Below are positions 1-42,624 of a DNA stretch of 42,624 nt, one piece after another. The notes beneath the pieces were generated by a model. That model was not told the origin of the DNA. It was given only the letters and a program-made list of their open reading frames with translations, and ran no database searches. Made by a program: the position numbers and the translations under genes. The DNA comes from Candidatus Doudnabacteria bacterium RIFCSPHIGHO2_02_FULL_43_13b (GTDB lineage: Bacteria > Patescibacteriota > Doudnabacteria > UBA920 > O2-02-FULL-48-8), in the NCBI GenBank assembly GCA_001777655.1, contig MFER01000001.1, positions 1-42,624 of the forward strand. The letters run 5' to 3'. How positions within the stretch are numbered: position 1 is the first letter of the stretch; the number at the start of each line of letters is the position of its first letter.

Positions 1-1
1 T

Positions 2-1087
2 GACGAAATAAAGTTTCCCATCGATGGTGGTGATGTTGCCTCCTTCCGGCGGAAAGGCAAAGTTGGTGTGATAAATCGGAACCAGGCAATGCTCGGGATA
101 GGTTGTAGTTGGGGGAATGGGAGCTGGGGATAGGGGAACTGACGGAGGAAGAGTTGGGCTTGGAGTACTTATAGTCCGGATCGGGAGACCGTGGCCAGAA
201 AGGGCAATTATTGCATAAGCCGTAACTAATCCAGATCCACTGGTATCGGTTGGTCGCCATTTGAATGAACCATCTGGGAGTTGTAAATTTTCCAAAAAAC
301 TTTTGGCATTAGCGGGGACTGATTGACCGGCTGAGATTAAGCCTGAAATGACCCAGGCTGTGGACGCGCCATCCGCCGCAAGGCCTGGTGAAAAACCGTA
401 GCCCCCTGATGAATCTTGGGATTGTTGTAAATATGAAAAAGCATTCGAGGGCGCGCCGCCGGTTATGCCAAGCGCGGCAATGGCCATGGCAGTCGTGTTT
501 GAATCCGAGCCGACACCCGGGGCAAAACCCCAGCCGCCATTCGAGTTTTGGTTATTTAAAATAAATTGTCGTGAAGCATTGATCGCCCTGTCACCAGCAC
601 TGGCTGATTTGAATGCTAGAATCCCGAAGATATCATCATTGAGCAAGCTTGGGTCGCCGATTTGCGAGCCATCGAACATGGATTCCAGTTTGGCAATAAA
701 ATTTTCACTGCCAAAATTAGTGGGATTTTCACCAATTGCGGTGATGGCCAAAATTCGTTTTTCATAATCCGTCGCGATATTTGAGTTTAGCGGTTGGGAT
801 AAAAACGATTGGCCGACGTTTTGGCCCAAAGCCGCATAAGCCATGATCGACCACTCTTCGTTTTGCGGAAGAGTGTTGACGGCTTGATTGAGATTTGCAG
901 CCGTTACTAAATGTCCTGAAACTAAAACAGCAGCGGATATCCCTGCAACCATCGCGAGGAGGCCGTATGGCCGACGCGGCGATCTAAATCTTGAAAAAGA
1001 TTGCTTCGCCCGCCCGATCCGACGATCAGTCGGGCGGGTCGTTTCCGCTCCTCGCAATGGTTTTAAAATAATTTTTCTATTCAACAT
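2..1087 (-). CDS. Secreted protein with terpene-cyclase/prenyltransferase-like alpha-alpha repeats and a Pro/Thr/Ser-rich linker; C-terminus runs off the window
   Basis: Open minus frame from ATG at 1087 to the window edge (missing from the ORF track because it has no stop). Manual translation gives ...LNNQNSNGGWGFAPGVGSDSNTTAMAIAALGITGG...YLQQSQDSSGGYGFSPGLAADGASTAWVISGLISAG...FLENLQLPDGSFKWRPTDTSGSGLVTAYAIIAL...STPSPTLPPSVPLSPAPIPPTTTYPEHC; repeated QxxxGG(W/Y)GF motifs and a hydrophobic N-terminal segment. Confidence 0.75.
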   Translation of the reverse strand, partial: MLNRKIILKPLRGAETTRPTDRRIGRAKQSFSRFRSPRRPYGLLAMVAGISAAVLVSGHLVTAANLNQAVNTLPQNEEWSIMAYAALGQNVGQSFLSQPLNSNIATDYEKRILAITAIGENPTNFGSENFIAKLESMFDGSQIGDPSLLNDDIFGILAFKSASAGDRAINASRQFILNNQNSNGGWGFAPGVGSDSNTTAMAIAALGITGGAPSNAFSYLQQSQDSSGGYGFSPGLAADGASTAWVISGLISAGQSVPANAKSFLENLQLPDGSFKWRPTDTSGSGLVTAYAIIALSGHGLPIRTISTPSPTLPPSVPLSPAPIPPTTTYPEHCLVPIYHTNFAFPPEGGNITTIDGKLYFV

Positions 1088-1159
1088 GAAAAGTAATTAG
1101 TAAAGAGTAATAAGTAATAAGAAGACGAGAAGCGGAGGAGGGGACCCTCCGCTTCCGAA

Positions 1160-1495
1160 TCAGAGACCGCGAACGATCAGACGGGCGTCGTTGGAGACTG
1201 GAATGGCTGAAACATCGATTGTCGGAGCAGTCACCGGTCCGATCGCGACTGGTTGGTCGTTGACGAAAAAATTCCAGTTGATGCCGCCTTGGATCGCAAT
1301 CCGGGCGGCGCCGTCGCTGCCGAACGCAACTCGTTGGGCGCTGATAAAGCCCGCCGAGCGGACTCGCTCCAACAGACTGCTGAAGGTGACTACAGGCTCA
1401 CTCGGTGTCGTGGGCAAGGGTTGAGCGCAGCCACCGACGAGAAGCAGCTCGACTCCGTTGATACAAACTAATCGCAAGGCTTGTCGTCGATTCAC
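1160..1495 (-). CDS. Small predicted lipoprotein, DUF4430/transcobalamin beta-domain-like
   Basis: GTG start at 1495 preceded by AAGGAGG (spacing about 6); signal peptide with lipobox-like LLLVGGC; mature part TFSSLLERVRSAGF...GINWNFFVNDQPVAIG...DARLIVRGL resembles the S-LL-x-x-x...G-x-x-W-x-x-x-VN-G pattern of DUF4430. Confidence 0.6.
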   Translation of the reverse strand: MNRRQALRLVCINGVELLLVGGCAQPLPTTPSEPVVTFSSLLERVRSAGFISAQRVAFGSDGAARIAIQGGINWNFFVNDQPVAIGPVTAPTIDVSAIPVSNDARLIVRGL

Positions 1496-1568
1496 GATCA
1501 TCCTCCTTGGATGTAGACTCCGACGCCGCTTCGCGGGTCGGAGTAATTTTTCGCTTTCGCGAAAAATT

Positions 1569-1590
1569 AAAAAACACCTCTTCCGAGGTG
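1569..1590 (-). terminator. Intrinsic terminator (putative riboswitch expression platform)
   Basis: Minus strand CACCTC-GGAA-GAGGTG followed by TTTTTT, between the riboswitch aptamer and the lipoprotein gene. Confidence 0.75.
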
Positions 1591-1619
1591 ACGACCCCGA
1601 CGTTTTCAGTCGGGGCAAG

Positions 1620-1735
1620 AAAAATCCTGCTCGGGAGATGGCTCTAATTAGCGATCTGACTACCCAGTTGCCTGGGATTACAGTTGCGGCACAGTGCCGG
1701 AATCTTACCGGACTTCCCTAAATAGAACTTTTAGA
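1620..1735 (-). promoter_or_regulatory. Cobalamin riboswitch-like aptamer
   Basis: Minus strand AGGGAAGTCCGGTAAGATTCCGGCACTGTGCCGCAACTGTAATCCCAGGCAACTGGGTAGTCAGATCGC matches the conserved GGGAA-xxx-GGTxA-x-ATxCC-xxGC-xG-xxCCGCAACTGTAA...AGTCAGA core of cobalamin riboswitches. Confidence 0.83.
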
Positions 1736-1757
1736 AATTGGCGAGGAACGTAAATCT

Positions 1758-1786
1758 ATCTTAATCTTTGGGATAAAAAGTGTCAA
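1758..1786 (-). promoter_or_regulatory. Sigma70-type promoter for the riboswitch transcript
   Basis: Minus strand TTGACA (1786-1781), 17 nt spacer, TAAGAT (1763-1758). Confidence 0.7.
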
Positions 1787-1805
1787 GCAACTGCTCACCG
1801 TTCAC

Positions 1806-1834
1806 TAGACAGATGCTGAAAAATCTGCTATAAT
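1806..1834 (+). promoter_or_regulatory. Sigma70-type promoter for a candidate ncRNA
   Basis: TAGACA (1806-1811), 17 nt spacer, TATAAT (1829-1834). Confidence 0.65.
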
Positions 1835-1840
1835 ATATGT

Positions 1841-2107
1841 AGAATAAAATTCTGTGATTCGGATACAAACACAAACAACAATCCAAATTTAGCACCACGG
1901 CTTCATCAGTACGCTTTTTAACTCATGTCTATTTCCGGCCTGGAACACAATCATTAGGCTTAACCACCGAAGATTTGCTCTGGACAGGGAATATAATAAT
2001 TGGGAAGTTCGTTGGGCACAAGGGGGTTGCCAAAATCAGCGACTCACCCTGCCTAACCGGATTTTCCATCGCAAAAAGATTAGGTTCTCTCGCCTAATCT
2101 TTTTGTT
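1841..2107 (+). ncRNA. Candidate structured non-coding RNA or leader, unidentified
   Basis: Promoter just upstream, no substantial plus ORF, ends in a strong intrinsic terminator; internal complementary segments (ATTAGGC with GCCTAA; GGGCA...TGCC). Confidence 0.5.
2073..2107 (+). terminator. Intrinsic terminator
   Basis: AAAAAGATTAGG-TTCTCTCG-CCTAATCTTTTT followed by T-rich sequence. Confidence 0.85.
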
Positions 2108-2109
2108 TA

Positions 2110-2141
2110 ACCCGTTAGAAATCAATTTCTAACGGGTTTTA
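2110..2141 (+). terminator. Second hairpin/terminator in tandem
   Basis: AACCCGTTAGAAAT-CA-ATTTCTAACGGGTTTT perfect inverted repeat. Confidence 0.7.
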
Positions 2142-2167
2142 CAATCCCCTTACTTTGGGTTATAATA
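2139..2167 (+). promoter_or_regulatory. Promoter for the 2207 CDS
   Basis: TTTACA-17 nt-TATAAT at 2139-2167. Confidence 0.6.
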
Positions 2168-2206
2168 AAGCAGAATTTAACCCCTTAATCTTAAAAAGGA
2201 AATAAA

Positions 2207-4789
2207 ATGCTAGAATTTATCAAGAGAAAGTCGGCTGTGGGGGAACAACATGTTATGACCGCTCAGACGACAGGGAGCAATAAGTCAGTAGTATCGGCTG
2301 TGGATATTTCTCGATTCGATAAAATTATTAATTGGTGTTTATACGCGCTTATTGTAATTGTGCCAATTTTGTTTTTACCGATAACCTCGGAATTGCGCGA
2401 TTTTAACAAGCAGAATTTTATTTTCTTTTTAATGGTTGTAATGATCGGGGTTTGGATAATTAAAATTTTATCCACTCGTCGCACCACTTGGGTGAAAACT
2501 TCTTTGGATCTTATTTTCTTGATCTATTTGGTAATTTATTTTTTGGCCTGTTTGATTTCCATAGATCGGGTTTCATCCTTTTTGGGCTATTACGGTCGGT
2601 TTACCGGCAGTTTTATTTCGGTTTTTAGTTTAGTCATTTTGTATTTTATCGTCGTCAATAATGTTCGCAGTCAAAAAGTGTTCGAGAAAATTATTAATTG
2701 TTATTTAATCGGGTCGGGGTTGGCTTTAGTTTATAGCTTGTTGCAGCTGCTGGGAATTTATATTATACCGGTGGCGGCGACGCATACGAGGGGATTTAAT
2801 CCCATCGGCGGTTTGGTCAGTCTGGCAATTTACGCGGCTTTAAGTTTGGCTTTTTTCCAATGGGTATTTTTTGCTCAACTGGCGAACAGCCGCTTAAAAA
2901 ATATTATGCTTTGGCTGTTATCGTTATTGGCCTTGGCGATTTTATTTTTAATCAACGCCTTTGTCGCTTGGATTGTTTTAGCCATATCGTTGATAGGATT
3001 GCTCGCTCTTGCTATGGGAGCAGGAGCCGAATCATCACAAGGTGTGTCGAGTCGGCCCTGGCATTGGAAGCCAATGCTGTTTTTAATCGTCAGTGTCTTG
3101 TTTATCGCTTTTCAGTTCCTGCCCCCTGCTTTAAATCCTCGGAACATGATTAGTTTTAACTTGCCGACTGAAATTCAGTTGTCTAACTCGACCACTTGGA
3201 GTTTAGTTTCCAATTCTTTAAAAGGCAGTCTTAAAACCGCGGTTTTAGGCTCAGGTCCGGGCACCACGGGAATTGTATTTGGCGATATCAAGCCGGAAAG
3301 TCTGAATAAAACGATTGTTTGGAACTTGAACTTTGACCGGGCCAGTAGTGAGATTGCGAATATAATCATAGAAACCGGCGTTGTCGGGTTTTTGGCATTT
3401 GAGTTAGCCGCTGTATTATTTTTTTTCTTTGCCTTATTTTTCCTGCTTAAACAGTCCAGCCATCTTGGGTGGAAGTTCGCTTTAGGCGCATTTATCCTTT
3501 GGCTGGCGATGTACATTACCCACTTCTTCTATTTTTTTAATACCACATTCTATTTTATCTATTGGTTGTCCGTCGGGTTGTTTATGGCGGCGGCTCATAT
3601 GAAAACAGCCCCCGAAGAACCAAACAGTTTTTCTTTAGCTCAATCACCACGGTCGGCCCTGTCTTGGATGTTTGTCAGTTTGTTGATCTTGGCTATGTTG
3701 TTAGTCGGAACGTTTTTTGAAGCCGCTGTTTACGGCGGCGAAGTTTCGTATGCCGCTGGCCAAAAAGAATTAAACCAAAGCAAACCAGATTACGCCAAAG
3801 TTTCAGTTGATTTTACTCGGGCGATTACTTTGAATCCTTACCGCGATGTCTATCTTTTAGGCTACGGGCAAAATTTATTTTTTCAAGCTTCACAGGAAGC
3901 GGCGAAGCCCAATCCTGATATCAAGCAAATTCAAACTTGGATGCGTAACCTGATCGCCGCGGGTAAAAAATCCACGGAGATTTCGTCGGCCAAAGCCAGC
4001 AACTGGTCAGCCCTCGCGCAATTTTATACGAACATTCGAGGTTTGGTTAGTGGCACCGATGCACATATTATAGATTCTTGGCAGAAAGCCATTGAACGAG
4101 ACCCCAAAAACCCTGCGCTTTATGTCCGTTTAGGGCTGGCGTATTCTATCGCCTCAGATATTATTGACCCCTCGATCGCCGGCACTGGGGCGGACGCGGA
4201 TCAGGATGGTTTGGCCGACACAGTGGAACAGCAGCTGGGCTCGGCCCCGAATAACTCTGACACGAACGCTAACGGCGTGTCTGATGGCGACGAAGTGAAA
4301 GCCGGATTCAATCCGGTGACCGGCCTGAAGCTGGCCGGCCAACAGCTCTCACAGTTTGTCCGCACGGACGGCGCGATGCTTAAAAAAGCCGAGGATGCCT
4401 TAAATAAAGCGATTGAATTAAAACCTAATCTGCCAGATTCCTATATTGCCCTGGCCCGTGTGCAGGAAAAAGGCGGCCAGCTTGCTGAGGCCAAAAAACA
4501 ACTAGATGCCGCAGCCAAGCAGTTCCCGAACAACGCGGATATTTTGTTTGAGCAGGGCCGGATCACTTTTAACCAGAGAGATTATACTGCGGCGGAAAAA
4601 ATCTTTAAGACCGTGATCAGTTTAGCGCCGAACCATGCGAACGCCCATTATTCTTTAGGACTGATTTACCAGCAAAGAGGTGATATCGCTAATGCTTTGG
4701 CGGAATTCGAGAAGGCTGAGGAGATTGCCGGCCCCAATGTGGAATTGGAAAAACTCATCAACCAGCTCAAGACTCCTCCTACGCCTTAA
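2207..4789 (+). CDS. O-antigen ligase/polymerase-like multi-pass membrane protein with C-terminal TPR repeats and a thrombospondin type-3-like DxDxDG segment
   Basis: 860 aa; about ten hydrophobic segments, then TPR-like repeats (ALNKAIELKPNLPDSYIALARVQEKGG; HANAHYSLGLIYQQRGDIANALAEFEKA) interrupted by GADADQDGLADTVEQQLGSAPNNSDTNANGVSDGDE. Confidence 0.75.
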   Translation: MLEFIKRKSAVGEQHVMTAQTTGSNKSVVSAVDISRFDKIINWCLYALIVIVPILFLPITSELRDFNKQNFIFFLMVVMIGVWIIKILSTRRTTWVKTSLDLIFLIYLVIYFLACLISIDRVSSFLGYYGRFTGSFISVFSLVILYFIVVNNVRSQKVFEKIINCYLIGSGLALVYSLLQLLGIYIIPVAATHTRGFNPIGGLVSLAIYAALSLAFFQWVFFAQLANSRLKNIMLWLLSLLALAILFLINAFVAWIVLAISLIGLLALAMGAGAESSQGVSSRPWHWKPMLFLIVSVLFIAFQFLPPALNPRNMISFNLPTEIQLSNSTTWSLVSNSLKGSLKTAVLGSGPGTTGIVFGDIKPESLNKTIVWNLNFDRASSEIANIIIETGVVGFLAFELAAVLFFFFALFFLLKQSSHLGWKFALGAFILWLAMYITHFFYFFNTTFYFIYWLSVGLFMAAAHMKTAPEEPNSFSLAQSPRSALSWMFVSLLILAMLLVGTFFEAAVYGGEVSYAAGQKELNQSKPDYAKVSVDFTRAITLNPYRDVYLLGYGQNLFFQASQEAAKPNPDIKQIQTWMRNLIAAGKKSTEISSAKASNWSALAQFYTNIRGLVSGTDAHIIDSWQKAIERDPKNPALYVRLGLAYSIASDIIDPSIAGTGADADQDGLADTVEQQLGSAPNNSDTNANGVSDGDEVKAGFNPVTGLKLAGQQLSQFVRTDGAMLKKAEDALNKAIELKPNLPDSYIALARVQEKGGQLAEAKKQLDAAAKQFPNNADILFEQGRITFNQRDYTAAEKIFKTVISLAPNHANAHYSLGLIYQQRGDIANALAEFEKAEEIAGPNVELEKLINQLKTPPTP

Positions 4790-5471
4790 TGATTATGGAA
4801 GGGAAGTCTTTGGGGATTTTGGAAAAAACCTTAGGCTGATTTAAGACTAGCACCATATCTTCAATCCGGACGCCAAATTTATTGGGCAGGTAAATTCCGG
4901 GCTCGACCGTTACGATCAAGTTTCGGGTGAGTTTATCATTGGTATTAGTTTTGAAGCTCGGCGGTTCGTGGATTTTTTTGCCTACGCCGTGCCCGGTGCC
5001 GTGGGTAAAGTATGGGCCGAAACCCGACCGGTTTATGATATGTCGCGCCGCAAAATCGATTTGATCGCTGAATGTTCCCGGAACAATTTTTTTAATCGCG
5101 GCCAGTTGGCTCTTCAGCACGATATTGTAAATTTTCTCATGAATTGTTTTGGGCCGGCCTAAAAATAACGTTCGGGTAAAATCGGAACAATATCCGTTGA
5201 TTTTTACTCCATAATCGAGCATCAAAAAATTGTTTTTAGCGATTCTTGCGTTGGTAGGGAAGTGGTGGACCTGACCAGATCCTTTGCCAAAAGCGACAAT
5301 CGGCGGAAAAGCCATGTCTTGGGCGCCCAGTTGTTTGGCTTGTCTTCTGATGTAGTGCGCCAGTTTTAATTCGGTTAAACCCTTCTGAGTTTTTAGGATT
5401 ATTAAAAGCTCCCGAAAGATCTGATCAATGATCCGGGAGCCTTTAGTAATTGCTTTAAATTTTGAAATCAT
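4779..5471 (-). CDS. M24 family metallopeptidase (Xaa-Pro aminopeptidase-like)
   Basis: Motifs FGKGSGQVHHFPTN, MLDYGVKINGYCSDFTRT, HGTGHGVG, VTVEPGIYLP, VRIEDM typical of the pita-bread fold M24 family. Confidence 0.9.
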   Translation of the reverse strand: MISKFKAITKGSRIIDQIFRELLIILKTQKGLTELKLAHYIRRQAKQLGAQDMAFPPIVAFGKGSGQVHHFPTNARIAKNNFLMLDYGVKINGYCSDFTRTLFLGRPKTIHEKIYNIVLKSQLAAIKKIVPGTFSDQIDFAARHIINRSGFGPYFTHGTGHGVGKKIHEPPSFKTNTNDKLTRNLIVTVEPGIYLPNKFGVRIEDMVLVLNQPKVFSKIPKDFPSIIIKA

Positions 5472-5476
5472 GGATT

Positions 5477-5563
5477 AGATTGCTTCGTCGCTGCTGCTCC
5501 TCGCAAATACGAGAAATTTATTGTATTCGCGAGTCCCGCCTACGGCGGGACGTGGCGATCTAT
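5477..5563. repeat. Dispersed palindromic repeat (family A), intergenic copy
   Basis: gattgcttcgtcgctgctgctcctcgcaaa...gtattcgcgagtcccgcctacggcgggacgtggcgatct shares its core with copies at about 948, 8040, 11051, 18666, 20343, 28149 and 29171. Confidence 0.75.
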
Positions 5564-5904
5564 TTCACAGAATTAACAACAGCCTCAAACGCTTTCGGGT
5601 TTCGGACTGCCAATTCGGCGAGTATTTTTTTATTCAGTAGGATTTTTTCTTTTCGCAGCGCGCCTAAGAGTTTGCTAAAGTTTGTGCCTTGCTCGCGAGC
5701 CGCAGCGTTTATGCGAATCGTCCATAGTTTTCTGAAATCTCTTTTCCGCAATCGTCGATGTGAGTAAGCGTAAGAATCAGCATGGAGCAATGCTTCTTTG
5801 GCCGCGATCGCATTTGTCCGGCGGCGGTTCGTAAAGCCCTTGGTTCGTTTTAGAAAATATTTTCGGCGTTTGGAGGCTCCAACGCCTCGCTTAATTCTAG
5901 TCAT
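5560..5904 (-). CDS. rplT: 50S ribosomal protein L20
   Basis: MTRIKRGVGASKRRKYFLKRTKGFTNRRRTNAIAAKEALLHADSYAYSHRRLRKRDFRKLWTIRINAAARE... classic L20. Confidence 0.97.
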   Translation of the reverse strand: MTRIKRGVGASKRRKYFLKRTKGFTNRRRTNAIAAKEALLHADSYAYSHRRLRKRDFRKLWTIRINAAAREQGTNFSKLLGALRKEKILLNKKILAELAVRNPKAFEAVVNSVK

Positions 5905-5929
5905 TTGTCGTATTTAGTAAATTGATTAT

Positions 5930-6115
5930 TCAACCGCGGATAGCTAATTTAAGTTTTTGCTCGGTTTTCGCGACCGTCAGATCCCGGCGTTTGTTGGTGG
6001 TTGTATTGCCACGCTCGCGAGAATTAAAATGATTCTGACCCGCTCGACGACGCCTCAGTTTGCCGGATCCTGTCACCCAAAAAGTTTTTGCGATTCGTTT
6101 GTTAGTCTTGTTCAT
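5930..6115 (-). CDS. rpmI: 50S ribosomal protein L35
   Basis: Short basic protein between infC and rplT; KTFWVTGSGKLRRRRAGQNHFNS resembles the L35 KRF.TGSGK.KR..A...H pattern. Confidence 0.92.
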   Translation of the reverse strand: MNKTNKRIAKTFWVTGSGKLRRRRAGQNHFNSRERGNTTTNKRRDLTVAKTEQKLKLAIRG

Positions 6116-6648
6116 GACGGTTTGACTCGCGGACTGATAATAATTGTAATTGTGCCGCCCATTCTCGATGGGCCTGATTCTTTGACAAAAGGAGAAGTAA
6201 TCAAAGTTTGGACTCTGTCCATGAGCGCAAACGCTAGTTCCGGGTGGGCCTGTTCACGTCCGCGCATAACCACATCCAGTTTGACCTTATCGCCTTGGGC
6301 AATGAACTCAGAGGCTTTCTTCGCTTTGAAATTCAGATCGTGTTCGCCAATCCGCACTGAAAGGCGGATACCCTTCACCGTGATTTTTTTGATTTTCTTC
6401 CGAGCTTCTTGGGCAGCTTTTTCTTGTTGATAGCGATATTTATCGAAATCCAAAAGTTTAACCACCGGGGGGTTGGCGTGAGGTGAAATTTCCACCAAAT
6501 CAACCTCTTTGTTTTGAGCCAACGATAAAGCGTCGGAAAGTTTCATAATCCCTACCATTTTTCCTGCATCATCTATGACTCGCACTTCCGGCGCTTTGAT
6601 TTGGTGATTGATTCGCGTTCTGATAGCTATAGATTTTTTTAATAATAT
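6112..6648 (-). CDS. infC: Translation initiation factor IF-3; start codon uncertain, probably non-canonical
   Basis: ORF 6112..6585 is the IF-3 body; upstream in-frame codons encode the conserved RINHQIKAPEVRVID N-terminus but contain no ATG/GTG/TTG. 6648 (ATA) is one possible start. Confidence 0.9.
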   Translation of the reverse strand: MLLKKSIAIRTRINHQIKAPEVRVIDDAGKMVGIMKLSDALSLAQNKEVDLVEISPHANPPVVKLLDFDKYRYQQEKAAQEARKKIKKITVKGIRLSVRIGEHDLNFKAKKASEFIAQGDKVKLDVVMRGREQAHPELAFALMDRVQTLITSPFVKESGPSRMGGTITIIISPRVKPS

Positions 6649-6653
6649 TGAAA

Positions 6654-6757
6654 CCCCGCACCAGTTTTGACTAACTGTCTTAAACCAATTGATTTATAAT
6701 CGATGTGATCGTTATAAAATTATTTATTCACGATAATCTGACAAAACTGGTGCGGGG
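6654..6757 (-). promoter_or_regulatory. infC leader with long-range inverted repeat
   Basis: Exact 16-nt arms: ccccgcaccagttttg (6654-6669) and caaaactggtgcgggg (6742-6757); the 3' arm abuts the IF-3 start region. Confidence 0.7.
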
Positions 6758-6769
6758 TGAATCACAAGA

Positions 6770-6798
6770 ATTATATAGGATTTTTGTGCTTTGGTCAA
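6770..6798 (-). promoter_or_regulatory. Promoter of the infC-rpmI-rplT operon
   Basis: Minus strand TTGACC (6798-6793), 17 nt, TATAAT (6775-6770). Confidence 0.75.
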
Positions 6799-6799
6799 T

Positions 6800-7182
6800 T
6801 GGTGGAGCTGGGGAGATTTGCACTCCCGTCCAAAAATTTTCGATAAATATGCCTACAAGCTTAGACCGCTTTGAGATTTTCCTTATGACATAGAAGCAGA
6901 CCAAAGCGCCATAAGGTGAGCCTTAAATTTCCTTTGGCTGTCAGGCGTCAGCTAAAGTGAGTCTGATAATATAACACCCGTGATCTGCGCACAGACATTG
7001 CAGGACGGATGGGCAATCGCTTATTAAGCAATAGCCAAAGCAGGCGAGAACGCAAAAGCGTTCTTGATTCTGCTTACCAACGAATTGGCATTTATGGTTT
7101 GCCTTACTTTTTTAACCGAGAAGTTAGGCTAATCGGACTTGCGATATTTATCAAAGAACTTCTGTCGATACTATGCAGCCCC
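6800..7182 (-). ncRNA. ssrA: tmRNA
   Basis: 5' GGGGCUGCAUAGUAUCGACAG and 3' GGACGGGAGUGCAAAUCUCCCCAGCUCCACCA (T-arm, acceptor, encoded CCA); internal reading frame ANSLVSRIKNAFAFSPALAIA-UAA-UAA; directly downstream of smpB. Confidence 0.92.
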
Positions 7183-7191
7183 AGGAAGGAT

Positions 7192-7221
7192 ATTATACCT
7201 CTGTTTTCATAACTCGGTCAA
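7192..7221 (-). promoter_or_regulatory. ssrA promoter (overlaps the 3' end of smpB)
   Basis: Minus strand TTGACC (7221-7216), 18 nt, TATAAT (7197-7192), about 10 nt before the tmRNA 5' end. Confidence 0.7.
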
Positions 7222-7642
7222 CCTTTCTCTTTGCTTCTTTTCTTTTAATGGTTTCTCGCTTGTCGAACTGTTTTTTTCCTTTGGCTACTCCAACTTTTAG
7301 TTTGAGTCGTTTTTTAGAAGTGTAGATTTCGAGAGGGATTAGAGTTAGTCCCTTGCCTTTGGTTTGGTCCGTAAGGCGTATAATTTCATTTTTATTGAGA
7401 AGCAATTTGCGTTCACGCTGTTCATCGTATCCGTCGAGATTCGAAGCTTGTTTGTATTTTCCCACATACGCATTCCTAAGGTAAGCTTCGCCGGCGCGAA
7501 TTGTCACATAAGCTCCTTCCAAGGAAACTTGCCCGCCTCGAATGCTTTTGACTTCGTGCCCGGCCAACACTAAGCCCGCCTCAATCTGGTCTTCGATGGA
7601 GTAATTATACAAGGCTTTTTTATTACGGGCATAAGTTGGCAT
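7193..7642 (-). CDS. smpB: SsrA-binding protein SmpB
   Basis: NKKALYNYSIEDQIEAGLVLAGHEVKSIRGGQVSLEGAYVTIRAGEAYLRNAYV... canonical SmpB. Confidence 0.97.
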   Translation of the reverse strand: MPTYARNKKALYNYSIEDQIEAGLVLAGHEVKSIRGGQVSLEGAYVTIRAGEAYLRNAYVGKYKQASNLDGYDEQRERKLLLNKNEIIRLTDQTKGKGLTLIPLEIYTSKKRLKLKVGVAKGKKQFDKRETIKRKEAKRKVDRVMKTEV

Positions 7643-7644
7643 AA

Positions 7645-7673
7645 TTGATAGCAGCTAAACTATGTATTATAAA
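7645..7673 (+). promoter_or_regulatory. Promoter of candidate ncRNA
   Basis: TTGATA (7645-7650), 17 nt, TATAAA (7668-7673). Confidence 0.65.
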
Positions 7674-7679
7674 ATAAGG

Positions 7680-8000
7680 GAGATGGGTCTGGTCCAGAGC
7701 GTGGTGCGAGCGAATTGCTCTTAGGGCTTACGGTGGGGTTGTGAAAGGCAAGGCCAGCCGAACTTGACTGCCAATAATCTCGGGGTTAAGGATCGTCCCG
7801 CGTATGGTAGGCAGGCAGGTAGCAACCACCAAAGAAGCGTCTGGAGTGACTACCTCAAGACCGCCAGCAAAGGAGGAATTGATCAAGCTTGCTTTGTCAA
7901 AGGCTTCCACCTTGGGTTAGGCCCATCTTAATCATCTTAATAACCACAGGAGGACCTTAAGCTCGTAGAGTATAGGCTTTTCGTCTTATACTCTTTTTTT
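7680..8000 (+). ncRNA. Candidate structured RNA of about 250-320 nt, unidentified
   Basis: Predicted TSS coincides with a 9-bp closing helix AGATGGGTC (7681-7689)/GGCCCATCT (7920-7928, one wobble); internal hairpins (GAGC-GAATT-GCTC; TTGA...TCAA); followed by an intrinsic terminator. Confidence 0.55.
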
Positions 8001-8002
8001 TT
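7967..8002 (+). terminator. Intrinsic terminator
   Basis: AGAGTATA...TATACTCT followed by a T9 run. Confidence 0.85.
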
Positions 8003-8039
8003 ATTGCGGGTGAGGGAAGACATAGGATGTTATATAACC

Positions 8040-8168
8040 ATCGCGAGCGAGCAAAGCGAGCGTGGCGATCTTAATTAAGATTGCTTCGCCCGCCCGATCC
8101 GACGATCAGTCGGGCGGGTCGTCCCGCCAAGGTGGTTCTTGAGTAAACTCTCGGCCTCCTCGCAATGG
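8040..8168. repeat. Dispersed palindromic repeat (family A), intergenic copy upstream of argS
   Basis: Shares agattgcttcgcccgcccgatccgacgatcagtcgggcgggtcgt exactly with the copy near 1000-1043. Confidence 0.8.
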
Positions 8169-8204
8169 TTTGTTTGAGTTTATTATATCTGATAAAATTA
8201 AGCC

Positions 8205-9860
8205 ATGCTAATGCGGGAAAAAATCAGAGAATTATTGACAGATGCGGCGCAGAAAAGCGGTCTAGCAAGAGGGCTTGTTTTTGAAGTTAGTTACGCTACA
8301 GATACCAAGTTCGGCGACTATGCCAGCAACATTGCCATGGTTGGCGCCAAGGCTTTGAAATCCAAGCCAAAAGAGCTGGCTGAAAAAATTATTGCCAACT
8401 TGGATTCCTCCATGTTTGAAAAAGTAGAAGTGGCAGGACCAGGTTTTATAAATTTTACGCTTAAGCTTTCAGAATTACAACCCATAACCTATAACCTACA
8501 ATCTAAATCCAAGGGCAAAATCCTGCTCGAATACTTCCAACCGAATATCGCAAAACCTCTTCACATTGGTCATCTAGAAACCGCCATTATTGGCGATTGC
8601 CTCAAGCGAATGTTTTTGTATTTGGGATATAAAGTAGAATCTGACACTCATATGGGCGATTGGGGCACGCAGTTTGGCTATTTAATTTTGGCGCAAAAAA
8701 AGTTCGACAAAGTGAACGATAAAATATATGCCGAATTGAACGCCGACGAATCCCAGCGCGAAGCGGCCAAACTTGAATTCGTCAAACTCGAACAAGGTGA
8801 CCCAGAAAATCGGAAAATTTGGCAGCAATTAGTTGACACAAGCGTCAAAGAGTTTTTGCAGATCAATGACTTAATGGATATTTTACCTTTTGATCATCAC
8901 TGGCCGGAAAGTTTTTATGAGGATAAAATGTCGGCGGTATTGGAGGAGCTGAAAAAGAAAAAATTAATAGTTGAGTCCCAAGGCGCGCAGATAGTTAATC
9001 TTGAGGAGCAAGGATTAGGCGTAGCAATTATCGTTAAATCCGACGGTGGCACGACTTATTTGCTGCGTGACTTGGCGGGATTTTTATTCGTCCAAAAAGA
9101 AGGATTCAAACAACATCTATATGTTGTAGATAATCGGCAATCGTTGCATTATAAACAACTGTTCGCGATTTTGAAATTGATAGGAAAAATCGAAGACGAG
9201 GAAGGAATTCATGTTGATTATGGTTTTATTAGTTTCAAAGGTGAAGCACTAAGTACGCGAAAAGGCAACATGGTTTTGGCCGAAGACGTTATTACGCAAG
9301 CGGAAGAAAAAGTTGCGAAAATTGTATCGGAGAAAAATCCGGATCTGAAAGATAAACAAGCTGTGATTAAAGCAGTCACGAAAGGTGCCTTGAAATATTT
9401 TATTTTGAAACACAATCGCCATAGCGATATCGAATTTGATTGGGTCGAGGTTTTGGACTTTGAAGGGGACACTGGACCGTATCTGCAATATGCATATGCA
9501 AGGCTTGCAAGTATATTGCGCCGTGTCATTCCGGACTCGATCCGGAATCCAGATGACAGGATCCTGAATCAAGTTCAGGATGACAACAAGATCAGCGCTA
9601 CTGAACGAGAACTTTTGTTTAAGCTTTCTATCCTGCCGGAAATAGTCGAAGATGCATTGAAAGACTATATGCCAAATATTTTGGCCAACTATCTTTACAA
9701 ATTAGCGACGCTGATCAACAAGTTTTACCACGAGAGTCCGGTGGTCCAAGAAAAGGATGAAGCTAAAAAAAATTTCAGACTGGCTTTAATTTTAAAGGCA
9801 CAGACAACTTTAGGGCAGGGGATGAGCTTGCTAGGAATTCACGCTTTGGAAGAGATGTAA
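8205..9860 (+). CDS. argS: Arginine--tRNA ligase
   Basis: EYFQPNIAKPLHIGHLETAIIGDCLKRMFLYLGYKVESDTHMGDWGTQFG, VVDNRQSLHYKQLFAIL, ALSTRKGNMV, DTGPYLQYAYARLASILRR; C-terminal DALR-like region. Confidence 0.96.
   Translation: MLMREKIRELLTDAAQKSGLARGLVFEVSYATDTKFGDYASNIAMVGAKALKSKPKELAEKIIANLDSSMFEKVEVAGPGFINFTLKLSELQPITYNLQSKSKGKILLEYFQPNIAKPLHIGHLETAIIGDCLKRMFLYLGYKVESDTHMGDWGTQFGYLILAQKKFDKVNDKIYAELNADESQREAAKLEFVKLEQGDPENRKIWQQLVDTSVKEFLQINDLMDILPFDHHWPESFYEDKMSAVLEELKKKKLIVESQGAQIVNLEEQGLGVAIIVKSDGGTTYLLRDLAGFLFVQKEGFKQHLYVVDNRQSLHYKQLFAILKLIGKIEDEEGIHVDYGFISFKGEALSTRKGNMVLAEDVITQAEEKVAKIVSEKNPDLKDKQAVIKAVTKGALKYFILKHNRHSDIEFDWVEVLDFEGDTGPYLQYAYARLASILRRVIPDSIRNPDDRILNQVQDDNKISATERELLFKLSILPEIVEDALKDYMPNILANYLYKLATLINKFYHESPVVQEKDEAKKNFRLALILKAQTTLGQGMSLLGIHALEEM
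9523..9585. repeat. Family B palindromic repeat inside argS (in frame)
   Basis: gtcattccggactcgatccggaatccagatgacaggatcctgaatcaagttcaggatgacaa; translated VIPDSIRNPDDRILNQVQDDN. Confidence 0.8.
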
Positions 9861-9867
9861 ATTTGTT

Positions 9868-9914
9868 TGACCTATAAATGCCATGGCATAAATAGGTCAT
9901 GGGGGACTTTTTTT
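9868..9914 (+). terminator. Terminator after argS
   Basis: TGACCTATAAATGCCATGGCATAAATAGGTCA near-perfect palindrome followed by a T-rich stretch. Confidence 0.7.
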
Positions 9915-9965
9915 CATCCTTTTTCTCCCCTTTTTTCTCCCCTTTTTGATATTTCGTTATTTTGC

Positions 9966-9971
9966 TATAAT
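9966..9971 (+). promoter_or_regulatory. -10 element of the ileS leader
   Basis: TTTTGCTATAATATAGAT, the same extended -10-like string as at 1825-1837 and near 21448; -35 is weak. Confidence 0.5.
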
Positions 9972-9974
9972 ATA

Positions 9975-10147
9975 GATGAAAAGCGTTCCCGCCTTTGTTA
10001 AGCACCGGCGGGTAAATAAGCTGGCCTCATCAACCAGCGAGCTGATCCGCGGCCTCGCGTAAACAGGCCTAATTAAGAGCCATTTGGAACTTCGATGGTA
10101 CCTCTTCCGACAAGTCGGGAGATCGAAGAGCTAGAGGCTTTTTTATT
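9975..10147 (+). promoter_or_regulatory. T-box leader (tRNA-Ile-sensing), transcription attenuation type
   Basis: TTTGGAACTTCGATGGTACCTCTTCCGAC...: antiterminator-like CUUCGA-[UGGUACC 7-nt bulge]-UCU..AGA-UCGAAG; compact Stem I with AUC in the candidate specifier loop (CUGAUCCGC); ends GAAGAGCTAGAGGCTTTTTT; immediately upstream of ileS. Confidence 0.85.
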
Positions 10148-10251
10148 TTATGAAAGCACACGTGAACAATAAAGTTGGAGGGTTTTGGGAGCTAAAAAAA
10201 GTAATTGGAAATAGATAGTATAATACTCTAGTGTATTAAACTAAATAAATT

Positions 10252-13200
10252 ATGTTTAACTCAATCGATCCCAAACCTAATTTTCCGAAACTTGAAGAAG
10301 AAATTCTCAAGTTTTGGGAGGACAACCAAATTTTCGAAAAATCTTTAGAGCAAACCAAGCAAGGCAAGCCCTACACTTTTTATGATGGCCCGCCATTTGC
10401 GACAGGCACGCCGCATTATGGTCACATTTTGGCTTCTACGATCAAAGATTTGATTCCGCGGTATCAGACCATGAAAGGCCGGTTTGTCCGCAGGCGCTGG
10501 GGGTGGGACACTCATGGGCTGCCGATCGAAGAAATAGTGGAGCGCGCCCTGGGAATATCTGGCAAGAAAGACATCGAGAAACTAGGGATCAAAAAATTCA
10601 ATGAGACCTGCCGCCAGATGGTTTTGCAATACGTGGCCGAGTGGCGGAAAATGGTTCGTCGGATTGGACGCTGGATTGATTTTGATAATTCCTATAAAAC
10701 CATGGACCGCGATTATATGGAATCCGTCTGGTGGGGCTTTAAACAAATTTACGATAAGGGTTTGGTTTATGAAGGCCGAAAAGTTTTGTTGTATTGTCCC
10801 AGATGCGAAACCCCGCTTTCCAACTTCGAAGTGGCGATGGACAATAGTTATCAGGACGTGACGGAAGAAGCTATAACAGTGAAATTCAAAATTCAAAATT
10901 CAAAATTCAAAGATACCTATTTATTAGCTTGGACGACGACTCCGTGGACACTGCCTGGGAATGTGGCTTTGGCCGTCGGGAAAGACATAGATTATGTAAA
11001 AGTAAAGAAGGGCGATGAGTTTTATATTGTAGCGAAAAATAGATTAGCTTTTGTCTTTGCGAGCGAAGCGAAGCAATCTAATGCGGAGAAAAAAGAGATT
11101 GCTTCGTCGCAAGCTCCTCGCAATGACATAATAGAAGAGTTTAAAGGCTCCCAGGTTATTGGTCTGGAATATGAGCCGTTATTTGAGGTTCCTGCCGTGA
11201 AAGGGAACAAATCTTTTCGGGTTTACCCGGCGGATTTTGTTACAACAGAAGAAGGGACGGGGATTGTCCATACTGCGGTGGTTTACGGGGAAGAAGATTA
11301 TGAATTAGGTCAGAAGGTTGGACTGCCTATAGTTCCGCTACTTGACGAGAAGGGGAAGTTTAATGATCAATCACCCAAGCTTTTGAAAGGTATATATTTT
11401 AAAGATGCGGAAAAAATCATCAAGAAAGATTTGGAAAGCAGGGGATTGATTTTTGAAAAAAAACAGCACCAACATTCCTATCCCCATTGTTGGCGTTGCG
11501 GCACCATGCTTTTTTACAACGCGATTCCAGCGTGGTTTATCAACATTCAGAAAATAAAAAAAGGACTCATAAAATCCAACGAAGAAGAAATTAATTGGTA
11601 CCCGGAGCATTTAAAACATGGTCGGTATGAAAAAAGCGTGGAAGCAGCGCCGGACTGGAACATTTCGCGCAATCGATATTGGGGCAACCCAATTCCGGTT
11701 TGGAAATGCGAAAAATGTTCGAAAAATACCGTAGTGGGGAGCATCAAAGAATTAGGCCTTTCACGTAATACTTTTTATTTCAGCCGGCACGGAGAGTCGG
11801 AGAAAAATGTGAAGGAAATAGTCAGCACCCAAATTAAGTATGACAAATTCGATTTAACCAAAGAAGGAGTTGAACGTGCTGAACGATTAGCGACCGAGGC
11901 CAAGAAGAGAAAGATTGATTTAATTTTTACATCTGATTTTCTGCGAACCAAACAAACCGCAGAAATTGTTGGCAAACAGCTTGGAGTCGAAGTGGTTGTG
12001 GACGAGCGGTTGAGAGAAATCAATGTTGGGGAGTTTGAAGGGAAAACCGAAACGGAATATCAACAGCAGTTTGCGTTAAAGTATGATCGCTGGACCCAAT
12101 CTCCAAAAGGAGGTGAGAATTGGAACCAAGTCCAAAAACGAATGGTTGAGGTTGTTGAAGAAATCAATCAGCATTTTGAAGGTAAAAATATTCTAATAAT
12201 CGGCCACGCTGACCCTTTATGGTTGCTACAGCAGTATTATGGCTCAGAGCGGCCATATCCTGCTTATGCGCAAGTTTATGAGCTAGATGTGAGCATTATT
12301 GATCTACACAGGCCTTATATTGATGAGGTAGTATTAAAGTGCGCTCATTGCGGCGGGAAATCGCATAGAATCAGCGAAATCTTTGATTCCTGGGTCGAGG
12401 CGGGAAGCATGCCGTTTGCCGAGTATCATTATCCGTTTGATCAAAAAGAAACCTTCGAAAGCCGTTTCCCCGCCCAGTTTGTTTCCGAGTATGTGCCGCA
12501 AACCCGAGCCTGGTTTTATGTGATGCACGTGATTGGTTATAACTTGTTCGGCAAAGCGCCGTTTGAAAATGTCCTAACCAGCGGCAGTATTCTCGCCGAA
12601 GACGGTCAAAAAATGAGTAAATCAAAAAATAATTTTCCTGACCCCTCGAATGTTCTTGACAACTATGGGGTAGATGCTTTGCGATTTTATTTAATGAACT
12701 CAGTGGTCATGTTGGCTGACGATATGAATTTCAGTGAAAAGAACTTAGCCGTCACCTATCGCAAAAATATTTTGATCCTCTGGAATGTTTATAATTATTT
12801 CGTGACTTACGCGAACGAGGCAGATTGGGAACCAAAGTCAAAAGTCAAAAGTCAAAAGTCAAAAGTTACATTGGATCAATGGATCGTGGCTAAGACCCAA
12901 GAACTAGTCAATCAAATTACCGAAAACTTGGATTCTTATAACACTGTCAAAGCAACTAGAGCGATCGAAGATTATATCAACGAATTATCAACTTGGTATT
13001 TGCGAAGAAGCCGGGGCCGCAAAGATGACGAATTTTTTGCCACTCTCCGCTACTGCTTGTTGGCTGTATCCAAAGTTATCGCTCCGATCATGCCTTACAT
13101 AGCGGAGTTGATTTATCAAAACTTGAACCGCAAAACAGAAATTCTTTCAGTTCACTTGGCGGCTTGGCCAGAGACTAAAAAACTAACGAAAGATGACCAA

Positions 13201-13659
13201 GAACTTTTAGTGAATATGCAAACGGTCCAGAACTTGGTTGAGCAAGGCCACAGCCTTAGAAAAGCAGCCAATATCAAATTACGTCAACCGCTTAAAACTT
13301 TTGTTTATCATTTTCAGCGACGTTTAGGTAAAGTATTTGAAGAAATTTTAGCAGACGAACTCAACGTTAAAGAAGTTGGATACGGCAGAGAGCTGAAATT
13401 TGATCAAAAAATAACCGCAGAGCTTAAAAAAGAAGGACTAGCCCGCGAACTAGAAAGAACGATCCAGGGAATGCGTAAAACTAAAGGATTCAAAGTGGGC
13501 CAATTGGCTGTTTTGGGCTATAATACTAATGACAATGAATTAAAAGCCGCCTTTGCCTTAATCGACACTAAAAAGACATACCTTAGCCAAATTAAGGAGG
13601 AATCAGGAGGTGAGGAAGTTGAAATTGAAGGAAAAAAAGCGACAATTAGGCTTAACTAA
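10252..13659 (+). CDS. ileS: Isoleucine--tRNA ligase with inserted histidine phosphatase (RHG) domain
   Basis: FYDGPPFATGTPHYGHILASTIKDLIPRY, AWTTTPWTLPGNVAL, NWNISRNRYWGNPIPVWKCE, DLHRPYIDEVVLKC, KMSKSKNNFPDP; FYFSRHGESEKNV...TSDFLRTKQTAEIVG...LREINVGEFEG...ILIIGHADPLW inserted at about residues 503-683. Confidence 0.96.
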   Translation: MFNSIDPKPNFPKLEEEILKFWEDNQIFEKSLEQTKQGKPYTFYDGPPFATGTPHYGHILASTIKDLIPRYQTMKGRFVRRRWGWDTHGLPIEEIVERALGISGKKDIEKLGIKKFNETCRQMVLQYVAEWRKMVRRIGRWIDFDNSYKTMDRDYMESVWWGFKQIYDKGLVYEGRKVLLYCPRCETPLSNFEVAMDNSYQDVTEEAITVKFKIQNSKFKDTYLLAWTTTPWTLPGNVALAVGKDIDYVKVKKGDEFYIVAKNRLAFVFASEAKQSNAEKKEIASSQAPRNDIIEEFKGSQVIGLEYEPLFEVPAVKGNKSFRVYPADFVTTEEGTGIVHTAVVYGEEDYELGQKVGLPIVPLLDEKGKFNDQSPKLLKGIYFKDAEKIIKKDLESRGLIFEKKQHQHSYPHCWRCGTMLFYNAIPAWFINIQKIKKGLIKSNEEEINWYPEHLKHGRYEKSVEAAPDWNISRNRYWGNPIPVWKCEKCSKNTVVGSIKELGLSRNTFYFSRHGESEKNVKEIVSTQIKYDKFDLTKEGVERAERLATEAKKRKIDLIFTSDFLRTKQTAEIVGKQLGVEVVVDERLREINVGEFEGKTETEYQQQFALKYDRWTQSPKGGENWNQVQKRMVEVVEEINQHFEGKNILIIGHADPLWLLQQYYGSERPYPAYAQVYELDVSIIDLHRPYIDEVVLKCAHCGGKSHRISEIFDSWVEAGSMPFAEYHYPFDQKETFESRFPAQFVSEYVPQTRAWFYVMHVIGYNLFGKAPFENVLTSGSILAEDGQKMSKSKNNFPDPSNVLDNYGVDALRFYLMNSVVMLADDMNFSEKNLAVTYRKNILILWNVYNYFVTYANEADWEPKSKVKSQKSKVTLDQWIVAKTQELVNQITENLDSYNTVKATRAIEDYINELSTWYLRRSRGRKDDEFFATLRYCLLAVSKVIAPIMPYIAELIYQNLNRKTEILSVHLAAWPETKKLTKDDQELLVNMQTVQNLVEQGHSLRKAANIKLRQPLKTFVYHFQRRLGKVFEEILADELNVKEVGYGRELKFDQKITAELKKEGLARELERTIQGMRKTKGFKVGQLAVLGYNTNDNELKAAFALIDTKKTYLSQIKEESGGEEVEIEGKKATIRLN
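11051..11128. repeat. Family A palindromic repeat inside ileS (in frame)
   Basis: gtctttgcgagcgaagcgaagcaatctaatgcggagaaaaaagagattgcttcgtcgcaagctcctcgcaatgacat; translated VFASEAKQSNAEKKEIASSQAPRNDI. Confidence 0.85.
12834..12866. repeat. Short tandem repeat (AAAGTCA units) inside ileS
   Basis: aaagtcaaaagtcaaaagtcaaaagtcaaaag; peptide KSKVKSQKSKV. Similar string at about 29790 in the PrgI gene. Confidence 0.85.
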
Positions 13660-14204
13660 TGCAATACAAAAAACTTAAGGGTGTTATATTAAAAAAACAA
13701 AATTTTCGCGAAGCGGACCAGATCATTACTGTTTGGACGAGCGAAGTGGGGAAAATTCGCATCCTTGCGCGGGGACTGAGGTTGCCGAAAAGCAAGCTAG
13801 TTTATAATTTGTCGGAATTATCACTGGTTGAATTTGAAATTACGGGACGTAAAAATTTTCCCACCGTGATCAGCGCCCAAACCGCGCAAAGTTTTAATCA
13901 TTTACGCCACGACTTGTTGAAGATTGCCAATGCGATTTACGCGTCAGAATTAGTCATGAAGATGACAGCTGATGAACACCCTAATCAGGTGGTCTATCAA
14001 TTATTGGTAGATTTTTTACATCAACTCAATCAAGCTTATGGCCTAAACCACTATCAACTGCTTGATAGATTTGCCTTAAAGCTTGCACAAGCTTTGGGAT
14101 TTGGCCAACCGAAACAAATTAATTCTCATTCGGACGTGCGCAACTTTATCGAAGAATTAATTGAGCGGCAAATTAAATCAGAACCATTTTTAGCTCAAAT
14201 TTAA
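13659..14204 (+). CDS. recO: DNA repair protein RecO
   Basis: YKKLKGVILKKQNFREADQIITVWTSEVGKIRILARGLRLPKSKLVYNLSELSLVEFEI...; translationally coupled to ileS. Confidence 0.88.
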   Translation: MQYKKLKGVILKKQNFREADQIITVWTSEVGKIRILARGLRLPKSKLVYNLSELSLVEFEITGRKNFPTVISAQTAQSFNHLRHDLLKIANAIYASELVMKMTADEHPNQVVYQLLVDFLHQLNQAYGLNHYQLLDRFALKLAQALGFGQPKQINSHSDVRNFIEELIERQIKSEPFLAQI

Positions 14205-14211
14205 ACTATGT

Positions 14212-14347
14212 CAGGTAGTGAAAATTTGATATTCGTTCTGCAAAGCAGAACGAATAAAAAAATCTCGAATTAAATTTTACTTTTAAAATACAGAATATAC
14301 AGATGATTAAAATTACAATTATCATTAATCAAATTTCTACTACCTGA
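14212..14347. repeat. Inverted-repeat-bounded intergenic element (about 136 bp) with internal hairpin
   Basis: caggtagtgaaaatttgat (14212-14230) vs atcaaatttctactacctga (14328-14347); internal perfect hairpin attcgttctgc-aaa-gcagaacgaat followed by A-run. Confidence 0.55.
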
Positions 14348-14348
14348 T

Positions 14349-16121
14349 ATGGATGATCAAATTTTAGACGACCAAGCCCGTTCTGATATTCCTCAAGATT
14401 TCTCCAAGCCCGAACCGGTTTGGAAGAATTTTATCAAAAAAAATAAGGTGATTATTGCGTCAGCGCTTGCCGTTGTTTTAATTATCGGGATTTTTTGGTT
14501 TTTTTTATCGCGGAGCAGCACGTCGAATCCGCCTCAATCCCAAAACGTCATCCTCTTAGTGAAGGGTCCGAATCAAATCACCTCTGGGAACGAAGCGGAA
14601 TATACGGTAGTTTACCGCAACGGGGAAAACGCGGATTTGGTTGGGGTTAGTTTAGAAATGCTTTATCCGACCGGGTTTAAGTTTAAATCCGCTACCCCAG
14701 CGCCGGCTTCTTCGACAGGCTCTTCGTTTAACCTGCCGATTCTAAAGCAGGGGGAAGACGGTACTGTAGTTATTCGGGGCAAACTTTCAGGAAGCACTTC
14801 AGAGGAGAAAGAAATTCGCGCCAGGTTAAATTACCGGCTGTCCAACTTTAATTCAGAGTTTGTCGTTTCCGAAAGCATACACACCACCATTTTGGCGCCG
14901 AATTTGGTGTTAGATATCAACGGCCCAGTGGATGTGGTCAACGGACAAGACACAACCTTTAGCGTTACTATTACGAATGTTTCCGGCAACCAATTCGAAA
15001 ATTTGGCAATTCAACTGGTTTTTCCGGTTGGTTTTAGTTTTACTTCCAGCACTATCCGAGCAACCAAAAATAATAATTATTGGGTGCTTGGTTTATTGGA
15101 AACAGGCAATTCGCAAAGCTTGGACATTACGGGGAGTTTTACTGGTGCCGATCGGGAGGAAAAGCTGGTCCGCGCTGATTTGGGACAAATTATCAGCAAC
15201 AATTTTGCGCCACAAATCGTCTCGACTGCCAGTTTTCGGGTGATTCCTTCTTCCTTGGCGCTGACAATTACGGCCCAACCACAAAGTTACGTCAAATTAG
15301 GCGATACTATCACTTACAAGCTCGCATATATGAATCGGGGTTCAATTGGATTAAGTAATCTGGTTATTGATGTTACTTTAAATGGTCCGGTACTCGAACT
15401 GTCGCGAGTTTCCGCTTCCAACGCCATAATTAATGGCTCACAACTTACCTGGAAAGCCGCAACCTTGAGCAATCTTTCCATACTTTCTCCAAATGAACGG
15501 GGGGAGATCACTTTTACCGTGCCACTCAAACAGCAGTTGACTTCAAACCTAAAAAATCAAACCATACGAGCATCGGCCAGTATTTCTTCTGATGAAATAA
15601 CCAACCCGACCCGCGCTGGTGATTCTGAACTGAAACTGATTTCTAACCTCGACTTATCGATTACGGGGGATTACGTTTCAGGGGCGGCCCCCATGCAGGT
15701 GGGACAAACCACAGTGTTTGCCATGACGCTGCTCTTATCAAACCTCAGTAATGATTTGATCAATACTGAAGTCGTTGCTTCCATACCCCTACCGTCTTCC
15801 GCCTGGAAGAATGTGATAATTCCCGATTCGGAGAGCGGCAGACTTTCATATGATCCCAATTCGGGTAAAATTAAGTGGAAGATCGGGGATTTAGTTGCGT
15901 TTACGGGAAAATTTACCCCTGCGCTGAAAGTGACTTTTCAACTAGCCGTTACTCCCACTGAATCGGATCGGGGTAAAACTATGACCTTACTTTCCGATCT
16001 TTTCGCAACCGGTACCGATACTTTCGTCAACCAAATTATTGAGTCTGTTAAAACAAGTTTGGTAACTGTGACTTCAATTAACGATGAAGTCATGAATCTC
16101 AAAGGCACATCAGTGGAATAA
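14349..16121 (+). CDS. Membrane-anchored surface protein with DUF11/Ig-like repeats
   Basis: Single N-terminal TM (VIIASALAVVLIIGIFWFFL), repeated beta-rich modules (LVLDINGPVDVVNGQDTTFSVTITNVSG..., LALTITAQPQSYVKLGDTITYKLAYMNRG...). Confidence 0.65.
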   Translation: MDDQILDDQARSDIPQDFSKPEPVWKNFIKKNKVIIASALAVVLIIGIFWFFLSRSSTSNPPQSQNVILLVKGPNQITSGNEAEYTVVYRNGENADLVGVSLEMLYPTGFKFKSATPAPASSTGSSFNLPILKQGEDGTVVIRGKLSGSTSEEKEIRARLNYRLSNFNSEFVVSESIHTTILAPNLVLDINGPVDVVNGQDTTFSVTITNVSGNQFENLAIQLVFPVGFSFTSSTIRATKNNNYWVLGLLETGNSQSLDITGSFTGADREEKLVRADLGQIISNNFAPQIVSTASFRVIPSSLALTITAQPQSYVKLGDTITYKLAYMNRGSIGLSNLVIDVTLNGPVLELSRVSASNAIINGSQLTWKAATLSNLSILSPNERGEITFTVPLKQQLTSNLKNQTIRASASISSDEITNPTRAGDSELKLISNLDLSITGDYVSGAAPMQVGQTTVFAMTLLLSNLSNDLINTEVVASIPLPSSAWKNVIIPDSESGRLSYDPNSGKIKWKIGDLVAFTGKFTPALKVTFQLAVTPTESDRGKTMTLLSDLFATGTDTFVNQIIESVKTSLVTVTSINDEVMNLKGTSVE

Positions 16122-16141
16122 TCCCGACGTTACGTTTCTGA

Positions 16142-17491
16142 TTATGGTCTGACGTATAATAGGGGATTGACTTGCACCCCGTTTTTTATAATCTCAAAGT
16201 GTAAATGAATTCCCGTCACTCCACGAACACGGCCAGTCCGTCCTTGTTTGGCAATTGTCTGTCCTTGTGTGACGTACTCGCCGGCAGTCACATACAGAGC
16301 GGAAGCGTGGGCATAGCGAGTTTTGTAGCCATTACCGTGATTGATGATGATAGTGTTGCCGTAGCCATTGGATTGAAATCCTGAAATTTCTACAAAGCCA
16401 TCAGCGGCGGCATAAATTGACTCCGTTTTACTATTAGAAATGTCCAGACCCCGATGGCGACTATGAAAACCCTGGGTCAAGGATCGCACATTGGTTGGCC
16501 AAATGAAACTCACAGCGCTGTTTACGAAATCAGCCGGCGCCTGGGCTTCTTTTAGTGCTACTTGATTGCTTGAATCTCGGACGAACTTCGGCGTTGCTTT
16601 GACGGGCAGATTTACTGTATTTTGAGGAATCACCACAATTGATCCGATACCTAAATCGTCAAATAACTCGATGTTGTTGGCATCCAAAAAATCATCTTCC
16701 GAAATTTTGTATTTACTGAGGATTGATTCCAAGGTGTCGCCAGTTTTTAAGGTATAAGTAATCCCGGTCGTTGGGAGGATAGTTAATTCTTGACCGGGGC
16801 GCAGGATCGTATTTTCATCGATTTTATTTTCCATCATGATCGTTTGAGGAGAAATACCGAAGCTGGAAGCTATACCGATAATGGTATCACCAGAAACCAC
16901 TTGGTAGGTAGTTAAACCATGACGGGCGAAATTTTCAGTATCAGCTGGGTTAGTTTTTAGGATAACATCATCTTGGATTGTCGTTGGGTCAGTGTGATAA
17001 GTGCTATTGTCAATTTGTGTTGATGCGAGCGCAACGGAAAATAAAGATCGAGGATTTGGGGAAACAAGCTGGTCGTTGCCACTGAAGGTGGTTGTTTCAG
17101 CATTCATAGCCAATGTATGGTTTAAGGATGGATTGGCTTTGATAAACGAAAAAATCACGCTTTGATTAGACGAGGAGGGGTAGATCGCGTGATTGTTCAC
17201 GAAAAAATTAATAAAAATAGCTAGGCTAGCAATGCTTAATACAAGCAGCTCCAGACTAAATCTTGCGAAATAGTCGGTTAAAGAAAGCGGAAGAAGATGC
17301 TTGGAATGCAGCGACTTGAACGGATGGATGGTAAACTTGCTGCTTTGATTCCAGGCTTGTTTGATTCGAAAAATTTTACTAAGTAATTTTTGTCTAATGC
17401 CCCCCGATGCCTGTTGAAAGTCTAAAATAGGAGCTCCTTTTAGATGAAAACCACGCAATAACTTGAACACAAAAAATAGTTCCAAAGCCAA
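16142..17491 (-). CDS. LysM domain-containing M23 family metallopeptidase
   Basis: Two LysM-like modules (TYQVVSGDTIIGIASSFGISPQTIMMENKI; TYTLKTGDTLESILSKYKISEDDFLDAN) and M23 motifs HRGLDISN, GYKTRYAHAS, HLHFEI. Confidence 0.9.
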   Translation of the reverse strand: MALELFFVFKLLRGFHLKGAPILDFQQASGGIRQKLLSKIFRIKQAWNQSSKFTIHPFKSLHSKHLLPLSLTDYFARFSLELLVLSIASLAIFINFFVNNHAIYPSSSNQSVIFSFIKANPSLNHTLAMNAETTTFSGNDQLVSPNPRSLFSVALASTQIDNSTYHTDPTTIQDDVILKTNPADTENFARHGLTTYQVVSGDTIIGIASSFGISPQTIMMENKIDENTILRPGQELTILPTTGITYTLKTGDTLESILSKYKISEDDFLDANNIELFDDLGIGSIVVIPQNTVNLPVKATPKFVRDSSNQVALKEAQAPADFVNSAVSFIWPTNVRSLTQGFHSRHRGLDISNSKTESIYAAADGFVEISGFQSNGYGNTIIINHGNGYKTRYAHASALYVTAGEYVTQGQTIAKQGRTGRVRGVTGIHLHFEIIKNGVQVNPLLYVRP

Positions 17492-17607
17492 ATTGTGGGG
17501 TTAAAAGCAATACTAAAATAACAAAGAATACTTGGTAAATCTTAACAAAATTGAGGATTTTCGTCAATAGTAATATCCACAACCAACCTGGTATAATGCT
17601 AAGAGAC

Positions 17608-19728
17608 ATGAAAGCAAACTTAGGCTTAAATTCTGCCCAGCTTGAAGCAGTAACAGCCCCACTCGGGCCGGTTTTGATTTTAGCCGGAGCCGGGAGTGGC
17701 AAAACCAGGGCCTTAACCATGCGCATAGTATATTTGATCAAAAAGCTTAAATTTAACCCAATAAATATTTTAGCCGTAACCTTTACCAACAAGGCCGCGG
17801 GGGAGATGAAAAACCGGATAATCAGATTAATCGGAAAATCAGAACAATTACCAACTATGGGGACATTTCATTCGATCGGAGTTAAGATCCTTCGCGCCGA
17901 GGGAAATCTGGTCGGGCTCAATTCGAATTTTGTAATTTACGATAATGATGATCAGGAAAGCCTCTTAAAAGACATTCTGCTTGATTTCAAATTAGACCCG
18001 ATCAGATATAAACCAAATATTTTTGCCGGCATTATTGATCGGAGTAAAAACGATTTATCGCAACCAGAGGATAAACTTGCTCGTAAAATTTATGATGAAT
18101 ATCAGTCGCGGTTATTAAAAAACAACGCTGTGGATTTTGGCGACTTGTTGGTTTGGCCGGTTAGGATTTTTCAAAAACACCCTAAAGTGCTTAAAAAATA
18201 TCAAGAACTTTGGCGATATATTTTAGTTGATGAATACCAAGACACCAATCACGTTCAATATAAATTTTGTCAATTACTGGCAGCGGCTCACAGAAACATT
18301 TTCGTGGTCGGCGATGACGCGCAGGCGATCTATGGTTTCCGCGGCGCGAATCTGCAAAATATTTTAGATTTTGAGGATGATTACCCGGAAAGCATAATCG
18401 TCAGACTCGAGCAAAATTACCGTTCGACCGCCCCCATTCTCTCCATTGCGGAAAAAATCATCGAATTGAACCCCAAACAGCACAAAAAACGTCTTTGGAC
18501 CCAAAATTTAACAGGAGAGACCCCGGTTTTGTTCGTGGCTGAAGATGAACTGGCTGAAAGCTACTTTGTTGCTGGGAAAATTTTGGAAATACAAGACCCG
18601 CCTTCGCTAAGGCTACGGCGGGCAGTCGGCAATTTTGATGAGCTTGAGTATACAGAGGATGATTCTGTCTTTGCGAGGAGTCCCGATTCATCGGGACGAC
18701 GAAGCAATCTCATTCAGAGATCGCCACGCCTCGCTGGTGGCGAGGCTCGCGATGACAGTGAGGGCATTTTAAGTCGGCTAATGCAAAAATTTTCCAGCCG
18801 TGTTTTACCCAAACTGAAGAATCGCCAAGGTCTAAACAATATTGCCATCCTTTATCGAACCCACGTCCAATCCAGAGTTTTAGAAGAGGTCATGATTGAG
18901 TCTTCCATTCCTTATCAAATTGTCGGCGGTCTAAAATTTTATGAGCGGAAAGAAATTAAAGACGTTCTAAGCTATTTGCGATTACTAGTAAATCCTAATG
19001 ATCTGATTAGTTTGAAGCGTGTTATCAATGTCCCGCCGCGCGGTATCGGCCCGGCGAGCTTCGACGTTTTGAAGAATATACTATTAACCCATTCCCGCGA
19101 AAGCGGGAATCTCGGCAAGATCCCGGATCAAGTCCGGGATGGGACAGTAAAACCTCAGATCAAGAATTTTTTTGAAATGCTATCTGGGCTAACTAAACTC
19201 GAAGAATCAGCCAATTTATTGGATCTACTTAAGCAAATTTTAAAATTAAGCGGCTATGAAACTTTTTTACGGGACGGTAGTGAAGAGGGAGAAAGTCGAT
19301 GGGAAAATGTCCAAGAATTGTTTAATGTGGCGGCCAGTTTCAAAAATTTACCTTGGCGAGATGGTTTAAATCAATTTTTGGAAGAAATCGCGCTGATGAC
19401 CCAAGCTGATGAGGTTGATTTGGATAGTCCGAAAATAACTTTGATGACCCTGCACCAGGCGAAAGGGTTGGAGTTTGAGACAGTATTTATGGTAGGGATA
19501 GAAGAGGGGATCCTGCCCCACGCCCGGTCATTGCTCGAACCCAAAGAGATTGCTGAAGAAATCAGACTAGCCTATGTTGGAGTAACCAGGGCAAAAAAAC
19601 GATTATTTTTAATCTACGCGCAAAGTCGAAAACAATTTGGGAGCAGGAATTTGAGCGTGCCTTCGAGAATTTTGAAAGCAATCCCAGAGGAGATGCTTAA
19701 GATAGAGCAAGGTGGTTTGCCGTTTTAA
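17608..19728 (+). CDS. UvrD/PcrA-type superfamily 1 DNA helicase
   Basis: LNSAQLEAVTAPLGPVLILAGAGSGKTRALTMRI, VDEYQDTN, VGDDAQAIYGFRGA, LEQNYRS, TLHQAKGLEFETVFMVG, RLAYVGVTRAKKRLFL. Confidence 0.94.
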   Translation: MKANLGLNSAQLEAVTAPLGPVLILAGAGSGKTRALTMRIVYLIKKLKFNPINILAVTFTNKAAGEMKNRIIRLIGKSEQLPTMGTFHSIGVKILRAEGNLVGLNSNFVIYDNDDQESLLKDILLDFKLDPIRYKPNIFAGIIDRSKNDLSQPEDKLARKIYDEYQSRLLKNNAVDFGDLLVWPVRIFQKHPKVLKKYQELWRYILVDEYQDTNHVQYKFCQLLAAAHRNIFVVGDDAQAIYGFRGANLQNILDFEDDYPESIIVRLEQNYRSTAPILSIAEKIIELNPKQHKKRLWTQNLTGETPVLFVAEDELAESYFVAGKILEIQDPPSLRLRRAVGNFDELEYTEDDSVFARSPDSSGRRSNLIQRSPRLAGGEARDDSEGILSRLMQKFSSRVLPKLKNRQGLNNIAILYRTHVQSRVLEEVMIESSIPYQIVGGLKFYERKEIKDVLSYLRLLVNPNDLISLKRVINVPPRGIGPASFDVLKNILLTHSRESGNLGKIPDQVRDGTVKPQIKNFFEMLSGLTKLEESANLLDLLKQILKLSGYETFLRDGSEEGESRWENVQELFNVAASFKNLPWRDGLNQFLEEIALMTQADEVDLDSPKITLMTLHQAKGLEFETVFMVGIEEGILPHARSLLEPKEIAEEIRLAYVGVTRAKKRLFLIYAQSRKQFGSRNLSVPSRILKAIPEEMLKIEQGGLPF
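18666..18760. repeat. Family A palindromic repeat inside the uvrD-like gene (in frame)
   Basis: tctttgcgaggagtcccgattcatcgggacgacgaagcaatctcattcagagatcgccacgcctcgctggtggcgaggctcgcgatgacag; peptide VFARSPDSSGRRSNLIQRSPRLAGGEARDDS. Confidence 0.85.
19090..19145. repeat. Family B repeat inside the uvrD-like gene (in frame)
   Basis: cccattcccgcgaaagcgggaatctcggcaagatcccggatcaagtccgggatgggac; peptide HSRESGNLGKIPDQVRDGT. Confidence 0.8.
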
Positions 19729-19763
19729 TTCGTCAGCCTGAACTTGTTTCAGGATCTAATGAT

Positions 19764-20048
19764 ATGGGCTATGTTTATATTTTGACTAATAAACCAAGAG
19801 GAACTTTATATGTAGGTGTGACTTCTGAATTAATCGGGAGGGTTTGGCAACATAAGCAAAAGTTGGTTGATGGATTTTCTAAAAAATATAATTTGAGCAT
19901 ATTAGTTTATTACGAAGTTTGTGATGATATAGAACAGGCCATAGCTAGAGAAAAACAACTTAAGAATTGGCACAGAGAATGGAAAATCAAGCTGATTGAA
20001 GAATTTAACCCTGCCTGGAAAGATTTATTTAATGAAATTAATCAATAA
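19764..20048 (+). CDS. GIY-YIG nuclease family protein
   Basis: GYVYILTNKPRGTLYVGVTSELIGRVWQHK...LVYYEVCDDIEQAIAREKQLKNWHREWKIKLIEEFNP. Confidence 0.93.
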   Translation: MGYVYILTNKPRGTLYVGVTSELIGRVWQHKQKLVDGFSKKYNLSILVYYEVCDDIEQAIAREKQLKNWHREWKIKLIEEFNPAWKDLFNEINQ

Positions 20049-20078
20049 ATAGATTCCGGATCAAGTCCGGAATGACGG
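20049..20078. repeat. Family B repeat, intergenic copy upstream of ksgA
   Basis: agattccggatcaagtccggaatgacgg; palindromic TCCGGAtcaagTCCGGA. Confidence 0.75.
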
Positions 20079-20086
20079 TAAGACAT

Positions 20087-21130
20087 ATGAACTTAACCAA
20101 CATTGATGAGTTAAAAAATTTTCTTAAACACTCCGGCCTGCGGCCCAAAGACTATCTGGGCCAGAATTTTTTAGTGGATCAGGAAGTTTTACAAGAAATT
20201 ATCCTGGCAGCCGATCTAAAACCCACTGATACGGTTTTGGAAGTCGGGCCGGGTTTGGGCGTATTGACCGAGGAACTTTTAAAAAAAGCTGGGAAGGTGA
20301 TAGCGGTGGAGAAGGACGAGAGGCTTTTTGAGATCTTGAGTTTATCATTGCGAGGAGGGACGCGTAAGCGAACCGACGAAGCAATCTCACCAGAGATCGC
20401 CACGCGACCCTCGGTCGCTCGCGATGACAAGAGGCAATCTGTGAAACTCATTCATCAAGACATCTTAAGATTCCACCTTGAGAAATATATATCAGGACCA
20501 TACAAGGTCGTTGCCAATATTCCTTACTACTTGACCTCAAAACTGTTTCAATATTTTTTGCAGCAGCAAAACAAACCGAAGCTGCTGGTTCTGATGGTTC
20601 AGAAAGAAGTAGGGGAGCGGGTTGCAGCCAAGGTCGGCGACCTGTCCGTGCTTGGAATTTCGGTGCAAATCCAGGCGGACGTAGAAATTGTACAACGGCG
20701 TTCTCTATCTCCATCCCCGAGGCTAGTATTAGATAAAGAAATCGGGGATCTTATCAAGGGTTCTGATAAGATCCCGGATCCCGCCGCCGCCAATGCTTTG
20801 GCGGGCAGGCAAGTCCGGGATGGTTTTGGGAATAAACAATTTCCTCTGATTGTTCCCAAAACCAGCTTCTGGCCGGTTCCCGAGGTGGATTCCGTGATTT
20901 TGAAAATTACCCCAAAAGAAAAATTCCCAGAAATTAAAGACCAAAAGTTTTTTTTCAGCATTGTTAAAATGGCGTTTGCCGGCAAACGAAAGCAGATAAA
21001 GAACACGATCAAAAACATCGAGGCCCTACACCTGGCAGGAATAGACCCAACGACTAGACCGCAGGATATTTCGATTGAACAGTGGATTATACTTTATAAA
21101 ATGATTGACAAATTATTGTTGAAGATCTAG
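20087..21130 (+). CDS. ksgA: 16S rRNA (adenine(1518)-N(6)/adenine(1519)-N(6))-dimethyltransferase
   Basis: LRPKDYLGQNFLVDQEVLQEIILAADLKPTDTVLEVGPGLGVLTEELLKKAGKVIAVEKD, VVANIPYYLTSKLF. ATG at 20087 preferred over 20072, which lies in a family B repeat. Confidence 0.93.
   Translation: MNLTNIDELKNFLKHSGLRPKDYLGQNFLVDQEVLQEIILAADLKPTDTVLEVGPGLGVLTEELLKKAGKVIAVEKDERLFEILSLSLRGGTRKRTDEAISPEIATRPSVARDDKRQSVKLIHQDILRFHLEKYISGPYKVVANIPYYLTSKLFQYFLQQQNKPKLLVLMVQKEVGERVAAKVGDLSVLGISVQIQADVEIVQRRSLSPSPRLVLDKEIGDLIKGSDKIPDPAAANALAGRQVRDGFGNKQFPLIVPKTSFWPVPEVDSVILKITPKEKFPEIKDQKFFFSIVKMAFAGKRKQIKNTIKNIEALHLAGIDPTTRPQDISIEQWIILYKMIDKLLLKI
20343..20435. repeat. Family A repeat inside ksgA (in frame)
   Basis: tcattgcgaggagggacgcgtaagcgaaccgacgaagcaatctcaccagagatcgccacgcgaccctcggtcgctcgcgatgacaag; peptide LRGGTRKRTDEAISPEIATRPSVARDDK. 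Confidence 0.85.
20741..20825. repeat. Family B repeat inside ksgA (in frame)
   Basis: ggggatcttatcaagggttctgataagatcccggatcccgccgccgccaatgctttggcgggcaggcaagtccgggatggtt; peptide DLIKGSDKIPDPAAANALAGRQVRDG. Confidence 0.75.
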
Positions 21131-21142
21131 TATTATTACAAT

Positions 21143-21388
21143 ATGTTAACATCTAATGACATCAAACAATTATCAGCCGTTTTAGCCACGAAAGAAGATC
21201 TTAAGGATTTTTATAATAAGTCTGAAATGGATATAAAATTCAACTCTTTGCTTACGTCTGTAGATAATCTTGCAAATAAATTTGTTAAATATCACGAAGA
21301 GCAAATAGTTTTGACACACAAACTTGAGCGCATCGAAGACTGGATAAAAAAAGCTGCAGGTAAGCTTGGTCTTGATTATAACCCGTAA
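21143..21388 (+). CDS. Small coiled-coil hypothetical protein
   Basis: 81 aa, MLTSNDIKQLSAVLATKEDLKDFYNKSEMDIKFNSLLTSVDNLANKFVKYHEEQIVLTHKLERIEDWIKK; coding-like amphipathic composition. Confidence 0.6.
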   Translation: MLTSNDIKQLSAVLATKEDLKDFYNKSEMDIKFNSLLTSVDNLANKFVKYHEEQIVLTHKLERIEDWIKKAAGKLGLDYNP

Positions 21389-21553
21389 TCGTTTAGAAAT
21401 TTGATATTAGAAATTTTTAAAGCGGACTGGACAAAGTCCGTTTTTTCTGCTATAATATAGATAGATCTGAAAAAAGTTAAGCATTGAAACCAAAATAAAA
21501 TCGAAAATTAAGCAAAAACCAAGAGAATAAGGTCTTGTTGACCTTATCTTGTA

Positions 21554-22498
21554 ATGAAAAAGAGAGACCAAAATAAAAATCAATACGGAAGTTTCTCTGT
21601 CAAACAGAGAAGTTTTTTGGGTAATCTCAAGCACAAATTTACCTATCTGGTCTTGTTGGTCGTTTTCGCCTCTGCGGGCGGATTTTTTATTTACCAAAAA
21701 ACCCATCCGCCAATAATCCAGCAGGCCCAAGTAGTTGTGCCGACTTCAGCTTTTCCGGGTTGGTGGCTTCGGGATAATTTTGGCGCGAGCACCTGTGATG
21801 CTGATGTCTGCCAAGAGACGGCAGATCCGGACAAGGATGGCCTGACCAACCAGCAGGAATATTATTACAACTCCAACCCCATGAATCCCGATACCAAGAA
21901 TAACGGCATGACGGATGGGGAGATGGTCGCTGCGGGATTGGATCCGTCGCGCCCGGGGAAAATTTCGCTGGACCGCGAACTGACTGATGAAGAAATTTTT
22001 GATGAAAGCTTGCTTTATGATGAGGACATGAAACAGATCCTCAACGAGTTGGTGGATCCGACCAAGCTTGCTTTACCGGAAGTCGACACTTCTGAATTAA
22101 AAATTTCATATGAAAATTCCGAGGAAGCGATGCTGAAGTATTTTGAAGAAACCAACACTATCGTCAACCAGTATTTTTCGGCAGATGTGGATGCCATGAT
22201 CATTGCCGCCTTACAAGAAAGTAATTACGGAAAAGTTCAACAATTAAAAACCGCTTCCCTAAAAGTCTTGAATGATTTCGAAAAAATGGAGATTCCTTCC
22301 GATGCCGTATTGCTGCACCAATACTACATGGCGATGTTTAAAGTTCTCCCGGCTGTTTTGACTGTTCCCAACCAGGCGGTTTTGCAGGACGAGCTGAACG
22401 CGGAAGGAAACTATTGGTATGACCAGGCCCAAACTTTATCGATATTGATGTATAAAGCGGATCTGGAAAATAAAAAATTAAGCGCCAAATACGAATGA
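21554..22498 (+). CDS. Membrane-anchored protein with thrombospondin type-3-like Ca-binding segment
   Basis: N-terminal TM (YLVLLVVFASAGGFFIY), then DPDKDGLTNQQEYYYNSNPMNPDTKNNGMTDGEMVAAGLDP. Confidence 0.65.
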   Translation: MKKRDQNKNQYGSFSVKQRSFLGNLKHKFTYLVLLVVFASAGGFFIYQKTHPPIIQQAQVVVPTSAFPGWWLRDNFGASTCDADVCQETADPDKDGLTNQQEYYYNSNPMNPDTKNNGMTDGEMVAAGLDPSRPGKISLDRELTDEEIFDESLLYDEDMKQILNELVDPTKLALPEVDTSELKISYENSEEAMLKYFEETNTIVNQYFSADVDAMIIAALQESNYGKVQQLKTASLKVLNDFEKMEIPSDAVLLHQYYMAMFKVLPAVLTVPNQAVLQDELNAEGNYWYDQAQTLSILMYKADLENKKLSAKYE

Positions 22499-24474
22499 TC
22501 TCGGAACAGCAGCGAATCATCACAGGTATCATTTTAGGCTTTTTTATCGCGAGCCAATTTTTTACCATCTCCGCGGTGTTGCTAGCGCCCAAACCGGCCC
22601 AGGCAGTTTTTGGGGCGCTTGATACTAATTATATTCTCGGTGATCTGCCGGCATGGCTGCAGAAATTGATTACCGGAGTATTAAGGGAATTGGCGCTGCG
22701 GATCAGCGAAAAATATATCGCCAGATTCGTTGACAAACTTCAAGAAAAATATAAGATCAAAAATTTTCTTTATTATGATCGGGTCTTAAGCAACTATTAC
22801 CTCAATCGTTATATTTTCGACAAAGTCAGCGATCCGGACTTGCGTCAAATCTATAGCATGATGGAAAGCGCCTATGTCAGCGGCACGTCTACGGGAACTA
22901 CCGGGCAACCGGATCCGAGGAGGGCGCTAATTCCTCGACTTAATAAAGCCATTAGTGATTTATATATAAAAAAAGGGGGAATTGATCCAAACAAGGTTTA
23001 TAATCCCAGTCCTTCGGTTTCTGAATATGATTATTTCCAAACCTCTTATGTATATTTCCTCAATCCGATTGGTTATGCTGAACGGAATTTACAAGCGGAA
23101 TTTGGTAAGTTTCAATCATCAGCTACGACTGCCGCGCAGCTGGAAATCATGATTGGCAGCGGCCTAAAAGCCGGCCGGGTTATTGGGGGGACTTGTAAAG
23201 TTGGAGGAGTGACCCAACCCAGCGGCAGCGGGCTTGATACTCCCGAAAAGTGTAAGGAGTTCGGGGGCACCTGGCAGCCTTCTGCTCTAGATGAGGCCAG
23301 GTCGTTTATAGACAACCCCACAGTGTTTATCCAAGGACACCTGGATAGTTTCATTAAGGAAAAGGTTACCGCGAATTTCAACCCGAATAATTTTTGGTCA
23401 GTGATCGGATCTTTGGTCGGTAATTTTCTTTGGAATAAATTTGCGCTAGCTAAACCGGGCGGGACGCTGGAGGAGGCTCCGGCTGCGTTCGCGTATGGTC
23501 CGGAAGGCGGCACTCAGTTGGATATTGACAATGACGGAATTCCGGACGGGTACGATATTGATGATGATGGTAGTTTGGATATTTGTCATCACGGCGGAAC
23601 AGCGCCCAACTGTACGCCATCTGGCACAGCTACCAGTTCCCCATACTTTGTGCCGATGTGCCAGAGTTTGGAATTTGCCATCAAAGAGTTGAAAAAATAT
23701 TTAGACTGGCTCACTCGTACCCCGTTTGTGCAAGCGCAATCAGTCACCTGGTTGAATAGAACATCTGTCGTCAACGGCGCAGCAGATGATCTGCAAACCA
23801 CTTTGATTCAATACGAACAAACCGAATATGACACCGCGACTGTAGCGTTGGGCAAATATACGAAGTTTATGGGTAAAATCATCAACTCGTTGGCCAAAGA
23901 CGATGATCTTAAGGGTTTTTGGGGCAGTGACGCCGAAGCGCAAGCGAAGATCATCGTCAATACCACTAATCTGTTGGCGTATCTTCAGGAGTTTAAGATA
24001 GCGGTCAATCGATGTGATAACCCGGATGCCGCGGCAGCGGCTTTGGTCCCGCCGCCGGTAATTGACCCAGGAGACAATCCGTGCTTGGTGACAGTTTTGG
24101 CAGGCACTGATAATTCAGTTTATAGAACTGCCGGTGACGCCGCAATTGCGCAAGCTCTAAACGATAACCCGGTGGAGGCTGCCACTCTGGCGACTTTGGA
24201 TCCAGGCGGGGGCGTGGTATTTATAGCTGCCGCTGCGAGCATAATCGATGCCGCGGCTCTGATTTTGCGCGCCCAAGGCTATCGAGTCGGCAGGGCGTTG
24301 GATTGCGATGGCAATATATCTACGAATAAAATAATTCTTGGAAGTTTCGGGGACCAAAACGGAAAAATTTACAGCGTTTTTAGTAGTGTGATTACCGTCG
24401 GGTTAAGTTTAACCCAACATTTCTCCGGGCTTACTTACACAGAAGACGGCGGCTGGGAGCGATTAGTGCCTTAG
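22495..24474 (+). CDS. Large secreted/surface hypothetical protein of the T4SS-like cluster
   Basis: Signal-like N-terminus (IITGIILGFFIASQFFTISAVLLAPKPAQA), DIDNDGIPDGYDIDDDGSLD motif; start overlaps the previous stop. Confidence 0.65.
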   Translation: MISEQQRIITGIILGFFIASQFFTISAVLLAPKPAQAVFGALDTNYILGDLPAWLQKLITGVLRELALRISEKYIARFVDKLQEKYKIKNFLYYDRVLSNYYLNRYIFDKVSDPDLRQIYSMMESAYVSGTSTGTTGQPDPRRALIPRLNKAISDLYIKKGGIDPNKVYNPSPSVSEYDYFQTSYVYFLNPIGYAERNLQAEFGKFQSSATTAAQLEIMIGSGLKAGRVIGGTCKVGGVTQPSGSGLDTPEKCKEFGGTWQPSALDEARSFIDNPTVFIQGHLDSFIKEKVTANFNPNNFWSVIGSLVGNFLWNKFALAKPGGTLEEAPAAFAYGPEGGTQLDIDNDGIPDGYDIDDDGSLDICHHGGTAPNCTPSGTATSSPYFVPMCQSLEFAIKELKKYLDWLTRTPFVQAQSVTWLNRTSVVNGAADDLQTTLIQYEQTEYDTATVALGKYTKFMGKIINSLAKDDDLKGFWGSDAEAQAKIIVNTTNLLAYLQEFKIAVNRCDNPDAAAAALVPPPVIDPGDNPCLVTVLAGTDNSVYRTAGDAAIAQALNDNPVEAATLATLDPGGGVVFIAAAASIIDAAALILRAQGYRVGRALDCDGNISTNKIILGSFGDQNGKIYSVFSSVITVGLSLTQHFSGLTYTEDGGWERLVP

Positions 24475-24489
24475 GTATGAACACCGTTC

Positions 24490-27174
24490 ATGAAACATAA
24501 AACATTTAAACTACTCTGCATTGTTTTGCTAGCGAATTTCTTGCTGGCGAATTTTGCGTTTGCTCAAGGGCTAAAATTTAATCCAGATGATCCTAGAGCT
24601 GATGGTCCAACATTTGAATCAGCCCAAGCTAGCTCTGACGCCTGTAAAGCTTTTAGTAATATTGTTGCCGATATTTCGACGAAAAAATTTAAAGCAACTT
24701 GGATTTCACTTCCTTCGGACATTGACAAAACCAATATTCCTTCAGCGGTTATTAGTGCGGGCGGGATTTGCCGCATTATCGATTACGGTGGAACAGATGG
24801 AGTACTGTATCCCCGAAGTACCGAAGCAGTAGATTTTGAAAAGATGATCAATGTCAATTTTGTTAGCGGGAAACAAGTTATTGACTATGAATTGAAAGCA
24901 AATACAGAACAAACAATGGCTGATCCAGTTAGTATAATAATTGGATGGGTTATAGAACTCATTGCATCAATTGTCTCGAATGTTTTGGCGGTTTTAACCT
25001 CACTTGCTGGTTTAATTTTCAATCTGGTTGTTGACCGGATTTTGAATATCACCCAGATGCCGAGGGCTGTAACTGTTGGTTGGCAAATTGTACGTGATTT
25101 TAGCAACATGTTCTTCATTCTGATCATGATTGTAATTTCCTTGGCGACTATTTTAAGAATTGAAAAATACAACTATCGTCAGTTGTTGGGAAAATTGATT
25201 TTGATGGCGCTCTTGGTGAATTTTAGCCAAGTGATTGCGGTGACCATTATGAATGCTGTGAATTTATTAGCCGCGACGTTTTATCAAGGCGGCATGGCTA
25301 AAGATCTTGCTCAGGCTGCTTTTAAGGTGGCTTGGCCAGTTGGGGGCTTAAAATTGATTATGAGTGGGGGTATTCCGGCTGCCCTTACCTTAGGTTTCAG
25401 TCAGATTATGTTTCAACTAGTAGCTACTGTCGTTTTCCTGGCATTAGCTATTCTGTTTTTGGTTCGACTTGTCGGTTTATATGTTTTGATTATTTTTTCG
25501 CCCATCGCATATGTAGGTAATATTTTACCGGCGACACAGAAATTTGCTGAACAATGGTGGCATACGTTTGTAAAATATCTAATTTGGGTCCCAGTGGCAC
25601 TGTTCTTAATTCGTTTGGATATTTTAGTAATCAACGATGGATTTAGTTGGAGTGGAGCAAAAGCTGACACAGTATTTATATATTTTATAGAAATGGCTTT
25701 TATAGTAGCTGCTTTTATAGTCGCAAAAAATGCAGGGATGGTGGGGGCGGATGTGGCACTCAACGCCGGCAAGTTTGTAGGTAAGGGAGTCGGTGGATTT
25801 GTAGGCAGGGCTTATTCCAAGAGAATGTTAAATGCAGCGAAGCAAGCCGGCCTCAGCAATAAACCTGTACGTGCAAGTTTGTACAAAGCCGCTGCCTTTC
25901 TTAATCCCATAGCAGCTAAAAAAGCTTGGGAGCAACGTAGCAAGCAGTTGGATGAAGAGGTTTATGGTCCAGCTGTAGGGGCCATGCATGATACCTTGAA
26001 TCGTATAATGCCCACAGAATGGCACGGATGGAAGGACGCCTTGACTGGAAGAGGGCGCCTGGCTTTAGGAAGAAGAACTCAGTATGGAGCGATCGAAGCT
26101 AATAAGGTAATAAACAAAAAAGTTAAAGAAATTAACGAAGCACCACTGACTGAAAAGCAAAGAGTCCAGGGATATCTGGACGCTACTCATTTGGACGACA
26201 AGATTGCTTGGAGCAGATCTTTGACTTTAAATAATCACGGCGACGGAGTAATGCACGCTTTGGGTAAGGAATACGATCCAGTTGAGTATAGAAGACAGGT
26301 GTTTGATGACTTAATTCATGCTGGGGCTAGTAAAGAGCAAGCTGGACAGGAAGCAAATTATATCTCTGAGTTATCTGAAGCAAACAGGAAACTGAGAGAT
26401 CTTGGTTCAGGGGTAGAGGAAGACGTGGATGGTGTGGCGCGAGCAACAGTTGATTTAACTGGTGTTAAGAATTTAGCTGCTAGCAATTTTGACGGACCCG
26501 GTGGGTTGCAAGAATACTTGAAGAAAATTAATGTAATTAATAATAGTAATGAATTTGTTGACAGAGAAGGTAATGTTGTAGCAACTATAAATAATGTGGC
26601 TGAGTTTAATCGAGTACTAAAAGACACGGCAGGTAATGGGATAAGGGATGGAAAGAATTTTGAGCACAAAATTATGTCTGCCAGAGGCGCTAAAGAAAGA
26701 TTAAGACGCGCCAAAAGAATGGATGCCGAAGATTTGGTCAAAGCTATGGAACCGGCTGGAGTCTCAATTCAGGAAAGAAATGGAACGCATATAAATCTAA
26801 GTGAGGAGGGAAGCATGTTTCTGGAAGGACTTAGTCCTTCAGTGGGGCCGGCAGTTCCTAATATGCGTAGAACCGCACCGCGTATGCAGAATGTTGTTGG
26901 AGGAAGCGAATCTGAAGATGGAACAATTGATTATAAATCAATCGGGACAGATCCTAGAAAACTCAATATTTTAGTCGAAACCGTCCATTCAAGAGCTGAC
27001 ATTGCTGCCGGGTTTCTGACTAAAGGTAAAGTTGACGATGCCACAGCTTCCCAAATTAAAACTCTTGTAAATACTACTCTGAGGAGATATAAGGGTTCGA
27101 AACTTGCCAAGTTCAACCTAGATTATACAATGGACAAAGATGGTAATGCGGTGTTTCAATCCAAAAGAATATGA
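24490..27174 (+). CDS. TrbL/VirB6-like multi-pass membrane protein
   Basis: Signal peptide, about 6-8 TM helices (IIIGWVIELIASIVSNVLAVLTSLAGLIFNLVVDRIL..., FSNMFFILIMIVISLATILRI...), long hydrophilic C-terminal half; located in an operon with PrgI and VirB4 genes. Confidence 0.6.
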   Translation: MKHKTFKLLCIVLLANFLLANFAFAQGLKFNPDDPRADGPTFESAQASSDACKAFSNIVADISTKKFKATWISLPSDIDKTNIPSAVISAGGICRIIDYGGTDGVLYPRSTEAVDFEKMINVNFVSGKQVIDYELKANTEQTMADPVSIIIGWVIELIASIVSNVLAVLTSLAGLIFNLVVDRILNITQMPRAVTVGWQIVRDFSNMFFILIMIVISLATILRIEKYNYRQLLGKLILMALLVNFSQVIAVTIMNAVNLLAATFYQGGMAKDLAQAAFKVAWPVGGLKLIMSGGIPAALTLGFSQIMFQLVATVVFLALAILFLVRLVGLYVLIIFSPIAYVGNILPATQKFAEQWWHTFVKYLIWVPVALFLIRLDILVINDGFSWSGAKADTVFIYFIEMAFIVAAFIVAKNAGMVGADVALNAGKFVGKGVGGFVGRAYSKRMLNAAKQAGLSNKPVRASLYKAAAFLNPIAAKKAWEQRSKQLDEEVYGPAVGAMHDTLNRIMPTEWHGWKDALTGRGRLALGRRTQYGAIEANKVINKKVKEINEAPLTEKQRVQGYLDATHLDDKIAWSRSLTLNNHGDGVMHALGKEYDPVEYRRQVFDDLIHAGASKEQAGQEANYISELSEANRKLRDLGSGVEEDVDGVARATVDLTGVKNLAASNFDGPGGLQEYLKKINVINNSNEFVDREGNVVATINNVAEFNRVLKDTAGNGIRDGKNFEHKIMSARGAKERLRRAKRMDAEDLVKAMEPAGVSIQERNGTHINLSEEGSMFLEGLSPSVGPAVPNMRRTAPRMQNVVGGSESEDGTIDYKSIGTDPRKLNILVETVHSRADIAAGFLTKGKVDDATASQIKTLVNTTLRRYKGSKLAKFNLDYTMDKDGNAVFQSKRI

Positions 27175-28556
27175 TGATAAACAGGATTACTATTGAGAAC
27201 TTGAAAAGGATTGATCAAGGCACGCTACTTGATCCAACTTTTTTTACTAAAGTTGAGGATTTTGTTTATGAAATAGAAGCAGAGGGAAGCCCAGATATGG
27301 CTCGAGAGATTTTTTTATCAGTGTCAGCCACTTTGAACAAGAGCGACGAAAGGGCTATCAAAAAATATCTACCTATATTATGTGCGCTTAGATTGATAAG
27401 CTTGATTTCTGTTTCCGATAATGAAAAAAAAATATTTCTAGGGGACAATATTATTACTTTATTAAACCAAAACTACGTTAATGTAAAATTTTGGTTAAAA
27501 TTTGTTTTCAGCGCTTATGCGGCCGAAGACGAGACTCAGCAGGATCTTCAGAAGTTATTTGTCTCTTCCTTATCAGAAAGCAGTGCTTTGATTAGTGAGA
27601 AAAATATCCAGATTACCACGGGTCAAGTCAGGCCCCTTGTTAAAAATTGGATATATGATTATAACGCCTATGTGCCATTAAATAAAGAACGGAGTGCGAG
27701 TGATGAAACTGCATATATAAACCAATCACCCAATACCAAATTACTTACACCAGATCAAAGAAACCTGCTTTTAAAACTATTAAGAATTTATGACTGGTTA
27801 AGGTTCGATGTGCTGGTTCCAAAAAAGATTATTGAGGACTTACAGGAAGCTGCATCGGAAAGACCAATTCTTACTGCAAGAGTTAACCGGGTTGAGAAAA
27901 TCGAGACACCTATTCCTCCCCAACCTCAATCTGCCTTTGATCAGAAAATATCGCAAGCTAGCGCCTCGGCGCACGGCCTAGACTTGGAGGCATTAAAGCA
28001 TCGGGTCGAGGAAACAGAGATCAGAAATCAAAGATCAGAAATCAAAGATCAGACAACAATCCCAAAAAATTCAATTACTTTAACACCGGATGAGATCAAG
28101 CGAGAGGTTAGCGCCCCGGAGCTTGCAGCGCCTACAGGATCGTTTAGTAAAGAGATTGCTTCGTCGCAAGCTCCTCGCAATGACAGGGTTGGGGTAGTTC
28201 CTCCACCGCCAGCTGTGATGAAGCCTGTCGCGCCAATAAACGCATCCGCTTCTGGTTTAAGGTCACTCAACGACATCAAAACCATCGAGGATCTAAAGAA
28301 GATTACAGTGATGTTCTTGCGCCAAGGACCATTACAAAATCAAATATCAAATATTAAAAATCAAATATTAAGGTTAGCGGCGGCGAATAATCTTTTGCCA
28401 TATTACGCAGTGGTCGTGTTCGAACAAAGCCCGCTATTTCAAGCATACTTGAAAAAAGGATCATCAAAGATGATTGATCAAAAATCAGATATTGATTTAT
28501 CCCAGGAAGAATTCGAAGCCATCGCGGATCTACGCAAGGAGATAGAAAGACTGTAA
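27171..28556 (+). CDS. Hypothetical cytoplasmic protein of the T4SS-like cluster
   Basis: 461 aa, start overlaps the upstream stop; contains a family A peptide (KEIASSQAPRNDRVG) and tandem repeat peptides (EIRNQRSEIKDQ). Confidence 0.6.
   Translation: MMINRITIENLKRIDQGTLLDPTFFTKVEDFVYEIEAEGSPDMAREIFLSVSATLNKSDERAIKKYLPILCALRLISLISVSDNEKKIFLGDNIITLLNQNYVNVKFWLKFVFSAYAAEDETQQDLQKLFVSSLSESSALISEKNIQITTGQVRPLVKNWIYDYNAYVPLNKERSASDETAYINQSPNTKLLTPDQRNLLLKLLRIYDWLRFDVLVPKKIIEDLQEAASERPILTARVNRVEKIETPIPPQPQSAFDQKISQASASAHGLDLEALKHRVEETEIRNQRSEIKDQTTIPKNSITLTPDEIKREVSAPELAAPTGSFSKEIASSQAPRNDRVGVVPPPPAVMKPVAPINASASGLRSLNDIKTIEDLKKITVMFLRQGPLQNQISNIKNQILRLAAANNLLPYYAVVVFEQSPLFQAYLKKGSSKMIDQKSDIDLSQEEFEAIADLRKEIERL
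28149..28188. repeat. Family A half-element inside CDS 27171..28556 (in frame)
   Basis: aaagagattgcttcgtcgcaagctcctcgcaatgacagg, same right half as the ileS copy (11097-11128). Confidence 0.8.
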
Positions 28557-28694
28557 ATTGATCTAATTAACCTAATTGACCTAATTTCTAAATAATGACC
28601 AATGACCCAATTAGTGCTTGGGATTTGGTTATTTTTTAGATCAATTAGAAATTATCATGCCAGAGGCAGATCCGCCTCCGGCGGAGAATAATTA
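28557..28694. repeat. Intergenic inverted-repeat element (GTGCTTGGGATTT family), copy 1
   Basis: aattgatctaattaacctaattgacctaatttct...gtgcttgggattt...ttagatcaattagaaatt. Confidence 0.6.
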
Positions 28695-28718
28695 GAAATT
28701 AAACGCAAAGCTTTTGTC

Positions 28719-29162
28719 ATGATACGAATAGTCCTCGACACCAACGTCTTAATTGATGCCTCTGTTGATCCTTACCGGTACGCCAACCGGATTATTGACT
28801 TGGTGATTAGTGGTCAGATTGAAGCTTATGCAAATTCTGAAACTCTGCGCGAGAATAAATTTTTGGCCCATAAAAAAATTGCCGATCAATCGTATTTGCG
28901 CAAATTGGAATATTATTTTGATCAGGTCAGGACGGTCGAGACCCAAATTACCAATAAAGTTCTGGAAGATCCCGAAGATGATAAAATCCTGGCTTCTGCC
29001 CTGATTGCTCGTGCGGATTATTTGATTACAGCGGATAATCATTTGTTGAAATTGGAAAAAGTCCGCAGAGTCCGAATCATCCGCCCAAACGAGTTTTGGT
29101 CAAGATACGAAGAGGGAACTGACCAAGGTTGGATTAATTGGTTGAAAAGCTTTATTAAATAA
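28719..29162 (+). CDS. PIN domain nuclease (putative toxin)
   Basis: MIRIVLDTNVLIDASVDP...EDPEDDKILASALIARADYLITADNHLLKL...VRIIRPNEFW; PIN acidic residues present. Confidence 0.85.
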   Translation: MIRIVLDTNVLIDASVDPYRYANRIIDLVISGQIEAYANSETLRENKFLAHKKIADQSYLRKLEYYFDQVRTVETQITNKVLEDPEDDKILASALIARADYLITADNHLLKLEKVRRVRIIRPNEFWSRYEEGTDQGWINWLKSFIK

Positions 29163-29170
29163 AATCCTAG

Positions 29171-29338
29171 ACCATTGCGAGGAGGCCGGGTGTTTAACCT
29201 AAGGATTAGCTTGGCGGCCGACGAAGCAATCTTTTTAAAAGATCGCCACCTGCCCGACATGCCGTCATGGCAGGCAGGCGCGACTGCCAATATCTAATGC
29301 TTAAGTGTTAAAAAGCAGTCGCTCGCGACGGAGGGAGT
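29171..29338. repeat. Family A palindromic repeat, intergenic copy
   Basis: ccattgcgaggaggccgg...cggccgacgaagcaatctttttaaaagatcgccacctgcccgacatgccgtcatggcaggcaggcg...gtcgctcgcgacgg. Confidence 0.75.
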
Positions 29339-29486
29339 GTTTTTTTGATAACTTACTCGTTTTGTGGTATAATATTAGCAATGCTTAATCTTCTGAAACT
29401 AAAAACAAACGTGATAGATAGTGAAAACCCGCCAGAAATTTGCAATTCGCAACATTCGCATGCATTCGTAGATTAGCATCATATTT

Positions 29487-29921
29487 ATGCAATTTGCTGT
29501 CCCACAATTTACCGAGGTTGAAGACAAGCTTATCGGCCCCTTAACCTTAAAGCAATTTTTAGTGCTTTTGGCCACAGGCGGAGTGGTTCTGTTTTTTTGG
29601 TCGTTACTTAAACTGTCGATATTTTTTTTCTTTTTTGCCGTTCCCGTGGGCACAATCGGCCTGGCGTTGGCTTTTGGTAGATTCAATGGCCGTCCGTTGT
29701 TTGGCTATATCGGATCTTTTTTGTCATTTTTTTCGCGGCCGCAAGTTAGGATATTTATGCGGGAAGAACCCATCGTCGTGATGCATGTAAAAAGTCAAAA
29801 GTCCAAAGTCAAAAGTAAAATCGCAACACCAGAAGAACCAACAGAGAGCCGGTTAAAAAAATTGGCGTATTTATTGGACCAGAAGAGCCAGGAAGAAAAG
29901 GAACTAATTACTCGTTCTTAA
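29487..29921 (+). CDS. PrgI family protein
   Basis: MQFAVPQFTEVEDKLIGPLTLKQFLVLLATGGVVLFFWSLLKLSIFFFFFAVPVGTIGLALAFGRFNGRPLFGYI; located before the VirB4 genes. Confidence 0.85.
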   Translation: MQFAVPQFTEVEDKLIGPLTLKQFLVLLATGGVVLFFWSLLKLSIFFFFFAVPVGTIGLALAFGRFNGRPLFGYIGSFLSFFSRPQVRIFMREEPIVVMHVKSQKSKVKSKIATPEEPTESRLKKLAYLLDQKSQEEKELITRS

Positions 29922-29935
29922 GCTTTTGATAAATT

Positions 29936-30019
29936 AACCTAATTCATCTAATTGACCTAATTTCTAAAATTGGTGCTTGGGATTTAATTAGATGAATTAG
30001 AAATTAGTAATTAGAAATT
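29936..30019. repeat. Intergenic inverted-repeat element (GTGCTTGGGATTT family), copy 2
   Basis: ctaattcatctaatt...ttggtgcttgggattt...aattagatgaattagaaatt; perfect 15-bp arms. Confidence 0.65.
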
Positions 30020-30029
30020 GTAAAAGAAT

Positions 30030-30725
30030 ATGGCTAAGGAAATGCAATCATCAACAATGTCAGGATCCAAACCTACGGCTTCGACCCAAGCCTATCTTGA
30101 TATTGCGGAAATCAAAGAAAACACGATTGTAATGAAAGATGGTTCGCTGCGCGCGATATTGGTTGTGTCATCAACTAATTTTTCGTTAAAAAGCGTGGAA
30201 GAACAAAACGCTCTGGTAAATGCTTATCAAAATTTTCTCAATTCTCTGGAGTTTCCTGTCCAAATCGTCATGCAGTCCCGTAAATTGGATATTCATGCGT
30301 ATTTGGATAAACTGCGATCCACTATGCAGCAGCAAACCAACGAGCTGCTTAGGTTGCAAACCCAGGAGTATATTGAATATATCAGCAAACTGATTGAGTT
30401 TGCTTCCATCATGACCAAAACTTTTTACATCATCATCCCTCTATCTACCGCCGCTGGTAAGACCAATCTTCTTGGGAAAATTACCAATTTGTTCAGTCCG
30501 GCTCAACAAATTTCCGGCCAACAGCGCGGGTTTAATATGTCGAAAGAGGAATTGGACAAGCGGGTTAATCAAGTCGCTTCCGCTCTCGGGGGCATGGGAC
30601 TTAAAACCATCGTGCTTACAACTGAAGAATTAGTGGAACTGATGTATAACAGTTATAATTTAAGCACTGCTTCGCCCATCAGAATTCAAAGCATTGAAGA
30701 TCTGGAATTAGCAGGAAACGAATAA
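30030..30725 (+). CDS. TraC/VirB4 N-terminal-domain-like protein (separate ORF)
   Basis: AYLDIAEIKENTIVMKDGSLRAILVVSSTNFSLKSVEEQNALVNAYQNFLNSLEFPVQIVMQSRKLDIHAYL; immediately upstream of the VirB4 ATPase. Confidence 0.65.
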   Translation: MAKEMQSSTMSGSKPTASTQAYLDIAEIKENTIVMKDGSLRAILVVSSTNFSLKSVEEQNALVNAYQNFLNSLEFPVQIVMQSRKLDIHAYLDKLRSTMQQQTNELLRLQTQEYIEYISKLIEFASIMTKTFYIIIPLSTAAGKTNLLGKITNLFSPAQQISGQQRGFNMSKEELDKRVNQVASALGGMGLKTIVLTTEELVELMYNSYNLSTASPIRIQSIEDLELAGNE

Positions 30726-30820
30726 TTTTGAATTAGGAGTTTTGAATTTTGAATCAATTTTTAAATATTTTAATATTCTAATTTCAATCAGAATTCAAAA
30801 TTATAAATTAACAAAACTCA

Positions 30821-32653
30821 ATGGCTTTATTTCGAAGTACACAATCTAGCCCGGACCGAGAAATCCAACGGCAGATCCTGGAGAAGGAGCGCGAGTATCG
30901 CAGGGGATTAACCACCCTGCGGGATTTGATCGCGCCCTCAGCTTTTCGAGTAACGTCGAGTTTCGTCGAAGTTTCCGGCAAACTATCCCGGTCATTCTTT
31001 ATATTAACCTACCCGCGGTTTATCTCGGTGGATTGGCTTTCTCCGATTATCAACTTGGATGTCGCTATGGATATGGCCATGTTTATCTATCCGATGGACA
31101 CCGCCGAGATTATGAAAAAATTTAAATCCAAAGTCGGACAACTGGAGTCAACCATGCGGTTAAGCCAGGAAAAAGGCAATGTCCGCGATCCGATGTTGGA
31201 AACCGCCTACCAGGATATTGAAGATTTGCGCAACCGCCTGCAACAGGGCACGGAACGTTACTTTAGATTTTCAATTTATTTTACGGTTTATGCCGATGAA
31301 CAAAAAGAATTAGAGCAAATTTCAGCAACTTTGGAATCAATTTTAGGCTCGAAACTAATCGTAGCCAAACCATCAGTGTTGCAAATGGAACAGGGTTTTA
31401 ATTCTACTCTGCCTTTAGGCAACGACGAGCTGGCGATTGCGACAAACATGAACACGCAGCCGTTATCCACGACTTTTCCGTTTGTCTCATCGGAACTTAC
31501 CTCCAATGATGGAATTTTATATGGAATTAACCGACACAATAATAGTTTGATTTTATTTGACCGGTTTCAGATGGAAAACGCCAATTCGGTCGTGTTTGCC
31601 AAATCCGGCAGCGGCAAAAGCTACGCGGTTAAATTGGAGATTTTGCGATCATTGATGCTGGGCACGGATGTGATTGTGGTTGATCCGGAAAATGAATACA
31701 AACACCTGTCGTCGTCAGTGGGCGGATCGTTTTTGAATATCTCGTTAAATTCCGACTCTCGGGTCAATCCGTTTGATTTGCCTCGCGCCATCGAAGGCGA
31801 GGCCAATGAAGATATTTTGCGCGCTGCGGTCATCAACCTCTTGGGCCTGATGAATTTGATGCTGGGCAAGCTCGATCCGACCGAAGAGGCGATTATGGAT
31901 CGGGCGATTTGGGAAACTTATGCCAAAAAAGACATTACAGCTAACACCGATTTTAGCAGCATTGAAGCGCCGGTCATGCAAGACTTAGTGGAAATTCTTT
32001 CCGGCATGGTGGGAGGGGAAAGCTTGGCGCAGCGCCTGACTAAATACACGCAAGGGACCTTTAGCGGGATTTTTAATCAACCAACGAATATTAATTTAAA
32101 CAACCAGTTGGTGGTTTTTTCCGTGCGCGATTTGGAAGACGCGCTGCGACCAATCGCTATTTACGTCACGCTTAACTATATCTGGAACGTGGTGCGTTCG
32201 TCTTTGAAAAAACGCATGTTGGTGATAGACGAAGCGTGGTGGATGATGCAGCACGACGACTCGGCCAAGTTTTTGTTCGGCATTGCCAAACGGGCGCGTA
32301 AATATTATTTGGGAGTCACGACCATTACCCAGGACGTTACCGACTTTCTGCAGTCTCCTTACGGCAAACCGATCGTGACCAACTCTTCGATTCAGTTGCT
32401 TTTAAAGCAATCGCCGGCGGCGATCGATTTGGTTTCGGAAACTTTCTTTTTAACCGAGGGAGAAAAATATCTCCTGCTGGAATCGGACGTGGGAGAGGGA
32501 ATATTTTTTGCAGGAATCAAGCACGTGGCGATTAAAATCATCGCTTCTTATATGGAAGATCAGATCATCACCACTGATCCGAAACGGGCCTTGGAGATTG
32601 AAGAAGCCAAAAAACAACTGCAAGCCGAGCAGGCGCAGGTCCAGCAGGAGTAG
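30821..32653 (+). CDS. VirB4-like type IV secretion ATPase
   Basis: Walker A FAKSGSGKSYAVKLEILRSL, VIVVDPENEYKHL, Walker B region KRMLVIDEAWWMM, TTITQDVTDFL, IVTNSSIQLLLKQSPAAI. Confidence 0.92.
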   Translation: MALFRSTQSSPDREIQRQILEKEREYRRGLTTLRDLIAPSAFRVTSSFVEVSGKLSRSFFILTYPRFISVDWLSPIINLDVAMDMAMFIYPMDTAEIMKKFKSKVGQLESTMRLSQEKGNVRDPMLETAYQDIEDLRNRLQQGTERYFRFSIYFTVYADEQKELEQISATLESILGSKLIVAKPSVLQMEQGFNSTLPLGNDELAIATNMNTQPLSTTFPFVSSELTSNDGILYGINRHNNSLILFDRFQMENANSVVFAKSGSGKSYAVKLEILRSLMLGTDVIVVDPENEYKHLSSSVGGSFLNISLNSDSRVNPFDLPRAIEGEANEDILRAAVINLLGLMNLMLGKLDPTEEAIMDRAIWETYAKKDITANTDFSSIEAPVMQDLVEILSGMVGGESLAQRLTKYTQGTFSGIFNQPTNINLNNQLVVFSVRDLEDALRPIAIYVTLNYIWNVVRSSLKKRMLVIDEAWWMMQHDDSAKFLFGIAKRARKYYLGVTTITQDVTDFLQSPYGKPIVTNSSIQLLLKQSPAAIDLVSETFFLTEGEKYLLLESDVGEGIFFAGIKHVAIKIIASYMEDQIITTDPKRALEIEEAKKQLQAEQAQVQQE

Positions 32654-32656
32654 GCC

Positions 32657-33541
32657 ATGGCAGATTTAGATGAAGAACTATTAGGGCAGGAAGAGGAAGA
32701 AGAAAACCGCAGGCAAGCACTGGAAGAGCAAAATCAACAACAGCGGTTGGCGCAACAACAGCAACGAGGAAGCCCGACTGATAGAATCAGAGGCGCTTTG
32801 GAGAATCAGGCCAAACAGGCGGCGAAGAAGGCAGTAAAAAAAGTTGCTAAAAAGGCGGCTGCCAGAGTGATCATGGCCACATCACCATATTGGGGTCCGG
32901 TACTGTTGATTATTTTGGTGATTGCGGCTCTTATCGGGTTTGTTGTAATTATCCCGCCAGCGCTTTGTAACTCAGGAGGCTTAACGCAGTTGACTACGCA
33001 AGTTGTCGGCTCCCTAGCGACCTTTTCTGACTTCTGCGCGCCGTTTAAGTTAAAAGGTGGCTTAAGCGGCGGAGGGGGAGCGACGGGATCAACCCCTCTG
33101 GATATCACCATCACCAGTGGATACCGGCCGGGATCCATCGTTGTGGGCACAGGCCGACTCTCTGCTCACAGTCGCGGGGAGGCGGTAGACATAGCCTTAC
33201 GCAATCCGGCTGTAACGACCGGGAGTACTGATCCCCGTATCAGCCAACTAGTTCAAATTGCTAGAGCCGCAGGATTTACGCCGGCCGCAGGATTTACGCT
33301 AGATGAATATACTACCCCAACAGAGGGTGCAAGCGCAGGGCATATTCACGTGGAATTCAATCTTCAAAGTGATGGTAAGACTTACTGCGATAATACTTTG
33401 GTACCACAGTCAGGGCCGACGGATTTAGTTAGCATCTCAGCCTGGGTACCTATTGATCCGGGTACTTCTGATCCCCGAGTAAGGCCATGTATGTTAAATC
33501 TGGTTGAAAGCATTTTTTACAGCGCCGGGTATGGACCTTAA
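32657..33541 (+). CDS. Membrane-anchored M15-like (D-Ala-D-Ala carboxypeptidase-like) protein
   Basis: Gln-rich N-terminus, one TM (PVLLIILVIAALIGFVVIIPPAL), C-terminal ITSGYRPGS...LSAHSRGEAVDIAL...AGHIHVEFN zinc-site pattern. Confidence 0.7.
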   Translation: MADLDEELLGQEEEEENRRQALEEQNQQQRLAQQQQRGSPTDRIRGALENQAKQAAKKAVKKVAKKAAARVIMATSPYWGPVLLIILVIAALIGFVVIIPPALCNSGGLTQLTTQVVGSLATFSDFCAPFKLKGGLSGGGGATGSTPLDITITSGYRPGSIVVGTGRLSAHSRGEAVDIALRNPAVTTGSTDPRISQLVQIARAAGFTPAAGFTLDEYTTPTEGASAGHIHVEFNLQSDGKTYCDNTLVPQSGPTDLVSISAWVPIDPGTSDPRVRPCMLNLVESIFYSAGYGP

Positions 33542-33671
33542 GGATTAAATAATTCATTTATGGTATGAATCCCGTTAGAAATACTCATAAGCATCTTTGC
33601 CAGTAAAATAATATTCAACGGGATAACATAATTTAGATCGCATAATTAACTAATCAAAATTTCTAAACGGG

Positions 33672-34715
33672 ATGAATAGAAAAATCATCATTATTAGCGC
33701 CATCGCGGGGTTGGGGGTAATCGCCGGACTTTTGTATTGGGCGATAAGCGTCCAGAAAGAATCCGAAAATCCCGCTTTTGTTCAACCGCAAATTAGAAAA
33801 GTTTTGGATGAAAAAACCATCTCTCCCATTCCTTCGTATGACAATTCCTCGATTTGGTATTTCAGCGAGGACGGCCGGCTGTTTAAGGTAAACATAGACG
33901 GATCGGGTTTGTCCGAATTTCCTCTGCCGGAATACAGTATTGACCTTAAAAAAGTTTTGTGGCCCAAAACCGGGACGGATTTTTTGGCCATCGGAATCCC
34001 GCCCATCCAAGGAGGGGTTCTTCCAGTGGAGAGTAAAAGTTATTATGACAGCGCGGATAAATCGTATGTTTATTTAAGACCAAATGTCCAAAGCATTGAC
34101 TGGTTACCCGACAGCCAAAGAGTGGTCTATATATGGAAACCAAGCGATGGTCAAAGCCCATCGCTGGTTGTCGCCGATGCCGACGGGAGCGGTTTTCGGA
34201 AAGTCAGCGACGTGTTTTGGCCGGATTTGGTGGTCAAAGCGTCTAATGATGGCCGCAGCGTGCTCCTGTATCGGTCGCAAATGCAAGGGGATACGAACAA
34301 AATTTATCTAGCTGATCTTGCCAGTGGAGGAATTTCGACCGCAGTGGAAAGTGGAATAAATTTAGGCGCGAGCTGGTTTTCTTCCGGCAGCCAATTTGTT
34401 TACGCGCAATTAAGCGATGCTATTTATTCGAAATTATATGTTTATGATTTAATCAGTAAAACTTCAAAAAGTTTAAATCTGACGACCAATTTGGATAAAA
34501 TCTTGATTGACCGCGACAATAAATTTATTTATGCGGCTGTTCCCAAAGTGGGAACAGGCAGCGATCAGTTTATCAAACTAGACTTAGGCAATCTAAAGCA
34601 GGAGATTTATTTTGACCCGCCAGACTATGTCAGCGCCAAGGATTTGATGATGGTCGGCAACACGCTTTATTTCGTCAATTCTCGCGATGGGAAGTTGTAT
34701 AGTATTATAAAATAA
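33672..34715 (+). CDS. Membrane-anchored beta-propeller (TolB/PD40-like) protein
   Basis: N-terminal TM (IIIISAIAGLGVIAGLLYWAI) then repeated WYFSEDGRLFKVNIDGSG / DWLPDSQRVVYIW / DLVVKASNDGRSVLLY / ASWFSSGSQFVYAQ blades. Confidence 0.65.
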   Translation: MNRKIIIISAIAGLGVIAGLLYWAISVQKESENPAFVQPQIRKVLDEKTISPIPSYDNSSIWYFSEDGRLFKVNIDGSGLSEFPLPEYSIDLKKVLWPKTGTDFLAIGIPPIQGGVLPVESKSYYDSADKSYVYLRPNVQSIDWLPDSQRVVYIWKPSDGQSPSLVVADADGSGFRKVSDVFWPDLVVKASNDGRSVLLYRSQMQGDTNKIYLADLASGGISTAVESGINLGASWFSSGSQFVYAQLSDAIYSKLYVYDLISKTSKSLNLTTNLDKILIDRDNKFIYAAVPKVGTGSDQFIKLDLGNLKQEIYFDPPDYVSAKDLMMVGNTLYFVNSRDGKLYSIIK

Positions 34716-34754
34716 GTCACTCGGCATAAGCTTCAAAACGACCGGTTCTTTTTA

Positions 34755-34786
34755 CTCCGACGCAAGGTCGGAGTTATTTTTGCCTC
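34755..34786. terminator. Bidirectional-looking terminator hairpin
   Basis: actccgac-gcaag-gtcggagt followed by tattttt (+), preceded by ctttttt-like sequence (aaaag on minus). Confidence 0.65.
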
Positions 34787-35008
34787 GCAAGAATAAAAAG
34801 AACCGCAGCTGGGTGTGACACTCGACCGCTGGAAACTGGTCGAATGTAACAACCCAAACTGCGGTGTCCTTGGCCGCACAGGCATCTGGACCGCCGTGTT
34901 GGTCAGCAGCGGGAGATTTTCTTGGAACCTGTGGCCTTGGACAAATGGAAACTGATCGGCTAAGGGATGGAACCCAACACCTTGCGCTTCTATCCATCTC
35001 TGAGCTTA

Positions 35009-35245
35009 TCAGCTTTTTGGCGGACTCTCGCCGTTCATGGCAGCCTTCAGCAGCCGCTTTGCCGATGCCCGTGCTTCGGCGTTGACATGACTGCATGGCA
35101 GAAACCGGCTGCTTCCTTCAGCCCCAAGCATCAACCCGGTTGAGGTGACTTTGTTGATGGTCACCCTTTGGCCGACTTGATACTCGAAAAAAGGGGTGGT
35201 GACGGTTGCGGGGACGGGTTTCGGGAGGGGAATCGCACGTGACAT
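35009..35245 (-). CDS. Small hypothetical protein
   Basis: 78 aa, GGAG upstream of ATG; coding-like sequence ending at 35009. Confidence 0.5.
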   Translation of the reverse strand: MSRAIPLPKPVPATVTTPFFEYQVGQRVTINKVTSTGLMLGAEGSSRFLPCSHVNAEARASAKRLLKAAMNGESPPKS

Positions 35246-35345
35246 GGGTAACTCCGATCGAATATTTCGTTGAGTCTTACGTGGGTGGAAGTTTCGGTTT
35301 TTCTGGTTTTTAAGGTGGGGGACGTATCATCGATGGTACCTCCGA

Positions 35346-35558
35346 TCAGCGTTCCGTTCGGTTCGGTTGCCTTGATAAGATCTTGGCAACCAATGGATCC
35401 CTGCCGAAAGCGACATTGATCCGCGACAACACTTCGGGCCTGATAACGCCTCTTTCCAACGCCCTGGTGGCGTGATGAGGCGTATGGATCCCAAGTGGCG
35501 CGAGGATCTCCATGGCTTCGCGGGCTTCCTGCCGACTGCCTATGCGCAACTTGCCCAT
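35346..35558 (-). CDS. Small hypothetical protein
   Basis: 70 aa, AAGGAGG ribosome-binding site about 10 nt upstream of ATG; MGKLRIGSRQEAREAMEILAPLGIHTPHHATRALERGVIRPEVLSRINVAFGRDP. Confidence 0.6.
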   Translation of the reverse strand: MGKLRIGSRQEAREAMEILAPLGIHTPHHATRALERGVIRPEVLSRINVAFGRDPLVAKILSRQPNRTER

Positions 35559-35616
35559 TTTGGCTTTTCCTCCTTGTGTTGTGGTTATTTTAAACTAACG
35601 AACTAATTTCGTCAAC

Positions 35617-37605
35617 CTATTCTAAATGCACCATTGGTTGTGAGTGCATTTTAAGTTTCAAAAGAGGATAAGAATTCAAACTCAGGTCAGGGTTTAGTAA
35701 TTCGTCCGCATATTGGCGCGATCGCTCGACCAAATCCAGATTGGTCAGGGTGGCGATTTTGAAATCATAGCCGGATTGCTTCGTGCCATATAAATCGCCA
35801 CTGCCTCGAATTTGCAAATCTTTCTCAGCCAAAGCAAAACCGTCGTTGCTTTCGGTCATTACTTTTAGTCTGGGGTTTTCCAGGGCTAGTGGGTCTGAAG
35901 AAAACAGAAAGCAGTAGGATTTGTAGGTACTGCGGCCGACTCGGCCGCGGAACTGATGCAGTTGGGCCAAGCCAAACCGTTCTGCGCCTTCAATCATCAT
36001 CACCGCGGCATTGGGCACATCAACCCCAACTTCGACCACGGATGTCGAAACCAAGATATTGATTTGGTTGTCTTTGAATTTTTGCATCACAGATTCTTTA
36101 TCTTGGGGTTTCAGTTTACCGTGGAGCAAGCCAACCTTAAATTGTGGAAAAATTTCTTCCGATAATTTTTTAAATTCAGTTGTCGCTGATTTAACTCCCA
36201 ACTTGTCACTCTCTTCGATCAACGGACAGATCACAAATGTTTGCCGGCCAGCCGTAATTTGTTTGGCGATAAATTCATAGGCCTTACTGCGATTTTCTTC
36301 GGCCACGATCCTCGTGATTATTCTTTGTCTGCCAGTAGGCAGTTCTTTGAGGCGAGACAAATCTAAATCGCCATACAGCGTTAAAGCCAGAGTCCGGGGG
36401 ATAGGAGTGGCGCTCATAGTCAAAAGATGAGCAGTGTTGGTTTGCTTGAGGAGCGAGCGTTGCTCAACTCCAAATCGGTGCTGTTCATCAATGACGATGA
36501 GGGAGAGATTTTTGAATTTAACAGCTCTTTCCAGTAAAGCGTGGGTGCCGAAGGTAACTTGGGCTGGTTTGGATTTGTTATTTGAGGTCCGCAGAGCAGT
36601 AGCAATTCCACTATTCTCAAAAAATTCTTTTAGATTGTCGTAGTGCTGCTTAGCCAAAACCTCGGTAGGAGCTAAAAAGGCGATTTGCAAACCGTTTTTC
36701 GCCGCCACATACATGCTTAAGGCGGCAATTATCGTTTTGCCGCTGCCCACATCTCCTTCTAACAATCGGTTGGCAGGGTAAGGTTTTTGAAAATCAGATA
36801 AGATTTCTTGCAACGCTTGTTTTTGACCTAAAGTTAGGGTAAAAGGCAACGAAGCAATTTTATCATTTAGCTGCTGAGGGACAGTCATCTTGATCCCGGT
36901 TTTTTCTTGTCTAGATTTTTTGTACTGGGCTACCCGCAGTTGAGTAAGGAAAATCTCATCGAAAGCCAGACGGGTTTGCGCTTGCTGCAGAGATGAATAG
37001 TCTTTGGGGAAATGAAAAGTTTTGACCGCCGCATCCTCAAAAAGCAATTTTTCTGCTTTTAAAATAAAAGAGGGTAAATGTTCAGGCAAATGGATTTTAT
37101 CCAGATAGGTTTTGATAATGCTGCGAAGCAGTTTTTGGGTTAGGTGGGCGGTGAGTGAATAAATTGGGACTAGCCTGGATGTATGTATTTGTTCTGCTTT
37201 GACTTGTTCGTAAACCGGGTTTTGTAATTGGAGTTTATTTTTGGCAACTGTCACTTTGCCGGAGAAAATGAATTCTTCATGGGGTTTTAAGACTTTGGAC
37301 AAAAAAGGCTGGTTGAACCAAACACAAAGGATACTGCCAGTATTATCTTCGACCAATGCATGCGTGAGAGTGAGTCGGCGAACTTTCGTGCGGAAACTTT
37401 TGATTTCTAAAATTTTTGCTTTGATGTTGGCGGTTTCACCTAATTTAAGTTCAGAAATGTTTACGAATTTTGACAAGTCACTGTGCGCGCGGGGAAAATA
37501 AAAAAGCAGATCTTCTAAAGTTGCGATCCCAAGATTTTTTAGCAACTTAGCTCGTGCCGGCCCAACTAAGTAGAGATTTTCGATTGGAGTAGATAAGTCG
37601 AACAT
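35617..37605 (-). CDS. recG: ATP-dependent DNA helicase RecG
   Basis: Wedge OB domain (ANIKAKILEIKSF...LCVWFNQPFL), LLEGDVGSGKTIIAALSMY, VIDEQHRFGVEQR, MSATPIPRTLALTLYGDLD, HGKLKPQDKE, IEGAERFGLAQLHQFRGRVGR. Confidence 0.97.
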   Translation of the reverse strand: MFDLSTPIENLYLVGPARAKLLKNLGIATLEDLLFYFPRAHSDLSKFVNISELKLGETANIKAKILEIKSFRTKVRRLTLTHALVEDNTGSILCVWFNQPFLSKVLKPHEEFIFSGKVTVAKNKLQLQNPVYEQVKAEQIHTSRLVPIYSLTAHLTQKLLRSIIKTYLDKIHLPEHLPSFILKAEKLLFEDAAVKTFHFPKDYSSLQQAQTRLAFDEIFLTQLRVAQYKKSRQEKTGIKMTVPQQLNDKIASLPFTLTLGQKQALQEILSDFQKPYPANRLLEGDVGSGKTIIAALSMYVAAKNGLQIAFLAPTEVLAKQHYDNLKEFFENSGIATALRTSNNKSKPAQVTFGTHALLERAVKFKNLSLIVIDEQHRFGVEQRSLLKQTNTAHLLTMSATPIPRTLALTLYGDLDLSRLKELPTGRQRIITRIVAEENRSKAYEFIAKQITAGRQTFVICPLIEESDKLGVKSATTEFKKLSEEIFPQFKVGLLHGKLKPQDKESVMQKFKDNQINILVSTSVVEVGVDVPNAAVMMIEGAERFGLAQLHQFRGRVGRSTYKSYCFLFSSDPLALENPRLKVMTESNDGFALAEKDLQIRGSGDLYGTKQSGYDFKIATLTNLDLVERSRQYADELLNPDLSLNSYPLLKLKMHSQPMVHLE

Positions 37606-37673
37606 AATAAAAAATCAAAATGCAAAAATCAAAATTCAAATTTTTTGATTTTTGACCTTTGACTTTTCCTGAT

Positions 37674-37748
37674 TGGTGCCCCCGCGAGGAATCGAACCTC
37701 GATTACAAGATCCGCAATCTTGCGTCCTATCCGTTGAACGACGAGGGC
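37674..37748 (-). tRNA. tRNA-Arg, anticodon GCG
   Basis: GCCCTCGTCGTTCAACGGATAGGACGCAAGATTGCGGATCTTGTAATCGAGGTTCGATTCCTCGCGGGGGCACCA folds as a cloverleaf; anticodon loop TTGCGGA; CCA encoded. Confidence 0.93.
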
Positions 37749-37752
37749 ATAA

Positions 37753-38244
37753 TCAAATTTTTAATTTTCTAGCTAGGGCATCTGTGACACTTTCTTCTCG
37801 TTCCAAATCTTCGATTAAGTATTTAGATAAAAGAACTTTTATCTCCAAGGGGTCCTGGTTTCCAAGTTCCACCGAAATTGTGCTATTAATATAAGCTGTC
37901 GTTTCGAAATTTAGAGTTTTTACTTCCGGTGGCTTATAAACAATCCAAAAAGTTTTTATAATTCTGTACGGATAGGCAGTGTGTCCGACCCGAATGTCGG
38001 TTCGCGTGATGTGATAAGTTATTTCCTCGGGCGACTGTCTGCTCAGCGCGAATACCGCGACAATCATTACGAGAAAAGTTATGATTGTGATAATACTTTG
38101 GCTGTATATCGCAAAGGTTAGTAACCCCAATGATACTATGGCAAAGACTGTATACCAGACAGTCGAGTGTTGATGTGCTTGGTGGGAGGGCGCTCTCCAT
38201 GTTAGGCTATCAGAAGATTTGTTTTTTTGTTCTTTGTTTGGCAT
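37753..38244 (-). CDS. Hypothetical protein with two TM helices (PH-like cytoplasmic part)
   Basis: VWYTVFAIVSLGLLTFAIYSQSIITIITFLVMIVAVFAL hairpin followed by ITYHITRTDIRVGHTAYPYRIIKTFWIVYKPPEVKTLNFET. Confidence 0.65.
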   Translation of the reverse strand: MPNKEQKNKSSDSLTWRAPSHQAHQHSTVWYTVFAIVSLGLLTFAIYSQSIITIITFLVMIVAVFALSRQSPEEITYHITRTDIRVGHTAYPYRIIKTFWIVYKPPEVKTLNFETTAYINSTISVELGNQDPLEIKVLLSKYLIEDLEREESVTDALARKLKI

Positions 38245-38576
38245 AAAATTTTACTTCATAATTTTGGCGGTACCTTTTGGACAAAATCCGAACCTTTTTT
38301 GAAGAAAATCCGGACTGCGAAATTTGACGCTCCGCTCCGCCGCCGCTCGCTGACGCTCGCCACCCCGCAAAAAAGTTTTCTTCACATTTTTTAATTTGCG
38401 CGCGCCGATTTTTTTCTTCTAAAAGGAAAAGAAAACTATTTTGCGGGGTTCTGCTCTTAACGAGCAGGACGGCGGGGCTGTCCGCTTTTTGTATTCGCTC
38501 GGGCGAGGCGGAATTCCCCCCACACCCCCCTTCCGCCTCGCCCTCGCTTGGGCTGGCGAATTTTTTGGCGAAGACT

Positions 38577-40076
38577 TTAAGAATTATCGGCGAAACTGAA
38601 ATCAATGTCCACTACGTCCCCATTGATAATGGTATCAACAACATCGTGTATTTTTTCTTTCAAAACTTTTACCTGTTCGTCTAATTGTAAAATACCCATT
38701 TTTTCATTCACCTGAAAATCTCGCTTCTCAATTGCCCCGAAATCGCCATTGCCAATCTTATAGTTAATGGGGACGTAGTAATATTTTGCTATTTCTTTTT
38801 GTTTCGCTTCAGAGAAGAATGGGATTTTTACTTCGGACCAATATTTCATCGCAAGGCTTCCACCTTGCCCACCAACAGAAATATAATCGAGAATACCAAG
38901 ATTGCGAAGATAACGCAAAAAACAACAGACAAAGGCACTTTCGATTTTGTTATGATCTTTTTTGTTTAGTACGATTCCGTGAATGTTGGTTAGCGTGCGT
39001 TGCTTAGGATTTGCAAACATCATACATTTGCCAACCGACCCCTCTGCCGAAAATATAATATCTCCTTCCGAGATAGCAGAAAGCTTTCGTGAATTACCGA
39101 GATACTCGTATTTTGTAACTGTCCCAAAATCAGACAGGTTAGTCGGTCTAACAAGAGTATAGAAATTTTCTTTTTTTTCTTCAGAATAAATACTATTTCC
39201 GATTGCCGAAACCTGAAGATTTTGCCCCCGCCCAATTTCAAAACCCCACTCTTCGATTGTCCCAACGCCCTTTGTGTAGTTTTTAATCGAGAACTGTTTT
39301 TTTGCATAATCTTCACAATAAAATCCTGCGTCAATTCTCGATGTTAAAAGTATTTGTCGTAAATCAGGAAATTGATATTTGAAATCTTTCTTGGTTTGAT
39401 TCGAAGAAATTTCTGTCTCGATGAGGGCAAATATTCGATTCTCATTCTCTTTGATCTTCTTTTCTTTATTGATTGTAATTCGCATAAGGGTTTCCAGATA
39501 TGTGATCACTTGATCAGAATTTTTTTGGTTTGGAAGTGGTATTAAACAATCAAGGAATAACTTTTTTGCGTGTAGAATCGTTGCTCCCCTTGAAACAAGA
39601 AAATTTAACTGTGTTCTAAAAAAATCGTGTTTCAAAAAAGCAAACAAATAATACTTGCCCTGATCAACCGGCAACTTATACAAACCGCCCGATAACATAT
39701 GGTCAGGATAGTTCTTATCTAAAATAACAGTTTCACCGATATTTGAATCCTTAGATATTATTAAATCGCCCTCTTTTAATTTGAGGTCAACAAATTTATT
39801 TGGCAGGATCGGAATAACGCTATCACCAGAAAAACTTAACAAAAAACTATCTTGTTGGAGGGCTTTATTTCTTATGAAGTATTTATAAGACTTCCGAAGA
39901 TAGGCGTCAGAACCAACCTCCTCACCATTTACTAAATCTCCTGCCAAAAAGTCTTGAACTGGCTTTGAGTCCTTGCCGCCCAAAATGACTTTTTTGTAAT
40001 TGTGGGGGGAGAAAGATGCTTTATTCTTCAGAACCTCGAAGATATTTACTTTTTGTGGAACATCAACGTAACGCAT
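38577..40076 (-). CDS. Restriction-modification specificity subunit S (HsdS-like)
   Basis: Two-TRD layout: LKLKEGDLIISKDSNIGETVIL... LVSRGATILHAKKLFLDCLIPLPN and AISEGDIIFSAEGSVGKCMMF... SVGGQGGSLAMKYWSEVKIPFFSEAKQKEIAKYY. Confidence 0.88.
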   Translation of the reverse strand: MRYVDVPQKVNIFEVLKNKASFSPHNYKKVILGGKDSKPVQDFLAGDLVNGEEVGSDAYLRKSYKYFIRNKALQQDSFLLSFSGDSVIPILPNKFVDLKLKEGDLIISKDSNIGETVILDKNYPDHMLSGGLYKLPVDQGKYYLFAFLKHDFFRTQLNFLVSRGATILHAKKLFLDCLIPLPNQKNSDQVITYLETLMRITINKEKKIKENENRIFALIETEISSNQTKKDFKYQFPDLRQILLTSRIDAGFYCEDYAKKQFSIKNYTKGVGTIEEWGFEIGRGQNLQVSAIGNSIYSEEKKENFYTLVRPTNLSDFGTVTKYEYLGNSRKLSAISEGDIIFSAEGSVGKCMMFANPKQRTLTNIHGIVLNKKDHNKIESAFVCCFLRYLRNLGILDYISVGGQGGSLAMKYWSEVKIPFFSEAKQKEIAKYYYVPINYKIGNGDFGAIEKRDFQVNEKMGILQLDEQVKVLKEKIHDVVDTIINGDVVDIDFSFADNS

Positions 40077-40077
40077 A

Positions 40078-42264
40078 TTATTTCAAGAATAATTTTTTCA
40101 CGAGTTCTTCTTGAGATAAAGTCCATTTCCTGAAATCTGACACCGTTTGCGTAAATTCTTCGTCAAGAACGGACTCGCCTTGTTCGTTAATAACAATCTC
40201 AAAACTTTTCTCGTCTATCTTATAAACAGGGTTAAAGAATTTGACTCTGTTGGAAGTTCTTACCTCATATCCAATTAGTTGAATATCTTTCACAAAAATC
40301 TCATAGCCATTCCTATTCAGCTTTTCCAATTCCTCGTCAGTCGGTTTATATGCGACGACGAGGGTGGTATTTACTCCTGTTTCCGCAAATATATTTGGCG
40401 GCAAATCAAACAGCCCAACAATTCGTACTTTGCTTGCCAGCCATTTACGCGCAATCTCCCAACGATCTATTGAAGCGATGGAATTAGACAATACAATACC
40501 TAACCTCCCATGAGTTTTGAGAATTCTGTATGCGTTTTCAAGAAAGAGTAGCCCCGGATCCATCCAATTTCCAGAGCGAGCAATATCCCAAAGCTCATAG
40601 AGTTCAACCATTGCTTTCTCACTCTCATTTTTCGGTTCAATTTTTCTATTCTCTCCAAAGGGCGGATTAGTCAAAACAACATCAAACTTCATTAATTTTG
40701 TTTCATCTACCCAGTTATCCCAATTGCCATTTTTATGGAGTTTCGCATCCAAAGATACAAGTTCCTTTTTCGTATTGAATTTGTAAAGCAACGAGCCTTT
40801 GTCGGCTTGATATTTTAGAGTTGCGTTGCCGTCGCCATTTAGGAGCATATTCAACTGGGCTAATTTTATCATTTGGTCATCATTATCAATTCCAAAAATA
40901 TTGTGGTCATCCAGCTTGCCTTTTGCATTTACGAAACTCATCGAAAGAAAGTCGGCAATACCAACCGTGGGGTCAATAATTGTTTCGCCCATCCCCGGAT
41001 TAACTATCTTTACCAAGAAATCAATAATTCTAAGTGGTGTAATAAATTGTGCTTTTTCTGCCTTTTTAAATTCATTAGCAAATTTATAGAAAACTAACTG
41101 GTATAAATCAGTGTCGGCCGACTTGATGAAACTATAATCTTGCAAGTTTTCAACGACAGAGCCGATGGCCCTAACATGACTTTCGTCTTGCCAGTTAATA
41201 GTTGCTGTGTCTACCTGTTTAAGGATAATGTTATATTTTTCAGCAGCATTATTGTAAAGTTCCCTGATTCGCTCAACGAAAGAGCGTACATTCTCATCGC
41301 TTAATCTGAAAAATTGTTTTTCTGCGTCAGTAATGAAGAAGCTCAAAACAGCTTTTTCTGGTTGTGTTTGATAAAATTTCAGATGTCTTTTGTCAGAAGT
41401 GGTTTTTTTATATTCTTCGCTCCGCTTCTCATCAAAAATTTTTAAAGCAAGCATTTCAATCAGAATTTCATAACCGCGAGGGTTATTACCAAGCCCAACC
41501 CTATCAAGGGTTTTTAGAATATTTGAAATAGCCTGATTGATCTGTGAACTTGCGGCTCCCGTAATTGGATCAAGATCATCAACTGTACGCTTACTCCTAT
41601 CAATCTCGAGCGTAGTATTGATTCTTTTTTGGAGAGCATCGAAGGAAGGAACGTAGGTATAACTGTCAGTTAGATCGAGAGAGAGTTGTGTTGTTGAGCT
41701 TTTGTCCCCTTTTTGGTTTTTTGATTCGTCATATCGCAAAACCGCACCGTTTTTTCTCTGGAAAATATAGAGCCTCTCACTATCGTAGTAAAAACCGAGG
41801 CAATAGTTACTCTCGGATTCTTTTAGCTCCGCTTTTACTTGCGAGGTGAAAACAGTCTTGATGTCTTTGCCGTCAGACTTTTTAAATTCGATCGTTCCAA
41901 TAAGATGCTGTCTTAACCACTCGACCGCATCATCGTCTTTTGATTTTCTCCACTTCTCATAAAAATCAATCCATTTCTTGTCATCAAAAATACAAGCGTC
42001 AATTTTTATCGGCGCGGAATTTTTATTCCCCTTTGGGAAATAAATTTCTGCGCCCAAGTAATCTTTTGAGTACAGACCGCTATGAGTCAGTGTAAAAATA
42101 AATTGCCATTTGTAATATTCTTCGCTTAGTTCTCCTTTTTTATTTTTCAGCGATATTTCTGTGAGATATTTACCATCAACAGGAACAAGTGAACGCTCCA
42201 AGATCAGCGTCTTTCTATATTTTGCATCAAATTCATTTTTTGCTTGTAAAAAAGTTTGGGCCAT
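40078..42264 (-). CDS. Fused nuclease-methyltransferase (N-terminal PD-(D/E)xK/HsdR_N-like plus HsdM-like N6-adenine methylase)
   Basis: N-terminus KIDACIFDDKKW...LIGTIEFKKSDG (D...ExK); FITPLRIIDFLVKIVNPGMGETIIDPTVGIADFLSMSF; FDVVLTNPPFGENRK (motif IV NPPF). Confidence 0.87.
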   Translation of the reverse strand: MAQTFLQAKNEFDAKYRKTLILERSLVPVDGKYLTEISLKNKKGELSEEYYKWQFIFTLTHSGLYSKDYLGAEIYFPKGNKNSAPIKIDACIFDDKKWIDFYEKWRKSKDDDAVEWLRQHLIGTIEFKKSDGKDIKTVFTSQVKAELKESESNYCLGFYYDSERLYIFQRKNGAVLRYDESKNQKGDKSSTTQLSLDLTDSYTYVPSFDALQKRINTTLEIDRSKRTVDDLDPITGAASSQINQAISNILKTLDRVGLGNNPRGYEILIEMLALKIFDEKRSEEYKKTTSDKRHLKFYQTQPEKAVLSFFITDAEKQFFRLSDENVRSFVERIRELYNNAAEKYNIILKQVDTATINWQDESHVRAIGSVVENLQDYSFIKSADTDLYQLVFYKFANEFKKAEKAQFITPLRIIDFLVKIVNPGMGETIIDPTVGIADFLSMSFVNAKGKLDDHNIFGIDNDDQMIKLAQLNMLLNGDGNATLKYQADKGSLLYKFNTKKELVSLDAKLHKNGNWDNWVDETKLMKFDVVLTNPPFGENRKIEPKNESEKAMVELYELWDIARSGNWMDPGLLFLENAYRILKTHGRLGIVLSNSIASIDRWEIARKWLASKVRIVGLFDLPPNIFAETGVNTTLVVAYKPTDEELEKLNRNGYEIFVKDIQLIGYEVRTSNRVKFFNPVYKIDEKSFEIVINEQGESVLDEEFTQTVSDFRKWTLSQEELVKKLFLK

Positions 42265-42267
42265 AAG

Positions 42268-42465
42268 CTATTTTGTGTTCAATAAATTATCCACAGTTAC
42301 ACCTAACGCTTTGGCTATCGCGTTCAATGTTTCTACGCGTGGATTTAGAGTTGCGCCGGACTCAATCTTGATAATCGTGTTATATGTAACTTCGGCGAGT
42401 TTAGAAAGCTTATCCTGCGAGATGCCCTTTTTCTTGCGATATTTTTTGATGTTTTGGGCAATCAT
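42268..42465 (-). CDS. XRE-family HTH regulator
   Basis: MIAQNIKKYRKKKGISQDKLSKLAEVTYNTIIKIESGATLNPRVETLNAIAKALGVTVDNLLNTK; immediately upstream of the methylase. Confidence 0.92.
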   Translation of the reverse strand: MIAQNIKKYRKKKGISQDKLSKLAEVTYNTIIKIESGATLNPRVETLNAIAKALGVTVDNLLNTK

Positions 42466-42484
42466 ATTAAAATGGTCGGTGTGG

Positions 42485-42502
42485 GTAGTAAATATTTACT
42501 AC
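42485..42502. promoter_or_regulatory. Candidate operator, perfect 18-bp palindrome
   Basis: GTAGTAAATATTTACTAC, 20 bp upstream of the XRE start, next to AT-rich promoter-like sequence. Confidence 0.55.
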
Positions 42503-42624
42503 TAAATTGTGATATACTATAATTGAAATATGTTATCCACACCTATATACATAATATCATACTTTCTAAACTTGTCCCAAATAGGGAGTTCCGCAAACTT
42601 GCCCGCGCACTGGGAGGGTGGGGC

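Follow-up and report, generated by a model that had tools for sequence, protein, structure and literature searches.

The window, meaning the whole stretch of DNA that was analysed, is the entire contig C1 (42,624 bases) of a genome of 776,513 bases in 17 contigs, which is 99.7% complete and has Candidatus Doudnabacteria, of the Patescibacteria, as its closest named kin. Near its first position the minus strand carries, in the direction of transcription, a promoter-like element, a cobalamin riboswitch aptamer, an intrinsic terminator, a gene for a small lipoprotein and the 5' part of a gene for a secreted alpha/alpha toroid (TC) protein (Table 1). An earlier note on this DNA had named the promoter, a cobalamin-riboswitch core and the terminator; all three are present, and the riboswitch is now borne out by an Rfam covariance model.

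Table 1. Features of the putative B12 locus, with positions in the window unless a locus handle is given.
Feature	Position	Strand	Remark
sigma-70-like promoter TTGACA-17-TAAGAT	1758..1786	-	10/12 matches; consensus match only
AdoCbl-II cobalamin riboswitch aptamer RF01689	1641..1737	-	38.0 bits, E 1.3e-5
CCCGAGCAGG box, candidate antiterminator strand	1626..1635	-	kept in 6/6 close genomes, just 3' of aptamer
intrinsic terminator CACCTC-GGAA-GAGGTG + T6	1575..1590	-	seen in sequence
small lipoprotein, 111 aa, starts NRR, lipobox Cys23	1160..1495	-	no family assigned
secreted TC (alpha/alpha toroid) protein, 5' part	2..952	-	likely ATG 952; frame open from 1087
first CxVPxxHTNFxFPPEGG repeat unit, assembly break point	2..94	-	C1 end / C17 start repeat
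DUF6580 loci with DUF4430 or TC neighbours	L065-L089; L124-L128		

Gene families were sought singly across the source genome rather than by whole-genome annotation, and the locus was compared in a set of six close genomes: the source genome itself, G003, G004, G008, G009 and G012, the sequence of G009 stopping just inside the TC gene. The RF01689 match in the window exceeds the gathering score of the model, 36.5 bits, by only 1.5 bits. It is the sole match to this model in its own genome, where RF00174 gives none, and at the equivalent place the model scores 43.7 bits in G004 and 53.3 bits in G008. The aptamer core GCCGCAAC[CT]GTA also lies 5' of the same gene pair in each of the five relatives, and a terminator hairpin is found at the matching site in five relatives, as an expression platform 3' of the aptamer. 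The CCCGAGCAGG box is complementary to this terminator along its 5' arm and loop. When the pairing was compared with shuffled sequences in the six close genomes, it was strong in G003, G004 and G012, where none of 500 shuffles equalled it, and weak in the window (29/500 shuffles equal), G008 (31/500) and G009 (47/500). The CCCGAGCAGG box would thus pair as an antiterminator, with ligand binding favouring the terminator.

A probable structured non-coding RNA is divergent from the B12 operon, at 1836-2115 on the plus strand (core about 1930-1996). In G003, G004, G008, G009 and G011 this core, about 67 bases long, recurs upstream of the riboswitch with 83-97% identity, while the proteins are far less alike. 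It is preceded by a promoter-like TAGACA-17-TATAAT (1806-1834) and followed by a conserved terminator-like GATTAGG-TTCTCTCG-CCTAATC-T5. The predicted hairpin has 22 pairs, with zero double-sided covariation and zero Rfam matches.

The lipoprotein gene has a GTG start at 1495, preceded by AAGGAGG at 1508-1502, and a stop that ends at 1160; a hydrophobic stretch precedes Cys23 of the product. Codon positions 1 and 2 are better conserved than position 3, third-codon GC is 0.62 as against 0.44 in the TC gene, and clear matches within the order occur solely at the B12 locus, in six genomes. This looks like a real, fast-evolving gene tied to the riboswitch-TC locus. The earlier note had called the product a DUF4430-like lipoprotein. 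The small lipoprotein stands, but the likeness to DUF4430 was not established by Pfam, NCBIfam, hhalign, AlphaFold or Foldseek: the window protein has zero Pfam matches, PF14478 for DUF4430 included, and zero NCBIfam matches, the structure model is of poor quality, and profile comparison of the Doudnabacteria group with DUF4430 gives a probability of 0.5%, with 4 of 197 shuffles as good. The same comparison with the Komeilibacteria counterpart (L047) gives 52%, with none of 200 shuffles as good, and this counterpart looks like an intermediate. A diverged DUF4430 is a reasonable idea for the lipoprotein because 19 more distant TC loci include 12 with a true small DUF4430 gene in its place.

The TC protein has a signal peptide. 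Its frame is open from 1087, and a start there was set aside in favour of ATG 952, which is likelier because homologues begin at this ATG and because stop-containing repeat copies elsewhere in the genome match residues 13-49 of the long frame. This start leaves about 207 bases between the lipoprotein gene and the TC gene; the earlier note was right about a secreted frame but placed it at 70 bp. Dispersed repeat copies akin to the intergenic stretch between the two genes lie at 960-1087 and 8036-8128 in the window and at G000:C5:3094-3189.

Given that the window is a whole contig, the TC gene is cut by an assembly break. The end of C1 and the start of contig C17 share 73 identical bases with differing bases before them, so there are at least two copies of the CxVPxxHTNFxFPPEGG unit; in the G012 homologue two such units lie between the TC domain and DUF4430. 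The source genome has two copies of DUF4430, one of them in a 5'-open frame at the start of C17, and only a single TC gene and a single 5'-open DUF4430 frame were found in it. In the relatives with uncut genes (G003, G004, G008 and G012) TC domain, linker and DUF4430 form one protein. DUF4430 is recognized with E values of 1e-11 to 1e-14 in that protein and in the C17 continuation, which is where the earlier note had suggested looking for such a domain, beyond position 1. On the strength of the shared repeat, the single TC gene, the single 5'-open frame and the joined form in relatives, we infer a C1-C17 join by which the window gene would encode a TC domain, a linker, repeat units and DUF4430. 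The earlier note had placed both halves of a transcobalamin-like architecture under or next to B12 control; riboswitch and toroid are there, with DUF4430 in the probable continuation, but instead of two genes the halves very probably share one polypeptide, in the order TC, linker, DUF4430.

The CxVPxxHTNFxFPPEGG unit is also found, singly or as tandem copies, in small secreted proteins encoded in G010, G007 and G002 (L030 2962-3513, L032 6342-6731 and L033 6685-7368), whose genes lie no more than a few kilobases from the RNase P RNA gene. On C17 the end of DUF4430 is followed by an open frame of 249 residues (L003 609-1358, minus strand) that is rich in GC and, like the lipoprotein gene, looks GC-richer than its surroundings.

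The order of riboswitch core, terminator, lipoprotein beginning with RR or NRR, and TC protein is kept in all six close genomes, and a small protein with an RR signal lies between riboswitch and TC gene in several loci of Parcubacteria and Komeilibacteria. Of the 41 TC loci with usable upstream sequence, including those of Doudnabacteria and Parcubacteria, 26 are preceded on the same strand by an Rfam cobalamin-clan match at E <= 0.01 (9/17 + 6/9 + 11/15, where one species may recur between the second and third sets). The co-occurrence of homologues with B12 riboswitches that the earlier note proposed to check is thus found, and three models account for the matches: RF01689, RF01482 and RF00174. 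In five other members of the phylum a cobalamin riboswitch match is followed by three genes in a row, namely a small DUF4430 gene, a TC gene and DUF6580. In distant members of the phylum the domain order is reversed, with DUF4430 before the toroid (L105, L106, L108, L111-L115), and these loci usually have a separate small DUF4430 gene in front.

The fold of the TC-DUF4430 protein was approached through the G008 homologue of 381 residues, whose structure was predicted from a 24-sequence alignment with a pLDDT of 90.1. PF00432 is matched at 8e-10 in this homologue and at 1.3e-5, just under the cut-off, in the window protein. The model has a helical toroid region that is matched to both prenyltransferases and B12 carriers. 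When the model was compared with the PDB, the top 15 places all went to transcobalamin, intrinsic factor or haptocorrin (E 1.4e-11 to 6e-9), in alignments that span both domains, with prenyltransferases and cyclases behind them at about 1e-6. The transcobalamin-like fold anticipated in the earlier note is therefore supported, in a relative, by the top-ranking PDB matches. Over both domains Foldseek gives an rmsd of about 21 A, with a TM of 0.4, so the model has its domains oriented otherwise than in the closed form with bound B12. The DUF4430 domain profile matches transcobalamin-2 (E 3.7e-6), haptocorrin (0.002) and intrinsic factor (0.01). A plasmid collection gave only two distant toroid matches, at 28-29% identity.

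Genes for the use of B12 lie elsewhere in the source genome. Contig C12 carries in a row NrdJ (TIGR02504, 584.6 bits against a cut-off of 400), CobA/BtuR (PF02572, E 3e-59), a membrane-anchored DUF4430 protein and DUF6580. Wider surveys of EcfT/CbiQ, CbiC and NrdJ covered 60 genomes: NrdJ was found in 51, the corrin synthesis marker CbiC in none and EcfT/CbiQ (PF02361) in none, with a positive control in the search for the last. FecCD (PF01032) was not found in the source genome, again with a positive control. Lacking CbiC, EcfT and FecCD, the genome looks like that of a B12 auxotroph without known importers, and the simplest reading is that of an auxotroph scavenging B12 for ribonucleotide reduction. 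The earlier note had suspected an auxotrophic cell and had pointed to B12-dependent enzymes and to BtuFCD or ECF genes as things to look for in the genome; NrdJ and CobA agree with the suspicion, while neither EcfT nor FecCD turned up.

At all 25 DUF6580 loci inspected a DUF4430 gene lies directly upstream, CobA being near in 19 of them, and DUF6580 follows the TC gene in five riboswitch operons. DUF6580, which has zero sequence matches in the PDB, is on this gene context a candidate B12 permease family. In the literature searched, which leaves out most subscription journals, no papers were found on DUF6580, on cobalamin riboswitches in Patescibacteria, or joining Candidate Phyla Radiation, vitamin B12 and ribonucleotide reductase.

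From the computed elements, namely the riboswitch, the gene order, the domains, the fold of the relative, NrdJ, CobA and the absence of the importers searched for, the locus is read with good confidence as a B12-scavenging module with a secreted protein of transcobalamin architecture that is predicted to bind B12. When adenosylcobalamin is scarce, the riboswitch would let transcription through the terminator. Readthrough would yield the small surface lipoprotein and the secreted protein of toroid, Pro-rich linker with FPPEGG units, and DUF4430 beta-grasp domain. As in transcobalamin and intrinsic factor, a single B12 molecule may then be enclosed between the toroid and DUF4430 and carried to the membrane, the lipoprotein perhaps acting as partner or anchor. 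There two proteins encoded on C12, the DUF4430 protein with its membrane anchor and the small membrane protein DUF6580, could take B12 in, to be adenosylated by CobA, the product being used by NrdJ, a B12-dependent ribonucleotide reductase. When adenosylcobalamin is plentiful, the aptamer would bind it and the terminator would form. The bolder proposal that Patescibacteria have a full B12 uptake route unlike known ones, leading from a riboswitch-controlled transcobalamin-like binder through small DUF4430 proteins to DUF6580 as a solitary permease without an ATPase module and on to CobA and NrdJ, is a tentative one and falls a little short of an even chance.

The window gene could instead have decayed to a relic ending close to the edge of the contig, the DUF4430 fragment on C17 being a separate gene. 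The contig does break within the TC gene, C17 opens with low-complexity ATTACTAATTACT sequence, and the long ORF start sits in repeat DNA. However, the frame is free of stops and, against relatives, its codon positions 1 and 2 are better conserved than position 3; the two contigs end in the same repeat, the genome offers one TC gene for one 5'-open DUF4430 frame, and relatives have the joined form. Decay is thus highly improbable. An intact TC protein might still be an isoprenoid enzyme of the squalene-hopene-cyclase or prenyltransferase type, with an incidental riboswitch, and cyclases do top the sequence searches (7xqz 4e-11 and 2sqc 6e-7 with the window protein, 2sqc 4e-28 with the family profile). 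These matches span part of the toroid only, whereas over both domains the B12 carriers outrank the cyclases. The fusion of the toroid to DUF4430, the signal peptide, the recurring riboswitch linkage and the absence of the squalene-hopene cyclase motif DxDD from the window protein, as read from its sequence, likewise make an enzyme of this kind very unlikely.

The ligand might also be another cobalt compound, such as cobalt ion, cobinamide or other corrinoid precursors, or a different tetrapyrrole, with the riboswitch sensing only the end product. Riboswitches sense product rather than substrate, and CobA-type enzymes adenosylate incomplete corrinoids too. The possibility that some such proteins bind B12 precursors or other ligands was allowed by Burroughs et al. 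2007 (PMC1796856). The fold, however, matches carriers of complete cobalamin, and given that CbiC is absent from all 60 genomes, cobalt alone would be useless for B12. Capture of another compound is therefore considered unlikely, although it is given more weight than decay or an isoprenoid enzyme. The B12-scavenging module thus remains the preferred reading. Most of these very small bacteria carry NrdJ, seem unable to make B12 and are without the importers searched for, and the toroid-DUF4430/DUF6580 module is a concrete candidate for how they obtain B12, with DUF6580 singled out as a possible permease.

Several known systems can be set beside this one. In Bacteroides, BtuG and DUF4465 are described as surface proteins that capture B12 (PMC6143338, PMC13398666); they belong to other domain families and act with a TonB-dependent outer-membrane transporter, whereas the candidate binder here is the toroid-DUF4430 protein. 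BtuM (PMC6072759) is a solitary, S-component-like small membrane protein for which B12 import without an ECF module was proposed, in an organism without EcfT. DUF6580 resembles it by description, both being small membrane proteins without EcfT, but is paired with DUF4430 proteins.

Burroughs et al. 2007 (PMC1796856) described bacterial fusions of the toroid with SLBB, mostly in bacteria without key B12 synthesis enzymes, and predicted them to be B12 scavengers, often paired with a second extracellular SLBB protein. Those fusions were found mainly in low-GC Gram-positives, with CbiO/CbiQ genes, and riboswitches were not mentioned; here the bacteria are Patescibacteria, EcfT/CbiQ is found in 0 of 60 genomes, DUF6580 is part of several operons and a cobalamin riboswitch stands at the head. 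Bacterial toroid-DUF4430 fusions and their B12 role were therefore already predicted in 2007, and the present locus adds to them the phylum, a cobalamin riboswitch, DUF6580 instead of CbiQ and an uncharacterised lipoprotein. The riboswitch linkage lends support to the B12 binding that was predicted in 2007 for bacterial toroid-DUF4430 proteins.

The comparison also bears on the origin of the animal B12 carriers. Transcobalamin, intrinsic factor and haptocorrin share with the protein described here secretion, an N-terminal alpha/alpha toroid with a C-terminal DUF4430 beta-grasp domain and, within this beta domain, the conserved positions G, W and G(A)xxY, and they are the best PDB fold matches of a relative. 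The lineage of the window differs from them in being bacterial and in having the two domains joined by a long Pro-rich linker that contains FPPEGG units, and its locus in the B12 riboswitch control and the lipoprotein gene in front.
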